Below are positions 1 to 64,000 of a stretch of 64,000 nucleotides of DNA, piece by piece (positions within the stretch are counted from its first letter, which is position 1; each line of letters begins with the position of its first letter). The DNA lies in the NCBI RefSeq assembly GCF_017868775.1, contig NZ_CP053381.1:682001-746000 (forward strand), in the 5' to 3' direction. The notes below the pieces were generated by a model that saw nothing but the letters and a program-made list of their open reading frames with translations, was not told where the DNA came from and ran no database searches. The position numbers were made by a program, and so were the translations under genes. This DNA comes from Billgrantia sulfidoxydans (GTDB lineage: Bacteria; Pseudomonadota; Gammaproteobacteria; Pseudomonadales; Halomonadaceae).

Positions 1-2
1 CC

Positions 3-1370
3 GACTCCTGGTGGCAGGCCAGGCAGGCCGCCGAGGCGCTCGATATCACCTTCACCGCCACTGACGCCGACGAGCTCTCCAGCGAGGCGATCGACACGAT
101 GCTGCGCGAGGCGCTGGAGCGGCCAGACGTGCCCGTCTCCACCCTGCGCGGCGAGGCGGAGGCGACGCTCGCGAGCGACGGCCGGGTCGTCGAGGCCGAA
201 TACTCGGTGCCGTTGCTCGCCCATGCGTGCATGGAGCCGATCAACTGCACCGCCGAATCCACCGAGGAGCGCACGGAGCTGTGGATCGGTACCCAGGGCC
301 AGGACGTCGTGCGCATGACGCTCGAGAACGCGCTGCAGGTGCCGGCCAACCAGTTCTTCATCAATACCACCTACCTGGGCGGCGGCTTCGGCCGCAAGAC
401 ACACGGTGAGATCGCCCTGCAGGCCGCGCTGGCCAGTCGTGCCGCTGGCGGCCGGCCGGTCAAGGTGCTGTGGGCGCGCGAGGACGACGTGCGGCAGGGC
501 CAGTACCGCCAGACGATGCGCTGCCGCTTCCGGGCGGTGCTGGACGAAGCCGGGGATATCGCCGGCATGCGCATTCGCGTTGCCGGGCCGCAGATGGGCC
601 GCGAGTACGGCATCGACCCGGAGCAGCGGGCGCGGGAAACGGGAAATCTCGCCAACTTCGATCCCTTCTCGCTCGGCGGGCTGTCGGACATGCACTACGT
701 CATCCCCAACTTTGTCGTGGAGCACGCCGTGGTCGACCTGCCGATCCCGCTCTGCCCCTGGCGTTCCATCGCCTACTCCTTCAACGGCTTCTTCCTGGAG
801 AGCTTCATGGACGAATGCGCGGCGGCCGCGGGCCTCGACCCACTGGCGTTTCGCCGCCGCCACTGCGAGGGGCAGGAGAGGATGCTCGCCGTCCTCGACC
901 GGGTGGCCGAGATGTCGCGCTGGAGCGAGCCGGCGCCCGAGGGCATGGCGCGCGGCCTGGCGGTGGTCGAGAGCTACGGCTCCTACGTTGCCCAGGTGGT
1001 CGAGACGCGGGCCGACGACGAGGGGTTCCAGGTGGCGCGGGTCCATGCGGCCATCGACTGCGGGCGCGCCATCAACCCCGGCCAGGTGGAGGCGCAGATA
1101 CAGGGTTCCGTCATCGATGCGCTCGGTGCGGCGCTGCGGCAGAAGGTCACGATCCGCGACGGCCGCGCCGAGCAGTCGAACTTCCACGACTACCCGCTGC
1201 TGCGTATCGGCGAGGCGCCGCCCGTGGCGGTGGGCATCGTCGAGATCGGCTCGCCGCTGGGCGGCGTCGGGGAGCCGGGCGTTCCCCCGCTCGCGCCGGC
1301 GCTGGCCAACGCGCTGTTCGCCGCCACGCAGCAGCGAATCCGCCACCTGCCGTTCGCCGACCACGCCTAG
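3..1370 (+). CDS. Molybdenum hydroxylase large subunit, C-terminal part (partial)
   Basis: The reading frame is open from the window edge, so the gene starts upstream. The visible residues match the molybdopterin-binding large subunit of the xanthine dehydrogenase / isoquinoline 1-oxidoreductase beta family. A Gly-rich GGGFGRK loop near window position 375 and the late GVGEPGVPP segment near 1265 are typical; in this family the loop and a Glu in GVGE lie at the molybdenum site. These enzymes hydroxylate aldehydes or N-heterocycles, using a separate 2Fe-2S small subunit that would lie upstream and is not visible. The next gene is an XdhC-type maturation factor, which supports the assignment. 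The substrate cannot be told from sequence. Confidence 0.88.
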   Translation, partial: DSWWQARQAAEALDITFTATDADELSSEAIDTMLREALERPDVPVSTLRGEAEATLASDGRVVEAEYSVPLLAHACMEPINCTAESTEERTELWIGTQGQDVVRMTLENALQVPANQFFINTTYLGGGFGRKTHGEIALQAALASRAAGGRPVKVLWAREDDVRQGQYRQTMRCRFRAVLDEAGDIAGMRIRVAGPQMGREYGIDPEQRARETGNLANFDPFSLGGLSDMHYVIPNFVVEHAVVDLPIPLCPWRSIAYSFNGFFLESFMDECAAAAGLDPLAFRRRHCEGQERMLAVLDRVAEMSRWSEPAPEGMARGLAVVESYGSYVAQVVETRADDEGFQVARVHAAIDCGRAINPGQVEAQIQGSVIDALGAALRQKVTIRDGRAEQSNFHDYPLLRIGEAPPVAVGIVEIGSPLGGVGEPGVPPLAPALANALFAATQQRIRHLPFADHA

Positions 1371-1403
1371 GTGAGGGCGAGATCAGACCTGTCGAGGCCC
1401 GCC

Positions 1404-2963
1404 ATGCAGTGGGAACATGCGTATCTGGAACATGCTCAGGACGTCCTTGGCCAATGGCTCGACTGGCGCCGGGCGGGGGAGGTCGCCCTCGTCATCGTGA
1501 CGGCGACGGAGGGCGGCGCCGTGCGCCTGCCAGGGGCGCTGCTGGCCGTATCGGCGGCAGGGGAGAGCTGCGGCTATCTCTCCGGCGGCTGCATCGACGC
1601 GGATGTGGTGCATCATGCCCAGGCATCTCTCCGCTCGGGGCGCATCGAACGGCTGCGATACGGCAGCGGCTCGCCTTTCATCGACCTGCCGCTGCCCTGC
1701 GGCGGTGCCATCGAGGTGTGGGTGCTTCCCGATCCCGATGTCGAGGTGCTGCGCGGGTGCCATGACCGGCTCGCCTCGCGTCAGCCGGCGACGCTCACGC
1801 TGGCGCCATCCGGCGCGCTGCGGCTGGGGCACTCGGCCGAGGCCCGCGCGCGCTCCTTCCGCTACACGCCCAAGCTCCGCCTGCGTATCGCCGGGCGTGG
1901 GGCCGACAGCCTGGCGCTTGCCCGCCTGGCGACGGCAAGCGGTATCGAGACCGAACTGCAACTGCGCGACGGCGCCGACGTCCAGGCTGCCCGGCGGCTG
2001 GGAATCGCCGGGGTCACGCCGCTGACGGTCCCCTCGGCGCTGCCGGCCCTGGGCGACGATCCCTGGACGGCCTTTCTGCTCGCCTTCCACGACGTCGACT
2101 GGGAGGAGGCCCTGCTTGGCCAGGCCCTCGGCGGCCCCGCCCTCTACCTCGGCGCCGTGGGCAGCAGGGCGACCCATGCCCGGCGCTGCGAGCGACTGCG
2201 TGCGGCCGGCGCCACCGAGCGGCAGATCGAACGCCTGCGTGGCCCCGTCGGCCTGCTCCCCTCCATGCGCGAGGCGTCGACGCTGGCCGTTTCCGTCCTC
2301 GCGGAGATCGTCGAGGCCTACCAGCGCAAGGTGCGGTGCCCCTTCGCCTCGACGGCACTGGTGCTGCTGGCCGCGGGGCAGTCCCATCGCTTCGCGGAGG
2401 GCGACAAGCTCCTGGCGCGGCTGCGCGGGCAGCGCCTCATCCAGCGTGCCGCCGCCGCACTCCAGAGCCATGCGCTTGCCGCCCGCATCGCGGTCGTCGG
2501 CCCCGATCAGGCCGCGCGGGCGGTGGAGCTGCGCGCCGCGGGCTGGAGCGTCGTGGTCAATGCGCACGCGGCGCAGGGCTTGTCGACCTCGCTGGCCGCC
2601 GGCATTCGTCAGGCCGGCCAGTCGCACGCCGTCGAGGCCGCCCTGGTCATGCTGGCCGACATGCCGAACGTGCCCGACGCCCATCTCGTCGACCTGCGCG
2701 ATGCCCTGACGCCGGAGCGCAGCGCGGTCATGTCATCAGCTGGAGCGGTGCATCTGCCGCCTGCTCTCTTCGATCGATCCGTCTTCGACGGCTTGACCGG
2801 CCTGGGGGGCGATGCCGGGGCCGGCCAGATATTCCGGTCGCTGGCGCATACGGCCACCGTGCCCATCCCCGCCGAGTGGGCGCTGGACATCGATACGCGT
2901 GAAGATCTGGCGCAGGCCCGGGGGGCGCGTGGGGATACCGTGAGCCGCGTTGCGAGCTGCTGA
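1404..2963 (+). CDS. XdhC/CoxI maturation factor fused to MocA-like molybdopterin nucleotidyltransferase
   Basis: About 519 residues with two domains. The N-terminal half is XdhC/CoxI: it has the TEGGAVRLPGA and GYLSGGCID signatures and, later, a Rossmann-type segment GAVGSRATHARR. The last 200 residues are a MobA-like nucleotidyltransferase opening with LLAAGQSHRFAEGDKLL, the nucleotide-binding loop of the MocA/MobA family. XdhC proteins carry and protect the molybdenum cofactor for xanthine dehydrogenase-type enzymes, and MocA adds CMP to it, so the fusion could finish and deliver the cofactor for the upstream enzyme. I chose ATG 1404 over GTG 1371 because GAGG lies 6 nt before it. The frame is open from the upstream stop codon, which suggests co-transcription. 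Confidence 0.87.
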   Translation: MQWEHAYLEHAQDVLGQWLDWRRAGEVALVIVTATEGGAVRLPGALLAVSAAGESCGYLSGGCIDADVVHHAQASLRSGRIERLRYGSGSPFIDLPLPCGGAIEVWVLPDPDVEVLRGCHDRLASRQPATLTLAPSGALRLGHSAEARARSFRYTPKLRLRIAGRGADSLALARLATASGIETELQLRDGADVQAARRLGIAGVTPLTVPSALPALGDDPWTAFLLAFHDVDWEEALLGQALGGPALYLGAVGSRATHARRCERLRAAGATERQIERLRGPVGLLPSMREASTLAVSVLAEIVEAYQRKVRCPFASTALVLLAAGQSHRFAEGDKLLARLRGQRLIQRAAAALQSHALAARIAVVGPDQAARAVELRAAGWSVVVNAHAAQGLSTSLAAGIRQAGQSHAVEAALVMLADMPNVPDAHLVDLRDALTPERSAVMSSAGAVHLPPALFDRSVFDGLTGLGGDAGAGQIFRSLAHTATVPIPAEWALDIDTREDLAQARGARGDTVSRVASC

Positions 2964-3012
2964 TGCCGCGGCAGGGGCCCGGCAGGGTCGCCAAGGCGAT
3001 GGCAGACACGAC

Positions 3013-3040
3013 AAGGCCCGCCGGAGCGGGCCTTGATTTT
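3013..3040 (+). terminator. Rho-independent terminator after the XdhC-MocA gene
   Basis: Perfect 9-bp stem AAGGCCCGC / GCGGGCCTT with a CGGA loop, followed by GATTTT on the plus strand. It sits between the convergent XdhC-MocA and cspA genes and could also end the cspA transcript from the other side, though the T tract there is poor. Confidence 0.85.
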
Positions 3041-3072
3041 CGAACCGTAGGGCTCTCTCGCGTGACAGTGGG

Positions 3073-3279
3073 TCAGGCGAGCTGTTTGATGTTGGAGGCC
3101 TGAAGGCCCTTCTTGCCCTGGGTCACGTCGAATTCGACGGTCTGACCTTCCTGCAGGGACTTGAAGCCGTCAGCCTTAATTTCGGAGAAGTGAGCGAATA
3201 CGTCGTCACCACCATCGGCCGGTGAAATGAAGCCGAAGCCTTTGGAATCGTTGAACCACTTGACTGTACCAGTCGTCAT
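3073..3279 (-). CDS. Cold-shock domain protein (CspA family)
   Basis: A 68-residue single cold-shock domain, the usual family length. RNP1 (KGFGFI, residues 13-18) and RNP2 (VFAHF, residues 27-31) are intact, so it should bind single-stranded RNA and DNA and act as an RNA chaperone in the cytoplasm. The start is fixed by AAAGGA 6 nt before ATG. About 290 bp separate it from the divergent mechanosensitive channel gene, leaving room for the long structured leader common in this family, but I cannot place the promoter. Which paralogue it is (A, C, D, E) cannot be decided from sequence alone. Confidence 0.95.
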
Positions 3280-3579
3280 AACTTTCCTTTCGCGCCGTAG
3301 CGCCTTGCTACATTCTTGGGGTTACCCCCGTTGGCTAGCAGGTTATTGGCTTACCCGCTGAACCCACCGTGTCATGCTCGAGCGGCTTGGGTCAAAGCCT
3401 TTCGCGTTTATTTTCGGTATCCGCCGCCGGTTCCCTCCCAAGCTGGACGAGGCGGCGTGCGCTGAGCTGTACTGCGATAACCCCGGGCAGGGCGGCCCGC
3501 GGGGAAGGAGGGGCCGGCGAGCCTGAACGGAGCTGTCGGAGGGAGGCGACAGCGGCATGGAACGAACAGGATGAGAAGT
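3280..3579. other. Divergent intergenic region between cspA-like and mscS-like genes
   Basis: About 300 bp with no credible ORF. It contains a short GGGG-TTA-CCCC hairpin at about 3319-3329, which would lie in the leader of the cspA-like mRNA. No clear -35/-10 pair is visible in either direction. Confidence 0.5.
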
Positions 3580-5298
3580 ATGAAAGCGAAAGGTTGTTGG
3601 CGTCTGTGGATCGTGCTGTTACTGGCGTTGCTCGTTTCCGGCCTGGGCATGGCGCAGGAGGAAGAGAGCGAGGAGAGGGAGCAGTGGTTCTCTGTCGATT
3701 CACTCAACGCCGGGCTGGGCGAGGTGCCCGAGGAGGCCAAGCGGCAGACGCCTCGCGAGGCGATCCGCAGTTTCCTGAAGCTTGCCGAGGAGAAGAACTT
3801 CACCGCCGCCGCCCACATGCTCAACCTCTCCGAGCTCGACGAGGCGGAGCAGGAGCGTCGCGGCCCCGAGCTGGCCAGGCAACTGGCCGAGGTGCTGCGG
3901 CGTGGCGAGTGGCTCAACGTATCCAACCTCTCCGGACGCCAGGATGCCGCCATCGAGGACCCCTCGGGCCAGCACCCCCGCACCGGCGAGCCGCGACGGG
4001 ACATCGAACTGGCCTCGCTCACGCTCGATGGCGAGGCCTACGACATTCGCCTGGGGCGGTACCGGCTGGACGACGAGGATCCGGTCTGGCTGGTGACACC
4101 GGACAGCGTCTCGACCATTCCCACGCTCTACGAGGCTTATGGCCCCTCGCTGCTGGAGGAGTACATCCCGGAGCGCTTCAAGACATCGCTCGGTTGGCTC
4201 GAGCTCTGGGAGTGGATCGCCATTCCGCTGTTTGTGTTGGCCATCGGCCTGGTGGGCTGGGGCGTGCACGGCCTGGTCGGGTGGCTGGCGCACTGGTTCC
4301 CCTCCGGCTGGCCGAGCATCTTCGCCAGCCGGATCGGCAGCCCCATGGCGCTGCTGGTCATGGCGTTCACGGCCCAGGCCCTGCTCGACTACGTGGTCTC
4401 GTTCACCGCCGTGGCGACCACCTTCATCCGCGTGCTGCTGACGATCCTGATCGCCTGGGGGGCAGGCACGATTGCGCTGCGCCTGGTGGATACCATCCTG
4501 CTCAAGGTGACGCGGCGCATCGTCGGCGAGATCGACGACACCAAGCCCAAGGACGAGCGCAAGCTGCTGACGACACTGTATGCGCTGCGCCGGGTCATCA
4601 TCCTGGTCACGGTGACCGCGGTTTCGGTCTACGTGCTGAGCCAGATCCAGCTCTTCGAGACCCTGGGCATGTCGCTGCTGGCCTCGGCCAGCGTGCTGGC
4701 GGTGCTGGTGGGTATCGCCGGGCAGGCGGTGCTGGGCAACATCCTCTCCTCGTTCCAGCTGTCGCTGGCCAAGCCCATCCGTATCGGCGACCTGGTGATG
4801 TTCGAAGGGCAGTGGTGCTATGTGGAAGGCATCTTCTACACCTTCATCCGGTTGAGGAGCTGGGATGAACGGCGCCTGATCGTGCCGGTGACCTACTTCG
4901 TCTCGAAACCCTTCGAGAACCTCTCGGTGAAGAGCGCCAAGATGTATCGGACGCTGGAGCTGGTCGTCCACCTGAGCGCCGACATCCAGCTCATTCGGGA
5001 GAAATTCATGGAATTCGCCAAGGAGGAGGACAACGTCGTCGAGCACCACAAGCTGTGCTGCTACGTGACGGGGCAGACCGAACGGGCCCAGACCGTCAGC
5101 TGCTACCTCATGGCCTCCGACCCCTTCGCCGGCTGGGTCGCGGAGATGCAGATCCGCGAGAAGCTGATGAATTTCATCCGCGACGAGCACCCCGAGTGGT
5201 GGCCGCGCGAGGTGGTGGTGCTGAGCCAGGCGGATATCGCCAAGGGGGAACGCAAGGACGCCCCGCCGCCCTCCGCATCAGGCAACGCCGGGAGGTGA
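3580..5298 (+). CDS. MscS-family mechanosensitive ion channel
   Basis: About 572 residues, longer than classic MscS. It opens with a signal-like hydrophobic segment (residues 6-25), then about 180 acidic residues likely in the periplasm, then several membrane helices between about 205 and 400. The conserved MscS core follows: a pore-lining helix rich in Ala and Gly (ASASVLAVLVGIAGQAVLGN), then the beta domain with KPIRIGDLV and RSWDERRLIVP. Such channels open on membrane tension and release solutes on hypo-osmotic shock, fitting a halophile. I prefer ATG 3580 to ATG 3571 because AGGA lies 8 nt upstream. The N-terminal domain is unlike E. coli MscS and of unknown role. Confidence 0.88.
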   Translation: MKAKGCWRLWIVLLLALLVSGLGMAQEEESEEREQWFSVDSLNAGLGEVPEEAKRQTPREAIRSFLKLAEEKNFTAAAHMLNLSELDEAEQERRGPELARQLAEVLRRGEWLNVSNLSGRQDAAIEDPSGQHPRTGEPRRDIELASLTLDGEAYDIRLGRYRLDDEDPVWLVTPDSVSTIPTLYEAYGPSLLEEYIPERFKTSLGWLELWEWIAIPLFVLAIGLVGWGVHGLVGWLAHWFPSGWPSIFASRIGSPMALLVMAFTAQALLDYVVSFTAVATTFIRVLLTILIAWGAGTIALRLVDTILLKVTRRIVGEIDDTKPKDERKLLTTLYALRRVIILVTVTAVSVYVLSQIQLFETLGMSLLASASVLAVLVGIAGQAVLGNILSSFQLSLAKPIRIGDLVMFEGQWCYVEGIFYTFIRLRSWDERRLIVPVTYFVSKPFENLSVKSAKMYRTLELVVHLSADIQLIREKFMEFAKEEDNVVEHHKLCCYVTGQTERAQTVSCYLMASDPFAGWVAEMQIREKLMNFIRDEHPEWWPREVVVLSQADIAKGERKDAPPPSASGNAGR

Positions 5299-5379
5299 TG
5301 GGTCAGGCGGATGGCTCCGGGTTCGTGCCCGGAGGTATCGTACGGTTCACGTCGACACACTTTGGTGGCAGTCAAGATA

Positions 5380-5400
5380 GGGCCCGGCATTGCCGGGCCC
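5380..5400. terminator. GC-rich hairpin between convergent genes
   Basis: Perfect stem GGGCCCGGC / GCCGGGCCC with a 3-nt loop, between the ends of the mscS-like gene and the minus-strand acidic-protein gene. No strong T tract follows on either strand, so it may be a bidirectional terminator or just a 3'-end stabiliser. Confidence 0.55.
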
Positions 5401-5423
5401 ATCGGAACCGCATTCATTTCCTA

Positions 5424-5804
5424 TCAGGTCTCATCCTCTTCTGTGTCTAGTGTGTCGGTATCGCTCGGGTCGGGTTCCTCGCCGCCCTGCGTGCCTTCAC
5501 CTCCGTCTACGCCTGGGGCGCCCGGGTCGCTGCTCACTTCGTCGGAGCGGTCACCGGCGCCTTCCGGCTCCATCTCGCCGTCTTTTTCCTTTTCCCACTC
5601 GGGCTTTTTCTCGGCATCGGTTCCAGCGGACCCGGAAGCGCCCATCGTGCCGGAGGCATCATCCGTCATGGTGGAGGTCCCGCTCTGCTCGCCAGCGGCA
5701 TCCGTTTCCTTGTCAGTACCGGCCGACCAGGCGAAGGGGCTGGCAACCAGGCCTATCGTCACTCCCAACACACCGATTCGCTTGAGGATATCGCGAGGTA
5801 ACAT
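5424..5804 (-). CDS. Secreted, highly acidic low-complexity protein
   Basis: About 126 residues. The start at 5804 is supported by AAGGAG 7 nt upstream and gives a textbook signal peptide (basic MLPRDILKR, hydrophobic core, AWSA cleavage near residue 28). The mature part is rich in Asp, Glu, Gly, Ser and Thr, with no Cys and almost no hydrophobic core, so it is probably disordered in the periplasm or outside the cell. I recognise no family. Strong acidity is common in exported proteins of halophiles. It ends toward the mscS-like gene. Function unknown. Confidence 0.7.
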   Translation of the reverse strand: MLPRDILKRIGVLGVTIGLVASPFAWSAGTDKETDAAGEQSGTSTMTDDASGTMGASGSAGTDAEKKPEWEKEKDGEMEPEGAGDRSDEVSSDPGAPGVDGGEGTQGGEEPDPSDTDTLDTEEDET

Positions 5805-5958
5805 GGCATGACTCCTTGGACATCGTGTCCTCATGCAAGCGGCCCCTGTCGTGGCGGCCGCTCTGCTCCTTGTGATGCCGTGGGCTTTGCATGGCAGCGC
5901 CACGGCCCCTTAAGCATAGTTCGATAGCGAGAGTTTTGGTGGGGTGGCTCCTGCAATT

Positions 5959-7002
5959 TCAGCGTCCCTGCGCACCGAGCTGCTGGCGGCGAAACTCGCC
6001 CTGGCGCTCGATCATCCAGCCGGGATATTCGGCCGGCAGTGCACTGACGCGGTCGAGCTCGGCGAGTTCGTCTGCGCTGAGCGTGACCTGCGCGGCGGCG
6101 ATGTTGTCGTCGAGCTGGTCGATGCGCTTGGCGCCGAGGATCACGCTGGTGACCGCCGGCTGGTGCAGCAGCCAGGCCAGCGCAATCTGGGCGACGCTGA
6201 CGCCCTTGGCCTCGGCGATGCCGCGCATGACGTCGACGCAGCCATGGGCGCGCGCCTCGTCCACCGGCGGGAAATCGAGGTTGACGCGGCGCCCCTCGCC
6301 ACTGGCCCGGTCGCCGCGGCCGTACTTGCCGCTGAGCAGGCCGCCGGCGAGCGGGCTCCACACCATCAGGCCGAGGCCCTCGCTCTCCAGCATCGGCACG
6401 ATCTCGCGCTCCAGGTCGCGTCCGGCCAGGGTGTAGTAGGCCTGCAGCGACTGGAAGCGGTTCAGCCCCTTGCGTTCGGCGATGCCGAGCGCCTTGACGA
6501 TCTGCCAGGCGGCCCAGTTGGAGACGCCGACATAACGCACGTGGCCGTGCTGGACCAGGGTATCCAGCGCGCACAGGGTCTCCTCGATGGGCGTGGCGGG
6601 GTCGAAGCCGTGCACCTGGTAGAGGTCGATGTGGTCGAGCTGCAGGCGCTTCAGGCTCGCCTTCACGCCCTCCATGATGTGGTAGCGCGACAGCCCCCTG
6701 GCATTGATGCCGGCGCCGGTCTCGCCGAATACCTTGGTGGCGACGACCACCTCGTCGCGGGGTATGCCGAGGTTCTTCAGCGCCTGGCCGGTGATGCGTT
6801 CCGAGAGCCCCTCGGAGTAGACGTCGGCGGTATCGATGAAGTTAATGCCGGCCTCCAGGGCGCGGGCGACCAGCCGCTCGGCGTCGCTCTGCTGGAGATT
6901 GCCGATCTTGCTCCAGAGTTCGCCCTCGCCGCCGAAGGTCATGGTGCCCAGGCAGAACTGGGAAACGAACAGGCCGGTGTTGCCGAGTTTGCGATATTGC
7001 AT
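5959..7002 (-). CDS. Aldo/keto reductase
   Basis: 347 residues, a normal length for this TIM-barrel family. The catalytic tetrad is visible as Asp57, Tyr62, Lys90 and His131, with the N-terminal MQYRKLGNTG and the NFIDTADVYSEG segments typical of AKR members close to YajO/Tas or plant potassium-channel beta-like enzymes. It should reduce aldehydes or ketones with NADPH in the cytoplasm. It stands alone: the acidic-protein gene downstream begins about 150 bp away, and 347 bp without a gene lie upstream. The substrate cannot be deduced. Confidence 0.92.
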   Translation of the reverse strand: MQYRKLGNTGLFVSQFCLGTMTFGGEGELWSKIGNLQQSDAERLVARALEAGINFIDTADVYSEGLSERITGQALKNLGIPRDEVVVATKVFGETGAGINARGLSRYHIMEGVKASLKRLQLDHIDLYQVHGFDPATPIEETLCALDTLVQHGHVRYVGVSNWAAWQIVKALGIAERKGLNRFQSLQAYYTLAGRDLEREIVPMLESEGLGLMVWSPLAGGLLSGKYGRGDRASGEGRRVNLDFPPVDEARAHGCVDVMRGIAEAKGVSVAQIALAWLLHQPAVTSVILGAKRIDQLDDNIAAAQVTLSADELAELDRVSALPAEYPGWMIERQGEFRRQQLGAQGR

Positions 7003-7349
7003 GGGGTACTCCTTTCCTCTTGCCGGGGTGTAGTGTGGCAGGTTTGCAGCGCCCTGCCGGGTCGATTCATCGTCCTGCCGAAGGGCTGCGGCACCGCTGC
7101 CGCTTGCGGTGGGCGGCGGTGTAGGATGAGACGATACGTCGGTCGTGAGCGGCCGTTCAGGAGCGCGCTATTCCGGTATTCGCCCTTCCCCCCAAGGAAA
7201 CGCACCGTGCTCAGCAACCCCAGGAGAAGATGGAGGCCCTGATGGGGCGCTCCACGCTGGCGCCCTCCGCCTGACCAGGTCTCCGATGGAGCCGGCGGAG
7301 GAAGCGCGTCGTGTGGCGTGACGGTGCGCCGCCGTCACGCCGTATCGCC
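7003..7349. other. Intergenic region without a recognisable gene
   Basis: No convincing ORF or gene remnant. It holds the upstream region of the aldo/keto reductase and, at 7315-7341, a hairpin GGCGTGACGG / CCGTCACGCC with a 7-nt loop just past the stop of the beta-propeller gene; the hairpin has no T tract. Confidence 0.5.
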
Positions 7350-7979
7350 TTACCGCGGGCGACGTACGACCCTTAGCTTGCCGCTCGCGCCACCGCCGCA
7401 GAAGAAGCGCTCGGCGCCATCCGACTCGAGCCCGGAGACGCCCATTCCCTGGGGCATCTCGAGCTGCTGCAGCACCTCGCCCGAATCAGGGTCGATTCGC
7501 CTCAGGTCGCTGCCGTCCTCCTCCCAGGTGCCATGCCAGAGTTCGCCGTCGACCCAGGTGACGCCGGTGACGAAGCGGTTGGATTCGATGGTGCGCAGAA
7601 TTGCCCCGCTGTCGGGATCGATCTGGTGGATCTTGCGGTCCCGATACTGGCCTAGCCAGAGCGAACCCTCGGCCCAGGCCAGCCCCGAGTTGCCCCCCGG
7701 CGGGGCGGGAATGGTGGAGAGGATGTGGCCGCTGGCAGGCTCGATCTTGAGGATGCGATCCTCGGCGACCTGGAACAGATGCCGGCCGTCGAAGGCCGTG
7801 CCGGCATCGGCGGCGGTCTCGATCGAGCGCTGCGGCTCGCCGGTATCGGGGTCGATGGCATTGAGTCTGTCGCCGGTAGCCAGCCAGACGTGCCGGCCGT
7901 CATAGGTGACGCCGTGGACGCTGTCCATGCCGGGGAAGGGGCCGAATTCCTCGAGGAGTTCTGCTGCTGAACGGTTCAT
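7350..7979 (-). CDS. Beta-propeller protein (YncE/Vgb-like repeats)
   Basis: 209 residues made of about five repeats in which a Trp-Leu strand is followed by an IDPDTGE or IDPDSGE turn (near residues 43, 82, 124, 167), the pattern of YncE-, Vgb- and glutaminyl-cyclase-like propellers. No signal peptide is seen, so it is probably cytoplasmic. The start has GAGGT 6 nt upstream. It lies 33 bp after the TPR/HTH regulator on the same strand and is likely co-transcribed with it. There are too few blades for a complete seven-bladed propeller, so it may dimerise or be a short form. Catalytic residues are not recognisable; function unknown. Confidence 0.7.
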   Translation of the reverse strand: MNRSAAELLEEFGPFPGMDSVHGVTYDGRHVWLATGDRLNAIDPDTGEPQRSIETAADAGTAFDGRHLFQVAEDRILKIEPASGHILSTIPAPPGGNSGLAWAEGSLWLGQYRDRKIHQIDPDSGAILRTIESNRFVTGVTWVDGELWHGTWEEDGSDLRRIDPDSGEVLQQLEMPQGMGVSGLESDGAERFFCGGGASGKLRVVRRPR

Positions 7980-8012
7980 GTCGTTGACCTCGTTGGTAGG
8001 GACCTCTTCAGC

Positions 8013-9233
8013 CTATGCGCCGGGCAGTGGGCCTGGGAGTAACAAGGTTGTCGTGAAACCCGGCACCGAAGGGGCGATCCAGCGCCGTGCCCTGCCGCGT
8101 CCGAAGGACTGCACCTTGCCCGCATCGGCGAGCGCTTCGAGCGCTCGCTGCGTGTTGCGTTGGCTGGCGCCGAGGGCCATGGCCAGGGCCGAGCTCGACC
8201 ATGGCTCGCCGTCGCTGAGCAGGGCCAGCACCTCGCCATGCTTGCCTTCGATGGGGCGCGCCAGCACTGCGACCTCCGACGCGGCTCCTGGCTCCAGCAG
8301 GTAGCCCCGGGGTGTCGCGCGCACTCCGGCCAGGGGGGCGAGGGCCGCGCGCAGCCGGCCGAGTTCGACCCGCAGCCGGATCCGGTGCGAGTCGTCGGCG
8401 AAGCGGGTGCGAAACGCCCGGGCGATGAGCGCATCCCGCGATACGTCTGCGGGCCAGGCTTCGCCCAGCAAGCGGGCCAGGGCGAACAGCACCGGGCGCG
8501 TGGCGAGCGAGACCACGGCATCGCCATCGCGAACGGCATGACGGCAGGCATCGATGACGAGCGCCTTGGATTGCAGTAGCGCCTCGACCTCATGCAGCTG
8601 CAGCAGGTGCTCCTGGCCATGGCTCACCAGGCGTGCGGCGGGGGCATTCAGGGCAAGGCAGGCGCTCTCCACTTCCGCCAGCAGCGCGGGGACGCCGGCG
8701 AGGCGTGCGCTCCGTTCGGCTCGCTCCAGCGCGGCGCGTGCTGTCTCGGTGTGCAGCCGGCGCAGGGCGATGCCCGCCACGGTCAGCGCGTGAACGGCGC
8801 CCAGGGCCGGAGGAAGAGCGGAGGGCTCGAGCTGGGCCAGGGCATGCTCCGCCTGGCCCAGGCGGCCGAGCAGGAGCAGGCGGCGGGCCACGAGGGACCG
8901 CGCGTGGGCGGCGTTCGTCAGGTCGCCGTGCGCCTCGAGCGTGGCCCGCGCCGAGTCGAGCCGCTTCGTGGGCCAGCCCAGGTCGCGCGACGCCAGGGCA
9001 ATCTCGGCCTCGGCGACGATGCACCGCGCACGAGCCGTCTCTTCCCTGGCACCGAAGGCGCGTGAGGCACGCTGCAACAGCAGCCTGGCTCGCGTGAAAT
9101 CGCCAAGCTGGGCCATCGCGATCCCCCGCAGCGCCAGCGCCGGCGCATCGTCACGCAGGGCGACCCGGTTCAAGGCCCCGAGAGGATCGCCCGCCGAGAG
9201 TGCACGGCCCGCGGCCGTGATCAGCGCATCCAT
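8013..9233 (-). CDS. TPR-like repeat protein with two winged-helix regions, probable transcriptional regulator
   Basis: 406 residues. Residues 1-200 are Ala- and Leu-rich helical hairpins of TPR type, including DFTRARLLLQRASRAF and LGRLGQAEHALAQLEP. The middle (about 240-320) resembles an OmpR-like winged-helix domain (RVELGRLRAAL then GYLLEP). The C-terminus (about 340-385) looks like a second helix-turn-helix ending in a basic GRGRARRW wing. The layout suggests a cytoplasmic regulator whose TPR part binds a protein or ligand. The 33-bp gap to the beta-propeller gene suggests one operon. I do not recognise a named family. Confidence 0.68.
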   Translation of the reverse strand: MDALITAAGRALSAGDPLGALNRVALRDDAPALALRGIAMAQLGDFTRARLLLQRASRAFGAREETARARCIVAEAEIALASRDLGWPTKRLDSARATLEAHGDLTNAAHARSLVARRLLLLGRLGQAEHALAQLEPSALPPALGAVHALTVAGIALRRLHTETARAALERAERSARLAGVPALLAEVESACLALNAPAARLVSHGQEHLLQLHEVEALLQSKALVIDACRHAVRDGDAVVSLATRPVLFALARLLGEAWPADVSRDALIARAFRTRFADDSHRIRLRVELGRLRAALAPLAGVRATPRGYLLEPGAASEVAVLARPIEGKHGEVLALLSDGEPWSSSALAMALGASQRNTQRALEALADAGKVQSFGRGRARRWIAPSVPGFTTTLLLPGPLPGA

Positions 9234-9252
9234 CTCAATCCCGCCACACTTG

Positions 9253-9627
9253 TTACTCCCAGCGATCGCGATAACGTTCCCTTGCCGCGACGATGGTGCG
9301 GTGGTGGGTGTCGGCCCAGGTCACTAGGGCCTGCATCGGTTCGAGGAAGGAGTGGCCGAGTTCAGTGAGGTCGTACTCCACGCGGGGAGGCACTTCCGGA
9401 TAAACCGTGCGGGTGATGAAGCCGTCCTGTTCCAAGTGCTTCAGCGTGCGCGAGAGCATCTGCTTGGAGATGTCGCCGATCTCGCGCATCAGCTCGTTGA
9501 AGCGCTTGGTGCCGGGCTGAAGGGTCAGCAGAACGAGGACGCTCCATTGATCGCCGATGCGGTCGAGTACGTCGCGAATGGGGCAGGGATTGTCGAATTC
9601 GGCAACCTCGGATTGTAGTTGAGTCAT
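9253..9627 (-). CDS. HxlR-family transcriptional regulator
   Basis: 124 residues forming one winged helix-turn-helix domain of the HxlR type: CPIRDVLDRIGDQWSVLVL near the N-terminus, then RFNELMREIGDISKQMLSRTL as the recognition region and a YDLTELG wing. Cys15, just before the domain, is at the place where HxlR members such as YodB and HypR sense electrophiles or disulfide stress, so redox sensing is plausible but not proven. It is divergent from an NAD(P)-binding protein gene 149 bp away, the usual arrangement of a repressor and its target. See the operator entry at 9727-9743. Confidence 0.93.
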   Translation of the reverse strand: MTQLQSEVAEFDNPCPIRDVLDRIGDQWSVLVLLTLQPGTKRFNELMREIGDISKQMLSRTLKHLEQDGFITRTVYPEVPPRVEYDLTELGHSFLEPMQALVTWADTHHRTIVAARERYRDRWE

Positions 9628-9689
9628 GGCGGGCTCCTTGGGCGCTCATGAGTCATCACGGTGTGACCGGGTCGCACCGCGGTGACTTC

Positions 9690-9718
9690 TTGCGGATGGA
9701 TGAGAAGTACCATAGTTT
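9690..9718 (+). promoter_or_regulatory. Candidate promoter of the NAD(P)-binding protein gene
   Basis: TTGCGG, 17 bp, TAGTTT on the plus strand. The operator-like inverted repeat begins 8 bp after the -10 element, that is around the expected transcription start, which would allow simple repression by the divergent HxlR protein. Confidence 0.45.
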
Positions 9719-9726
9719 GCCGCTTA

Positions 9727-9743
9727 GGTCTATTTGGTAGACC
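9727..9743. promoter_or_regulatory. Candidate HxlR operator
   Basis: Perfect 6-bp inverted repeat GGTCTA-N5-TAGACC in the hxlR-oxidoreductase divergent region, followed by another AGGTCT. The symmetry and position fit an operator for the dimeric HxlR protein. Confidence 0.55.
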
Positions 9744-9776
9744 AGGTCTCTATTTAAAACCTAGGAGGACTTAGTC

Positions 9777-10388
9777 ATGGCAAACGTCGCTCTCATCGGT
9801 GCTTCCGGCAACGCCGGCTCTCGTATCCTTGCGGAACTCTCCGAGCGCAGTCATATGGTGACTGCCATCGCCAGGCACCCCGAACGAATCGACAAGCTAC
9901 CGGGTGTCATGGCCCGCCATGGGGACGTTCACGACCGCGCGGGACTGGCCGATCTGCTGAGCGGCCACGATGCGGTGATCAGTTCGGTGCATTTCACGGC
10001 CACCGATATCGATGAGCTGATTGGCGCGGTACGCGACTCCGGTGTGAAGCGTTATCTGGTGGTGGGCGGCGCCGGCAGCCTCGAAGTCGCGCCGGGCCAG
10101 CGATTGATCGACCAGCCGGAGTTTCCGGCCGAGTACAAGGCGGAGGCGAGCGCAGGTGCGGCCTTCCTGGAGCGTCTGCGCACCGTCGATGACCTCGACT
10201 GGACCTTTCTGTCGCCTTCGGCGCTGTTCATCGCGGGGGAGCGGACCGGTAATTTCCGCCTCGGCAAGGATGCGCTGCTGAGTAACGAAAACGGTTCCAG
10301 CATTTCATTCGAAGACTACGCCATTGCCCTGGTCGATGAGCTCGAACGTCCTGCTCACGTGCGCCAGCGCTTTACCGTGGGCTATTGA
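9777..10388 (+). CDS. NAD(P)-binding atypical SDR protein
   Basis: 203 residues, a single Rossmann domain with the dinucleotide-binding loop GASGNAG at residues 8-14 and Arg/His-rich ARHPER after the second strand. Members of this NAD(P)H-binding group include azoreductase- and quinone-reductase-like proteins. The catalytic Tyr-Lys pair of classical SDRs is not obvious, as in many of these atypical members. AGGAGG lies 8 nt before the start. The gene is divergent from an HxlR regulator, suggesting induction by electrophiles or disulfide stress. A strong terminator follows, so it is a single-gene unit. Confidence 0.85.
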   Translation: MANVALIGASGNAGSRILAELSERSHMVTAIARHPERIDKLPGVMARHGDVHDRAGLADLLSGHDAVISSVHFTATDIDELIGAVRDSGVKRYLVVGGAGSLEVAPGQRLIDQPEFPAEYKAEASAGAAFLERLRTVDDLDWTFLSPSALFIAGERTGNFRLGKDALLSNENGSSISFEDYAIALVDELERPAHVRQRFTVGY

Positions 10389-10429
10389 GCCGAGGCCAGC
10401 CCGGGGCTGCCAATGAACGTCTTGCGTGA

Positions 10430-10454
10430 CCCGCCCAGGAGGCGGGTTTTTTCT
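10430..10454 (+). terminator. Rho-independent terminator
   Basis: Stem CCCGCC / GGCGGG with a CAGGA loop followed by six T residues, 42 bp after the NAD(P)-binding protein gene. Confidence 0.9.
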
Positions 10455-10516
10455 CTGCAGGATCCGCTAAAGTAGACGGGCGGGAGGCAGCGAGGCGTCA
10501 CGAAACGGGAGGGCCA

Positions 10517-11002
10517 ATGGAAAAGGTGCTGGTCAGCGCCTGCCTGCTGGGCAGGCGGGTACGCTACGACGGCGGGGCCAAGAGCCTGGCCTCGGAGATC
10601 CTCGCGCAGTGGCAGGCCGAGGGTCGGGTGATTTCGGTTTGTCCCGAGGTCGATGCCGGCCTGCCCACGCCCCGGGCACCCGCCGAAATCATCGCCGGCG
10701 ATGGGGGTGGGGTACTCGCCGGTTCGGCGCAGGTCGTCGATCGCGACGGTGTCGATCTCACCGAGGTGTTTCGGCAGGGAGCCTCGCTGGCGCTCCAGCT
10801 GTGCCGGGAGCATGCCATCAAGGTGGCGGTCCTTACCGAGTACAGCCCCTCCTGCGGCAGCACGCAGGTTTACGACGGCAGCTTCTCGGGAGAGAAACGG
10901 GCCGGTGCCGGTGTTACCGCGGCGCTGCTTCGCCAGCACGGAGTGCAAGTCTTCGGCCAGCAGGACATCGCCGAGGCATGGCGGGTCATAGCGGCGCTCT
11001 AG
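10517..11002 (+). CDS. DUF523 protein, TudS-like 4Fe-4S desulfidase candidate
   Basis: 161 residues covering the whole DUF523 domain. Three conserved cysteines are visible: Cys9 (SACLLG), Cys42 (SVCPE) and Cys113 (SPSCGS). In TudS, a DUF523 enzyme that removes sulfur from thiouracil, three such cysteines hold a 4Fe-4S cluster whose free iron takes the sulfur. The same activity here, possibly on damaged or salvaged thio-nucleobases, is inference from the family. It is cytoplasmic and appears to be a single gene between a terminator and the DUF2157 operon. Cys96 is an extra, probably non-ligand cysteine. Confidence 0.88.
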   Translation: MEKVLVSACLLGRRVRYDGGAKSLASEILAQWQAEGRVISVCPEVDAGLPTPRAPAEIIAGDGGGVLAGSAQVVDRDGVDLTEVFRQGASLALQLCREHAIKVAVLTEYSPSCGSTQVYDGSFSGEKRAGAGVTAALLRQHGVQVFGQQDIAEAWRVIAAL

Positions 11003-11085
11003 CAAGCCTGGCTATCCAGACGGCTCTCGCGATGCGCTGTACTCTGCTATAAGCCAGGTGACAGAAAGGCAATCAAGGACACGAC

Positions 11086-12084
11086 ATGGCCTCCATTCGC
11101 CGTGAGCTGGTGGGGTTGATCGAGCGCGGCGCGATTCCGCGTGACCAGGTGCCAAGGGCGGTCGCGCTTTCCGGGTTGCACCCATCCGGGCAGGCCTGGG
11201 CGGTGTTCCTGGACCGGCTGCTGCTATGGCTGGGCACGCTGGCGCTGACCTGTGGGCTGCTGTTTCTTATCGCCTACAACTGGACCGAGATGGGACGCTG
11301 GCTGCGCTTCGGGCTGGTGCAGGCGGCGCTGTTGGCAGCCATCGGCGTCTATTGGTGGGCCGAAGGGCGCGGCGGAGCGGGTGGCGGCATAAAAGCAGCC
11401 ATGGTGGCGCGGGCGGCACTCATGGCGGCCTCGCTGCTGCTGGGCGCGCTGCTGGCGCTGTTCGGCCAGGTGTACCAGACCGGGGCCGACCCTTGGCAGC
11501 TGTTCTTCTTCTGGGCCGTGCTGATGCTGCCCTGGACCCTGGTGGCGCGATTCGATGCGCTCTGGGTGCTGTGGCTGGGGCTGCTCAATCTTGCGCTGGC
11601 GCTCTACTTCCGCACCTGGGGAGGGGCGTTCGATCTCTTTTTCGATAGCGACACCGCCGCGCTGTGGGGGCTGTTCGCCCTCAATACCGCGGCGTTGGCA
11701 CTGTGGGAGCTGGGCGCGCGACGCTGGCGCTGGTTGGCGGCCGGATGGGCCACCCGCCTGCTGGCGCTGGGCAGCGGCATTCCCCTGACCCTGCTGGTGA
11801 TCATCTTGATCTTCGATGAGCGGGCCGATGTCTCGCCTGCCATCCTGGCCTATCCGCTCTGGCTGGCGGCGCTTTATGCCGTCTACCGCCACTGGCGGCC
11901 GGATCTGTTCATGCTGGCGGGCGGCTGTTTGTCGGTGATCGCCGTTGTCACCCTGTTCCTGGCCCGCCACCTGCTGTGGCAGGCCGAGGCGGGCGGCTTC
12001 CTGCTGCTGGCCGTGGTGGTACTGGCGCTGGGGGCCGCGGCGGCGGTCTGGCTCAAGCGGCTGCATGTGGAGATGTCGTCGTGA
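11086..12084 (+). CDS. DUF2157 membrane protein
   Basis: 332 residues. A soluble N-terminal stretch (about residues 1-40, with the pattern LVGLIERGAIPRDQV) precedes eight or so closely packed hydrophobic helices, typical of DUF2157. The role of the family is unknown. It is the first gene of a three-gene operon, overlapping the next by 4 bp (GTGA), with DUF4401 and GDYXXLXY genes following. This order is a recurrent bacterial set, so the three products probably form one inner-membrane system. Confidence 0.88.
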   Translation: MASIRRELVGLIERGAIPRDQVPRAVALSGLHPSGQAWAVFLDRLLLWLGTLALTCGLLFLIAYNWTEMGRWLRFGLVQAALLAAIGVYWWAEGRGGAGGGIKAAMVARAALMAASLLLGALLALFGQVYQTGADPWQLFFFWAVLMLPWTLVARFDALWVLWLGLLNLALALYFRTWGGAFDLFFDSDTAALWGLFALNTAALALWELGARRWRWLAAGWATRLLALGSGIPLTLLVIILIFDERADVSPAILAYPLWLAALYAVYRHWRPDLFMLAGGCLSVIAVVTLFLARHLLWQAEAGGFLLLAVVVLALGAAAAVWLKRLHVEMSS

Positions 12085-13166
12085 CGCTCAGGGACAGACT
12101 CGCCCAGGCCGGTATCGAGGTTACGCCAGACGAAGGTTCGCCAGCCCTCGAGACGCCCTGGTTCGTGCGGGCATTGCAGGCGTTCTCGGGCTGGTTGGCC
12201 GCCCTGTTCCTGCTCGGCTTCCTCGCCATGGGGGCGGTGTTCGTGCTCGAAAGCAGCGCTGCCGCCGCCACCCTGGGGCTGGTCATGATCGCCGGCGCCT
12301 GTATCGCGCTGCAGAAGGCCAAGGGCGACTTTCTGGAACACCTGGCGCTGGCCGCGAGCCTGGCGGGGCAATTGCTGGTGGCCTGGGCGGTGGGTAATGC
12401 GCTGGGTGACATGACCGCCGGCTTCTGGTGGTCGCTGCTGGTGCTCCAGGTCATCCTTGCCATGGTCATGCCGAGCCTGACCCACCGTAGTTTCTCAGCC
12501 TTCGCGGCGAGCCTGGCACTCTATCTGGCGTTGGCCGAAGGGGTATCGGCGCCCTCCCTGGCTGGCGGCCTGGTGCTGCTGGCGCTGGTCGTCCTCTTTC
12601 TCAACGAGTTTCGCTGGCCGACCCGAGTGCGGGCAGTGGAGGCGCTGGGCCTCGGCCTGCTGCTTGGCCTGGTGGCTCTCCAGGTCATGGCGTACCTTGG
12701 CCAGCCGCAGCTCGGCTGGCATGACGATTCCGGCGTCAGCCTGACCTGGCTGGAACCCTGGGCCGGAAATGTCCTGGGTGCGCTGGCGCTCTTGCTGCTG
12801 CTCAGGCAGCTCTTCATGCGCCATGCCCAGGTCATGGTGCCGAGCGTTCGCCTGGCCGCCTATGGGGCCGTGGTGCTCTTGCTGCTCCTTTCGCTGCGGG
12901 CCCATGGCTTGATCCAGGGCGGCGCGGTGATGATGTTGGGCTTTGCCATTGGCCACCGGCTGGTGATGGGGAGCGGCGTGCTGCTGTTGCTGCTCTCCAT
13001 CGCCAATTATTACTACTGGCTCGAGGCGACCCTGCTGGCCAAGGCACTGACGTTGTTCGCCATCGGCGTAGTGCTGCTGGCGGTACGCTGGGCGCTGCGC
13101 CGCGGGTGGCCAATCGAAGGAAACGACGAGGACAGGGCCGATGCGGGGAAGGGAGCAAGCCAATGA
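12081..13166 (+). CDS. DUF4401 membrane protein
   Basis: 361 residues starting at GTG 12081, which overlaps the stop of the DUF2157 gene. A short cytoplasmic lead (TLRDRLAQAGI) is followed by about ten hydrophobic segments rich in Leu, Val and Ala. This matches DUF4401, the usual partner of DUF2157 and GDYXXLXY proteins. It has no catalytic motif that I recognise. Translational coupling on both sides (GTGA before, ATGA after) indicates near-equal expression with its neighbours. Confidence 0.87.
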   Translation: MTLRDRLAQAGIEVTPDEGSPALETPWFVRALQAFSGWLAALFLLGFLAMGAVFVLESSAAAATLGLVMIAGACIALQKAKGDFLEHLALAASLAGQLLVAWAVGNALGDMTAGFWWSLLVLQVILAMVMPSLTHRSFSAFAASLALYLALAEGVSAPSLAGGLVLLALVVLFLNEFRWPTRVRAVEALGLGLLLGLVALQVMAYLGQPQLGWHDDSGVSLTWLEPWAGNVLGALALLLLLRQLFMRHAQVMVPSVRLAAYGAVVLLLLLSLRAHGLIQGGAVMMLGFAIGHRLVMGSGVLLLLLSIANYYYWLEATLLAKALTLFAIGVVLLAVRWALRRGWPIEGNDEDRADAGKGASQ

Positions 13167-13699
13167 TCGCGACAGCCAAGCGCGACAGGGTCGTGGTGGC
13201 GGCGGCACTGGTGCTGATCCTGGCGCTGGTCAACTGGAGCATCTGGGCCAAGGAGCGCCACCTGGCCGAGGGTGAAGTGGTGTATCTGGAGCTGGCGCCG
13301 GTGGACCCGCGCTCGCTGATCCAGGGCGACTACATGGCGTTGAACTTCGAGATCGGCAACCAGATCCAGGATGCGCTGTATGAAAGGCTCTGGCAGAGCG
13401 GTGCACTGCATGCCGCCGATGGGCATGTCGTCGTCCGCCTGGATGCGCAGCGCGTGGCGCATTTCCAGCGCCTAGGCGGTGAGGAGAAGGCGCTGGGCAC
13501 CGACGAGCTGCGCCTGCGCTACCGGGTGCGCAATGGCCGCGTGCGGTTCGCCACCGACGCCTTCTTCTTCCAGGAAGGCCACGCCGAGCGCTACGAACCC
13601 GCACGCTACGGGCAGTTCCGCGTCAACGAGCGCGGCGAGCCGCTGCTCGTCTCCATGCACGATGCGGAGTTGGAGCTGCTCGGGAAGATGGAGCGGTAG
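13163..13699 (+). CDS. GDYXXLXY-domain protein
   Basis: 178 residues. One N-terminal membrane anchor (about residues 10-27) is followed by a periplasmic-type domain. The signature appears as QGDYMALNF, which matches GDYXXLXY with Phe in place of the last Tyr, preceded by the usual PVDPRSLI. Family function is unknown. It starts at ATG 13163 overlapping the DUF4401 stop by 4 bp. In this operon it is likely the soluble partner of the two polytopic proteins. Confidence 0.88.
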   Translation: MIATAKRDRVVVAAALVLILALVNWSIWAKERHLAEGEVVYLELAPVDPRSLIQGDYMALNFEIGNQIQDALYERLWQSGALHAADGHVVVRLDAQRVAHFQRLGGEEKALGTDELRLRYRVRNGRVRFATDAFFFQEGHAERYEPARYGQFRVNERGEPLLVSMHDAELELLGKMER

Positions 13700-13874
13700 C
13701 GTCTTCCCTATCCCTCACCGTCGTGTGTCGTACCGACGTCGGCGGATAGCGCGCTGGCGTTCGCGGCGGCGCTGACGGGCCAGGGCGTTGCCGTTGGCCA
13801 ACTGGACCGGGAGCTCGATTACTGACGAGTTGGAACGGCTCGGGAAATGGCAGCCTTGGCTGCTCTGCGTGCCT

Positions 13875-14627
13875 TTAACCCAGGCCGAATAGCGCATGTG
13901 CCAGGTGCCCGCTGAGGAAGGCGAGGCCGGCAGCGGCGCCGCCCATCAGCAGGGTTCGGATGCCGGAACGCAGCACCGGCCCCTCATGGACCAGGCTCTT
14001 GAGCATCCCGATGCCGAAGAACATCGCACCGGCAATGACAAGGCTTGCCAGGAACTGTGTGGTCGTATCCAGGCCTGGCAACGCATAGGGCAGCAGGGGC
14101 ATGGCGCCGACGACGATGAAAGCGAAGAAGGTGGTCAACGCGGCGCGCAGGGGGTTCAATCCGACGGGTGGCAGGAAATGTTCCTCCTTGAGCATGGTGT
14201 CCACCCAGACATCATGATCGTTGGTCAGCGTCTCGACCACTGTCTCCAGCAGCTCCCCCTCGAAGCCTTTTGCCCGGAAGATCTGGCGAATTTCTTCTCG
14301 CTCCCCATCGGGGATGAGCTGGATATGGTGACGTTCGCGGCGGGCGACACTGTCGATATGCTCCTGTTGCGCCTGGGAAGCCTCGTAGTTGCTGACTGCC
14401 ATGCTGAAGCCGTCGGCGAGTAGGTTGGCGAAACCGAGAACCAAGGCAACCGTGGGTGAGAAGCCCGCGCCGAAAGCGCCTGAAACGACGGCAAATGTCG
14501 TGACGCAACCATCGATACCGCCCAGTACCGCATCGGGCATACTGCTCGCTGAAGGCGCCTGAGACAGGCGTGCCTTGACTGCCTCGGGGCGATGTTCGGG
14601 TTCGAGATCTTCATGGCCGTGTCGCAT
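13875..14627 (-). CDS. VIT/CCC1-family metal transporter
   Basis: About 250 residues from ATG 14627; a longer frame to 14747 exists but its extra N-terminus looks random. The VIT1/CCC1 core is clear: DAVLGGIDGCVTTFAVVSG in the first helix, then LVLGFANLLADGFSMAVSNY, then three C-terminal helices. Family members move Fe2+ or Mn2+ out of the cytoplasm. The charged loop between helices 2 and 3 has several Glu and His (QAQQEHID, ERHHIQ), as in the metal-binding domain of plant VIT1. The neighbours do not point to one metal. Confidence 0.9.
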   Translation of the reverse strand: MRHGHEDLEPEHRPEAVKARLSQAPSASSMPDAVLGGIDGCVTTFAVVSGAFGAGFSPTVALVLGFANLLADGFSMAVSNYEASQAQQEHIDSVARRERHHIQLIPDGEREEIRQIFRAKGFEGELLETVVETLTNDHDVWVDTMLKEEHFLPPVGLNPLRAALTTFFAFIVVGAMPLLPYALPGLDTTTQFLASLVIAGAMFFGIGMLKSLVHEGPVLRSGIRTLLMGGAAAGLAFLSGHLAHALFGLG

Positions 14628-14873
14628 GGGAGCATCCGCAGAATGGGAATACCGGTATCGGCTTATTCCAAAGGTAGAAGAAGAGGGCAAGTAGTAAGGT
14701 AGAAGGGAGGGGATTCTGCGGATGAGTAGCCACACTCCCTTTGCCAAGTATCAGCCGCGCAGGCCGATCAGCTCTTGCAGCCCAGCGGATCGGGGAACCA
14801 GCACTACGAACAGTCCCAGTGCCTGCGAACGGCCTGCAGCTAACGAAATAGCGAATCTACAAGGAGATGACGC

Positions 14874-15506
14874 GTGGAGTGGTGGACCTGGATGACCTTC
14901 GTCGGGGTGATAACGGCCCTGATCATTTTCCCCGGGCCGGTGGCGCTGCTATGCACCACGCATGGCCTGCGCTTTGGGCGGCACCGCGCCTTCGCCACGG
15001 TGCTGGGCGGCGGTGTGGCGTCACTGGTGTTGATGACGCTTTCCGCCTTGGGGCTTGGTGCCGTGCTCGCCACCTCGGAAACGGCTTTCTTCGTGCTGAA
15101 ACTGCTGGGCGGCGCCTACCTGATCTATCTGGGCTTGCAGGCCTGGTTGGCTAAGCCCCAGTCGCCGCTGGCCGATGCGCCAGCGGCGGTGAAGGGGCAG
15201 TCCGTAACCGCCCTGTTCCGCCAGGGATTCCTGGTGGGTATCGGCAACCCCAAGGACCTGCTGTTCTTCGCTGCCCTGTTTCCCAACTTCATCTCCATCG
15301 GCGAACCGCAATTGATGCAGTTCGTCATCCTGGCGCTGACCTGGCTGGTCATCGACACGACCTTGATGACGCTCTACGCCACTCTGGGTTCGGGGCTGGG
15401 CCGCTGGTTCGATAGCCCCGGTAGGATGCGGGCGTTTCATCGCACTACCGGGGGCTTGTTCCTGGGCGCCGGCGGCACGCTGATCGTCTCGAGCGCCAAC
15501 AAGTAG
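14874..15506 (+). CDS. LysE/RhtB-family amino-acid exporter
   Basis: 210 residues with about six membrane helices, the normal size for the family. The N-terminal FPGPVALLCTTHGLRFG and the internal GNPKDLLFF motifs are those of LysE/RhtB translocators, which export amino acids such as homoserine, threonine or lysine. The start is GTG 14874 with AAGGAG 7 nt before it. No adjacent dedicated regulator is present, unlike the second LysE gene in this window at 22.5 kb. The substrate is not predictable. Confidence 0.9.
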   Translation: MEWWTWMTFVGVITALIIFPGPVALLCTTHGLRFGRHRAFATVLGGGVASLVLMTLSALGLGAVLATSETAFFVLKLLGGAYLIYLGLQAWLAKPQSPLADAPAAVKGQSVTALFRQGFLVGIGNPKDLLFFAALFPNFISIGEPQLMQFVILALTWLVIDTTLMTLYATLGSGLGRWFDSPGRMRAFHRTTGGLFLGAGGTLIVSSANK

Positions 15507-15637
15507 GCGGCGCGAAAATCGGTTCAGCATGCTTGGCTCGATGGAAAACCCTTAACACGCTATCTTTCCCCTACTGCACGCGTCCCTCTTTCCGCCGGGG
15601 AGCGGGGCGCTTCGACACTCTGTTATCTGGAGCACTC

Positions 15638-16501
15638 ATGAGCCAAGGAAACGAGTACGTACCGCCGAAGGTGTGGAAATGGGAGAAGGCGAGCGGTGGG
15701 CAGTTTGCCAACATCAACCGGCCCATCGCCGGCCCCACCCACGACAAGGAGCGGCCGGTCGGCAAGCATCCATTCCAGCTCTATTCGCTGGCCACGCCCA
15801 ACGGGGTCAAGGTCGGCATCATGCTCGAGGAACTGCTGGCGCTGGGCCACACTGGCGCCGAGTACGATGCCTGGCTGATCCGAATTGGTGAGGGCGAACA
15901 GTTCAGCAGCGGCTTCGTCGAGGTCAACCCGAACTCCAAGATCCCGGCGCTGATGGATCACAGCACCACGCCGCCCACCCGGGTGTTCGAGTCGGGTTCG
16001 ATCCTGCTCTACCTGGCCGAGAAGTTCGGCGAGTTCCTGCCCCGCGATCATGCCGGGCGCACCGAGACGCTGAACTGGCTGTTCTGGCAGATGGGCAGCG
16101 CACCCTACCTGGGCGGCGGCTTCGGCCACTTCTACGCCTACGCGCCCACCAAGATCGAGTACGCCATCGATCGCTTCGCCATGGAGGCCAAGCGGCAGCT
16201 CGATGTGCTGGACCGGCGCCTGGCCGAGAGCCGCTACCTGGGTGGCGACGACTATACCATCGCCGATATCGCCAGCTGGGCCTGGTACGGGCAGCTGGCG
16301 CTGAACCGCGTCTACGATGCCGGCGAGTTCTTGCAGGTGCAGGAGTACGAGCACGTGCAGCGCTGGGCCAAGGAGATCGACGCCCGTCCGGCGGTGCAGC
16401 GCGGGCGCATGGTCAACCGGACCTTCGGCCCACAGGAGATGCAGCTGCACGAGCGCCACGATGCCAGCGACTTCGAGAACAACACTCAGGACAAGCGCTA
16501 G
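15638..16501 (+). CDS. yghU: Glutathione-dependent disulfide-bond oxidoreductase YghU
   Basis: 287 residues. The N-terminal extension before the thioredoxin fold (PPKVWKWE and GGQFANINRPIAG) is the hallmark of the YghU/YfcG group of GST-like proteins. The thioredoxin domain has PNGVKV and, later, the glutathione-contacting segments IPAL and ESGSIL, followed by an all-helical C-terminal domain. Known members bind two glutathiones and reduce disulfides or organic hydroperoxides. GGAG lies 7 nt before ATG 15638; a longer in-frame extension to 15533 is not supported. It acts in the cytoplasm and likely belongs to peroxide and thiol defence. Confidence 0.93.
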   Translation: MSQGNEYVPPKVWKWEKASGGQFANINRPIAGPTHDKERPVGKHPFQLYSLATPNGVKVGIMLEELLALGHTGAEYDAWLIRIGEGEQFSSGFVEVNPNSKIPALMDHSTTPPTRVFESGSILLYLAEKFGEFLPRDHAGRTETLNWLFWQMGSAPYLGGGFGHFYAYAPTKIEYAIDRFAMEAKRQLDVLDRRLAESRYLGGDDYTIADIASWAWYGQLALNRVYDAGEFLQVQEYEHVQRWAKEIDARPAVQRGRMVNRTFGPQEMQLHERHDASDFENNTQDKR

Positions 16502-16591
16502 GGACGGCGGGCATGGCCGAGTGCTCCATTGGACAGCCTTGGGGCGCTCTGGCATGCTTCGCGCTTCGCGAAAACTGCCCAAGAGAAGCCC

Positions 16592-16933
16592 ATGAGCGCG
16601 CTGCCGAACTGCCCCGCCTGCCATTCCGAGTACACCTACGAAGTCGCCGGCATGTACGCCTGCCCCGAGTGCGGTCACGAGTGGTCGAGCGTGGCGGGTG
16701 AGGGAGAGCCTGGCGACGAGAAGGTGGTGCACGATGCCAACGGCAACGTGCTGCAGGACGGCGACAGCGTCACCGTGATCAAGGATCTCAAGGTCAAGGG
16801 CACCTCGTCGGTGGTCAAGGTGGGCACCAAGGTGAAGGGCATTCGCCTGGTGGAGGGCGACCACGATATCGATTGCAAGATCGATGGCTTCGGGCCGATG
16901 AAGCTGAAATCGGAGTTCGTCAAGAAGGCGTAG
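16592..16933 (+). CDS. yjdM: Zinc-ribbon protein YjdM (PhnA-like)
   Basis: 113 residues. An N-terminal zinc ribbon has two Cys pairs (CPAC at residues 7-10 and CPEC at about 24-27), followed by a small beta-barrel with [15 protein letters not shown] and ending LKSEFVKK. This is the YjdM/PhnA family, historically tied to phosphonate use by gene position only; its true role is unclear. The start at 16592 has only a weak purine-rich site upstream. Directly after the stop lies the truncated deaminase pseudogene, so a deletion junction may be very close to its 3' end. Confidence 0.92.
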
Positions 16934-16934
16934 G

Positions 16935-17344
16935 CGGCCATTCGGCTCGGTACTCGTCGATGGCGATGGGCGGATGCTGGCCGAAGGGCACAACCAGGTG
17001 GCTTCCGGTGACAGAACTCGCCACCCCGAATTCGAACTGGCGCGCTGGGCGGCGGCGAACATGAGCCCGGCTGCGCGTGCCGCGGCTACCGTTTATACCT
17101 CAGGGGAGCACTGTCCGATGTGCGCCGCGGCACATGGCTGGGTCGGGCTGGGGCGTATCGTTTATGCCAGTTCCTCCGAGCAGCTCTCCGGCTGGCTCGC
17201 TGAGCTGGGTGCTCCTGCAGCCCCGTGCGTTCCCTGCCGATTCAGGAAGTCGCGCCGGGCGTTATCGTGGAAGGGCCGGCGCCTGGGCTGGCAGAGCGGG
17301 TCCGTGAGCTGCACTACCGCTTCTATGGCAGCAATCGCGCCTGA
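16935..17344 (+). pseudogene. Nucleoside/tRNA-type deaminase remnant, 5'-truncated and frameshifted
   Basis: In frame from just after the yjdM stop one can read PFGSVLVDGDGRMLAEGHN, then RHPEFELA and TSGEHCPMCAAA, the zinc-site layout of cytidine/guanine deaminase-type proteins. The usual first 25-30 residues are missing. At about 17220-17225 the frame must slip: a C run appears to be one C short, and the rest (VRSLPIQEVAPGVIVEG to a stop at 17342) is in another frame. The normal HAE motif is HPE. With three lesions it is most likely non-functional. A sequencing error could explain only the frameshift. Confidence 0.8.
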
Positions 17345-17433
17345 CGCCCTTGTCGTCGAAGTAGAGCCCAGCAGCACGACTCGCGGTGCCAATGTCGACC
17401 CGCCTGCCAGTAATAGGGCGCGAGGCTAGGTCG

Positions 17434-17655
17434 TCATTCCTCCTGCGCGATGAGAGCGTCGGCCAATGCCCGTGAAGCAAGGGCGAACTCCACGCGGGCC
17501 GCACTGAGGGCGCTCAGGTCCTTGCAGGATCCATCGCCCTCCAGGCGGTCGAGCTGTATCTTGGCCATGACCAAGCGCTTGCAGAGTGCTTCGTTGAGGC
17601 GTGGTTGCACCACCTCGCCGGGAGAAGTTCCCGTAATATTCAGCATGTTAGTCAT
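17434..17655 (-). CDS. Small hypothetical protein
   Basis: 73 residues from ATG 17655, which has a GGGGGG-containing site about 6 nt upstream; a longer frame to 17709 seems less likely. The product is mostly alpha-helical (NEALCKRLVMAKIQLDRL, then AARVEFALASRALADALI) with two cysteines, no signal peptide and no membrane segment. I recognise no family. It lies between two decayed genes, so it could itself be a local orphan. Confidence 0.5.
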   Translation of the reverse strand: MTNMLNITGTSPGEVVQPRLNEALCKRLVMAKIQLDRLEGDGSCKDLSALSAARVEFALASRALADALIAQEE

Positions 17656-17815
17656 CACGTTCCCCCCTGCGTCACTCGGACAGACAAGCGCCGCGATGCC
17701 CCTCGCCAAACGCTTATCTGCATTATCGGCCGAGGCTGAAGGAACTGAAGCGCGGGTGAAGGGGTGCGTGATCCGGCACCGCCGTCGAGGCGGTGCGGCG
17801 GTGCGGCACGAAGGT

Positions 17816-18194
17816 CTATCGCACGGTGACCATGACCGGGGCGGTGCCTCGCCTCAGCATGCCGAGCTCGCGGGCGGCACGTTTGGAGAGATCGATGATC
17901 CGCCCCTGGACATAGGGGCCGCGATCATTGATCAGCACTTCCACTTCCTGCCCCGTATCCGCCCGGGTAACGAGCACCTTGGTGCCCAAGGGTAGGCTGG
18001 GATGGGCGGCCGTCAGGGCCTGCTGATCGAAAGGGTCGCCGCTGGCGGTGGTGGCGCCCTGGAAGCGGTCGCTGTAGAAGGAGGGCGATGCCTTCTTCCT
18101 GGACTTCGGCCTCGTGGGCCAGGGCATTGGCGGCGGATACCGCGAACAATCCTGCCAGGCAACAAGCGAGCAACTTCTTGAGTCGAGCTCCCAT
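17816..18194 (-). pseudogene. RlpA-like double-psi beta-barrel protein, frameshifted
   Basis: The minus strand starts at 18194 with a clear signal peptide (MGARLKKLLACCLAGLF, cleavage near ANALA) and runs to EEGIA. The continuation SFYSDRFQGATTASGDPFD through NDRGPYVQGRIIDLSKRAA is in a second frame. These together form a complete small RlpA-type protein, a family of peptidoglycan-binding lytic transglycosylases. The break is one extra base in a GGG run at 18083-18085. RlpA-core residues (the ND of NDRGPY) are intact, so an error or a very recent mutation are both possible. As written, the product would be truncated. Confidence 0.82.
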
Positions 18195-18493
18195 GGTATT
18201 ACCTCAGGTTATCGTGTGGCGGTTATCGCTTTCATCGATGAGGTGCCGGTGAGCGTTAGGGATAGTACCCGTGATGGTCGCGTAGGGCAACCCAAGCCGT
18301 GCGCTTTGCTTCCGTTCACAGGAGAAGCCGTCGCGTTGGGCGGCGTTGGGCGCTGATCGAATCGCATGTCGCGCCATGGGCGTGCCGTGGTCGTACGGTG
18401 GGTCGCCGCGGCACCTTGGACGAGCGGATCGTGCTGCGCGGTTTCATCAAGTTGGCCACAGTTTCGGCCGGTGCGGCTGGTTTGCGTCAGGTC
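18195..18493. other. Intergenic region
   Basis: About 300 bp between rlpA-like and diguanylate cyclase genes. No ORF with a credible family or ribosome site and no clear terminator is visible. Confidence 0.45.
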
Positions 18494-19387
18494 TCAGGTA
18501 CCCTGGGCGCGATGGAACCAGGCCCGCGACTCTTCCTCTGCGATGAGGCGCAGGTTCGGCACGACCGCCGTGCGGTTGCGCCCGCTCTCCTTTGCCGCAT
18601 AGAGGCCTTCGTCGGCCTGTTGGACCAGCACCGAGCGGTCGGCATTGCGCACCGGCAGCATCGAGGAGACACCGATGCTGACGGTGACATGCTCCGCGAC
18701 GGGAGAGGCGGCGAAGGGAAGTGGGTGTTCAGCCAGCATGGCATGGATGCGTTCGGCCATGCGTACGGCGCCCTCCAAGCTGGTATGCGGCATCAGTACT
18801 ACCATCTCCTCGCCGCCATAGCGTGCCACCATGTCCCCCGGCCGGGCGGCGGCGTTGCGAAGCACGTCAGCTACGCCGCGCAGACAGGTATCGCCGGCCT
18901 GGTGGCCATAGCTGTCGTTGAAAAGCTTGAAGCAGTCGATGTCGATCATCAGCAGGCTGAGCGGCTGGCGCTCGCGTGCCGCACGGCGCCATTCCAGTTT
19001 CAGCACGCGCTCGAATTCGCGGCGGTTGGCGATGCCCAGCAGGCCGTCGCTGGCGGCCTGGCGAACGAGTTTCGCATTCTGCGCAGCGAGGCGCTCTCGC
19101 TCCTGCAGCAGTCGCGCTTCGCGGGAGCGGTATACCCGGTGCATCGGCAGCATGATCACGGCCAGCGCGAGGGCGATACCGCTGGCGAAGCCGGCAAGCA
19201 CTCTTCCGGGAGGCAGCACGCTCCCCGCCAGAGCTTCCAGGGAGGCGGCGGCACTGGGAAAGAGAGCGGCCTGTTCGGGCACGAGGCCATTGAGGGAGAG
19301 TGCGGCGTCGAGCAGCAGGGCAACCGCCAGCGCGCTTCCGGCGAGAAGAGAGGTACCACTGCTTAATGACTTGGGCTTCGTATGCAT
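18494..19387 (-). CDS. Membrane-anchored diguanylate cyclase (GGDEF)
   Basis: 297 residues. Two hydrophobic segments (about 12-33 and 63-82) frame a short periplasmic loop, followed by a coiled linker and a full GGDEF domain (about 110-275). The active site reads GGEEM at 191-195, a functional variant in many cyclases, and RPGD at 182-185 lies exactly five residues before it, so the allosteric inhibitory I-site is present. It should make cyclic di-GMP from GTP and be subject to product inhibition. The loop is too small for a known ligand domain. No partner gene is adjacent. Confidence 0.92.
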   Translation of the reverse strand: MHTKPKSLSSGTSLLAGSALAVALLLDAALSLNGLVPEQAALFPSAAASLEALAGSVLPPGRVLAGFASGIALALAVIMLPMHRVYRSREARLLQERERLAAQNAKLVRQAASDGLLGIANRREFERVLKLEWRRAARERQPLSLLMIDIDCFKLFNDSYGHQAGDTCLRGVADVLRNAAARPGDMVARYGGEEMVVLMPHTSLEGAVRMAERIHAMLAEHPLPFAASPVAEHVTVSIGVSSMLPVRNADRSVLVQQADEGLYAAKESGRNRTAVVPNLRLIAEEESRAWFHRAQGT

Positions 19388-20064
19388 GGCGTTCGTCTCG
19401 TTCCTGGGCCGTTCGGGTACTGTCCGAAGCAGGGTGGCGACTCTGGCCAGCTAGCGCTTTGGCGGCATCCTTGCGTTCTGCTGCGCATCTTGCGGCTAAA
19501 AAAAGGGCCGCAGAGCGGCCCAAGTACGCAGGGAACTAAAGGATAGTGCTAACTCATCGCAAGAGCGTGCCTTAGGCCGGTGGAAGCGAATGCCGCTTGC
19601 TTGCCGGGGTCCAACCCGTGCCGCGTCAGTCCGTGACGCTGCAAGCGCCTGAGTGACGAGCGGTGACCGTGATGCCGTGTCTGTCTCGTCATGCCTTGCC
19701 ATTGCCTTATGGTAAGCGAGAACAGTGCCATGTTTACACGACTTGTTTAAAAAACAGTGTTTTAGTAATGCTTTGGTGCGACTCAGGGCGGGGGGCGAGG
19801 TCAATCGGGGCCGGAAAGAGGGGGCAGATTGTTGGCATTTGGAGACATCTATTGCGTGTTCTAGGAAAACGATAGAAAAACAGTATGTTGCGTGTCGCAT
19901 TTTGGAGACATGGGGCGGGTGAATGGCTTCTGGCGAGCGGACCAGGCAGAAGGTCGCGTATTCCTGACCGGCGAAGCCCGATGCACAGGGAGGCTGGACC
20001 GCAGGCGTCGCTCGGGCGAGACTGCCAGCTTGACCCACCGCCTTTGCTGACAGGGAGAACTGAA
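19388..20064. other. 677-bp region with no recognised gene
   Basis: Contains a strong minus-strand terminator (19499-19519) with no recognised gene before it, an AT-rich island at about 19732-19770 unlike its surroundings, and paired direct repeats TTGGAGACAT (19839, 19902) and TTGCGTGT (19852, 19888). A 60-codon Arg/His-rich minus-strand ORF (19549-19731) ends before the terminator but lacks a ribosome site. A small RNA is possible. Confidence 0.5.
19495..19519 (-). terminator. Orphan rho-independent terminator on the minus strand
   Basis: Read on the minus strand: stem GGGCCGC / GCGGCCC with a TCT loop followed by a run of T residues. It points away from the 19.5-20 kb gap, where no known gene is seen, so it implies an unannotated minus-strand transcript. 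Confidence 0.8.
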
Positions 20065-20454
20065 ATGGCGAGTGTCTTCAGCCGTATCATCCATGGCGAG
20101 CTGCCCGGCGAGTTCGTCTGGTCCGACGAGCAGTGCGTGGCGATCATGACCCTCAACCCCATGAAACCCGGCCACCTGCTGGTGATTCCGCGCGAGGAGA
20201 TCGACCACTGGGACGACATGCCGGTCGAACTGGGCGCGCATCTCATGGCGGTGTCGCAGAAATTGGCGAAGGCGCTCAAGCGGGCCTTTCCCTGCGAGCG
20301 CGTGGGAATGATGATCGTCGGCCTCGAGGTCCCCCACGTGCACCTGCACCTGGTGCCGATCGACGCGATGCAGGACATTCGCCTCGAAGGGTTGCCCCAG
20401 GCGCAGCCGGAGGAGCTGGCGGAGAACGCCGAGCGTATTCGGGGAGCTCTCTAG
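20065..20454 (+). CDS. HIT-family nucleotide-binding protein
   Basis: 129 residues, a complete HIT domain. The triad motif is PHVHLHLVP (His-x-His-x-His), with the middle His acting as nucleophile in family members. The upstream LNPMKPGHLLVIPREEID is also typical. HIT proteins hydrolyse or transfer nucleoside phosphates such as AMP-lysine, dinucleoside polyphosphates or adenylated sulfate; the substrate here is unknown. GGAG lies 7 nt before ATG 20065. The 677-bp gene-free region lies upstream. Confidence 0.93.
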   Translation: MASVFSRIIHGELPGEFVWSDEQCVAIMTLNPMKPGHLLVIPREEIDHWDDMPVELGAHLMAVSQKLAKALKRAFPCERVGMMIVGLEVPHVHLHLVPIDAMQDIRLEGLPQAQPEELAENAERIRGAL

Positions 20455-20632
20455 TCGGTGCGCTTCGGTCATTCGAGGTAGCCATTTGCTTGATGTACGA
20501 CATGGCTTACACACTTTGGCGCTGATGTCTGATGGTACATCCGTGGCTCTGGTCTAGTATGGGTATCTTCCTAAGCCTGCTGAATCCACGGTGGGCGGTA
20601 CCCGTCCAAGAGCTGGGCTTATGGAGGACACG

Positions 20633-21049
20633 GTGCACGAAAGACTGCTAGAGACGCGGCGGCAGTGGTACGCCGCCTACATCGATGGAAACGTCGGTCA
20701 GCTGGACCATGTTCAGCTCGACGATTTCGTCCTGATCGACGAAGCCGGCCTGCGGGGCAAGCTCGATCAACTCGGCGGGATTGCCGAAGCCGTTGCGGCC
20801 GACCAGTGGTTTGCCCGTGGTAGCCGGGCGGAGGATCTCGTTTTGAAGCTGGTGCCGCTGGGCGAGGCCGTGGTGGTCTACGGTCAGGTGCGGATCCTCG
20901 ATGAGGGTCGGGTCCGGTACCATCTCAACTTCAGTGAGTTGTGGCAGAAGGAGAACGGGGAGTGGCGGGTGCGCTCGTTGCATTTCACGCCGGCCGCCAC
21001 TTCGGCGGATGGGCAGCGCAACGGGCAGAATGGCCAGCCGGCAGGTTGA
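20633..21049 (+). CDS. NTF2-like (SnoaL/DUF4440-type) protein
   Basis: About 138 residues with the pattern of an NTF2-like cone fold: an N-terminal helix ERLLETRRQWYAAYIDG, then LDDFVLIDEAG, then strands ending in LWQKENGEWRVRSLHFTP, which is the typical WKxxxGWRIxxxH end of DUF4440/SnoaL proteins. I favour GTG 20633 because GGAGG sits 5 nt before it; ATG 20621 in the same frame is the alternative. Members range from enzymes to binding proteins, so no function is assigned. It is convergent with the glycerophosphodiesterase gene. Confidence 0.75.
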   Translation: MHERLLETRRQWYAAYIDGNVGQLDHVQLDDFVLIDEAGLRGKLDQLGGIAEAVAADQWFARGSRAEDLVLKLVPLGEAVVVYGQVRILDEGRVRYHLNFSELWQKENGEWRVRSLHFTPAATSADGQRNGQNGQPAG

Positions 21050-21070
21050 ACCGCCAGCTGGCCCCGACGT

Positions 21071-22387
21071 TCAGCCGCGCGGTGCGATGCAGTTGGCATA
21101 GAGGCTCACGGTGGCCGACCAGTCGCTGAACACGCCGATCACGCCGACATCCTGGACCAGCGCATCGAGGGTGATCAGCTTGTCGCCTTCGCGGCGAATC
21201 ACATCTTCGGTGCTCTGGTGATACCACTGGCCACCGTCGGCCAGCGGACCCGAGCGCTCGAGGGTCCAGGTGATCAGCTCGAGTCCTGCCTCCCTGGCAT
21301 GCCGGGCGTACTCGGAGGGCACGAGGCGGCTATCGTCTGCGTCGAAATCCGGATTGGCCTCGAGCAGCATCCACATCGGTGGCGCCAGGATACGCACGCC
21401 CTGTTCGGCCAACTCCTCCATGCTCGGCGACCAGGTGTCGGGGTCGGTATGATCGAAGCCCTCCTGGTCGTAACGCCCATCCAGGTAGACGGCCTGCTCG
21501 CCGAACTCGGGTTCGTTCTCGATCCAGTAGCGCACGTCGTCGAGATTGAACGACTGGGCGAAGACGGCACCCGGGGAGACGTCGGCGGCCTTGTATTCGT
21601 CAATCATCTTCTGCGCATAATCCTCCTGGCTCATGCCGTTGAAAGGCATCTCCACCTCCGGTGCCTTGAGCTCGGGCGTCATCTTTACGCCTAATTCACT
21701 GAATAGCGCGATGCTGTCGGCGTGGCTCATCAGGGTGCCGCGCGTGGCGTAGAGGTCGCTGCGCCAGGGCGGGTTGCCGTCCAGGTACGCCTCGAGGCTG
21801 CGTGCTTCCAGGTTGGCGCCTTCCATGGTGCCGCGCAGGGTACGGAACTCGGCCAGGGTGATGTCGCTGGTACAGCAGCGAATCTCGGCGGCGTTGGTCA
21901 ACTCGCCGCTCTGCGGGTCGATTTCCGGCGGCACGCTGCACTTCTCGGCGAGTTCGGTTTCGACGATGTTGGTGGTGGTATGCAGGTCGCACTGGGAGTG
22001 GCGGCACACAAGCTCATTGTCGCTGGTGAAGGTCACGTCGCACTCCATGATTCCCGCACCGCCCTGAGCGCCCGCCAGGTAGGATTCCAGCGTGTGCTCG
22101 GGAAATTGCAGCGGTGCGCCGCGGTGGGCGATGACGAGATCCGAGGGCTGCCAGTCGGTAGCCCGGGCGGCGCACTCCAGCAGTTTGGTCTTGAGTTCGC
22201 GCTCGCGCTCGGTCTCGTCGCTCATGTCGTTGGCCAGAAACAGCGGGCGCGGGCCGAACGTGACCTGGCGTGCCGCCTTCAGCAGGGCATCGTTCCACTC
22301 GGGAGCGTTGTCGATCGCTTCCTGGGCCGACGCCGAGCCGGCGGCCAGCAGCCCCAGGCAGGCCAGGGTGGAGAGAGTCTTGTGCAT
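21071..22387 (-). CDS. Exported glycerophosphodiester phosphodiesterase
   Basis: 438 residues from ATG 22387, giving a signal peptide (MHKTLSTLACLGLLAAGSASAQ). The GDPD fold begins with VIAHRGAPLQFPEHTLESY and ECDVTFTSD, carrying the conserved His-Arg and Glu-x-Asp metal-site residues. Compared with short bacterial GlpQ, the region after the first strands has a long insert with several cysteines (around HSQCDL, EKCSVPPE, IRCCTSD) that may form periplasmic disulfides. It should cleave glycerophosphodiesters to glycerol 3-phosphate plus an alcohol outside the cytoplasm. A GTG start 39 nt upstream is possible but would bury the signal peptide. Confidence 0.9.
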   Translation of the reverse strand: MHKTLSTLACLGLLAAGSASAQEAIDNAPEWNDALLKAARQVTFGPRPLFLANDMSDETERERELKTKLLECAARATDWQPSDLVIAHRGAPLQFPEHTLESYLAGAQGGAGIMECDVTFTSDNELVCRHSQCDLHTTTNIVETELAEKCSVPPEIDPQSGELTNAAEIRCCTSDITLAEFRTLRGTMEGANLEARSLEAYLDGNPPWRSDLYATRGTLMSHADSIALFSELGVKMTPELKAPEVEMPFNGMSQEDYAQKMIDEYKAADVSPGAVFAQSFNLDDVRYWIENEPEFGEQAVYLDGRYDQEGFDHTDPDTWSPSMEELAEQGVRILAPPMWMLLEANPDFDADDSRLVPSEYARHAREAGLELITWTLERSGPLADGGQWYHQSTEDVIRREGDKLITLDALVQDVGVIGVFSDWSATVSLYANCIAPRG

Positions 22388-22475
22388 GGCGTAGTCTCGC
22401 TTCTTCCTTGTTGGCGTGGGCTCCACGGTACAGCCAGGAGCCAGACTTGAGCGTAGCCATGCGAGGCGGCTCGGG

Positions 22476-23084
22476 CTAGCGCTCCGTCATCGCCAGGCGC
22501 ACCGCCAGGGCGAGGAAACTCGCCGCAAAAGCGCGCCGCAGCCAGGCCAGCGCCCGAGGGCGTGCCAGGACCCGCTGACGTGCGGCAGCCGCGCTGACGC
22601 CGTAGACCATAAACACCGTAAATGTCAGCAGCATGAACGCGAGGCTCAATTCGAGCATTTGCGCGAGCGGCGGACGCCCGGTATCGACGAACTGCGGCAG
22701 GAAGGCGAAAAAGAACAGGGTGAGCTTGGGGTTGAGCAGGTTGATCAGCACGCCGTTGCCGATCAGGCGCTTGGCCGGCAGGGGCGCCAGATTGGCGGTG
22801 GCAGGGGGGATCCCGTTCTCTCTCAGCACGCTCCAGGCGAGGTGGAGCAGGTAGACGACGCCAAGAAGCTTGAGCCAGTGGAACGCCGTGGCGCTGGCAT
22901 GCAGCAGCGAGGCTAGCCCGGTGGTGGCGGCGAGCATGTGCGGCACGATACCGAGAGTGCAGCCGAAGGCGGCCAGCGTGCTGGCACGCCTGCCATGCGC
23001 AAGTCCACTGGCGAGGGTGTAGAGCACCCCGGTGCCGGGTGAGGCGACGACGACGAGTGAGGTCAACAGATACTCGAGGGACAT
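22476..23084 (-). CDS. LysE/RhtB-family exporter
   Basis: 202 residues, about six hydrophobic helices. ASPGTGVLYTLASGLAHGRR near the N-terminus and GVLINLLNPKLTLFF in the middle are the conserved LysE/RhtB motifs. The start at 23084 has CGGAG about 8 nt upstream. It lies 74 bp after an AraC-type regulator in the same direction, so the regulator likely controls this exporter, possibly sensing the exported amino acid through its cupin domain. Compare the second LysE gene at 14.9 kb. Confidence 0.9.
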   Translation of the reverse strand: MSLEYLLTSLVVVASPGTGVLYTLASGLAHGRRASTLAAFGCTLGIVPHMLAATTGLASLLHASATAFHWLKLLGVVYLLHLAWSVLRENGIPPATANLAPLPAKRLIGNGVLINLLNPKLTLFFFAFLPQFVDTGRPPLAQMLELSLAFMLLTFTVFMVYGVSAAAARQRVLARPRALAWLRRAFAASFLALAVRLAMTER

Positions 23085-23158
23085 GGGGCAGGCTCCGATG
23101 ACGATGTCTCGCCAGCGTGGCACTGCCGCCCGGTCGGGTCTTGAACGGAATTGCAGCC

Positions 23159-23962
23159 TCAGGGCTGACGGAGGGCGTGGCGGTAGCGCCCCGGGGAGAG
23201 CCCGAACTGGCGGCTGAAGGCCCGGCTCATGTGGCTCTGGTCGGAGAACCCCGCCTCCAGGGCAGCCTGGCTCAGTGCCTGGCCGGTGGCGATCAAGCGC
23301 CTGGCGAGCAGGACTCGCCGCTGCAGCAGGTAGGCGTGCGGCGTGATGCCCAGCGCTCGCGAGAAGCCGCGCAGTAGCTGAAAGCGGCTCAGGCCCGCCA
23401 GCTCGGCCAGCTCGCTCAGGGTGACGGCCTGCTGCGGGGCGTCGTCGAGACGTTCGCGCACCCTGGCGATATTGTCCGGAAAACCGGGGTCGAAGCGACG
23501 GGAACCATGGCGAGAGAAAGCCGCGCCGATCAGTTGGCAGCAGCTCTCCTCCAGGCCGAGCTCGTCCCCCGGCACCGCGTCAAGCCGGCGGAACAGTTGA
23601 TGCATCAGCCCGAGGAGCAGGGGATCGTTGAGCGTGGGGCGGGTCATTTCCATCGGCGAGTCGGGGCCTCCGACGAGCTGCCGAACCAGCGGCGGGTCGA
23701 AGTAGAGCATGTGCCAGGCCCGCCGGGTTCCCCCGAGCGGTACACCGTCGTGCATCTCGCCAGGGTTGACCGTGATGAGGTCGCCGGCCAAGGCCTCCAC
23801 CTGCCCGACACCGCTCCAGGAGCGCTGTCCGCCAGTGGCGATGACGCCGATGCCGTATTGATCGTGGGAGTGGCGGGGAAAGGCCCGGTCCGATGCCAGG
23901 CTCATCGCCACCAGGCCCTCGATTCCCGTGGCGTGAGCGATGACGTTATAGCCCTGTTTCAA
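23159..23962 (-). CDS. AraC-family transcriptional regulator with N-terminal cupin domain
   Basis: 267 residues. Residues 15-110 form an AraC-type arm/cupin domain with HSHDQYGIGVI and GDLITVNPGEMHDG. The C-terminal 100 residues hold the two helix-turn-helix motifs: LSELAELAGLSRFQLLRGFS, then LSQAALEAGFSDQSHMSRAF and the closing FGLSPGRYR. It binds DNA as an activator and probably senses an amino acid, since the next gene is a LysE exporter. The two are co-directional, so they may share a transcript. Confidence 0.92.
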   Translation of the reverse strand: MKQGYNVIAHATGIEGLVAMSLASDRAFPRHSHDQYGIGVIATGGQRSWSGVGQVEALAGDLITVNPGEMHDGVPLGGTRRAWHMLYFDPPLVRQLVGGPDSPMEMTRPTLNDPLLLGLMHQLFRRLDAVPGDELGLEESCCQLIGAAFSRHGSRRFDPGFPDNIARVRERLDDAPQQAVTLSELAELAGLSRFQLLRGFSRALGITPHAYLLQRRVLLARRLIATGQALSQAALEAGFSDQSHMSRAFSRQFGLSPGRYRHALRQP

Positions 23963-24010
23963 CCTATGTCCTCCCGCCGAGGCGGCCGGGGCCCAGGCCC
24001 GGCCGCAGTC

Positions 24011-24037
24011 GAGTCAGCCCCTCTCCTGGGGCGACTC
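24011..24037 (-). terminator. Imperfect hairpin after the chemoreceptor gene
   Basis: GAGTCAGCCCC / GGGGCGACTC with one bulged A and a 6-nt loop, 6 bp past the stop of the chemoreceptor. No T tract follows, so this is a weaker terminator candidate. Confidence 0.4.
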
Positions 24038-24042
24038 AGCGA

Positions 24043-25755
24043 TCAGAATGTCTCCCAGGGAGAGGCTTCATTCTCTTTTCGCTCTTCTTTGTGCGCATGG
24101 TCACTCTTGGGCTTGGGATCAACAGGAAGTTTTTGCCGAGCCGCAGAGTTGGTCAAGCTGGCGGCTGTGGCTGTCGCGCTCGATGTTGAGCCTTGACCGA
24201 CATCGAAAGTCTCGACAGAGCGCTTCAGCTCGTTTGCCTGCTCTTCCAGTGAGGCAGAGGCATTGGCGGTCTGTTCCACCAAGGCTGCATTCTGCTGGGT
24301 GACCTCATCCATTTGCGTCACGGCGATGCTTACCTGACTCACGGCGGCGTTCTGCTGTTCCGAGCCTAGGGCAACATCTTCCATGAGTGCAGAAACCTTC
24401 TGTACGCGATCGAGAATTTCTCGCATGGCAGCGCCAGCTTCATCCACGTACTGGCTTCCCTCCTGGACGATATCCGCATTCAGGCTGATCAGCTGCTGGA
24501 TCTCCTTGGCGGCATCGGCGGAATGCTGGGCGAGCTTGCGGACCTCTTGGGCCACCACGGCGAAACCGCGCCCCTGCTCACCGGCTCGAGCGGCTTCAAC
24601 CGAGGCATTGAGCGCCAGTATGTTGGTCTGGAAGGAGATACTATCGATGACCGAGATAATGCCGTTGATCTTTTCTGAGCTCTCGCTCAGTTCGCGCATC
24701 TTTGCGACCGCCAACCCCGTCTTCTCACCCCCGGCAGTGGCGGAATCGCTCGTCAACTGGGCCAGTTCGTTGGCTTGGGCGGTATGTTCGGTGTTTCCTT
24801 TCACCGACTTGGCGACCTGCTCCATGCTGGTGGCTGTCTCCTGCAGACTGGAGGCCTGCTCTTCCGTGCGCTGGGATAGATCGGTATTGCCGGCCGCTAT
24901 CTGTGCGGCACCGGTAGCGATGCTGTCCGATGACTGCTGGATCGACAGGATCAGCTGACGCAACTTGGCCTGCATGCGGTCCAGCATCTGCAGCGTCTGA
25001 CCAATCTCGTCACGTGAATCTACTCGGATCTCATTATCGAGCTTGCCCTCCGCCATGCGAGAGAAGTAGCCCATCATGCGTTTGAGCGGACGGTCGATGG
25101 AGCGTGTGATCCACCAGCTCAGCCCAGCGGCTGTGAGCAGGGCGAGCAGCATCGCCACGAGGCTGATGTTACGGCTCATGACGCCGGTTGCCTGCGCCTC
25201 GGAGAAGAGCTCATCGGCGACCCTGTCCTGCATCTCGATCAGGGCGCGAAGCGGCTCGTTGGCGGCGTAGAACTGAGGAGTTGCCGTCCGATACATCGCC
25301 AGGTTCGCACGGCGATACTCGCCTTGTTCATAAAGGCTCATGGCCTGTCCGAGACCCTCGGTAACGAAGCGCGAGCGTAATTCATCGAACTGTGCTGAAA
25401 GTTCAAGTTCCTCCGGTGTTAAGTTGGATTGCTTGTATTCATTCCATATGGAACTGATATTTGCAGAGTTTTCTTGAATGCGATCAAGAAAAGTGGAGGT
25501 GGCATCTTCGTATTGGTCGCTCTCCTCCAAGCGCGGATCATGGCTTGACAGCATGCCGAGAAGCATCTGATTGTCTCGCATCAGCGCATTAATATGCCCC
25601 AGTTGACGCGTCGGAATCAGGCTTTCTTCATAGAGCGTTGCCATGGAGCGTTCCATGCTGTTCATGGCGTGCAGGCCGAGGCCGCCGATAGCAACCAGGA
25701 GGCCGACGAGGAGGATGCAAAGCAGAGTCAGCCTTGCTTTGATGGTCAAAGACAT
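24043..25755 (-). CDS. Methyl-accepting chemotaxis protein (Tsr/Tar class)
   Basis: 570 residues from ATG 25755 (AGGA 7 nt upstream). Order: TM1 (about 8-30), a periplasmic four-helix-bundle ligand domain (31-200, with [16 protein letters not shown]), TM2 (about 203-223), HAMP (225-275), and a long cytoplasmic signalling hairpin. The tip carries [20 protein letters not shown] and [16 protein letters not shown], the receptor's CheA/CheW contact. The chain ends in SPWETF, matching the WETF tether that recruits CheR and CheB in E. coli Tsr and Tar. It senses an unknown small ligand. No che genes are nearby. Confidence 0.95.
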
Positions 25756-25926
25756 TCTTTTTCCTGCTATTGAGCCGATAAAAGGATACGTAGCCAAGCC
25801 TGGGCTAAGTCGGCTTGGCTCGAGTGCGCGAGTAGCATCGGCCAGGAAACGAATTTCTTGATGGAGCGAGCGACGCCAATCCTGTTTGTGCATAGGAACA
25901 GGAAAAAACTCGCTCTATCTGGTTTT

Positions 25927-26112
25927 TTACTCTAGCGGTTCATGGTTATTCTCGGCACCAGAGCCTGGGTATGGGGTGGCCTGCTGGGCCTTGTCACACA
26001 AGTATCGGCGAATTGCTTCCTCGGCCTTCTGCTGTTGGAGAGCAAGGGCGGCCCAGAAGTGGAGCACTTCGTCGTCGTGGCGAGCGGAAACGGGATGGTG
26101 GATCTGTGTCAT
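25927..26112 (-). CDS. Small hypothetical protein with strong ribosome site
   Basis: 61 residues from ATG 26112, preceded by AGGAGG at 8 nt, which is the main reason to accept it. The product begins MTQIHHPVSARHDDEV, has a helical middle (HFWAALALQQQKAEEAIRRY) and a disordered C-terminus. One cysteine, no signal peptide, no recognised family. It sits alone between the chemoreceptor and the 103-residue protein gene. Confidence 0.6.
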   Translation of the reverse strand: MTQIHHPVSARHDDEVLHFWAALALQQQKAEEAIRRYLCDKAQQATPYPGSGAENNHEPLE

Positions 26113-26269
26113 GGGTTGGTCCTCCTGAGGGACGACACCCACAGCGTAGATGGTTTTTGCTGCGACGCAGCATGAAAATTTGTAACGGAACCTGTCACCG
26201 CTGCCGCCTTACGCAAAGACGCCCCGTCCGGCGGTGGCCGAAAGGGGCGTGGTGCCGTGCTGTAGGAGT

Positions 26270-26581
26270 TCAGCGCTGCGGATGCTCCTCGAACAGTTCG
26301 GCCTTGGCCTGGCGCATGACGTCCTCGCAGGCGGCCTGGTGGGCGAGCTGGGTCAGCAGGCTCTGGGTCACGGCGAAGCCCTTGCCGAGACAGATGTCCA
26401 CCTCTTCGCGACTCAAGTGGGGTATCACGTTGTAGTCGATCTTGATCGTTCTGCCACGTCCGTCCAGCTTGTCGGCGAGGCTGCGAATCAGCCAGGCGAG
26501 GCGCTCGCGCCAGCCGCTCGTCTCTTCCCTGCCTTCGTTCACGCTGAACGTGCATCGCCACTCAGGTTTGTAGACTCGCAT
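26270..26581 (-). CDS. 103-residue hypothetical protein, paralogue A
   Basis: Soluble protein beginning RVYKPEWRCTFSVNEG and ending in a helical segment with LTQLAHQAACEDVMRQAKAEL. It aligns without gaps to the protein at 28536-28847, about 60 percent identical by eye and with identical length, so the two arose by duplication. Two conserved cysteines (near residues 10 and 64) and a third in QAACEDVM are shared. The start codon and the KPEW motif are conserved in both, supporting this start. No family is recognised; function unknown. Confidence 0.78.
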   Translation of the reverse strand: MRVYKPEWRCTFSVNEGREETSGWRERLAWLIRSLADKLDGRGRTIKIDYNVIPHLSREEVDICLGKGFAVTQSLLTQLAHQAACEDVMRQAKAELFEEHPQR

Positions 26582-26911
26582 GAGTACCTCCTGTACTGGC
26601 TTGGTTATGAATGATCGATCGTGGTGTATGACTCCGTTTCCTTCGACAAGACTACGTTTCTAAGAATACCAAACTTATACTGGACTTTCACGAGCTGTGC
26701 CGCTTCGCTACGTCTGCCAGATGCAACCCGGCAGCTTCGTGACCATGCGAACCGGAGCGCGTTCCTTGCTTATCGGCGCTGATGGAAGAACCTTGAGAGG
26801 CTAGGGAGGCATGGGAGGGCGAAAGTAGCCGTTGGTTGGGTCTCAACCTCGGCTCAATGGCACCCGGGATGCAGAGCCCGGGTGCTGGGGCTCACGCGAG
26901 TCGGCTCTGGC
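26582..26911. other. Intergenic region
   Basis: No credible ORF. It holds the upstream region of paralogue A and, at 26861-26886, a hairpin GCACCCGGG / CCCGGGTGC with an 8-nt loop that may end the DUF2267 transcript; no T tract follows. Confidence 0.5.
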
Positions 26912-27337
26912 TCAGGCGGCCCAGAGCGAGCGAGTCTCTTCCGACAGTGCCTGGCGCAGCTTATCGGTCAGGCCCGGGTCGACCTGGCGCGACACGACGC
27001 GTAGCACTGCGGAAACCGTATCGGCATCGACTCGTTCGATCATCCCCGGCGTCGACTTCACTTGTTGGAGGAACTCCTCCTGGCTGCGCAGTGGCATGGG
27101 CTGCTGGGCCGGGTCGTACTGCTCGTAAAAGGCGCCGCGAAGCAGCAGCGGCAGTTGAGCCGCGAAATGGGCCGCCAAGTCGGCCGGCAGCTTGTCCCGC
27201 AGGGTGCGCAAGGTAGCGCAAAGCGTATGCCAGGCTTCCTGCTTGCTGCAGTTAGGGCGCTCTTGCATCAGCTCATCGAGCCAGATGTGAGTCTTCTGCA
27301 GTGTCTTGTCGAACACATCGAGGCCGGTATCGCTCAT
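26912..27337 (-). CDS. DUF2267 protein
   Basis: 141 residues, the full length of DUF2267. Recognisable pieces are FDKTLQKTHIWLDEL at the N-terminus, then AWHTLCATLRTLRDKLP and the characteristic AAQLPLLLRGAFYEQYDP, followed by EEFLQQV. These are small helical cytoplasmic proteins, often induced by stress and found near other general-stress genes. Biochemical function is unknown. It is flanked by the two 103-residue paralogues and a zinc-free reductase, suggesting a shared stress locus. Confidence 0.9.
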   Translation of the reverse strand: MSDTGLDVFDKTLQKTHIWLDELMQERPNCSKQEAWHTLCATLRTLRDKLPADLAAHFAAQLPLLLRGAFYEQYDPAQQPMPLRSQEEFLQQVKSTPGMIERVDADTVSAVLRVVSRQVDPGLTDKLRQALSEETRSLWAA

Positions 27338-27493
27338 CCTTCACCTCCTCTGTCTTGGCGGGTAAGACGGGGTCGGGTTTTGCAGCCTAGGAAGAAGGCG
27401 AAGAATAAGCCAAGCGGATCAAGGTAACCCTTGGCTGGATTTTGGTAACGGCAGTGGGCGAAGTTGCAGCGCGTTTCTGCCTCCGCCGCCGGG

Positions 27494-28492
27494 TCAGAGC
27501 CGTATCAGCATCTTGCCTCGATTGGCGCCCTCGAAGAGCTTGAGGAAGGCGTCGGGGGTACGCTCCAGCCCCTCCTCGACGGTTTCTGCGTAGTCGATCT
27601 CGCCGCGAGCAACACGGGGGCCGACCTCCTCGAGGAAATGGGGATATTCGGTCCAGTGGTCGGCGACGATGAAGCCCTGCATGCGGGCGCGCTGGACCAG
27701 CAGGTTCGCCAGGTTGCTCGGGCCGCGGTCGGGGGCTTCGCTGTTGTAGCGCGAGATCAGCCCACAGATGGCGATACGCGCCCCGACCTTGAGGTGGTCC
27801 AGCGCTGCCTCCAGGCAGTCACCGCCGACATTCTCGAAGTAGACGTCGAAGCCCTCGGGGCAGGCGTCCTCCAGGTCGGCGCCGAGCTGCCGGGCATCCT
27901 TGCCCTTGTAGCTCACGGCGTGAATGTCGCGTTGTTCCAGCCATTCCAGCTTGTCCGCTGCGCCGGCGATGCCGACCACGGTGCCGCCCTTGGCCTTGGC
28001 CAGCTGTACCGCGAGCGAGCCGACGGCGCCGCTGGCCGCGCTGACCAGCACGTTGTCGCCCTCGCGCAGGTTGGCGATGCGGTTGAGCCCCGTCCAGGCG
28101 GTCATCCCCGGCATGCCGAGCACCCCCAGGTAGGCCTGGTCGGGCACGTCCATGTCGGGCAGGGACTCGAGCACGTCGCCCTTGAGCTGGGCGACGTCGC
28201 GCCAGCCTGCCATGTGGCGCACCTTGTCACCGGCCTTGAAGCGGGTATGGCGCGACTCGACCACCTCGCCGATGGCGGCGCCTTCCATGGGGGCGTTCAG
28301 CTCGAAAGGAGCGACATAGGTCCTGACGCCGCTCATGCGGCCGCGCATGTAGGGATCTACCGAGAGCCAGGTATTGCGAATGCGCACCTCACCTTCGTCC
28401 AGCGCGGGCAGCTCATGCTGACGAAGTTCGAACAGCTCTCTCGGCGGCGTACCTGTCGGATAGTCGCGCAGGGTAAAAAAACGTGACTGCAT
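27494..28492 (-). CDS. NADP-dependent zinc-free MDR oxidoreductase (CurA / prostaglandin-reductase-like)
   Basis: 332 residues from ATG 28492 with AGGAG 5 nt upstream. The MDR fold shows NTWLSVDPYMRGRM near the N-terminus, the GMPGMTAWTGL loop and the dinucleotide-binding ASGAVGSLAVQLAKAKG. It lacks the Cys/His zinc ligands of alcohol dehydrogenases, as expected for the CurA, YncB and leukotriene B4 dehydrogenase group, which reduce the double bond of enones with NADPH. Its place between two copies of the 103-residue gene suggests an electrophile-response neighbourhood. Confidence 0.92.
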   Translation of the reverse strand: MQSRFFTLRDYPTGTPPRELFELRQHELPALDEGEVRIRNTWLSVDPYMRGRMSGVRTYVAPFELNAPMEGAAIGEVVESRHTRFKAGDKVRHMAGWRDVAQLKGDVLESLPDMDVPDQAYLGVLGMPGMTAWTGLNRIANLREGDNVLVSAASGAVGSLAVQLAKAKGGTVVGIAGAADKLEWLEQRDIHAVSYKGKDARQLGADLEDACPEGFDVYFENVGGDCLEAALDHLKVGARIAICGLISRYNSEAPDRGPSNLANLLVQRARMQGFIVADHWTEYPHFLEEVGPRVARGEIDYAETVEEGLERTPDAFLKLFEGANRGKMLIRL

Positions 28493-28535
28493 GTCGGCTC
28501 CTTGACTTGCCTGCATCCTGCCGTGTGCCTCGACG

Positions 28536-28847
28536 TCAGCGCGGCGGCCCCTGCTCGTAGAGCTCGGCCTTGGCATCCCGCATCACGTCCTCGCAGGCTG
28601 CCTGTTGTGCCAGCTGGTTGAGCAATGAGTGGGTGACCTCGAAGCCCTTGACCAGGCAGGTATCGATCTCCTCGGCGGTCACGGCGGGCTCGACGTTGCA
28701 CTCGATCGTCACCGTGCGGCCCTTGCCGTCGACCCTGTCGGCCCAGCGCCGAATGCGCCAGGCAAGCTTCGTTCGCCAGTTGGCCGACGTTCCTGCGGCT
28801 TCGTTCACGGTGAAGGTGCAGTGCCATTCCGGCTTGTAGATTTTCAT
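28536..28847 (-). CDS. 103-residue hypothetical protein, paralogue B
   Basis: Same length and layout as the protein at 26270-26581: starts MKIYKPEWHCTFTVNE and has the near-identical C-terminal segment LNQLAQQAACEDVMRDAK. It lies 43 bp upstream of the MDR reductase gene in the same direction, so the two are likely one transcript. Shared residues concentrate in the first 16 and the last 40 positions, which marks those as the functional parts. No family recognised. Confidence 0.78.
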   Translation of the reverse strand: MKIYKPEWHCTFTVNEAAGTSANWRTKLAWRIRRWADRVDGKGRTVTIECNVEPAVTAEEIDTCLVKGFEVTHSLLNQLAQQAACEDVMRDAKAELYEQGPPR

Positions 28848-29129
28848 GTGAACCTCCCGTTCCGGCTGGGAACATCCCGCTGTCTCTCCTTGTTTACCGT
28901 GGGTAACACGGTCGAGACGTCCATGCTTCCAGCATAGAAGCTTTATTGGCCCGGGGCAGGTTAGCGAATGTGAAGGCTTGCTAAGGGATCGCTGCGTGCA
29001 GGCCGGCTGTGCGCCGCGATGCGCCGCCGGGTGGGGGCTGGCGGGCAGGCGAGAGGGAGGATTGGACCAAGGCCGCGTCTGTGTCCATGGTTAGAAAACA
29101 TCTCAACTCACAACCCATGGAAGGTAGGG

Positions 29130-31799
29130 GTGAACAAGGTCGCTCGGCGAATCGCCATGACGATGGGGACGGTAGCGCTGCTGCTGGCGGCGGCAGTGCT
29201 ACTGCTCGAATCCGCCTGGTTCCGCGGCTGGCTGGCAGACCAGGCCAGCACGCAGTTGGGGCGCGAGGTGACGATTGGCGATCACGCCATCGATTGGGGC
29301 TTGCCGCTGACCCTGCGGCTCGACGAAGTGGAAGTGGCCAACGCGCCGTGGGCCGACGACCCCATGGCTCGCCTCGATGAGCTGACGGTGACGCTGGACG
29401 TGGGTGCCTTGCTCCAGCGACGGATCGAGCTGGAGCGGGTCGGTGTGCGCCGGCCCCAGCTGCTCCTGCTGCGCCGCGAGGACGGCAGCACCAACATCGA
29501 CGATCTGGTCGACGAGGAGCCGACCGAGGAGCAGGGCATTCCGCTCTGGCCCGAGACCTTCGTCGTCGACCGAGGCCGGCTGGTCTATCGCGATGCCGGG
29601 CGCGACATCGAGTTCGACGTCGCCTTCGAAACCCCGGGGGAGAGCGGTGACGAGCTGAGCCTGGACGTGCGCGGCGAGGGCCAAGTCCAGGACGACCCGG
29701 TCCAGTTCCAGGGGCGGCTGCACCTGGAACTGGAAGAGCGTCGCGGCGTCGTCGAGGCGTTCCAGGGGCAGATCGGCGACAGCCATCTCGAGGGCCGCCT
29801 GGCACTGGATCTCGGTCGCGATACCCCTTGGCTTGCCGCCGAGCTCGAGGCCGACGCACTCGACCTCGACCGCTGGGGCCTGCTCGAGGCCAGGGAGGGC
29901 GAGGCCACCTCGCCGCAGGACGAGCCGCGGCAGGAGTGGGACCGGCGCGCGGCCCGAGTGCTGGAGGCCTTGACGGCATACGAAGCCGATCTCGATCTAA
30001 CGCTCGGGCGCCTGCACTACGCCGGCCAGACCCTGCATGATCTGGCCGTGAGCGCGACCCTGGAGGACGGCCGGCTCTCCATCGCGCGGCTGCAGGCGAT
30101 GCAGCAGCTCGACGAGGAGACGCCGCGCTCGCTGGACGTCCAGGGTTGGCTCGAGGTGGAGGAACAGCGCCTGCTGGCCGACTTGCAGGCGCGGCTCGAG
30201 CGTATCGACCTGACTGCTGCGCTCGCACCGTTCGGGCTCGGTCAGCTGGGGACGCTGGATGGCGAGCTGAATACCCGCGTGGTCGACGGCGGGCTGCTGT
30301 TCGAGAACACCGCCCTGGATTACCGCGCCCCGCACTGGGGCCTGGCGCTCTCGTTCAGTGCCGACACGCGTACCGAGGGCGTGGAGGGACAGCGGGTCCA
30401 TCTGGTGGGCGAGGGCAGCTACGAGCAGGAGCCCTTTGCCTTCGACCTCCTGATCGGTCCGCTGCTCGATCTCACCGATTCCGAAACGCCCTATCCGGTT
30501 TCCGGCGAGCTGGCCAGCGGCGATACCCGGTTGTGGATCGACGGTAGTGCGGTGCAGCCCTTCGTCCTCGAGGCGGTGGAGGGTCGCGTTCGCCTCGAAG
30601 GGCCGAGCCCGGCGGAACTCACCGAGCTGACGGGCATCGCCCTGCCCGAGCTGCCGCCGTACCGGGTTAGCGGCTACCTGCGCTACCGGGACGATTTGCT
30701 CAACATCGACGATCTCGAAGGAGGCTTCGGCGACAGTGATGTGGCCGGCGACGTGCGCATGCGCTTCGGCGACCGGCCCAAGCTCTGGTCGACACTGGAG
30801 TCGCAGCGGCTCGAGGCGGACGACCTGTTGCCACTGTTCGGCATGTCGCCGGGAACAGGCCCGGATGAGACGGAATCCGCCGAGCAGCAGCAGTGGGAAG
30901 CCGAGGAGCGGCGCACTGGGAAGCTGTTCCCCGATCGCGAATGGAACCTCGAGGCGCTGCGCAACACCGACATCGTGCTCGACTACGAGGCAGCCGATGT
31001 ACAGGCGGAGCATGTACCGTTCGAAGACCTGACGCTCGCGCTGGAACTGGAGCAGGGCGTGATGACAGTCGATCCATTGCAGGTTGGGCTCGGCGGCGGC
31101 CGGGTTCGTGCCGCATGGGTCATGGATGCGCGCCAGGCAGGGCTGGAGGGCGACCTGCAGCTGGCCCTCGATCAGGTCAACCTCAGTGCCCTGCTGGACG
31201 AGGCCGGGCTGCCCGAGGTGGCACGCGATACCCTTGGGGTGATCGGTGGGCGCGGCGGCCTCCGCTATCACGGACGCTCCATGCACGAGGTGATGGCTGG
31301 GCTCGATGGCGAGCTGGAGCTGGCCATGTCCCAGGGCTGGCTGGACATCATCGCCGCCGAACTCCTGCCGCTCAACGTGGCCAATGCCCTGGTGGCGGCG
31401 CTCACCGGGGAGGACCAGGTGCAGCTGGAGTGTACCTACGTGCGTTTCGTGGCCAATGACGGCCTGGCCGACCTGGAAAATTTCTTCATGGCCACCGAGA
31501 TCGCCCATTTCGAGGGGGCCGGGGCCATCAACTTGGCCACCGAGCGGATGGACATGGCCTTCCAGGGACACAATCTCGACCCCACCCTGTTCACCGGCAA
31601 CTCGCCGGTGGAGCTGAAGGGGACCCTGCGCGATCCGGAGGTGAACGTCATCACCGAGGAGCTGATGGCGCGTGGTGCCCTGTCGCTGCTGGGTGCCATC
31701 GTCGCCCCGCCCCTGGCGATCCTGCCCTGGGTCGACCCGGGCGGTGGCGAGCAGGTGGGCATGGGCTGCGAGCGGGCGCTCTCGGCGTTCGAGGAGTGA
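29130..31799 (+). CDS. AsmA-family protein
   Basis: 889 residues. The N-terminus carries one membrane anchor (residues about 10-28) followed by LGREVTIGDHAIDWGLPLTLRLDEV, the usual AsmA start, and the rest is a long run of beta-rich repeats ending in a conserved segment near LAMSQGWLDII and PVELKGTLRDPEV. AsmA/TamB/YhdP-like proteins form a hydrophobic groove bridging the periplasm and are linked to phospholipid transport to the outer membrane. I choose GTG 29130, preceded by GGAAGG, over the longer frame from 29019. No partner gene is adjacent. Confidence 0.88.
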   Translation: MNKVARRIAMTMGTVALLLAAAVLLLESAWFRGWLADQASTQLGREVTIGDHAIDWGLPLTLRLDEVEVANAPWADDPMARLDELTVTLDVGALLQRRIELERVGVRRPQLLLLRREDGSTNIDDLVDEEPTEEQGIPLWPETFVVDRGRLVYRDAGRDIEFDVAFETPGESGDELSLDVRGEGQVQDDPVQFQGRLHLELEERRGVVEAFQGQIGDSHLEGRLALDLGRDTPWLAAELEADALDLDRWGLLEAREGEATSPQDEPRQEWDRRAARVLEALTAYEADLDLTLGRLHYAGQTLHDLAVSATLEDGRLSIARLQAMQQLDEETPRSLDVQGWLEVEEQRLLADLQARLERIDLTAALAPFGLGQLGTLDGELNTRVVDGGLLFENTALDYRAPHWGLALSFSADTRTEGVEGQRVHLVGEGSYEQEPFAFDLLIGPLLDLTDSETPYPVSGELASGDTRLWIDGSAVQPFVLEAVEGRVRLEGPSPAELTELTGIALPELPPYRVSGYLRYRDDLLNIDDLEGGFGDSDVAGDVRMRFGDRPKLWSTLESQRLEADDLLPLFGMSPGTGPDETESAEQQQWEAEERRTGKLFPDREWNLEALRNTDIVLDYEAADVQAEHVPFEDLTLALELEQGVMTVDPLQVGLGGGRVRAAWVMDARQAGLEGDLQLALDQVNLSALLDEAGLPEVARDTLGVIGGRGGLRYHGRSMHEVMAGLDGELELAMSQGWLDIIAAELLPLNVANALVAALTGEDQVQLECTYVRFVANDGLADLENFFMATEIAHFEGAGAINLATERMDMAFQGHNLDPTLFTGNSPVELKGTLRDPEVNVITEELMARGALSLLGAIVAPPLAILPWVDPGGGEQVGMGCERALSAFEE

Positions 31800-31809
31800 A
31801 GTTCCGGGC

Positions 31810-33279
31810 CTATCCGCCGGGGCCATACTCGAGGCAGCGCTCGGTCATGGCCGGCCCCTGCAGCAGCACCCTGCTGAGGTCTCGCAGGGCGCTGCGCAGC
31901 CCTTCCTCCAGTACCGGATGGTAGTAGGGCATCTCCAGCATCCGCTCGACGCCCAACCTCTGCTCCAGCGCCCAGGCCAGCAGGTGAGCGATATGTTCCA
32001 CCCGGGGGCCGAACAGCTCGGCGCCGAGGAACTGACCGGAGCCGTGCTCGGCGTAGAGGCGCATCAGGCCGCGATTCTGGCGCATCACCACCGCGCGGCC
32101 CTGGTCCTCGAAGGTGGCTTCCCCTTCGGCGACGCCATCGCAGCCGAAGCGGCTCGCTGCCTCATCGCGACTCAGGCCGACGGTGGCCATCTGCGGATCG
32201 GTGAAGGCGATCGACAGCGGCGTGCTGCGGCGACCGGCGCGGCGCTCGGGGTAGCGGCCGGCGTTGTGTCCGGCGATGCGCCCCTGCTGGTTCGCTTCGT
32301 GCAGCAGCGGCAGCTCCTGGCTGGCATCCCCGGCGATGAAGACATGGCTGCCGGCGCTCTCGTCGTCGGCGCTGCGGCACTGCATGGTGAAGCGGTTGTA
32401 GTGGGGCACGCCCTTGTCGTCCAGCGCCACGCCGGCGTTCTGCAAGTCGAGTTGGTCGAGGTTGGGACGGCGTCCGGTGGCGGCCAGCAGGTAGTCGAAG
32501 CGCTCGGTCAGGCGGCGTCCACTGCCGCGTTCGAGGAAGGTGATCGCGACTTGATCGCCGTCGCGCTCGATGGTCTCGACCTGGGCCGCCGGGTCGAGGT
32601 AGAACTCGTCGCCAAAGGTGCGCTCGGCATAGTCGCGTAGCGCCGGGTCCTGGAACGGGCCGAGCGAGCCGCTCTTGCCGAACATGCGCAGGCGTACTCC
32701 CAGGCGAGCGAGCGCCTGACCGAGTTCCAACCCGACGATGCCGGGGCCGAACACGGCCAGCGAGGCGGGCAGGTCGTTCCATTCGAAGACGGCATCGCTG
32801 TCGACCAGGCGATCGCCGGCGGGGGCGAACGCCTTGGGCCTGTGGGGACGTGAGCCGGTGGCGATGACGATGGCTCGTGCGCGCAGGCGCAGGTCGTCGC
32901 CGACGCGCAGCGTATGCGGATCCTCGAAGCGGGCGTGGCCCGAGAGGCGGTTCTCGGGCTCGATGCGTCGCATCGAGTCGAGCACGCTCTCGACGAAGGC
33001 GTCGCGCTGGCGCCTGACCCGCGCCATGACTTCCTGTCCGTCGACGTCGACCCGCCCGACCGCGATGCCGAAGCCCGCCGCCTCGCGGGCCTGATGGGCC
33101 GACTCGGCGGCGGCGATGAGCAGCTTGGACGGCATGCAGCCCACCCGGGCACAGGTAGTGCCGGGCTCGCCCCCTTCGATGAGCACGACCCGCTCATGGT
33201 ACTGCCTGGCCACCTGCCAGGCGCTCAGACCGGCCGTGCCGGCCCCGATGACGGCAACCTCGACCTCGCGTTCCTGCAT
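31810..33279 (-). CDS. FAD-dependent pyridine-nucleotide disulfide oxidoreductase (dihydrolipoyl dehydrogenase-like)
   Basis: 489 residues from ATG 33279 (GGGAG upstream). GAGTAG at residues 12-17 binds FAD, and the redox pair CARVGC (Cys43, Cys48) is in the right place. A second Rossmann motif VFGPGIVGLELGQALA is the NAD(P) site and GDASQ is the second FAD site. The C-terminal catalytic dyad region reads YYHPVLEEG, differing from the common HPTLSE. Annotation as dihydrolipoyl dehydrogenase is by resemblance; it is not next to a dehydrogenase complex, so it may serve another disulfide. It is convergent with the AsmA gene, 10 bp apart. Confidence 0.9.
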   Translation of the reverse strand: MQEREVEVAVIGAGTAGLSAWQVARQYHERVVLIEGGEPGTTCARVGCMPSKLLIAAAESAHQAREAAGFGIAVGRVDVDGQEVMARVRRQRDAFVESVLDSMRRIEPENRLSGHARFEDPHTLRVGDDLRLRARAIVIATGSRPHRPKAFAPAGDRLVDSDAVFEWNDLPASLAVFGPGIVGLELGQALARLGVRLRMFGKSGSLGPFQDPALRDYAERTFGDEFYLDPAAQVETIERDGDQVAITFLERGSGRRLTERFDYLLAATGRRPNLDQLDLQNAGVALDDKGVPHYNRFTMQCRSADDESAGSHVFIAGDASQELPLLHEANQQGRIAGHNAGRYPERRAGRRSTPLSIAFTDPQMATVGLSRDEAASRFGCDGVAEGEATFEDQGRAVVMRQNRGLMRLYAEHGSGQFLGAELFGPRVEHIAHLLAWALEQRLGVERMLEMPYYHPVLEEGLRSALRDLSRVLLQGPAMTERCLEYGPGG

Positions 33280-33378
33280 GGCTCGTCTCCCAGACAGACT
33301 CTCTGGCACAGGCTCGGATGGCCCGGCATGGCTAAAGCCTAGACGCCATGGGCAGGAAACGGCCACTCGTCAGCGAGG

Positions 33379-33567
33379 TCATGACTTGCGGTTGTGAGTG
33401 GGCTTGTCCTTCTGGCTGGTCGAGGCCATTTTCTCGAGCTCCTTTTCGTCCATCGATTCATACATCTGTTTGGACGCACCTTCGAGTTCGCTGACCTTCT
33501 TCTCGCCACGCTTGGCGGCAAGAGCGGCTCCGGCCGCCATTTGCTGGGCTTCGGATTTGGCGGGCAT
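33379..33567 (-). CDS. DUF3008 small protein
   Basis: 62 residues from ATG 33567 with AAGGAG 7 nt upstream; longer upstream frames are not credible. The sequence PAKSEAQQMAAGAALAAKRG then GASKQMYESMDEKELEKMAS is the DUF3008 family, a Lys- and Ala-rich, probably disordered-to-helical protein. Function is unknown, though members are often stress-induced. It is divergent from the GGDEF-EAL gene. Confidence 0.92.
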   Translation of the reverse strand: MPAKSEAQQMAAGAALAAKRGEKKVSELEGASKQMYESMDEKELEKMASTSQKDKPTHNRKS

Positions 33568-33917
33568 GGTCTGGCTCCTTCCTTTCCATACTGGGACGTT
33601 CGATGCTGGATGCTGCATGGTCCTGTTGGTCAGGCTAGCCACTGGGAAAGAAACCTGCTGTGTCATGGTGTTACGAATGACGTTGGTTGCGTAAATGGGA
33701 CTGTGCCGCAATGGACATGCCGATGGCCGGCCTTTTACAAAAAGGACTAAAGTAGGTATTGACGGACTTACAAAACTCCTTTTGACGAGATGAGATTGGC
33801 ATGATATCTGAAGCATACTGAGTATAACGACAACAACCCTGGCGTGAGTGCAGTCGGTTCAAGGGACCACGTAAATGTCTCGACAGGTCCGTTGCATCCC
33901 GTGGGGAAGGGAGTCTC
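33568..33917. other. Divergent intergenic region between DUF3008 and GGDEF-EAL genes
   Basis: About 350 bp with no credible ORF, AT-richer than the flanks around 33640-33840. It includes a possible plus-strand promoter TTGACG, 17 bp, TATCTG at 33782-33810. Confidence 0.5.
33782..33810 (+). promoter_or_regulatory. Weak candidate promoter of the GGDEF-EAL gene
   Basis: TTGACG (33782-33787), 17 bp, TATCTG (33805-33810). The -35 is good and the -10 weak; it lies about 110 bp upstream of the start codon. Confidence 0.3.
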
Positions 33918-35228
33918 ATGCGCCAGCTCGCCATTCAGAGCCGATCCCAGGATTCGGCCCATCAGCCCAATCATGATGACGTCACCGGCCTGGCCACGCG
34001 CCGCCACGCCGAGCATCAGCTGGCCGCCTTGCTGGATCGCGCCGCCGCACAGGGCACGAAGGTCGCCATCCTGCACATCGACATCGATCGCCTGAAGGAG
34101 ATCAACCATTCGCTGGGCAGGCCGATGGGCGATGCCTGCCTGCGCCTGGTGGCACAGCGGGTCAGCGAGGTCATCGATTTCAAGGGCAGTGTCAGCCGTC
34201 TCGACAGCGATGAGGTCATGGCCACACTGCCCGACGTGACCGGCTTGGAGGCGGTCGTTACCGTCGTCGAGCGGCTGCTGGAGCGCGCCCGACAGCCCAT
34301 CGAGCTGTCCGGGCGTACCCTCTTTGCCAGCTGCTGCATCGGGCTGGCGCTGTACCCCGACCATGGCGATACGGTCGCCGAACTGATGCGACACGCCAAC
34401 CTGGCCCGGCGCAAGGCCCAGGCCGGAGGCAGCAGACGCCACTGCGTCTTCTCGCCCGAGCTGCTCGACGAAGGTCCTGATCGCATGACGCTGCGCTGCG
34501 AGCTGCGCGATGCCTTGGCGCGCGGCGAGATGGCGCTGCGTTATCGCCCCGTGCTGTGCGCGCGCAGCGGCCAGGTGGTGGCGGTGTCGGCCCAGCCGCG
34601 CTGGTGTTCACCACGTTTCGGCGTGCTCGAAGCGGCCCGTTGGTGGCCTGCCGCGCGTGACAATGATCAGGTACACGACATCTGCTCCTGGGTACTGGCC
34701 AGGGCCTGCCGCCATGCCCGCTCCTGGTACGAGGCCGGCTCGGGGCTGCGCGTGGTGGTCGGCATGCCGGCCGAAGGCGTGGCCGGCGACCAACTGGCCG
34801 AGCGGGTTCGCGTGGTGCTCGCCGAGAGCGGCTTGCCCGCGGGGCTGCTCGAGATCGAGCTGAACGAGGGCGGGCTGATGCAGGATCCCGAGCACGCCTG
34901 CGCGACGCTCGAGCGGCTCCAGGCGTGCGGAGTGAGGCTCTCCCTCGACGGCTTCGGCAAGGGGCATTCCCTGCTGGGGCATCTGGGCCTGCTGCCCATC
35001 GACACGCTGAAGCTCGATGCGCTGTTCCTCGACGGCTGCCTCGACAACCCGCGCCGCCAGGCGGTCATTCGCTCGGTCATCAGGATGGCGCACGAGCTGG
35101 GAGTGCGCGTGGCGGCGAGCGGGGTCGAGTCTCGCCTGCAGGCCGATTTCCTGCGCGAGCAGGGGTGCGACCTGTTGCAGGGCAGCCTGTGGTCGCGCAT
35201 GGAGTACAGCGACCCGTCGCCGGAGTAG
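33918..35228 (+). CDS. GGDEF-EAL protein with degenerate catalytic motifs
   Basis: 436 residues. The GGDEF domain (about 20-180) keeps DVTGLATRRH and the DIDRLKEINH helix, but the active site reads RLDSDEV at 94-100 instead of RxGGDEF. In the EAL domain (about 195-430) the EAL motif is SAQ at 224-226, the metal-binding DDFG is DGFG, and the family Asn site is replaced. The key Lys (DTLKLD) remains. Cyclase and phosphodiesterase activity are therefore unlikely. It may bind cyclic di-GMP or act as a scaffold. No membrane segment or sensor domain is seen. Confidence 0.9.
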   Translation: MRQLAIQSRSQDSAHQPNHDDVTGLATRRHAEHQLAALLDRAAAQGTKVAILHIDIDRLKEINHSLGRPMGDACLRLVAQRVSEVIDFKGSVSRLDSDEVMATLPDVTGLEAVVTVVERLLERARQPIELSGRTLFASCCIGLALYPDHGDTVAELMRHANLARRKAQAGGSRRHCVFSPELLDEGPDRMTLRCELRDALARGEMALRYRPVLCARSGQVVAVSAQPRWCSPRFGVLEAARWWPAARDNDQVHDICSWVLARACRHARSWYEAGSGLRVVVGMPAEGVAGDQLAERVRVVLAESGLPAGLLEIELNEGGLMQDPEHACATLERLQACGVRLSLDGFGKGHSLLGHLGLLPIDTLKLDALFLDGCLDNPRRQAVIRSVIRMAHELGVRVAASGVESRLQADFLREQGCDLLQGSLWSRMEYSDPSPE

Positions 35229-35323
35229 CGAGGCCGAAGGGCAGGCGGGACACATGAGGTTGCGGGAAAGTGCCTTTGGGCCGACCATGGACCTTTCCAC
35301 CACCCGCGCTGACAGGAGCCCGC

Positions 35324-35527
35324 ATGCCCATCGTGACCATTCAGCAGTTCCCGCGTGAACTGGCGCAGAAGCGCGAGCTGGCGCGCCGCATCACCGAGGC
35401 CTTCGTCGAGATCTATGGGGTTCCCGAGCAGAGCGTCCAGGTGTTCTACCAGGAAGTGGATGGCGAGAACTGGGCCAAGGCGGGAGTGATGGGCTGCGAC
35501 CGCAGCGGTGGGCAAGGCGGATCATAA
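35324..35527 (+). CDS. Tautomerase-family (4-OT) protein
   Basis: 67 residues starting MPIVTIQQFPRE; after Met removal Pro1 is the catalytic base of 4-oxalocrotonate tautomerases. The RELARRITEAFVEIYGVPE helix and the VQVFYQEVDGENWAKAG end are family features. ATG 35324 has AGGAG 6 nt upstream. The gene ends 9 bp before the creatininase-family gene, so they are an operon. Substrate unknown. Confidence 0.87.
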   Translation: MPIVTIQQFPRELAQKRELARRITEAFVEIYGVPEQSVQVFYQEVDGENWAKAGVMGCDRSGGQGGS

Positions 35528-35536
35528 GGAGACGAC

Positions 35537-36289
35537 ATGCGGCTGCAGCACGCTACCTGGCAGGAGGTCGAGGCCTACCTGCGGCGCGAGACCGGCATCA
35601 TCGTGCCGATCGGCTCCACCGAGCAGCATGGCCCCAACGGCCTGGTGGGCACCGATGCCATCTGCCCCGAAACGATTGCCTGGGAGCTCGGCGAGCGTCA
35701 CGGCGTGCTGGTGGCGCCGACCCAGAACCTGGGCATGGCCCAGCATCACCTGGCCTTTCCCGGCACCATAAGCCTGCGCCCCAGCACGCTGCTCGCCGTG
35801 CTGCGTGACACCGTGACCTCGTTGGCGCGTCACGGCTTCACCCATGTGTTCTTTCTCAACGGCCACGGCGGCAACATTGCGACCCTGAGTGCGGCTTTCG
35901 CCGAGATCTACGCCGAGCGCAGCCTGGGTTACGGCTCCCAGCCAGCCAGCCGGCTCAACCTCACCACCTGCAACTGGTTCGCCGGCCCGCGAGTCCGCGA
36001 GCTGGCCGAATCGCTCTACGGTGAGGCCGAGGGCACCCACGCCACCGCCTCGGAGGTGGCGCTCTCCTGGTTCGCGCGGCCCGAAGCGGTCAAGCAGGTG
36101 GAGATGTCGCCGCGCATCGCCCCTCGCGGTAGCGCCCAGTGCGATGCCGACGAGTTTCGCCGCCGCTTTCCCGACGGGCGCATGGGCTCCGATCCGACGC
36201 TCGCCAGCGTCGAGCATGGGCAACGTTTCCTCGAGGCCGGTGTGGATGATGCCTGGGAGACCTATCGGGCCTTTATCCAGGCCGGCTAG
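35537..36289 (+). CDS. Creatininase-family amidohydrolase
   Basis: 250 residues, full length for the family. Metal ligands are visible as Glu29 and His31 (STEQHG), Asp40 and His110 (NGHGGN), with a later Glu in THATASEVALS. Family members hydrolyse cyclic amides such as creatinine or act in cofactor and riboflavin-related pathways (MftE, ArfB). AAGGAGACGAC precedes the ATG. It follows the tautomerase gene closely and leads into an alpha/beta hydrolase gene 25 bp later. The substrate cannot be assigned. Confidence 0.9.
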   Translation: MRLQHATWQEVEAYLRRETGIIVPIGSTEQHGPNGLVGTDAICPETIAWELGERHGVLVAPTQNLGMAQHHLAFPGTISLRPSTLLAVLRDTVTSLARHGFTHVFFLNGHGGNIATLSAAFAEIYAERSLGYGSQPASRLNLTTCNWFAGPRVRELAESLYGEAEGTHATASEVALSWFARPEAVKQVEMSPRIAPRGSAQCDADEFRRRFPDGRMGSDPTLASVEHGQRFLEAGVDDAWETYRAFIQAG

Positions 36290-36314
36290 CGTGTGAGGAG
36301 GAAGGCGGAGGACC

Positions 36315-37145
36315 ATGCTGCGCGTGATCGCCTCCCTGGTTGGCATCTACGGCCTCGTGGTGGTGCTGGCCTGGTTCTTTCAGGAGCGGCTGCTCTACCT
36401 GCCGCACATGGGACGTGAGCATGTCGCCACTCCCGCCGACCGCGGCCTGGCATGGCAGCAGATCGAGCTGGCGACCGCAGACGGCGTGACCCTGGATGCC
36501 TGGTGGATTCCCGTCGAGAGCGCCCGCGGCAGCCTGCTGTTCCTGCACGGCAATGCCGGCAACATCTCCCATCGTCTCGACTCTATCCGGCAGTTCCATC
36601 GTTTGGGCCTGTCGGTGCTGATCCTCGATTACCGCGGTTACGGCCGCAGCGAAGGCCGCCCCTCCGAAGCGGGAACGGCGCATGACGCCCGGGCCGGTTG
36701 GCGCTGGCTGATCGAGCAGGGGGTTCCTGCCGGCGAGATCGTGCTGTTCGGGCGCTCGCTGGGGGCGGCCGTTGCGGCGGAGCTGGCCGCCGCGCTGCCT
36801 CCCGAGGAGCAACCGGCGGCGATCATTCTCGAATCGCCTTTTCGCTCGGTACCGGCGCTGGGTCAGCGACTCTACCCCTTCCTGCCGGTGCGCTGGCTGG
36901 CGACGCTGGACTATCCCACCGAGCGCTACGTGAGACAGATCGAATCGCCGCTGTTGGTGATTCATAGCCGTGAGGACGAGATCATCCCCTATGCCGAGGG
37001 AGAGGCGGTCTTCGCCGCCGCCAACGAACCCAAGACGATGCTCGCCATTCGCGGCGGTCACAACACCGGCTTTATCGAAAGCGAGCCGGAGTATTCCGCC
37101 TCGATCGATGATTTCCTTGCTCGCCAGGCCGGCCTGACCCGGTAG
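36315..37145 (+). CDS. Membrane-anchored alpha/beta hydrolase (ABHD/Bem46-like)
   Basis: 276 residues. One N-terminal hydrophobic helix (5-22) anchors it, facing the periplasm or inner leaflet. The hydrolase domain has the oxyanion segment LFLHGNAGNIS, the nucleophile elbow GRSLGA with Ser148, the acid in HSREDEIIP and the His in GGHNTGF. This matches ABHD13/ABHD17- and Bem46-type serine hydrolases. It is 25 bp after the creatininase-family gene. Target ester or thioester unknown. Confidence 0.9.
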   Translation: MLRVIASLVGIYGLVVVLAWFFQERLLYLPHMGREHVATPADRGLAWQQIELATADGVTLDAWWIPVESARGSLLFLHGNAGNISHRLDSIRQFHRLGLSVLILDYRGYGRSEGRPSEAGTAHDARAGWRWLIEQGVPAGEIVLFGRSLGAAVAAELAAALPPEEQPAAIILESPFRSVPALGQRLYPFLPVRWLATLDYPTERYVRQIESPLLVIHSREDEIIPYAEGEAVFAAANEPKTMLAIRGGHNTGFIESEPEYSASIDDFLARQAGLTR

Positions 37146-37282
37146 CCTTGAGCCCAAGGGCGAGGACGTGCTTGCCAGGTAAGTGCCGTTTCTCCTCGGT
37201 GAGTTTCGGGTGCCAAAAGTAACGTTCATTATCCGCTCATTGCACCCCTGTGTTCCGTTTTTCCCCTCCCTCCTCCGGGAAA

Positions 37283-37310
37283 TTGACAGGCCCCTCACGA
37301 GTACTATTTT
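37283..37310 (+). promoter_or_regulatory. Strong promoter of the envelope stress module
   Basis: TTGACA (37283-37288), 16 bp, TATTTT (37305-37310), about 100 bp before the start of the 151-residue protein gene. The -35 is a full consensus match. Confidence 0.6.
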
Positions 37311-37408
37311 GCGAGTGTCGACCACAGCTTTCGAGCCTTGGACGGAACAAGGTTGCATGGAGCCCTTCCGAGGGCGTAGTGACACTTGGCAAAACATGGA
37401 GGTGGCGA

Positions 37409-37864
37409 ATGAGCGATACCGATAGCCGCGCGAGCCGGGAAGCTGGCGTTGGCAACGACAGTGATCGGCACGGCCTCGATCGCGAGGAGATCCGCCAGCA
37501 GGCGGAGGAGACCCGCGACGAACTGCGTGATGCCGCCCGTCAGCAGGCCGAAGGACTCCTCGACCGTCAGAAGGCGGCCGCGGCCGATCAGGCCGAAAGG
37601 GTGTCCACGGTGCTGCATAAGATGGCCGATGAATTCGAGCGTCAGGAGCAGCCGTACTTTTCCGGCTGTGTCAACGAGTTGGCCAGACGTTCCGACGCCT
37701 TTTCACGCAATCTACGCGAGCGCGACCTGGAGGCATTGATGGAGCAGACCCGTCACTATACCCGCCAGCACCCGGCGCTGTTCATGGGCGGGGCGATCGC
37801 CGCTGGCTTCATGCTGTCGCGCTTCATGCGCAGTTCCAGTCAGAGCGACGCGTCGACCCATTGA
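37409..37864 (+). CDS. Helical envelope protein with C-terminal membrane anchor (ElaB/YqjD-like module)
   Basis: 151 residues from ATG 37409 with GGAGG 7 nt upstream. The N-terminal 70 residues are very charged (many Arg, Glu and Gln, with REEIRQQAEETRDELRDAARQQAEG), likely a coiled coil. A single hydrophobic segment lies near residues 122-140 (ALFMGGAIAAGFMLSRF). This looks like the ElaB/YqjD class of tail-anchored stress proteins by layout only. It begins an apparent operon with a holin-type and a DUF3618 protein. Confidence 0.75.
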   Translation: MSDTDSRASREAGVGNDSDRHGLDREEIRQQAEETRDELRDAARQQAEGLLDRQKAAAADQAERVSTVLHKMADEFERQEQPYFSGCVNELARRSDAFSRNLRERDLEALMEQTRHYTRQHPALFMGGAIAAGFMLSRFMRSSSQSDASTH

Positions 37865-37941
37865 GTCGCAGCATGTGAGGCGAGAGCGTTGGCTTTCGTC
37901 GAACGATGCTTTGCCGTGAGATGCAAAGGAGGCGACACCTC

Positions 37942-38379
37942 ATGGAAGCGGAAAACAGAGTACGTACGGGAGAGCCCTCGATAGGGTCTCTCTTCTCCAA
38001 TCTGGCACGTGAAGTCACCTCGCTGGTGCGCAAGGAGACTGAGCTCGTCAAGGCCGAGATGGGCGAAAAGACCAGTCAGGCCATGGGTGCCCTGGCCTCG
38101 ATCGCCATCGCCGGTGCGGTTCTCCTGTGTGGTTTCCTGGTGCTGCTTGCCGCGGCGGTCTTCGGTCTCAATACCGTGCTGCCTCCCGACACCACCCCTT
38201 GGCTCAGCGCCCTCATCGTCGGTGGGGTGGTAGTGGTGATCGGCTTCATCATGCTCCAAGCGGGGCGCAAGAAACTCAGGCAGGAAAACCTGATGCCGAC
38301 GCGCACCATGGCCAGCCTGCGGCGCGACAAGGCGCTGACCCAGGAGCACGAGGCGGCGGTCAAGGAGGAGTTGAGATGA
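37942..38379 (+). CDS. DUF1469 (phage holin-like) membrane protein
   Basis: 145 residues from ATG 37942 with AAAGGAGG 9 nt upstream. A helical lead (SLFSNLAREVTSLVRKETELVKAEM) is followed by two hydrophobic segments (about 60-90 and 95-120). This is the DUF1469 / YqjE-like group, sometimes named phage holin family, though it is normally a chromosomal envelope protein. The stop overlaps the next start by 4 bp (ATGA), indicating coupling. Confidence 0.85.
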   Translation: MEAENRVRTGEPSIGSLFSNLAREVTSLVRKETELVKAEMGEKTSQAMGALASIAIAGAVLLCGFLVLLAAAVFGLNTVLPPDTTPWLSALIVGGVVVVIGFIMLQAGRKKLRQENLMPTRTMASLRRDKALTQEHEAAVKEELR

Positions 38380-39554
38380 GTCAGCGTGACCGACGTACCT
38401 CGGACGAGATCGAACATGAGATTCACCAGACGCGCGCGCGTCTGGATGAGACCCTTCACGAAATCGAAGAGAGATTCTCTCCCCAAACGCTTATGAACAC
38501 GACCTATGATTACCTCCGCCACGGCGGTGCAGAAAATGCGCTCTCCTCGCTGGGTAGAACGATTCGCGAGAACCCGCTCCCTGTCATGGTGACCGGCATT
38601 GGCCTGGGCTGGCTGCTGCTGGCGCAGCGCCGCTCCGGCCATGACCACGACTACCTCGACCGAGAGCCCTATGCGGGGGGCTACCCCGGCTCCACGCTGC
38701 CCGTCACGCGCATGCCCGATGGCGACACCGCCCCGGGGGGCGGCATCAGCGGCGCCGGCACCACGACCCTGGGGCATGACCCCGCGGCGCTGGGCGCCTC
38801 GCCGCAGCATGGCGAAGCAGAGCACGGCCATGGCGCTGGCATGACGCACAAGGCACAGCAGATGGCCGGCCACATGAGGGATCGCGCCCAGCACATGGGC
38901 GGCCAGGTACGGGACCGCGCCCAGCATGTCAGCGATCAGATGCGCGAGCGCGCCCAGCACATGGGCGGGCAGATGCGTGACCGCACCTCGCGGCTGCGTG
39001 ATCGCCAGCACTCCACCATGCAGGCCGTCAGCCATCGCGCACGCGATGCGGGGGCACAGACCAGCCACTTCGTCCAGGATCATCCGCTGGTGGCCGGCGC
39101 CCTTGGTATCGCGATGGGAGCCGTGCTCGGCAGCCTGTTCTCGCCGACTCGTGCCGAAAACCGGCACCTGGGCGAGATGCGCGACCGGGCCCTGCAGCGC
39201 GCGGAGGACGCGGGGCGAGATCAGCTCGCGCGGGCCGAGGAGAAGATTCACGAGACCGCAGACAGGCTCAAGGAGGAGGCTCGCACGGCACAGCCGTCGA
39301 ACTCGTCGAGCTACGTGGAAAACCCCTCGAGCGAAGCGCGCTATGCCAAGGCGGGCTCGGCTTCCACGTCGGGCAGCCCTGGCCCCGGGCGGGAAACGGC
39401 GGCAGGCAAAGGCGGTACCGGCACCAGCACTGCTTCTGCCGGCGGCCCCTCCGGGACCACCGCCTCGGGCTCCCGTTCGGCGAACCCGCAGCCCCCCGGC
39501 GCTTCCGGATCGAAGCCTGGCGATAGCGGTTCTACGCCGTCACGCGGGGCTTGA
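38376..39554 (+). CDS. DUF3618 protein with LEA-like 11-residue repeats
   Basis: 392 residues. The N-terminal 60 residues match DUF3618 (SDEIEHEIHQTRARLDETLHEIEERF, then a short hydrophobic stretch LPVMVTGIGLGWLLL). Residues about 160-210 contain four successive 11-residue repeats built on MRDRAQHMGGQ, the length used by group 3 LEA proteins. A second hydrophobic segment (ALGIAMGAVLGSLF) follows, and the last 90 residues are Gly, Ser, Thr and Pro rich. Long for this family. It is probably an envelope-tethered desiccation or osmotic-stress protein; that role is inference. Confidence 0.85.
   Translation: MSQRDRRTSDEIEHEIHQTRARLDETLHEIEERFSPQTLMNTTYDYLRHGGAENALSSLGRTIRENPLPVMVTGIGLGWLLLAQRRSGHDHDYLDREPYAGGYPGSTLPVTRMPDGDTAPGGGISGAGTTTLGHDPAALGASPQHGEAEHGHGAGMTHKAQQMAGHMRDRAQHMGGQVRDRAQHVSDQMRERAQHMGGQMRDRTSRLRDRQHSTMQAVSHRARDAGAQTSHFVQDHPLVAGALGIAMGAVLGSLFSPTRAENRHLGEMRDRALQRAEDAGRDQLARAEEKIHETADRLKEEARTAQPSNSSSYVENPSSEARYAKAGSASTSGSPGPGRETAAGKGGTGTSTASAGGPSGTTASGSRSANPQPPGASGSKPGDSGSTPSRGA
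38874..39005 (+). repeat. Tandem 33-bp repeat encoding an 11-residue motif
   Basis: Four units at 38874, 38907, 38940 and 38973, each 33 bp, with diverged third positions. The translated motif is M/V-R-D/E-R-A-Q-H-M/V-x-x-Q; the fourth unit is degenerate. Confidence 0.85.
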
Positions 39555-39585
39555 CTGTCGGCTGAAAGCGCTTCGGCAAGAGGAA

Positions 39586-39619
39586 CGCAACGCCGCGCCC
39601 AGCCGGGCGCGGCGTTGCG
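39586..39619 (-). terminator. Strong hairpin terminator of the yeeN-like gene
   Basis: Perfect 15-bp stem CGCAACGCCGCGCCC / GGGCGCGGCGTTGCG with a 4-nt loop, 2 nt past the stop of the yeeN-like gene and followed on the minus strand by TTCCTCTT. It also separates that gene from the convergent DUF3618 operon. Confidence 0.82.
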
Positions 39620-39621
39620 CG

Positions 39622-40344
39622 TCAGGCGCTGACTTCGGCGTTATGGAAGACGTTCTGCACGTCGTCGAGGTCGTTGAGGGCGTCGAGCAGCTTCTCGAAC
39701 AGTGCCACATCGTCACCCTCGACCGGGGTGGTGGTCTGGGGCACGAACTGGATCTCGTCGACCTCGAACTCGAGCTCGCCGAAGGCATCGATCAGTGCCT
39801 GCTTGGCCTTGGCATACTCGGTGTGCGGGGCGAAGACGGTGATGCGACCCTCCTCGTTCTCGATGTCGGTGACGTCGACATCGGCCTCCATCAAGGCCTC
39901 CAGCGCCGCTTCCTCGTCGTCACCGGCGTAGGCGAGAATCGCGCAGTGGTCGAACATGTGGCTGACGCTGCCCGGGGTGCCGAGCTTGCTCTTGGCCTTG
40001 TTGAAGCAGGCGCGCACGTCGCCGAAGGTGCGGTTGGGGTTGTCGGTCAGGCAGTCGACGATGACCATGCAGTTGCCCGGGCCGAAGCCCTCGTAGCGCG
40101 CCGGTGAGTAGTCCTCGCCGCCCACGCCGCTGGCCTTGTCCAGTGCCTTGTCGATCACGTGGCTGGGCACCTGGTCCTTCTTGGCGCGCTCGATCAGCCC
40201 TCGCAGCGTCAGGTTGCCGTTGGGGTCGGTGCCGCCCTGCTTGGCGCAGACATAGATCTCGCGCCCGTACTTGCTGTACACCTTGGTCTTGGCGGCGGCC
40301 GTCTTGGCCATGGATTCCTTGCGGTTCTGAAAGGCCCTGCCCAT
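39622..40344 (-). CDS. yeeN: YebC/PmpR-family protein, YeeN subgroup
   Basis: 240 residues, full length. It begins [31 protein letters not shown], which is the YeeN-type form of the YebC/TACO1 family, and has the [12 protein letters not shown] and EFEVDEIQF strands later. Bacterial YebC-family proteins bind the ribosome or DNA and help translation of proline stretches or regulate transcription; which applies to YeeN is unsettled. AGGA lies 7 nt before ATG 40344. A perfect terminator follows within 2 nt of the stop. Confidence 0.93.
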
Positions 40345-40490
40345 AACGTTGTCCTGTTGCATCGGATACGAGGCTGGATTCTACGAAACCGGCCTGCCCT
40401 GGAACAGCCCTATTTCGCCTCGATGAGGGCTGACATGATGCCGGTCACGGCTACACTGCCTTGAGATTCCCCAAGTGTCGGAGCCGCACC

Positions 40491-41684
40491 ATGGACCACC
40501 ACCAGTACCGCCACGCCCTGGCGGCACGGCTAGAGGCCAGCGAGCTGGCCTTCCCCGAGAGCGAGTTCGATGCCCGCCTGGCCCGCGTGCGTGACGCCAT
40601 GCAGCACGCCGGCCTGGATGCCCTGCTGCTGACCGACCCTGCCGACATCTACTACCTGACCGGCTACAACACCTTCGAGGTGTCGGTATATACCTGCCTC
40701 GTCTGCTCGTCCGCCCGGCTGGTGCTGCAGGTCCCTTCCATCGAGACCGGGCCGGCGGTGGTCACCGCGCGGGTCGACGAGCTGCTCGGCTACCGCTGGG
40801 AGGGCATCGGCGAGGTGATCGAGCCCTTGGCCGAGACCCTGGCTCCCTTTCGTGCCATCGGCCTGGATCTCTTCGGCGCGGGGCTGCGCCACGGCGTGTT
40901 GCGCGAGCTGCAGGCGCGCCTGGGCAGCGAGCGCTTCCGTGACGATGGGGGCGAGCTGCTCGACCGCATCCGCATTGTCAAGAGCGAAGCGGAGCTCGCC
41001 TGCCTGCGCGAGAGTGCCCGGATCACCTCGCTGGGGCTCAGGGCGGCAGCGCGGATCGTCGTCCCCGGCATGGCGGACGGCGACGTGGCGGCGGAGGGCG
41101 CGCGGGCGATGCTGGCGGCCGGCAGCGAGTTCATGAGCATGCAGCCCATCGTGACCACCGGCCGGCGCATCAGCGTGATCCACGTGAACCATCAGCGGCA
41201 TCGCATTGCTCTCGATGAGCCGGTCTTCCTGGAGTTTGGCGCCGCCTACCGGCGCTACACCGCGCCGATGATGAAGACGGTCGTGGCCGGGCGTGCCACG
41301 CCGCCGATGCTGGTGCTGCGCGATGTGTGTCGTGACCTGTTCGAGGCCCTGGCCGCGACGATGCGTCCCGGCAACAGCTTCGACGATGCCGCCCGGGCCG
41401 CCGAGGCCGTGCTCGAGCCCCACGCCGAGCGAGTGTTCTTCTCGGGCGTGTTCGGCTATGCCGTGGGCGCGCAGTTTCCGCCCAGCTGGGTCGAGGGCAG
41501 CGGCTACATCGCCCGCGGCCAGCCGCGTCGGTTCGAGGCCGACATGGTCTTTCACCTGCCGCTGTGCCTGCGCGTGCCGGGAGCGTGGGGCATCGGGCTC
41601 AGCGATACCGTGCGGGTCACCCCCGAGGGGGCCGAGCCGCTGACCGACAACGACTGGACGCTGGCGGAGACCCTTGCCGGGTGA
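40491..41684 (+). CDS. M24-family creatinase/ectoine-hydrolase-like protein
   Basis: 397 residues with the two-domain pita-bread layout: an N-terminal creatinase domain (DALLLTDPADIYYLTGYNTF) and a C-terminal M24 domain (from IRIVKSEAELACLRESARI). The Asp ligands of metal-dependent aminopeptidase P are absent: where DxGxxxxxxxxD is expected it reads LEFGAAYRRYTAPMMKT. That pattern resembles creatinase and DoeA ectoine hydrolases, which are metal-free C-N hydrolases. A role in compatible-solute breakdown would suit a halophile but is only suggested. GGAG lies before ATG 40491. No doe or ect genes adjoin. Confidence 0.85.
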   Translation: MDHHQYRHALAARLEASELAFPESEFDARLARVRDAMQHAGLDALLLTDPADIYYLTGYNTFEVSVYTCLVCSSARLVLQVPSIETGPAVVTARVDELLGYRWEGIGEVIEPLAETLAPFRAIGLDLFGAGLRHGVLRELQARLGSERFRDDGGELLDRIRIVKSEAELACLRESARITSLGLRAAARIVVPGMADGDVAAEGARAMLAAGSEFMSMQPIVTTGRRISVIHVNHQRHRIALDEPVFLEFGAAYRRYTAPMMKTVVAGRATPPMLVLRDVCRDLFEALAATMRPGNSFDDAARAAEAVLEPHAERVFFSGVFGYAVGAQFPPSWVEGSGYIARGQPRRFEADMVFHLPLCLRVPGAWGIGLSDTVRVTPEGAEPLTDNDWTLAETLAG

Positions 41685-41785
41685 GACTGGACGACGAGAG
41701 CCTTTCACTATACTGAAGGAGGCAAAAGGACATCCCAACGGGGTGCCGTCGTGCTCGTAGAGACAACCAATGGAAGGAGAACGTC

Positions 41786-42007
41786 ATGACTCTGACCGTA
41801 ACGGCGACCTATCACGACCTCATGAAGGCGACCAACGCCTACGACGAGCTCATCTCCAAGAACTTTCCGCGCGAGAAGCTCCACTTCGACAAGGAGGCCA
41901 ATCAGGTCAAAGTGATCGTGCCGGACGAATCGAAGCCGGAAGCGGAGGAGATTCTCAATCGTCACCAGCCTGACGATCTTTGGGCACGCCCCTTCGAGCA
42001 GCATTGA
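41786..42007 (+). CDS. Small hypothetical protein
   Basis: 73 residues with a strong AAGGAG site 7 nt before the ATG. The sequence TLTVTATYHDLMKATNAYDEL then FPREKLHFDKEANQVKVIVP suggests a small alpha/beta fold; it has no cysteine, membrane segment or signal peptide. Length and composition fit a compact cytoplasmic protein. No family is recognised. The gene stands alone between the M24 gene and the convergent GST gene. Confidence 0.65.
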   Translation: MTLTVTATYHDLMKATNAYDELISKNFPREKLHFDKEANQVKVIVPDESKPEAEEILNRHQPDDLWARPFEQH

Positions 42008-42035
42008 TCTTCCGCCGTTGGCGTACTGCTGTGCT

Positions 42036-42671
42036 TCAGGCTCCCTGTGGGTTGGCCGCCTGGCGTGCGGCCTGCTCGTCGAGGGAGTTGGCACGCCGGT
42101 ACGCCTCGCGGTCGCTGACCCGTGCCCAGTAGTCGGCAAAGGCGGGGCAGGACTCCAGGCTGCCGAACTGCAGCCCCCAGCCGATGTGGGAACCGAGGTA
42201 GACGTCGGCGGCGCTGAAGTGCGGGCCGGCAATGAACTCGTGAGCGCTGACGGCGACTTCGAGGGTCTCCAGGACGGCCTCGATGCTGCCGTAGCCGACC
42301 CTGCCCTGCTGTTCGATGTTGGGTTCCATGCCCAGGTCACGATCGGTGATGGCGGCCTCCAGCGGGCCGGCGGCGAAGAACAGCCAGCGGTAGTAGGCGC
42401 CGCGCTCGGCGAGAGGCGGCGCCAGGCCGGCTTCGGGAAAGGCATCCGCCAGGTAGGCGCAGATGGCGGCGCATTCGGTCACCACCGTATCGCCGTGACG
42501 TATTGCGGGTACCTTGCCCATGGGATTGATGGCAAGGTACCGGGGCGACTTCATGGCTGAGCCGAACGTCACGATCTCGGTATGGTAGGTCGTCCCGGTC
42601 TCCTCGAGCATCCAGCGGGCGATGCGACCGCGGGACATGGGGTGCGTGTAAAGCGTCAGTGGCTCAGTCAT
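42036..42671 (-). CDS. Glutathione S-transferase family protein
   Basis: 211 residues, the standard size. The thioredoxin-like N-terminal domain starts LTLYTHPMSRGRIARWMLEE, with the glutathione-binding NPMGKVPAI and TECAAICAYLADAFPEAG segments; the helical C-terminal domain has FSAADVYLGSHIGWG. The Ser at residue 13 is the likely thiol-activating residue. It lies 76 bp downstream of soxR on the same strand, so it is probably in the same transcript and belongs to the redox-cycling-drug response. Confidence 0.92.
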   Translation of the reverse strand: MTEPLTLYTHPMSRGRIARWMLEETGTTYHTEIVTFGSAMKSPRYLAINPMGKVPAIRHGDTVVTECAAICAYLADAFPEAGLAPPLAERGAYYRWLFFAAGPLEAAITDRDLGMEPNIEQQGRVGYGSIEAVLETLEVAVSAHEFIAGPHFSAADVYLGSHIGWGLQFGSLESCPAFADYWARVSDREAYRRANSLDEQAARQAANPQGA

Positions 42672-42747
42672 GGCGGGTCCCTCCAGGCGCGCTTAGCACA
42701 AGATAGCAGGTCCCGTCGCTAACGTAACAGAACGGTTAAACGGTAGT

Positions 42748-43197
42748 TCAGTCGGGGTCGAGCAATCGCGGTCCCGAGCCCTCGGCGGCCAGTTCGTCCT
42801 CGGGGTTGCGCAGCGGGCAGTCCTCCATCGACAGGCAACCGCAGCCGATGCAGTGGTCGAGCTGGTCGCGCAGCTGGGCAAGGCGGGCGATCCGTTCGTC
42901 CAGAGCATGCCGCCAGTTCGTCGAGAGCCGCTTCCAGTCGGCGGCGGTGGGGGCGCGGAAGTCGGGCAGGTCCTCGAAGGCGGTGCGGATCTCGGCGAGG
43001 GGGATACCGGTCCGCTGGGCGACCTTGATGATCGCCACGCGCCGCAGCACGTCGCGGGAGAAGCGGCGCTGATTGCCGGCGTTGCGGCGGCTCTTGATCA
43101 GCCCCTTGGCCTCGTAGAAGTGAATGGCGGAAACCGCCAGGCCGCTGCGCTTCGCGACTTCGCCAACACTGAGGTCGCGCTGGAGGTGGGCCGGCAT
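42748..43197 (-). CDS. soxR: Redox-sensitive transcriptional activator SoxR
   Basis: 149 residues from ATG 43197 with AAGGAG 7 nt upstream. An N-terminal MerR-type winged helix ([20 protein letters not shown], then [16 protein letters not shown]) and a dimerisation helix are followed by the iron-sulfur site: Cys116, Cys119, Cys121 and Cys127 (CIGCGC and MEDC), the exact SoxR spacing. Oxidation of its 2Fe-2S cluster by redox-active drugs twists promoter DNA and activates transcription. A near-consensus SoxR box lies upstream at 43404-43421 before a divergent ABC exporter. Confidence 0.97.
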
Positions 43198-43286
43198 CTT
43201 CCGTCTCCTTGGCTTCTGCTGGGGAGACGTTTTTAGCGCTTCGCCAAGCGTCTGGCAAGTCATTGCACGCATCCTCCAGACTTGGG

Positions 43287-43306
43287 CTTATATATATAAG
43301 GCTTCT
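43287..43306. promoter_or_regulatory. AT-rich palindrome upstream of soxR
   Basis: CTTATATATATAAG, a perfect 14-bp palindrome inside GGCTTATATATATAAGGC, about 95 bp before the soxR start. It stands out in GC-rich DNA and could be the soxR promoter -10 region. Confidence 0.35.
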
Positions 43307-43399
43307 TGATGGTTAAAATCACCAAGATTGATTTTGCATTCACACGGTAGGCTCGTATGGTTTTCAGCTCGCCTTTCTCTCATTTTTTCATTCTCCTTC

Positions 43400-43430
43400 T
43401 TGACCTCAATTTAAGTTTAGGTTTTAGCCT
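43400..43430 (+). promoter_or_regulatory. SoxR-type promoter with 19-bp spacer and SoxR box
   Basis: TTGACC (43400-43405), 19 bp, TAGCCT (43425-43430). The box CCTCAATTTAAGTTTAGG (43404-43421) differs at one outer-arm position from the symmetric CCTCAA-N6-TTGAGG SoxR site. A 19-bp spacer is diagnostic of MerR/SoxR-controlled promoters. It drives the ABC exporter gene at 43511. Confidence 0.8.
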
Positions 43431-43510
43431 GCGAACTGTCAGTCGCTCTGGAGCCTCGGGAATCATTCCGGAAGCGCCGCCTGTTTCTTTTTCCTGACGA
43501 TGGAGTTGTC

Positions 43511-45403
<1,893 letters not shown>

Positions 45404-45421
45404 GTTGCGGCGCCCGGCGAA

Positions 45422-46399
45422 TCATGCCGTTTCGTCGACGGCCTCGGCCGCTGCGCCGGTGGACACCGGCGGCCGCCACGGCTCGGGTGCCGATAGGCTC
45501 TCGATCCGCATGCTCTCGACCACGAAGTCGACGAAGGTGCGCACCTTGGGCGAGATGAGCTGGCCGCCCGGGAACACCGCGTTGAGCTCCACCTCGGGGC
45601 CTTCCCAGCCTTCGAGGATGCGCCGGGGCCGCGCGGTTTCCGCACCGAGGCAGACGACGAACTCGTTGGCGAGCATGATGCCCTGGCCATCCTCGAGCAT
45701 GCCGCGCAGGGCGAAGGGGTCGTTGGCAATGGCCACCGGATCGACTTCCACCTCGACGCTTTCCCGGCTCGCGCTGTTGCGCAGCTGCCAGACGTAGCGC
45801 TGGCCGCGCTGGTCCAAGGCCTTGGCCAGCACCGCATGGGAGGCCAGGTCCGATGGCGTGCGCGGCTCGCCGTGGCGAGCGAGGTAGCTCTCGCTGGCAT
45901 AGACGAACGAGCGGAAGCGGGCCAGGGGGCGCGCCACCAGGCTGGAGTCCGGCAGGGCGCCGACCCGCAGGGCGACGTCGATCTGGTTGGCGACCAGGTC
46001 CAGGCGCTCGTTGGAGAGCACCAGCTCGATGCGCACCTGGGGGTACAGCTGGCGGAAATCGCGTATCAGGACCGAGGTGAATTCGGTGCACATGGTGAAG
46101 GGGGCGGTGACCCTGAGCCAGCCGCGGGGGCTCTCCTCGAGGTGGTGCACGGCCTTTTCCGCCTCGCCGAGGTCGCGGGCGATGCGATTGCAGTAGTCGA
46201 AGTAGATGGCACCGGCTTCGGTGAGGCTCAGCCTGCGGGTGGTGCGGTTCAGCAGCCGGGCACCGAGGCGCCGCTCCAGGTCCTGCACCTTGCGACTGAC
46301 GGTGGTCTTTCCAAGGCGAAGCTGCTTGGCAGCGGCAATGAAACTGCCCTGCTCCACGACCTTGGCAAAGATCAGGGCATCGTTGAGGTCTTGCAGCAT
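45422..46399 (-). CDS. LysR-family transcriptional regulator
   Basis: 325 residues from ATG 46399 (AGGA upstream). The DNA-binding domain starts DLNDALIFAKVVEQGSFIAA and carries LRLGKTTVSRKVQDLERRLG; the rest is the two-lobed effector-binding domain, belonging to the CrgA/AaeR-like branch of LysR proteins. It is divergent from the RND pump operon by about 313 bp, with a good T-N11-A-type inverted repeat in between, so it probably controls the pump. Convergent with the ABC exporter gene at the other end. Confidence 0.92.
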   Translation of the reverse strand: MLQDLNDALIFAKVVEQGSFIAAAKQLRLGKTTVSRKVQDLERRLGARLLNRTTRRLSLTEAGAIYFDYCNRIARDLGEAEKAVHHLEESPRGWLRVTAPFTMCTEFTSVLIRDFRQLYPQVRIELVLSNERLDLVANQIDVALRVGALPDSSLVARPLARFRSFVYASESYLARHGEPRTPSDLASHAVLAKALDQRGQRYVWQLRNSASRESVEVEVDPVAIANDPFALRGMLEDGQGIMLANEFVVCLGAETARPRRILEGWEGPEVELNAVFPGGQLISPKVRTFVDFVVESMRIESLSAPEPWRPPVSTGAAAEAVDETA

Positions 46400-46712
46400 G
46401 GTCGTTGTCCTGTGCCGTGCATGCAATGTCAGGGGAGAGCAACACTGCAGGGCGAGAGTCGACGAGAACGGCCGCACGGAAACTGTCCCGCCAATGGGAC
46501 AGTATTTCCCTGTTGGCCCGACTAATCAAGTGACCGGTAACACTATATGGTGGCCTTCGGCAAAGTTTGCAGTTGTCGATTTATCGCGCCGACAAACGAC
46601 ATTAATAAATCAAGACACAGATATTAAGAATAATGAGGCAAGGGATGGGCGTCGCTGGCCGGAACGAATAACGACACTGCTAACTGCTACTTGTATCGGG
46701 AGAAAAGAAACA
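46400..46712. promoter_or_regulatory. Divergent LysR/RND regulatory region
   Basis: 313 bp without a credible gene, AT-richer than the flanks around 46550-46640. It holds the inverted repeat at 46573-46595. No clear -35/-10 pair for the RND operon could be fixed. Confidence 0.6.
46573..46595. promoter_or_regulatory. Candidate LysR-type operator
   Basis: Perfect inverted repeat TTGTCG-N11-CGACAA in the region between the divergent LysR regulator and the RND operon. The 11-bp spacing is the usual LysR recognition layout. Confidence 0.6.
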
Positions 46713-47924
46713 ATGAACGTCCACAAGATGTTCGCGAATCGAGAAGGCCGGCGAGCGCTCATGGCTACCGCCGTGGTCGCCGGGTTGGTCATCCTGGCAG
46801 GATGCGAAAGCCAGGCCGATACCCAGGAGGCTGCGGAGCAGGGGCCGCCGCCGCCCCAGGTCAGCGTGGCCCAGGTGCTGGTCGAGGACGTGGAGCTGTG
46901 GGACGCCTTCACCGGCCGTATCGAGGCGGTGGAGACGGTCGACCTGCGCCCGCGCGTGTCGGGCTACATCGAGAGCGTCAACTACACCGAAGGCCAGGAG
47001 GTCGAGAAGGGTGAGGTGCTGTTCGTCATCGATCAGCGCCCCTACCGCGCCGAGCTGGAGCGCGCCGAGGCCGAACTGCAGCGGGCCCGGGCGCATGCCG
47101 AGCTGGCGCGCAGCGAAGCCGCCCGGGCCGAGGCGTTGGCCCAGAGCCGCTCGATCTCGCGCGAGGAGCTGGACCAGCGGCGCGCCGCGGCGGCCACCGC
47201 CGAGGCCGACATCCTGGCGGCCCGGGCCATCGCCGAGACGGCCAGGCTCAACATGGAGTTCACCGAAGTGCGCGCGCCCATCGCGGGGCGTGCCGGCAGG
47301 GCATTGGTCACCCCGGGCAACCTGGTCTCCGAGGCCTCGCCGCTGACCCGGATCGTTGCCCTGGACCGGGTCCATGTGCACTTCCACAGCGACGAGCTGG
47401 CCTACCTGCATTACGACGCCATGGCGCGTAACGGCAGCCAGGCCAGTTTCCGCGAGGGCGGCATACCGGTGCGCGTGGGGCTGGCCAACGACGAGGGCTA
47501 CCCCTACCGCGGCGAAGTCGATTTCGTCGACAACCGCCTCGATGCCGAGGCCGGCACCATTCTCACCCGCGCCGTGCTCGACAACAGCGAAGGCCGCTTC
47601 GCACCGGGCATGTACGCCCGCGTGCAGCTGCTGGCGGGCAGCGCCGAGGACACCCTGCTGATCGACGACAAGGCGGTGCTCACCGACCAGGACCGCAAGT
47701 ACGTCTACGTGGTCGACGAGGAGGGGCGCGCCATGCGCCGCGACGTGCAGCTGGGGCGCATGGCCGACGGACTGCGTGTCGTCGCCGCCGGTCTCGAACC
47801 CGGCGACCACGTGGTCGTGAATGGCGCCCAGCGGATCTTCTTCCCGGGGATGCCGGTGGCGGCGGAGAGCGTCGACATGCGCGGCCAGGCCGAGGGAGGC
47901 AACGAGCTGGCCGCCACGCACTGA
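46713..47924 (+). CDS. RND efflux periplasmic adaptor (membrane fusion lipoprotein)
   Basis: 403 residues. The signal ends in the lipobox VILAGC, so it is an acylated inner-membrane lipoprotein. The order is typical: lipoyl half (SGYIESVNYTEGQEVEKGEVLFVID), long alpha hairpin (ERAEAELQRARAHAELARSE), then MEFTEVRAPIAGRAGR and beta-barrel parts, ending GLEPGDHVVVNGAQRI. It belongs to the MexE/AcrA adaptor family. GGGAGA precedes ATG 46713. It links the RND pump at 48024 with the outer-membrane channel at 51190. Confidence 0.94.
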   Translation: MNVHKMFANREGRRALMATAVVAGLVILAGCESQADTQEAAEQGPPPPQVSVAQVLVEDVELWDAFTGRIEAVETVDLRPRVSGYIESVNYTEGQEVEKGEVLFVIDQRPYRAELERAEAELQRARAHAELARSEAARAEALAQSRSISREELDQRRAAAATAEADILAARAIAETARLNMEFTEVRAPIAGRAGRALVTPGNLVSEASPLTRIVALDRVHVHFHSDELAYLHYDAMARNGSQASFREGGIPVRVGLANDEGYPYRGEVDFVDNRLDAEAGTILTRAVLDNSEGRFAPGMYARVQLLAGSAEDTLLIDDKAVLTDQDRKYVYVVDEEGRAMRRDVQLGRMADGLRVVAAGLEPGDHVVVNGAQRIFFPGMPVAAESVDMRGQAEGGNELAATH

Positions 47925-47982
47925 CCGTCAGACTCCATTGCCCGATGTAACAGAACAAGCGCTATAAACCCTGAACGATCTT

Positions 47983-48008
47983 CGGCGCGGACGTGGCTGT
48001 CCGCGCCG
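47983..48008 (+). other. Intercistronic hairpin between adaptor and pump genes
   Basis: 10-bp stem CGGCGCGGAC / GTCCGCGCCG with a 6-nt loop, followed directly by the GGGAGGG ribosome site of the pump gene. No T tract, so more likely an mRNA processing or stability element than a terminator. Confidence 0.55.
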
Positions 48009-48023
48009 GGAGGGAGTCTTGTC

Positions 48024-51000
48024 ATGGATTTCGCCAAGTTCTTCGTCGACCGGCCGATCTTCGCCGCGGTGCTGTCGATCCTGATCTTCATCGCCGGTGC
48101 CATCACCATCCCGCTGCTGCCGGTCAGCGAGTATCCCGACGTGGTGCCGCCCACCGTGCAGGTGCGCGCGGTCTATCCCGGCGCCAACCCCAAGGAGATC
48201 GCCGAGACGGTGGCGACACCGCTGGAGGAGGCGATCACCGGGGTCGAGGACCTGATGTACATGAAGTCGGTGGCCGGCTCCGACGGGGTGCTGGCGATGA
48301 CGCTGACCTTCCGCCCCGGTACCGACCCCGACGAGGCCCAGGTGCAGGTGCAGAACCGCGTCGCCCAGGCTCAGGCGCGGCTGCCCGAGGCGGTGCGCCG
48401 CCAGGGCGTGACCACCGACAAGCAGTCGCCCGACCTGACCATGGTGCCGCAGTTGATCTCGCCCGACGGGCGCTACGACAGCACCTACCTGCGCAACTAC
48501 GCGGCGCTGCACGTGCGCGACGAGCTGGCGCGGCTGCCCGGGGTGGGGCAGGCGATGCTGTTCGGTGCCGGCGATTACGCCATGCGGGTGTGGATCGATC
48601 CCGACCGGGCCGCCGCGCGCGGGCTCACCGCGGGTGACATCATCGCGGCGATTCGTGAGCAGAACGTGCAGGTCTCGGCGGGACAGCTCGGCGCGCCGCC
48701 GACCCCGACCGCGTCGGATTTCCTCGTCTCGATCAACGCCCAGGGGCGCCTGACCACCGAGGAGGAGTTCGGCGATATCGTGGTCAAGGCCGGAGCCGAC
48801 GGGCAGATCACCTACCTCTCGGACGTGGCGCGCATCGAGCTTGGCGCCGCCGAGTACTCGCTGCGTTCGCTGCTCGACAACCAGCAGGCGGTGGCCATCG
48901 GCATCTTCCAGGCGCCCGGGTCCAACGCCATTGCGCTCTCCGATGCGGTACGCGACAAGATGGGCGAGCTGGCCGAGCGCTTTCCCGAAGGCGTTGAGCA
49001 CACCATCGTCTACGACCCCACGGTGTTCGTGCGCGACTCGATCAAGTCGGTGATCAAGACCCTGCTCGAGGCGGTACTGCTGGTGGTGCTGGTGGTCACA
49101 CTTTTCCTGCAGACCTGGCGCGCCTCGGTGATCCCGCTGCTGGCGGTGCCGGTGTCGATCGTGGGGACCTTCGCCGTGCTTTACCTGCTCGGCTTCTCGA
49201 TCAATACCCTGACGCTGTTCGGCCTGGTGCTGGCGATCGGCATCGTGGTCGACGACGCCATCGTGGTGGTGGAGAACGTCGAGCGCAACATCGAGGAGGG
49301 GCTCGCGCCGCTGGCGGCGGCCCACCAGGCCATGCGCGAGGTGAGCGGGCCGATCATCGCCATCTCGGTGGTCTTGTGCGCGGTGTTCGTGCCGATGGCC
49401 TTCCTCGAAGGCGTCACCGGGCAGTTCTACCGCCAGTTCGCGGTGACCATTGCCATCTCCACGGTGATCTCGGCGATCAACTCGCTGACGCTGTCGCCGG
49501 CGCTGGCGGCGATGCTGCTCAAGCCCCACGACGTGCCGAAGGACCGCCTGTCGCGGCTGATCGACTTTCTCTTCGGCTGGCTGTTCCGCCCGTTCAACCG
49601 CTTCTTCAATGCCAGCTCGCGGGGGTATCAGCGCGGCGTAGGGCGCAGCCTGCGCCGGCGCGGCGCGGTGTTCGCCGTCTACGCGCTGCTGCTGGCGGGC
49701 ACCGGGGTGATGTTCCAACTGGTGCCGGGAGGCTTCATTCCCACCCAGGACAAGATGTACCTGATCGGCGGCGCCAAGCTGCCCGAGGGGGCCTCGCTCG
49801 ACCGTACCGAGGCGGTGATCCGGCAAATGACCGACCTGGCGTTGGAGACCGAAGGCGTGAGTTCGGCGGTGGCCTTCCCCGGGCTCAACCCGCTGCAGTT
49901 CACCAACACGCCGAACACCGGCACGGTGTTCTTCGGCCTCGACCCGTTCGAGTCGCGTTCGCGCAGCGCCGAGGAGATCGTCGGTGAGCTCAACGGCAAG
50001 TTCGGCGCCATGCAGGAGGCATTCAGCTTCGCCTTCACCCCGCCGGCGATCCTCGGCATCGGTTCGGGGTCGGGCTTCTCGCTGTTCGTGCAGGACCGTG
50101 CCGGGCTCGGCTACGGCGAACTGCAGCAGGCCGTCGATGGCTTCAGCGGGGCGCTGATGCAGGCGCCGGGCATGGGCTACCCGATCACCTCCTACCAGTC
50201 CAACGTGCCCCAGCTCGACCTGCACGTCGACCGGGTCAAGGCCAAGACCCAGGGCGTGGCGCTGACCGACCTGTTCGAGACCCTGCAGGTCTATCTCGGC
50301 TCGGTCTACGTCAACGACTTCAATCGCTTCGGCCGTACCTGGCAGGTGATGGCCCAGGCCGACGGCGACTACCGCATGGACGTGGAGAACATCGATCGCC
50401 TGCGCACTCGCAACGCCTACGGCGAGATGGTGCCGATCGGCAGCATGATCCGCATCGACCGAACCTTCGGCCCCGATCCGGTGATCCGCTACAACGGCTA
50501 CCCGGCGGCCGACCTGATGGGCGAGGCCGACCCGCGGATCCTGTCGTCGAGCCAGGCCATCGAAGTGGTGGAGCAGCTCGCCCCGGCAGTGCTGCCCGCC
50601 GGCATGAGCTTCGAGTGGACCGACCTGAGCTACCAGCAGGTCAACCAGGGCGGGGCGGCGCTGGTGGTGTTCCCGCTTGCCATCCTGCTGGTGTTCCTGG
50701 CGCTCGCCGCGCTCTACGAGAGCTGGACGCTGCCGCTGGCGGTGATCCTGATCGTGCCGATGTGCATGCTCTCGGCATTGATCGGCGTGAAGCTTACCGG
50801 CGGTGACAACAACATCTTCGTGCAGGTGGGCCTGGTGGTGCTGATCGGCCTGGCATGCAAGAACGCCATCCTGATCGTCGAGTTCGCCCGCGAGCTGGAG
50901 CTGCAGGGTCGCGGCATCGTCGAGGCGGCGCTGGAGGCGTGCCGCTTGCGCCTGCGTCCGATCATCATGACCTCGATCACCTTCACCGCCGCGGTGGTGC

Positions 51001-51197
51001 CGCTGATGCTGGCCGGCGGTGCCGGCGCCGAGGTACGCCAGGCGCTGGGCACGGCAGTGTTCGCCGGCATGCTCGGCGTGACCCTGTTCGGCCTGTTCCT
51101 GACCCCGGTGTTCTACGTCGCCCTGCGCAAGCTGGTCACGCGCGGTCAGGTCGAACCTCGCGACGCACAGCCTGTGGAGGGCGCCTATCATGCCTGA
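48024..51197 (+). CDS. RND multidrug efflux pump (MexF type)
   Basis: 1057 residues, the full size of an HAE1 RND transporter. The N-terminus DFAKFFVDRPIFAAVLSIL and TRP-like DPDEAQVQVQNRVAQA segments are those of the MexF/OqxB branch. The TM4 proton-relay region reads AIGIVVDDAIVVVENVERN with the essential Asp pair. With the adaptor before it and the outer-membrane factor after it, it forms a complete tripartite pump, likely for chloramphenicol, quinolone-like drugs or endogenous toxic aromatics. Translation starts after a GGGAGGG site. Its stop overlaps the next start by 8 bp. Confidence 0.96.
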   Translation: MDFAKFFVDRPIFAAVLSILIFIAGAITIPLLPVSEYPDVVPPTVQVRAVYPGANPKEIAETVATPLEEAITGVEDLMYMKSVAGSDGVLAMTLTFRPGTDPDEAQVQVQNRVAQAQARLPEAVRRQGVTTDKQSPDLTMVPQLISPDGRYDSTYLRNYAALHVRDELARLPGVGQAMLFGAGDYAMRVWIDPDRAAARGLTAGDIIAAIREQNVQVSAGQLGAPPTPTASDFLVSINAQGRLTTEEEFGDIVVKAGADGQITYLSDVARIELGAAEYSLRSLLDNQQAVAIGIFQAPGSNAIALSDAVRDKMGELAERFPEGVEHTIVYDPTVFVRDSIKSVIKTLLEAVLLVVLVVTLFLQTWRASVIPLLAVPVSIVGTFAVLYLLGFSINTLTLFGLVLAIGIVVDDAIVVVENVERNIEEGLAPLAAAHQAMREVSGPIIAISVVLCAVFVPMAFLEGVTGQFYRQFAVTIAISTVISAINSLTLSPALAAMLLKPHDVPKDRLSRLIDFLFGWLFRPFNRFFNASSRGYQRGVGRSLRRRGAVFAVYALLLAGTGVMFQLVPGGFIPTQDKMYLIGGAKLPEGASLDRTEAVIRQMTDLALETEGVSSAVAFPGLNPLQFTNTPNTGTVFFGLDPFESRSRSAEEIVGELNGKFGAMQEAFSFAFTPPAILGIGSGSGFSLFVQDRAGLGYGELQQAVDGFSGALMQAPGMGYPITSYQSNVPQLDLHVDRVKAKTQGVALTDLFETLQVYLGSVYVNDFNRFGRTWQVMAQADGDYRMDVENIDRLRTRNAYGEMVPIGSMIRIDRTFGPDPVIRYNGYPAADLMGEADPRILSSSQAIEVVEQLAPAVLPAGMSFEWTDLSYQQVNQGGAALVVFPLAILLVFLALAALYESWTLPLAVILIVPMCMLSALIGVKLTGGDNNIFVQVGLVVLIGLACKNAILIVEFARELELQGRGIVEAALEACRLRLRPIIMTSITFTAAVVPLMLAGGAGAEVRQALGTAVFAGMLGVTLFGLFLTPVFYVALRKLVTRGQVEPRDAQPVEGAYHA

Positions 51198-52668
51198 TCT
51201 GGCCAAGCGCAAGAGAACCATGCGACACCTGCTGCCGTTGCCTCTCGTGCTGGCGTTGGCCGCCTGCGCGGTGGGGCCCGACTACCGCGCGCCGACGCTG
51301 CCCGAGCCCGCCGCCCTGGTGCGCGCCGAGCCGGAACTGGTGACGACGGAAGCCGTCGAGCGGGACTTCTGGCGCGGCTTCGACGATGCGCTGCTGAGCG
51401 AGCTGGTCGAAGAGGTCTTCGACGCCAACCACGACCTGCGCATCGCCCTGGCGCGCCACGACCGCAGCCTGGCGCTGCTGCGCCAGTCGCGCCGCGACCT
51501 GGCGCCCAGCGTCACCGCCGAGGCGGGCGCCGCCCATCAGCGCGCCAGCGCCGACCAGATGCCCGAGGCGACGCGCTCCCAGCGTGACTTCGAGAGCTAT
51601 GATGCCGGCGTCGCCGCGCTGTGGGAGCTCGACTTCTTCGGCCGCGTGCGGCGTGCCGTGGAAGCCCAGCAGGCCGAAGCGGAAGCATCGGCCGCCGATG
51701 TGCGCGCCATGCAGGTGGTGGTGGTCGGCGAGCTGGTCGACCAGTACATGCGCCTGCGCGGCCTGCAGGAGCAGCTGCGCGTGGCCGAGGCCAATGCCGA
51801 TTACCAGCGTGAGTCGCTGGAATTGGTGGATGCACGGCTGGAGGCCGGGCGCGGCACCGAGTTCGACAGCGTGCGCGCCCGGGCGCAGCTCGAGAGCACG
51901 CTGTCGCGCATCCCGGCGCTCGAGGCCGAGATCGCCGCCATCACCCATCGCCTGGCGGTGCTGACCGGCCGCGAACCCGCCGCGCTGGTCGCCCGGCTGG
52001 AGGCTCCGGCGCCGCTACCGGCATTGCCGGACCAAGTGGCGGCCGGGCTGCCCGGCGAGCTGCTGCGTCGACGCCCGGACATCGCCGCCGCCGAGCGTCG
52101 CCTGCACGCCGCCACCGCCAGCATCGGCGTGGCCACCGCCGACCTCTACCCGCGCTTCACCCTGAGCGGCCTGCTCGGTACCCAGGCCGCCAGCACCGGC
52201 GACCTGTTCGGCCGCGACAGCGAGACCCGGCTGGTGGCGCTGGGGGTGGACTGGTCGTTCCTCGACAGCGGGCGGGTGCGCGCGCGCATGGCGGCGGCCG
52301 ATGCCGACGCCGAGGCCAACCTGGCACGCTACGAGCAGGCCGTGCTGCTGGCGCTGGAGGAGGCCGAGACGGCACTTGCCCGCTACGCCCAGTCGCTGCG
52401 TGAACGCGAGCATCTGGCGGCTGCCGCCGAAGCCAGCACCGAGGCGGCCCGACAGGCGCGGGTACGCTTCGAGGTCGGCGTGATCGACTTCCTCGAGGTG
52501 ATCGACAGCGAGCGTTCGCGACTCGAGGCCGAGGATGGCCTGGCGCGAGCCAACGTGCGCGCTTCCAGCGCCCTGGTGGGGCTCTACCGGGCGCTGGCCG
52601 GCGGCTGGGACGAGCGCATGGACGAGCCGCGCCAGGCGAGTGAGGAACCTGCACTGACCTCCACCTGA
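51190..52668 (+). CDS. RND outer-membrane efflux lipoprotein (OprN/NodT type)
   Basis: 492 residues. The lipobox ALAACAVGPDYRAP shows it is an outer-membrane lipoprotein of the NodT/OprM group; later segments such as LWELDFFGRVRRAVEAQ and GVDWSFLDSGRVRARM are conserved channel features. ATG 51190 has GGAGGG 8 nt upstream and overlaps the pump gene; ATG 51220 is an alternative. It completes the tripartite pump, being most like OprN, which pairs with MexEF. No promoter of its own is visible. Confidence 0.94.
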   Translation: MPDLAKRKRTMRHLLPLPLVLALAACAVGPDYRAPTLPEPAALVRAEPELVTTEAVERDFWRGFDDALLSELVEEVFDANHDLRIALARHDRSLALLRQSRRDLAPSVTAEAGAAHQRASADQMPEATRSQRDFESYDAGVAALWELDFFGRVRRAVEAQQAEAEASAADVRAMQVVVVGELVDQYMRLRGLQEQLRVAEANADYQRESLELVDARLEAGRGTEFDSVRARAQLESTLSRIPALEAEIAAITHRLAVLTGREPAALVARLEAPAPLPALPDQVAAGLPGELLRRRPDIAAAERRLHAATASIGVATADLYPRFTLSGLLGTQAASTGDLFGRDSETRLVALGVDWSFLDSGRVRARMAAADADAEANLARYEQAVLLALEEAETALARYAQSLREREHLAAAAEASTEAARQARVRFEVGVIDFLEVIDSERSRLEAEDGLARANVRASSALVGLYRALAGGWDERMDEPRQASEEPALTST

Positions 52669-52701
52669 GGAGGGCGAGCCCCTGGTTTGCCCTTCGAAGA
52701 T

Positions 52702-52734
52702 GAGCCGGCATGGCGCCATGCGTCGTGCCGGCTC
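52702..52734 (+). terminator. Hairpin after the RND operon
   Basis: Stem GAGCCGGCA / TGCCGGCTC (9 bp) with a 15-nt loop containing the palindrome TGGCGCCA, 34 bp past the last pump gene. No clear T tract follows. Confidence 0.5.
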
Positions 52735-52962
52735 AACCTGTTCCATGTTCCGCGTTTCACGTTCTATGTAGCACGTTCCGCGGTACGGCCCCAGTAAGCA
52801 CTCGCTGACTCGGCGCTGTCGATAGCACGATGCCGTCCGCCTTTTTCTGCTATGCTGCCTGCCTTTCCCCAGCAGACGAAGCCCGGCCTCGGCTCGTGCC
52901 TTCGCATTCACCCTCGCTTGCTTGCCGCTTCGGCAATCGCTCAGTCTCGCAGGTCCATTTCC

Positions 52963-54363
52963 GTGTCCGACTCTCCCAACGACGGGGCCTTTGCCTCGTT
53001 GCCGCTGGCACCAGAACTGCTGGCCAATCTCGATTCGCTCGGCTACCACGCCATGACGCCGATTCAGGCCGAAAGCCTGCCGCCGCTGCTGGCGGGCCGC
53101 GACGTGATCGCCCAGGCCAGGACCGGCTCGGGCAAGACCGCGGCGTTCGGCCTGGGGCTGCTTTCGCGCCTCGATATCTCGCGCTTCCAGGTTCAGGCGC
53201 TGGTGCTCTGCCCCACGCGCGAGCTGGCCGACCAGGTGGCCGGCGAGATCCGGCGGCTGGCGCGCACGCTGCCCAACGTCAAGGTGCTGACCCTGTGCGG
53301 GGGGGCGCCCTTCGGCCCTCAGCTGGCCTCGCTGGCGCATGGTGCGCATGTGGTGGTGGGCACCCCCGGCAGGGTGGAGGAGCACCTGCGCAAGGGCGCA
53401 CTCGATCTCGCTTCGCTCGACACGCTGGTACTGGACGAGGCCGACCGTATGCTCGACATGGGCTTTCAGCCCAGCCTGGAGGCGATCGTCGGTGCGACGC
53501 CGGCCAGCCGCCAGACCCTGCTGTTCAGCGCCACCTTCAGCGACGAGATCCGACGCATCGCCGAGGGGCTGCTGCGTGATCCGGCCGAGGTGGCGGTGGC
53601 CGCAAGCCATGACGAAAGCACCATCCGCCAGCGCGTCTACCGGGTGGCCGACGAGGCGCAGCGCTTCGAAGCCCTGCGCGGGCTGCTGCTGCAACACCGG
53701 CCGCGCTCCAGCGTGGTGTTCTGCAACACCCGGCGCGAGACGCAGGAGGTGGCCGATGCCCTGTGCGAGGCGGGCTTCAGCGCCCTGGCGCTGCACGGCG
53801 ACCTGGAGCAGCGCGATCGCGACCGCATCCTGGTACTGTTCGCCAACCGTAGTATCTCTATCCTGGTGGCCACCGACGTGGCGGCACGCGGGCTGGATAT
53901 CGCCGCGCTGGATGCGGTATTCAACTACCAGATCGCCCGCGACCTCGAGGTCCACGTACATCGCGTCGGGCGTACCGGCCGTGCCGGCGGCTCCGGCATC
54001 GCCTGCACCCTGGTCAGCGAGAGCGAGGCCTATCGCCTCGAGCGGCTCAACGAATTCCTCGGCGAACCCCTCGAGGAGGCGCCGCTGCCGCCGCGCAACG
54101 TGCTGGCGCGGGACCCCTTCCTGCCGGAGATGGCGACGCTGCAGCTCGACGGCGGCAAGAAGCAGAAGGTGCGCCCCGGCGATATTCTCGGCGCACTGAC
54201 CGGCGAGGGTGGCATCGAGGGGGCTCAGGTGGGCAAGATCAAGGTGCTGGAGCGCAGCGCCTACGTCGCCGTGCAGCGCGAGGTCGCCAAGGCGGCGCTC
54301 GCCCAGCTCGGCACGGGCAAGCTCAAGGGGCGCTCGTTCCGCGCCCGGCGCGTCAGCCGCTGA
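52963..54363 (+). CDS. dbpA: ATP-dependent RNA helicase DbpA
   Basis: 466 residues from GTG 52963. DEAD-box motifs are in order: ARTGSGKT, PTRELA, VLDEADRMLDMGF, FSATFS, then VATDVAARGLDI and HRVGRTGRAG. The 70-residue C-terminal domain (VRPGDILGALTG, then VGKIKVLERSAYVAV) is the DbpA RNA-recognition domain that binds hairpin 92 of 23S rRNA, so this is a large-subunit assembly helicase and not a generic member. It is followed 17 bp later by a RIO kinase gene. Confidence 0.94.
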   Translation: MSDSPNDGAFASLPLAPELLANLDSLGYHAMTPIQAESLPPLLAGRDVIAQARTGSGKTAAFGLGLLSRLDISRFQVQALVLCPTRELADQVAGEIRRLARTLPNVKVLTLCGGAPFGPQLASLAHGAHVVVGTPGRVEEHLRKGALDLASLDTLVLDEADRMLDMGFQPSLEAIVGATPASRQTLLFSATFSDEIRRIAEGLLRDPAEVAVAASHDESTIRQRVYRVADEAQRFEALRGLLLQHRPRSSVVFCNTRRETQEVADALCEAGFSALALHGDLEQRDRDRILVLFANRSISILVATDVAARGLDIAALDAVFNYQIARDLEVHVHRVGRTGRAGGSGIACTLVSESEAYRLERLNEFLGEPLEEAPLPPRNVLARDPFLPEMATLQLDGGKKQKVRPGDILGALTGEGGIEGAQVGKIKVLERSAYVAVQREVAKAALAQLGTGKLKGRSFRARRVSR

Positions 54364-54380
54364 GAACAGAAGGAGGATAG

Positions 54381-55283
54381 GTGAAGGTACCCAAGCGATT
54401 GCAGCCGCTGATCGACGACGGCTTGATCGACGCAGTCGAGAGCCAGCTGATGAGCGGCAAGGAAGCCCAGGTCTTCGTGGTGATTTCCCACGGCGAGCGC
54501 CGCTGCGCCAAGGTCTTCAAGGAGGCCAAGCAGCGCAGCTTCAAGCAGGCGGTGCAGTACCAGGAGGGGCGTCGCGAACGCAACAGCCGCCGCTCGCGGG
54601 CCATGGCCAAGAAGACCCGCTACGGCCAGAAGGAGCAGGAGCAGGCCTGGCTCAATGCCGAGGTCGACGCCCTCTACCGGCTGGCGGCGGCGGACGTGCG
54701 GGTGCCGCAGCCCTATGGCTTCATCGACGGCGTGCTGCTGATGGAGATGATCAGCGATGCCGAGGGCCTGACCGCCCCGCGCCTGGACGACGTGATCCTG
54801 AGCCCCGAGCAGGCCCGCGAGTACTACGCCAAGATCCTGCGCGACGTGGTCAAGATGCTGTGCGCCGGCCTGGTGCACGGCGATCTCTCCGAGTTCAACG
54901 TGCTGCTGGCCGCCGACGGCCCGGTGATCATCGACCTGCCCCAGGCGGTGGACGCCGCCGGCAACAACAGCGCCGAGTGGATGTTCGAGCGCGACGTGGA
55001 CAACATGCGCCGCTACTTCGGCCGCTTCGCCCCGGAGCTGCTCGGCACCGACTACGGCAAGGAGATCTGGGCGCTCTATGAATCCGGCGAGCTGCATCCC
55101 GAGAGCCGGCTGACCGGCTGCTTCGAGCATGACACCAGCACCGTGGACGTGGAGGAGCTGATGAGCGTGATCGACGATGTGCGCGAGGAGGAGGCCTATC
55201 GCCAGGGGGCGCGCAACCGCGGTGACGAACCCGGCGTCGAGGAGGCCGCCGAAGAGTGGCGGGAATCCCAGCGGGAGCGTTGA
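54381..55283 (+). CDS. RIO-type atypical serine protein kinase
   Basis: 300 residues from GTG 54381, preceded by AGGAGG. The RIO kinase features are LMSGKEAQVFVV, the catalytic Lys in RCAKVFKEAK, the catalytic loop GLVHGDLSEFNVLL and the metal-binding VIIDLPQAVD. Bacterial RIO kinases of this kind (PA4780-like) are poorly understood; archaeal and eukaryotic ones drive ribosome maturation. Sitting 17 bp after dbpA, it likely shares its transcript, which hints at a role in ribosome assembly. Confidence 0.9.
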   Translation: MKVPKRLQPLIDDGLIDAVESQLMSGKEAQVFVVISHGERRCAKVFKEAKQRSFKQAVQYQEGRRERNSRRSRAMAKKTRYGQKEQEQAWLNAEVDALYRLAAADVRVPQPYGFIDGVLLMEMISDAEGLTAPRLDDVILSPEQAREYYAKILRDVVKMLCAGLVHGDLSEFNVLLAADGPVIIDLPQAVDAAGNNSAEWMFERDVDNMRRYFGRFAPELLGTDYGKEIWALYESGELHPESRLTGCFEHDTSTVDVEELMSVIDDVREEEAYRQGARNRGDEPGVEEAAEEWRESQRER

Positions 55284-55336
55284 GCCGAATTGGAGTACCC
55301 TTTCGAAGCATCTCCAATAACCGAGCGAGGATCGCC

Positions 55337-55930
55337 ATGTCGTTGCGTAAGACGTTGCCCATCCATCCCGGCCGCTGGCTTGTCGTTGCCTTGACCCTGC
55401 TGCTGGCAGGCTGCCAGATGCAGCCACCGGAGCCACCCGACGAGGACAAGGCGGCCATCGACCGCATGCTGGGGCTGATCGACGAGCGGCTCGACGTGTC
55501 GCCGCTGGTGGCCCAGTCCAAGTGGAACAGCGGTGCGCCCATCGAGGCGCCCGAGCGCGAGGCGCAGATCCTCGACCAGGTGGCGGAGGATGCCGAAGCC
55601 GCCGGCGTCGAGGAGGACTTCGCCCGGCGCTTCTTCGAGAAGCAGTTCGAAGCCAGCAAGCAGATCCAGCGCCGCCTGCACCATCAATGGCTGCAGGAGG
55701 GGCGTTCCCCCTTCGCCGACCCGCCCGACCTCGCCGAGGAGGTGCGCCCGGTGCTCGACCGCCTGACGCCGCAGCTGATCGAGTCGCTGGCCGACATCGA
55801 GCGTATCGCCGCGGTCGAGGGTTCGGGGCGCTATCTCGAACGGCGCGCGACAGAGCTGATTCAGGATGACTTCGACGGCGAACCGCGTGACGTCTCGATC
55901 CAGCCGCTGCTGGAGCGCCTGTCGCGGTAG
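55337..55930 (+). CDS. Exported chorismate mutase of the AroQ-gamma type (lipoprotein)
   Basis: 197 residues from ATG 55337. The signal ends in a lipobox LLAGC, so it is a probable lipoprotein. The mature part is all-helical, with IDRMLGLIDERLDVSPLVAQ and SKWNSGAP near its start and EDFARRFFEKQFEASKQIQ after, the pattern of secreted AroQ-gamma chorismate mutases. These convert chorismate to prephenate outside the cytoplasm, for reasons not settled. Compared with typical secreted members, the lipid anchor is unusual. No aromatic-pathway genes are nearby. Confidence 0.82.
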   Translation: MSLRKTLPIHPGRWLVVALTLLLAGCQMQPPEPPDEDKAAIDRMLGLIDERLDVSPLVAQSKWNSGAPIEAPEREAQILDQVAEDAEAAGVEEDFARRFFEKQFEASKQIQRRLHHQWLQEGRSPFADPPDLAEEVRPVLDRLTPQLIESLADIERIAAVEGSGRYLERRATELIQDDFDGEPRDVSIQPLLERLSR

Positions 55931-55942
55931 TACTCGGCTAGC

Positions 55943-56722
55943 CTATATCCCCGCCCACCACTCGTAGCCGCGGTCCTCCCAATAGCCGCCCCGGCCGCGG
56001 CCGAGGTGGGCGAAACTCTCCACCAGTTCGATGCGCATCACGTACTTGGCCATCTTGTAGCCGAGCTGGCGCTCGGCTCGCAGTCTTATTGGGGCGCCGT
56101 TGGCAACGGGCAGATTGCCACCGTTCAGGCCGTAGGCCATCAGCGTCTGAGGGTGATAGGCCTCGATCATGTCCAGGCTTTCGTAGTACGCATCCCCGCC
56201 GCGGTAGCGGTCGGCACAGTGGAAGACCACGAAGCGCGCCTCGTCACGCACCCCGACCTGGGCCAGCAGGTCACTGAGGACCACGCCGGTCCATTGGCCG
56301 ATGCAGCTCCAGCCCTCGACGCAGTCGTGGCGGGTGATCTGGGTACGCGAGGGCATGCTCCTCAGCTCATCGAGCGAAAAGCGTTGCGGACGCTCGACCA
56401 GCCCGTCGACCGTCAGGCGCCAGTCGCGGAAGCCGTCGGCCGCCAGGCGTCGGTAGGTTGCGTCCTGCGGGTCGGTCGTGCCGTTGGCGCGAAAGGTCGG
56501 CGCGATGTCCTCGGGCGAGTATTCACGGGCGAGGGATTCGCGCGAGGCCAGCAGGCGCTGGGCTTTCTGGGTCAGGGCACTGCTGGCATCGAACAGCCGG
56601 CCCATGGTGTCGCTGCGCGTCAGCCGGTCGCAGCCCGTCAGCAGGACGGCGGATGCGGCCAGCAGCGAGCGGGTCAGAAAGCGTCGACGGCGAGGATCGG
56701 TGGGTCTATTTTTGCTGTTCAT
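55943..56722 (-). CDS. Tat-exported molybdopterin oxidoreductase (sulfite oxidase / MsrP-like) with lipobox
   Basis: 259 residues. The N-terminus has a twin-arginine motif (RRRRFLTRSL) and then LLTGC (Cys31), so it looks like a Tat-exported lipoprotein. The SUOX-fold molybdenum-cofactor domain has the metal-binding Cys134 in ITRHDCVEGWSC, and later PIRLRAERQLGYKMAKYV. It lacks the full MsrP pattern, so methionine-sulfoxide reduction is only one possibility. The start overlaps the cytochrome b gene by 17 bp; the two likely form a membrane-bound redox pair. Confidence 0.88.
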   Translation of the reverse strand: MNSKNRPTDPRRRRFLTRSLLAASAVLLTGCDRLTRSDTMGRLFDASSALTQKAQRLLASRESLAREYSPEDIAPTFRANGTTDPQDATYRRLAADGFRDWRLTVDGLVERPQRFSLDELRSMPSRTQITRHDCVEGWSCIGQWTGVVLSDLLAQVGVRDEARFVVFHCADRYRGGDAYYESLDMIEAYHPQTLMAYGLNGGNLPVANGAPIRLRAERQLGYKMAKYVMRIELVESFAHLGRGRGGYWEDRGYEWWAGI

Positions 56723-57575
56723 CGGAAAGCACCTCCTCGCTCGCGGGCAGGCGATAGCGCCCGGTGATCATCGAGCGCAAGTTGTTGGCGACGCCGGAGA
56801 CCAGCACCAGCACGATGTGGATCAGGAAAAAAATCACCAGGGCCAGGGCGCACAGGAAGTGGATCGTTCGAGCGCTCTGGCGGCCGCCGAAGACATCCAG
56901 CAGCCAGGGCCAGGCGGCATCCATGGTCGGTGACATGGTCAGCCCGGTCAGCACGACCAATGGCATGACGACGAACAGCACCAGCAGGTAGGCGAGCTTC
57001 TGCAGCAAGTTGTAATGGCGCGCTTCCTCGCCGCGCGGAAAGCGCAGCCGCAGGTGGTCGTAGAAGGACTGGCCGAGGGTTCGCCATTCCTGCCGACGCG
57101 GCAGCAAACGTCGCCTTAGCTGACCGCTGAGGACCAGATACGCCAGGTAGGCGAGCAGCATGGGAACGAAGACCCAGGCGGCGAGAAAATGCCACCCACG
57201 ACCCGCAGACAGCCAGCGCGGGCCGGGCAGGGTGGCCCAGGCCGGGAAAGCGCGTCGTTCTCGGGCCTCATCCGGGCCGGAAACGCCCAGCACCCCGGTC
57301 GTATCGAAACGGTAGGGGCCGACCTGGGTGATGCCGCGCCACTCGCCGTCGTTACCCGTCGCGGCGTGAATCGACAGTGCCGGGTTGGCGAAACTGGAAT
57401 CCTTGCCCCAATACAGGGCGGGATGGGCGTTGAAGATCTGCAGGCCACTCATCAACAACACCAACAGACAGGCGGCATTGACCCAATGCCACAGCCGTGT
57501 GAAGGCGCCATGTCGCTGGATGACCGTGGCAGCCTGGCCCCTGTTCGTACCGGTGAATGAGTCGAAGACACGCAT
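56706..57575 (-). CDS. Di-haem cytochrome b561-type membrane subunit
   Basis: 289 residues with about four main membrane helices. Haem-ligand histidines sit in FTRLWHWVNAACLL, RGWHFLAAWVF and ARTIHFLCALALVIFF plus LIHIVLVLVSG, as in the cytochrome b561/thiosulfate reductase cytochrome b family. A hydrophilic loop between helices 1 and 2 is unusually long. It would carry electrons between quinone and the exported molybdoenzyme encoded next. The two genes overlap by 17 bp. Confidence 0.88.
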   Translation of the reverse strand: MRVFDSFTGTNRGQAATVIQRHGAFTRLWHWVNAACLLVLLMSGLQIFNAHPALYWGKDSSFANPALSIHAATGNDGEWRGITQVGPYRFDTTGVLGVSGPDEARERRAFPAWATLPGPRWLSAGRGWHFLAAWVFVPMLLAYLAYLVLSGQLRRRLLPRRQEWRTLGQSFYDHLRLRFPRGEEARHYNLLQKLAYLLVLFVVMPLVVLTGLTMSPTMDAAWPWLLDVFGGRQSARTIHFLCALALVIFFLIHIVLVLVSGVANNLRSMITGRYRLPASEEVLSDEQQK

Positions 57576-57665
57576 CGCGGCACCCTCCTGCGAGCGAAGA
57601 TCGAGAAAAATCGGCCGGTGGAGGGAAGGAATGGACGAGCACCGGCCGATACCGCGAGTCGAGCT

Positions 57666-57935
57666 TCACATGGCGTCGTCGTCCGACATCATGTCGTCGT
57701 CTTCCTCCATCATTGCGCCTTTCTCTTCCATGGCGTCTTCTTCCATCATTGCGCCTTTCTCTTCCATGGCATCGCTGTCCATGGCATCGCTGCCCATGTC
57801 ATCGCCGGTCATGGCCTCATGCTCCATGCTGTCGCTTTCCATGGGCTCGTCGGCCAGGGCGACGGTCGGCAGCAGCAGCGCCGTGGCGAGCAGGGTGGCA
57901 AACAGCGCGGTCTTGGGACGGTTCAACGGGTTCAT
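57666..57935 (-). CDS. Exported MXKDX-type pentapeptide-repeat protein
   Basis: 89 residues from ATG 57935, preceded by GAGG. A signal peptide (NRPKTALFATLLATALLLP, cleavage near VALA) leads to a mature chain almost wholly made of Met, Asp, Glu, Ser and Ala, with SDAM, EDAM and EKGAMM repeats, akin to MXKDX-type repeat proteins. Two exact 12-residue units are encoded by a 36-bp repeat. It is divergent from a two-component system, sharing a 200-bp region with a symmetrical operator, so it is likely its target. Possibly metal or proton buffering; function unknown. Confidence 0.82.
   Translation of the reverse strand: MNPLNRPKTALFATLLATALLLPTVALADEPMESDSMEHEAMTGDDMGSDAMDSDAMEEKGAMMEEDAMEEKGAMMEEDDDMMSDDDAM
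57707..57778 (-). repeat. 36-bp tandem repeat in the MXKDX gene
   Basis: Two near-identical copies starting at 57707 and 57743, encoding the 12-residue unit MEEKGAMMEEDA. It is a likely site of copy-number change. Confidence 0.8.
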
Positions 57936-58031
57936 CGGCTTGCACCTCTTGTTCGGATTGGTTGTTCGGATTGGCCGTCGGTGATATGCCGGAGCGGCAA
58001 GGGTCACACTAGTCAGGCACTGCCATGGGTT

Positions 58032-58083
58032 CATCACGGAACCATCACGCCGTGGTATCTTTTTCCGTGATGATTTCGTGATG
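58032..58083. promoter_or_regulatory. Four-half-site operator of the two-component system
   Basis: Two CATCACG at 58032 and 58043 and two CGTGATG at 58066 and 58077, each pair spaced 11 bp start to start. CATCACG is the reverse complement of CGTGATG, so the region is a symmetric 18-bp inverted repeat (16 of 18 matching) with a 16-bp spacer. An 11-bp direct-repeat period is typical of OmpR-type response-regulator boxes. Confidence 0.75.
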
Positions 58084-58138
58084 TAGCAGGGCCAGTGCCG
58101 TTCTAGAGTGGGCGCAGGCAACGGGCGGGAGTCTGGCG

Positions 58139-58903
58139 ATGAGCTATCGAATCCTCTGTGTCGAGGACAATGCCGAGATCGGCAGGCTGCTCACCGAATC
58201 GCTGGCGGCGGCGGGGTATGCCTGTGACTGGGTTCGCGACGGCGAGGCGGCGCTGGCCCTGCTTGGTGCCGAGGCGGCGGGAGTACGCTATGACCTGGTG
58301 ACCCTGGACCTGATGCTGCCCGGCGTGGATGGCCTGGAAGTGTGCCGCCAGCTACGTCGTCGCGACAGCCTGACGCCGGTGCTGATGGTGACCGCCAAGG
58401 CGGCGATCCGCGACGTGGTGGTGGGGCTGGAGATCGGTGCCGACGATTACGTCACCAAGCCCTTCGCCATGCCGATCCTGATGGCCCGGATCCAGGCCCT
58501 GCTGCGCCGCGGCCAGCGCCAGGCGCCCAGCGACGACGGCCTCGCCAGCACGCCGCCGCTGGTCTGCGGCCCGCTGGTCATCGATGCCGACCGGCACCGG
58601 GTCCAGCTCGATGGCAAGCCGCTCCAGCTCACCGGCAAGGAGTTCGCGCTGCTTTCGCTCTTCGCGCGCCATCCCGGGCGCAGCTTCAGCCGCGGCGAGC
58701 TGCTCGACCATGTCTGGGGCGAGGAATTCGATGGCTACGACCACACCGTGAACACCCATATCAATCGTCTGCGCAACAAGATCGAGGTCGACCCGGCCAG
58801 GCCGCGCTTCATCCAGACCGTCTGGGGGGTGGGCTATCGCTTCGCCGAGACACCGGAGGGCCAGGGCTCGCCGTCGTCCGCGCCGGGCGCCGAGCGCCCA
58901 TGA
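58139..58903 (+). CDS. OmpR-family response regulator
   Basis: 254 residues. The receiver domain has acidic residues ED at 9-10, phospho-acceptor Asp57 (VTLDLMLPG) and Lys107 (YVTKPF). A C-terminal winged helix (LTGKEFALLSLFARHPGRSFSR, then HTVNTHINRLRNKIE) binds direct repeats as a dimer. The stop overlaps the kinase gene start by 4 bp (ATGA). An operator of 11-bp-spaced half-sites lies directly upstream, so autoregulation and control of the divergent MXKDX gene are likely. Confidence 0.95.
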   Translation: MSYRILCVEDNAEIGRLLTESLAAAGYACDWVRDGEAALALLGAEAAGVRYDLVTLDLMLPGVDGLEVCRQLRRRDSLTPVLMVTAKAAIRDVVVGLEIGADDYVTKPFAMPILMARIQALLRRGQRQAPSDDGLASTPPLVCGPLVIDADRHRVQLDGKPLQLTGKEFALLSLFARHPGRSFSRGELLDHVWGEEFDGYDHTVNTHINRLRNKIEVDPARPRFIQTVWGVGYRFAETPEGQGSPSSAPGAERP

Positions 58904-60375
58904 GGGGGCTGCTGCGCCGCTGCGGGCGGCTGGGTCGTAGCCTCTATGCGCGCATCGCGCTGGTCTACCTGAGCAGCCTGTTGCTGCTGTCGGTGGCCAC
59001 CGCCTGGATCGCCATCAGCCAGTTCAACCAGCTCACCCGGGAACTGCAGCAGCGGATGGAGATCGATCTCGCCAAGAATCTCGCCCAGGTCATGCAGCCG
59101 GCCTTGTGGCAAGGTGCCGGGAGCGACGCCGCGCGCGACATGGCCCGCCATATTCTGTCGATCAACCCCTCCTTGTCGCTGTATGTGCTCGACGAGCAGG
59201 GCAGGGTGATCGCCGACTACGCCGAGCCGGCCTGCGGGCTGGGGCGGCGGATCGAGATTGGGGCGCTGGAAACCCTGCTGAGTGAAGAGCCGATGCTGCC
59301 CGTGCTGGCGACGGCGCCCTGCGGTAGCGAACCGGGCATCTTCTCCGTCGCGCCCATCCAGCATGGTGAAGCGCGCCGCCAGGGCTTTCTTTACGTCGAT
59401 CTCGCCAATGCCGGCCAGGCATCGATGTTCTCCATGCTGCGCACCAGCTCCATCACTCGCACCCTGGTCGCGGCCGGGCTGATGGCGCTCCTGGTGTCCG
59501 GGGTCTTCGGCCTGGTGTGGTTCGCGCTGCTGACCCGACGCTTCTCGCGCCTGACCACGGCGGTGCAGCGATTCGCCAACGGCGACTACGGGCAGCGCAT
59601 CGCCACGCCCCGCGACGACGAGCTGGGCCGCCTGGCCAGGGCCTTCAACGACATGGCCGGGACCATCGAGGCACAGCTCCAGGCCATGCGCGAGACCGAT
59701 CGCCAGCGCCGCGAGCTGGTTGCCAACCTCTCGCACGACTTCCGCACGCCGCTGACTTCGCTGCGCGGCTATACCGAACAGCTGCTGGCCGCGGAGACCG
59801 CCGACGAGGGCCGCCGGCGCATGCTGACGGCAATTCTCGACAATGCCGACCGCTTGACCCGTCTCGCGCATCAGCTCTCGACCCTGGCGCGGCTGGACGC
59901 CGACGACCGGCCACTGCAGTGCGAGCCGTTCACGCTGGCCGAGCTGGCCCACGACATCGTCGGCAAGTTCCAGCATCAGGCCCGCACGGCCGGCATCTCG
60001 CTGACGGTAGCCTGCGAGCCCTCGCTGCCTCGGGTCGAGGCCGATCTGGGGCTGACCGACCGGCTGTTGTCCAATCTGATCGACAATGCCCTGCGCGCCA
60101 CCCCCGCCGGGGGCTGGGTGCGTCTCGACGCCGAAGCGTTGCCGGAGGGGGTGCGGTTGGCGGTGATCGACAACGGCGTCGGTATCCCCGAGGAGGAGTT
60201 GCCGCTGGTGACCCAGCGCTTCTACCGCACCCGGGCCAGCCTCGACAGGGGCGATGGCTCGGGGCTGGGGCTGTCGATCGTGCGCGAGATCTGCGAACGG
60301 CAAGGGGTGGCGTGGAAGATCGCCAGCGCGCCGGGGAAGGGCACCGAGGTGAGCGTCATCCTGCCCCGCGCGTGA
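58900..60375 (+). CDS. Sensor histidine kinase
   Basis: 491 residues. TM1 (about 19-40) and TM2 (about 185-210) enclose a periplasmic sensor of about 140 residues with two cysteines (near EPACGLG and TAPCGSEPG) that could form a disulfide. A HAMP domain (NGDYGQRIATPRDDELGRL) precedes the HisKA box NLSHDFRTPL with His279, and the ATPase boxes LIDNALRATP, DNGVGIPEEE and GSGLGLSIV. It is translationally coupled to its response regulator. The signal is unknown, but an exported, acidic Met-rich protein gene beside it suggests an envelope or metal cue. Confidence 0.95.
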   Translation: MRGLLRRCGRLGRSLYARIALVYLSSLLLLSVATAWIAISQFNQLTRELQQRMEIDLAKNLAQVMQPALWQGAGSDAARDMARHILSINPSLSLYVLDEQGRVIADYAEPACGLGRRIEIGALETLLSEEPMLPVLATAPCGSEPGIFSVAPIQHGEARRQGFLYVDLANAGQASMFSMLRTSSITRTLVAAGLMALLVSGVFGLVWFALLTRRFSRLTTAVQRFANGDYGQRIATPRDDELGRLARAFNDMAGTIEAQLQAMRETDRQRRELVANLSHDFRTPLTSLRGYTEQLLAAETADEGRRRMLTAILDNADRLTRLAHQLSTLARLDADDRPLQCEPFTLAELAHDIVGKFQHQARTAGISLTVACEPSLPRVEADLGLTDRLLSNLIDNALRATPAGGWVRLDAEALPEGVRLAVIDNGVGIPEEELPLVTQRFYRTRASLDRGDGSGLGLSIVREICERQGVAWKIASAPGKGTEVSVILPRA

Positions 60376-60390
60376 CGCTCACCCAGGCAT

Positions 60391-61140
60391 TCACAGTCGC
60401 CAGGTCTCGGGATGTCCCGCTTTCAGCACGCCCTGCTCGTCCCAGTCGTCCCAGCCGGCGAAGGGGATCGGCGCCTCGCCGTCGAGCCCTTCCAGCCGCC
60501 GTGCCCAGGCGGCCTTCTCCGCTTCCAGGCGCTCACGGAACGCCGCCTCGTCCTGGTAGCTGAGCCCGCCGCCCTGCACCCCGTAGGTGACCTTGGGCGG
60601 CAGCACCCGCACCCCGAGGTAGTAGAGCGAATAGTGGATCGGCCACAGCAGCGCCACGATATGGCCGCTGCGGCCATGCCGGCTGAAAGTCGGCGCCGGG
60701 GCGCCGGTGGTCACCGAGAGCATCACCCGCTTGTCGGGGAAACGGCCGCGGTCGTAGCGCATGCGGCCGCTGTAGAGCCCACCGTAGACGAATACCCGAT
60801 CGAACCAGCCCTTGAGCATGGCCGGCTGGGCGTGCCACCACAGCGGGAACTGCAGGATCACCAGGTCGGCGCGCTCCAGGCGTTCGATCTCACGCTTCAC
60901 GTCGGCGGGCAAAAAGCCACCCTCGTAGGCGTGGCGCTGTTCGGTGAGGGGGAAGAATGTCTCGGGCTCGGCCCGTTCGCCGTAGTGGCCAGGCCGCTCC
61001 AGCGGATCGAAGCCTTCGGCGTAGAGATCCGAGACCTCGACACGGTAGCCTTGCCGCTGCAGGGTCTCGACGGCAACCTCCTTCAGGGCGCCATTGAACG
61101 AGCGCGGTTCGGGGTGGCAGAACACGATCAGGGCATGCAT
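60391..61140 (-). CDS. NAD(P)H:quinone oxidoreductase (flavodoxin-fold)
   Basis: 249 residues, flavodoxin fold: HALIVFCHPEPRSFNGAL at the N-terminus binds FMN or FAD phosphate, followed by LVILQFPLWWHAQPAMLKGW, the FP-WW motif of the NQO1/KefF/MdaB group, and TTGAPAPTFSRHG. These reduce quinones by two electrons, avoiding redox cycling. The gene is divergent from the zinc alcohol dehydrogenase gene 122 bp away, next to a LysR regulator, so the three may respond to the same aldehyde or quinone stress. Confidence 0.9.
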   Translation of the reverse strand: MHALIVFCHPEPRSFNGALKEVAVETLQRQGYRVEVSDLYAEGFDPLERPGHYGERAEPETFFPLTEQRHAYEGGFLPADVKREIERLERADLVILQFPLWWHAQPAMLKGWFDRVFVYGGLYSGRMRYDRGRFPDKRVMLSVTTGAPAPTFSRHGRSGHIVALLWPIHYSLYYLGVRVLPPKVTYGVQGGGLSYQDEAAFRERLEAEKAAWARRLEGLDGEAPIPFAGWDDWDEQGVLKAGHPETWRL

Positions 61141-61262
61141 CGGAACCTCCGGAAGCGTTGAGTGCTTCGCTTCAGGCTATGCTGTACGTTGACTAACCGA
61201 CATTCCCAAAGACTGACAATCGACTTTGCATATCTGAACATGCCTGCCAGAGAGGACCTTGC

Positions 61263-62303
61263 ATGAAAGCCGTGGTCTACGAAGCCTTTTCCGCTCCACT
61301 GCAAATCCAGCACGTTCCCGACCCGACGCCGGAAGCGCACGGCGTGGTGGTCAAGGTGATGGCGACGGGCGTGTGTCGCAGCGACTGGCACGGCTGGATG
61401 GGCCACGACCCCGACATCCGGCTGCCTCACGTGCCGGGGCACGAGCTGGCGGGCATCGTCGAGGCGGTGGGCAAGGACGTGACGCAATGGCGCGTGGGGG
61501 ATCGCGTCACGGTGCCGTTCGTCGGCGGCTGCGGCAGCTGCCCCGAGTGCTACTCGGGGAATCACCAGGTCTGCGACAGCCAGTTCCAGCCCGGCTTCAC
61601 CCACTGGGGCTCCTTCGCCCAGTATGTCGGTATCCATCATGCCGACATCAACCTGGTGGCCTTGCCGGAGACGCTGGACTTCGCCACGGCGGCCAGCCTG
61701 GGCTGCCGCTTCGTGACCTCGTTTCGCGCCGTGGTCGACCAGGGCAAGGCATCCGCCGGGCAGTGGGTGGCGGTGCACGGCTGCGGCGGCGTCGGCCTCT
61801 CTGCGATCATGATCGCCAACGCCGTGGGCGCCAACGTGGTGGCCGTCGATATCTCTGCCGAGAAGCTCCAGTTGGCCCGCGAGCTGGGCGCGGTGGCCAC
61901 CGTGAACGCGACCGAGGTGGCGGACGTTGCCGAGGCCGTCATCGAGGTGACGCGGGGCGGTGCCCACGTGTCGCTGGATGCGCTGGGGCATCCCACTACC
62001 TGTTTCAACTCGATCAGCAATTTGCGCAAGCGCGGCAAGCACGTTCAGGTCGGGCTCATGCTGGCCGATCACAGCACGCCGGTCATTCCGATGAGCAAGG
62101 TGATCGCCAGCGAGCTCGAGATTCTGGGCAGCCACGGCATGCAGGCCTATCGCTACGGCGCCATGCTCGACATGATCCGGACCGGGAAGCTCTCGCCCGA
62201 GAAGCTGGTTGGCCAACAGATCGACCTGGAACAGTCGATCAAGGCGCTGACGAGCATGGACGAGTTCCAGGGTGTTGGCGTGACCGTGGTCACCGAATTC
62301 TGA
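61263..62303 (+). CDS. Zinc-dependent alcohol dehydrogenase
   Basis: 346 residues. Catalytic zinc ligands are Cys38 ([10 protein letters not shown]) and His60-Glu61 (PGHELAG). The structural-zinc cysteines are Cys90, 93, 96 and 104. The NAD(P)-binding motif is [14 protein letters not shown]. This is a full-length medium-chain dehydrogenase oxidising alcohols or reducing aldehydes. It is followed 38 bp later by a LysR regulator and is divergent from a quinone oxidoreductase. Substrate unassigned. Confidence 0.94.
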
Positions 62304-62341
62304 GACGGGAAACTGCCAGGCCGTGCTGATGGGGGCGCATC

Positions 62342-63217
62342 GTGAATGAGCAGTCGCTGCACTGGGACGACCTGCGTATCGTGCAGGCTATCGCCGAGGC
62401 GGGTTCGCTCTCCGGCGCCGGCCGGCGGCTGGGGGCCAGCCATGCCACGGTGTTCCGCCGCCTGAACGCCATCGAGCGGCGCCTGGGCGTGGCGCTGTTC
62501 GAGCGCTCGCGCACGGGCTACGTGCCGACCCCGGCGGGGGAGGACCTGGCCGCCACTGCTTCCCGGGTGGCGGCCGAGGTGCATGGCGCCGAGCGGCGCG
62601 TGGCGGGGCGTGACCTGCGCCTCTCCGGCGCCATCCGCGTGACCACCACCGACACGCTGCTGATGGGGCTGCTGTCGCCGATCTTTGCCGACTTCCAGCG
62701 CACGCATCCCGAGATCGTGCTCGAGGTGGCGGTCTCCAACCAGCTGTTCAACCTCTCCCAGCGCGACGCCGACGTGGCGGTGCGGCCCTCGCCCACGCCA
62801 CCCGAGCATCTGGTGGGGCGGCGAATCGGCACCATCGCCCAGGCCATTTACGCCCGTTCCGATGGCGCCGCCGATGCCTGGGTCGGGCCGGATCGCCATC
62901 TGGGCTATGCCGCGCTCGACGCCTGGATGGCCGAGCAAGGAGCGAACGAGTGCTGCCGCTATCGCGTCGACACCATGTTCGGCATGCTGGCCGCCGCCCG
63001 CGACGGGCTGGGCCGTGCCGTGCTGCCCTGCTATCTCGCCGATGCCGAACCGACCCTTACGCGACTCGGCGAGCCGATCCCCGAACTTGCCACCGACCTG
63101 GGGCTGCTGACCCACCCCGACCTGCGCCGGGTGGCGCGCATCCGTGCCTTCATGGCCTTCGTGGCCGAGGCGCTGGTCGCCGACGAGCGCTTGCAGCAAT
63201 CTCACGGCATGGAATAG
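62342..63217 (+). CDS. LysR-family transcriptional regulator
   Basis: 291 residues, starting at GTG 62342 after GGGGG. The DNA-binding part is LHWDDLRIVQAIAEAGSLSG then RRLGASHATVFRRLNAIERRLG, with an effector domain containing DLRLSGAIRVTTTDTLLM and VAVSNQLFNLSQRDADVAV. Family members usually bind a small molecule. Position suggests control of the alcohol dehydrogenase and the divergent quinone oxidoreductase. It is convergent with the AraC gene at its end. Confidence 0.93.
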   Translation: MNEQSLHWDDLRIVQAIAEAGSLSGAGRRLGASHATVFRRLNAIERRLGVALFERSRTGYVPTPAGEDLAATASRVAAEVHGAERRVAGRDLRLSGAIRVTTTDTLLMGLLSPIFADFQRTHPEIVLEVAVSNQLFNLSQRDADVAVRPSPTPPEHLVGRRIGTIAQAIYARSDGAADAWVGPDRHLGYAALDAWMAEQGANECCRYRVDTMFGMLAAARDGLGRAVLPCYLADAEPTLTRLGEPIPELATDLGLLTHPDLRRVARIRAFMAFVAEALVADERLQQSHGME

Positions 63218-63221
63218 CGAC

Positions 63222-64000
63222 TCAACCGCCACCGGCCGGGCGGGAAAAGTAGCGCCCGGGGCTGACGCCGAGGCTGCGGCGGAAGGCGGCGATGAAGGCG
63301 CTGGGCGATTCGTAACCGACCTCCTGAGACACGGCCGTGACCGGGCGCCCTTCCGCTAGCATGGGCAGGGCGGCGAGCAGGCGGGCCTGCTGTCGCCAGG
63401 CGGCGAAGCCCATGCCGGTCTGCGCCTGGAAGCGCCGTGCCAGGGTGCGTGACGAGGCACCGACCGTGCGGCCCCAGGTGGCCAGGTCGTCCCGGTTGGC
63501 CGGGTCGTCGCGCAGGGCGGCGCAGATCCGCCGCAGAGCGGGATCGTCGGGCTCGGGGAGGTGCAGCGGCAACGTGGGCCCCTCGTGCAGCTCATCCAGC
63601 AGCACCGCGACCAAGCGTGCTCCGGCACCGTGGGCGGTCGCCTCGGCCGGCAGCTCCATCAAGCGCAGTATCAGCTCGCGCAGCAGCGGCGAGACGTTGA
63701 CCACGCGCGGCTGGGTGGGTAACCCCGGTAGGCGCTCGTCGAGATAGAGCGTACGCAGCTTCACGGCCCGATGCATCAGCAGGGCATGCTCCAGGCGAGC
63801 CGGTATCCATACCGCGAGCTGGGGCGGCACTACCCACCATCCCGTCGGGGTGGATACCGTCATCACGCCGCGAGTGGCGAAGACGAGTTGAGTGCGCAGA
63901 TGATGATGGCGGCCGGTGTCCCAGCCGGCGGGATAGTCGCAGGCATAGGGCTGTACCGGACCCGGGGCGCTCTCGATGCGCCGCTGCAGGGCTTCGCGTG
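63222..64000 (-). CDS. AraC-family transcriptional regulator with N-terminal cupin (partial, 5' end outside window)
   Basis: At least 258 residues; the frame stays open to the window edge, and the sequence TGRHHHLRTQLVFATRGVM before the internal ATG 63866 is the usual AraC cupin start, so the true start lies upstream. The cupin has GWWVVPPQLAVWIPARLEHAL; the C-terminal part has the two HTH motifs, DLATWGRTVGASSRTLARRF and VSQEVGYESPSAFIAAFRR ending LGVSPGRYF. It probably controls a gene beyond the window edge. Confidence 0.92.
   Translation of the reverse strand, partial: REALQRRIESAPGPVQPYACDYPAGWDTGRHHHLRTQLVFATRGVMTVSTPTGWWVVPPQLAVWIPARLEHALLMHRAVKLRTLYLDERLPGLPTQPRVVNVSPLLRELILRLMELPAEATAHGAGARLVAVLLDELHEGPTLPLHLPEPDDPALRRICAALRDDPANRDDLATWGRTVGASSRTLARRFQAQTGMGFAAWRQQARLLAALPMLAEGRPVTAVSQEVGYESPSAFIAAFRRSLGVSPGRYFSRPAGGG

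Follow-up and report, generated by a model that had tools for sequence, protein, structure and literature searches.

Paired direct-repeat sites predicted to link a two-component system with periplasmic methionine repair in Billgrantia sulfidoxydans and its relatives

We suggest that one sensor system in Billgrantia sulfidoxydans probably switches on itself together with genes for defence against methionine oxidation, and for its repair, outside the inner membrane. The locus lies in a 64,000-nucleotide stretch of the genome, here called the window. In the account that we favour, to which we give a probability of about three in four, the neighbouring OmpR/PhoB-type regulator would bind both arms of a repeat at 58032-58083 and activate both divergent promoters in response to a periplasmic oxidant. 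This account draws on the anatomy of the repeats, their conservation, the promoter spacing, the co-occurrence of the genes and a pattern of cysteines, all read from sequence. The locus is real and conserved; the coupling is known from elsewhere, and the layout of the predicted switch and the candidate sensor are its own.

In the mechanism that we propose, the membrane kinase would detect a periplasmic oxidant, most likely reactive chlorine or peroxide, and the phosphorylated regulator would bind each direct repeat near the -35 position. The two divergent promoters, with their predicted -10 elements 20-21 bp beyond the outer half-sites, would then be activated. The rightward promoter would raise the level of the sensor system itself, presumably a positive feedback, and the leftward promoter would make MrpX as a sacrificial methionine sink. 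Partial read-through of a terminator would add smaller amounts of a cytochrome b561 and an MsrP-like reductase and, by analogy, this reductase may regenerate the oxidised methionines with respiratory electrons. The features are collected in Table 1.

Table 1. Predicted features of the locus, with positions and strands in the window.
Feature	Position	Strand	Remarks
Arm 1, CGTGATG-GTTC-CGTGATG read leftward	58032..58049	-	Predicted regulator site, mrpX promoter; exact repeat
Arm 2, CGTGATG-ATTT-CGTGATG	58066..58083	+	Predicted regulator site, regulator's own promoter; exact repeat
Predicted -10 element TAGTGT, mrpX promoter	58006..58011	-	20 bp past arm 1
Predicted -10 element TAGAGT, regulator promoter	58104..58109	+	20 bp past arm 2
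mrpX-like gene, 89-aa Met/Asp/Glu-rich protein	57666..57935	-	Signal-like N-terminus; no Pfam family
Terminator-like hairpin, 11-bp stem, 19-nt loop, T-rich tail	57610..57650	-	Between mrpX and cyb
Cytochrome b561 gene (cyb), Ni_hydr_CYTB	56706..57575	-	Presumed electron donor; Pfam
MsrP-like molybdopterin oxidoreductase gene	55943..56722	-	Tat-like motif, lipobox-like LTGC-D, CVEGW; overlaps cyb
OmpR-family response regulator gene	58139..58903	+	Pfam Response_reg and Trans_reg_C
Sensor histidine kinase gene, HAMP/HisKA/HATPase_c	58900..60375	+	Overlaps regulator gene by ATGA

The half-sites CATCACG (starting at 58032 and 58043) and CGTGATG (58066 and 58077) are all exact in the window sequence. 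Each pair repeats with a period of 11 bp and 16 bp separate the arms (58050-58065), so that the four half-sites, their spacing, the mirror arrangement of the arms and the spacer are exactly as first described. A motif-free test, which looks for a 7-mer at a period of 8-14 together with its reverse complement at an equal period within at most 80 bp, gave a single occurrence in the window, at 58032-58083, and none in 60 first-order Markov controls. Throughout the 4.49-Mb genome the exact pattern CATCACGN4CATCACG has two matches only, and both are these arms. There are 46 further genome matches with one or two mismatches, and all lie within open frames (6/6 in ORFs kept by our script, 40/40 in open frames of at least 450 nt, a criterion that is weak in GC-rich DNA). 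Up to two mismatches, therefore, the genome scan gave no operator copy outside coding frames and no wider regulon, and the lack of a second non-coding copy suggests a dedicated local target.

We compared 37 loci, that is, the window and 36 relatives: 33 from genomes of the family, and three (L190, a Halomonas sp. PA16-9 plasmid record; L194, from genome G264; L195, from genome G547) added from plasmid and class-wide searches. The regulator is found at E<=1e-85 in 34 of 275 family genomes, its own genome included. The 37 loci are mutually related, and counts over them are not counts of independent events. In an anchored scan for CGTGATG (at most one mismatch), 20 or 21 bp and then TAnnnT, which is biased toward finding that spacing, the outer half-site, spacing and -10 element are present in 37/37 loci on the mrpX side (in L195 this is the msrA side) and in 35/37 on the regulator side, where no arm was found in L152 and L153. 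By chance, as estimated from mononucleotide shuffles, half-site, spacing and TAnnnT come together in 1.2% per strand. A free search for the arms, which is less biased, places TAnnnT at 20 bp in 34/37 loci and at 21 bp in 3/37 on the mrpX side, and at 20 bp in 29/37 and 21 bp in 3/37 on the regulator side; another offset (10 to 29) was found in one case.

Sequence identity follows the same elements. On the mrpX side (34 loci), the outer half-site has a mean pairwise identity of 0.96, the inner half-site 0.85 and the -10 element 0.79, against 0.42 in spacer positions 4-20 and 0.31 in the upstream sequence. The corresponding values on the regulator side (32 loci) are 0.99, 0.68, 0.77, 0.39 and 0.30. 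The outer half-site on that side is exact in 32/37 loci. The recognition-helix segment HTVNTHINRLR is identical in 37/37 regulators. We suggest that the arrangement is best read as two separate predicted direct-repeat sites of the PhoB/OmpR type, one for each divergent promoter. The original prediction had called it a symmetric four-half-site operator, and as a single unit this does not hold, since in the 35 loci in which both arms were found they stand anywhere from 4 to 22 bp apart, and all four half-sites are exact in only 4/37 loci. With so variable a distance there is no conserved mirror symmetry, and we discard the idea of one cooperative operator made up of four sites; the arms mirror each other, we conclude, because the promoters are divergent. 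What the comparison of relatives does support is a predicted OmpR-family site serving both directions. An alignment across relatives had been proposed as a check, and it bears out the retention of half-sites and of both neighbours, though not of four exact half-sites. Autoregulation is the less certain part, since on the regulator side just 7/37 loci have an exact inner half-site and no arm was found in the two loci named above.

The operator largely goes with the two-component system. The divergent order of msrP-cyb and regulator-kinase is found in 33/33 family relatives, and a Met-rich gene is present in 33/33 when scanned without an ORF-overlap filter (32/33 by a stricter script). Over the 36 relatives with the system, the Met-rich scan is positive in 35, L195 being the exception. 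An MsrP-like gene occurs in 56 of the 275 genomes, 34 of which have the regulator at E<=1e-85. From the remaining 22 genomes, 20 and G264 (L194) were examined, and G202, with a partial match, was left out. Three of these genomes, G245, G264 (L194) and G280, have a diverged system with the operator and mrpX kept. Of the msrP-bearing loci examined, 18 do not have the system, and 17 of these have neither the operator nor mrpX. The arm scan finds a match in 33/33 loci that carry the system and in 0/17 msrP-cyb loci that lack it, and the unfiltered scan gave no Met-rich gene in L219-L235, with one present in L218, L236 and L237. A stray arm with one mismatch was seen in L229, more than 2 kb from its cyb gene.

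The exception among the 18 loci is G074 (L218). Here, at 3431-4738, mrpX and an MsrP-like gene are kept, and 20 bp ahead of TAGCTT stands an arm in which each half-site has a single mismatch. No cyb, regulator or kinase gene is detectable within 8.7 kb, and the genome has no regulator at E<=1e-85. We read this locus as possibly what is left once the system has been lost, a decaying module; the alternative is that something else uses the predicted site. It is a natural example of a site that has weakened where the system is no longer present.

The genes next to the repeats are as originally claimed, with a two-component system on one side and a Met-rich gene on the other. On the left, the Met-rich gene had been identified correctly, and the cytochrome b561 and MsrP-like genes downstream on the same strand had been missed. 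The mrpX product scores 31.4 bits against TIGR02953 (MXKDX), under the cut-off of 41. Its N-terminus is signal-like and its tail Met-rich, as judged by eye from the translation. The estimated mature MrpX of the relatives contains 17-26% Met and no Cys in 32/32 measured, and its repeats differ greatly in both sequence and length. The best NCBIfam family for the MsrP-like protein is MsrP, at 107.8 bits and below the cut-off of 207, and the nearest solved structure, 1xdq, is listed as a bacterial sulfite oxidase. We take 1xdq to be E. coli YedY/MsrP. The Tat-like motif and CVEGW are present in 33/33 relatives, and a GCDR-type lipobox in 27/33 under a strict pattern. The partner of the enzyme is a cytochrome b561 (Ni_hydr_CYTB) and not the MsrQ heme subunit (Ferric_reduct). 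In its MrpX/MsrP make-up, the left operon resembles known periplasmic defences against methionine oxidation, with the enzyme activity predicted by analogy.

The hairpin between mrpX and cyb would yield much sink protein and little enzyme. A strict detector finds a terminator at this place in 17/32 relatives, and a looser one in 21/33 loci against 1.67 expected from shuffles. The hairpin at 57610-57650 is unlisted by the terminator scan, which admits loops of 3-8 only. The sequence of its stem changes among relatives.

The receiver and winged-helix domains of the regulator and the HisKA/HATPase domains of its partner kinase score above the Pfam gathering cut-offs. The regulator reaches no curated cut-off among the 25 of 93 NCBIfam families listed. 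In the periplasmic part of the kinase, Cys112 and Cys141 are both present in 37/37 of the group and in 0/34 distant paralogues. In these paralogues, position 141 is Arg in 32 and Ile in L163 (L215 is unaligned), and position 112 is variable, most often Lys. An AlphaFold2 model of the sensor (mean pLDDT 76.2, pTM 0.58) weakly resembles PAS-like sensors. The kinase may sense its oxidant through this cysteine pair, a proposal to which we give slightly less than an even chance. The pair is missing in the kinases of L156, L157 and L214, which are linked to methionine repair, and so the cysteines are not generally required for this role.

Related systems control other outputs. In L195, from another family of the same class, the kinase and regulator share 56% and 57% identity with those of the window, and the operator architecture and Cys-pair kinase stand beside an MsrA (178.7 bits) whose N-terminus is signal-like. 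No Met-rich ORF is flagged there within 7.7 kb, and one elsewhere in the genome is possible. L157, of the same order, has a fused MsrA-MsrB and an arm, read by eye, of CGTGACAATTTCGTGATA followed by 20 bp and CATACT. In L156 (G001, same genus), a Met-rich MrpX-like protein, regulator, kinase, MsrP and MsrQ are encoded on one strand at 4149-8421; this locus is of the genuine MsrPQ type, and its regulator is another member of the family. From the outputs of these three loci, methionine-sulfoxide repair emerges as the common theme.

The layout of the arms has a well-known parallel. A pho box consists of two 7-mers with a period of 11 bp and a 4-bp AT-rich linker, replacing a good -35 element, and the arms of the window share this layout of 7-mer, period and linker. 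The two differ in that pho promoters have, as generally described, about 10 bp to the -10 element against 20-21 bp here, and the half-site is another one. As to the genes, the work of Melnyk in 2015 on Azospira suillum is said to place mrpX-yedY1-yedZ1, acting against hypochlorite, under SigF/NrsF. As far as the available account goes, that system is like ours in its Met-rich periplasmic peptide and MsrP-type reductase, and unlike ours in its control, reportedly by a sigma/anti-sigma pair and not by a two-component system.

Contrary to the statement that no described system couples such genes, two do so according to the available portions of their descriptions, OrhK/OrhR (PMC8550376) and Brucella BcrS/AbcS (PMC8315932). 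OrhK/OrhR (C3564/C3565) of uropathogenic E. coli is described in the accessible text as directly activating the adjacent, H2O2-induced c3566-c3568, a putative methionine sulfoxide reductase pair and an MrpX-like peptide, with TCACA-N15-TGTGA, an inverted repeat, as the proposed OrhR site (PMC8550376). Since OrhK/OrhR controls an equivalent gene set, the coupling of a two-component system to a Met-rich product is not new. Both loci have a two-component system beside a methionine-repair set and an MrpX-like peptide, but on the evidence of that text the window differs in having an 11-bp direct repeat for each promoter instead of the inverted repeat, and mrpX first in its group instead of last. 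This likeness is drawn from the published description and from L214. L214, a Rahnella plasmid locus with content similar to the OrhKR set, has a regulator and kinase related to those of the window (47% and 33%), carries cytochrome b561, Oxidored_molyb and MXKDX genes, and has a site TCACG-N15-TGTGA (read by eye). Its kinase has no Cys pair, whereas that of the window does.

In Brucella, the available sections describe bcrXQP as an HOCl-induced set of an MXKDX peptide and an MsrQP-like pair, with a recognition sequence listed for bcrX and another, on the opposite strand, for bcrS; unlike in the window, control is by an ECF sigma factor (PMC8315932). HprSR-hiuH-msrPQ of E. coli provides two-component control of MsrP by reactive chlorine, as given in the accessible parts of PMC9302797 and PMC10151825. 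By these same parts, the HprSR box CATTACAAAATTGTAATG is an inverted repeat whereas the window has direct repeats, HprS senses via two periplasmic methionines whereas the window kinase has the Cys pair, MsrQ stands where the window has cytochrome b561, and no MrpX is named in them. In the open-licence literature, which excludes most subscription papers, we found no description of the direct-repeat operator with fixed promoter spacing, the Cys-pair sensor or the Halomonadaceae setting. The locus would provide a precise promoter rule (half-site, 20-21 bp, -10 element) for a two-component system, one that probably governs methionine repair in the periplasm of bacteria other than enterobacteria. 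It appears that a similar output gene set has been wired, by lineage, to sigma factors and to inverted-repeat or direct-repeat regulators. The two cysteines are candidates for the sensing of oxidants, by a chemistry that would be unlike that of the methionine-based HprS.

Other explanations have been considered. The Met/Asp/Glu-rich exported protein could bind copper or silver, with the system sensing metal and the MsrP-like enzyme guarding the methionines that bind it. Binding of Cu(I) is known among Met-rich proteins, and one Paraburkholderia cyb-msrP pair lies near cueR. CusSR also induces msrP under copper stress in E. coli, according to the accessible part of PMC9302797. We nevertheless find metal sensing rather improbable. 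The cut-offs of the heavy-metal subfamilies are missed by both the regulator (TIGR01387, 175.1 vs 279.2 bits) and the kinase (TIGR01386, 145.8 vs 292.55 bits), 0/7 window proteins scanned match a metal-efflux family, and msrA replaces mrpX at the same kind of operator in relatives. Retention of the operator and Cys-pair kinase beside msrA in L195, where no Met-rich ORF is flagged within the 7.7 kb, also makes it very unlikely that the sensor reads the oxidation state of MrpX, being held off by reduced MrpX and released once it is oxidised. Such a sensor would be in keeping with the tight gene linkage in 33 relatives, but the repeats of MrpX vary strongly, unlike the conserved positions of the sensor.

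The direction of control could be the reverse of what we propose, with the regulator repressing both promoters and oxidation lifting the repression. The sites lie directly against the core promoter, a position from which repression is feasible too. We think this hardly probable, since the repeats end 20-21 bp before the -10 element and neither predicted divergent promoter is listed in a sigma-70 promoter scan. Such a layout, of direct repeats with no promoter called, fits activator-dependent OmpR/PhoB promoters. The related OrhR is an activator as well, in the part of PMC8550376 that is available. As the arms are inverted copies of one another, they might also form a DNA or RNA hairpin or a bidirectional terminator without being a protein site. 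The terminator scan cannot speak on this, because it allows only loops of 3-8. However, the gap of 4-22 bp, the separate decay of the inner half-sites and the constant distance at which the sites precede both predicted promoters make this barely credible.

The regulator family is wider than the loci compared so far. A search of the genome contigs with the regulator kept 80 loci at 37-50% identity; tblastn with the window genes gave no mrpX or cyb match in them, and an MsrP-like match in six. The sole Met-rich ORF in the 80 loci, in L104, lacks an export-like look, and all 80 were left out of the comparisons. Three distant paralogues (L197, L203 and L158) adjoin exported Spondin_N-domain proteins. 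In L202 (G411), at about 6400-7600, a paralogous two-component system is divergent from a DUF2282-like gene (21.7 bits, cut-off 22.4) and a gene of the MbnB/TglH/ChrH family, a bufferin-like arrangement, and TCAC/GTGA repeats in both orientations are seen in the intergenic region. Because paralogues stand beside spondin-like or DUF2282/MbnB-type genes, methionine repair is not the theme of the whole regulator family. A more general reading, which we consider doubtful, would be a periplasmic disulfide-switch kinase in which Cys112 and Cys141 make a PAS-like sensor into a thiol sensor of oxidants, in a family of regulators whose GTGA-type half-site code is kept and whose outputs are swapped (MrpX/MsrP, MsrA, MsrA-B and possibly bufferin-like or spondin-like exported proteins). 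In L210 (G301), at 3958-4236, the gene of a Met/Lys-rich, exported-looking protein without an NCBIfam match lies directly before a paralogous regulator-kinase pair on the same strand.
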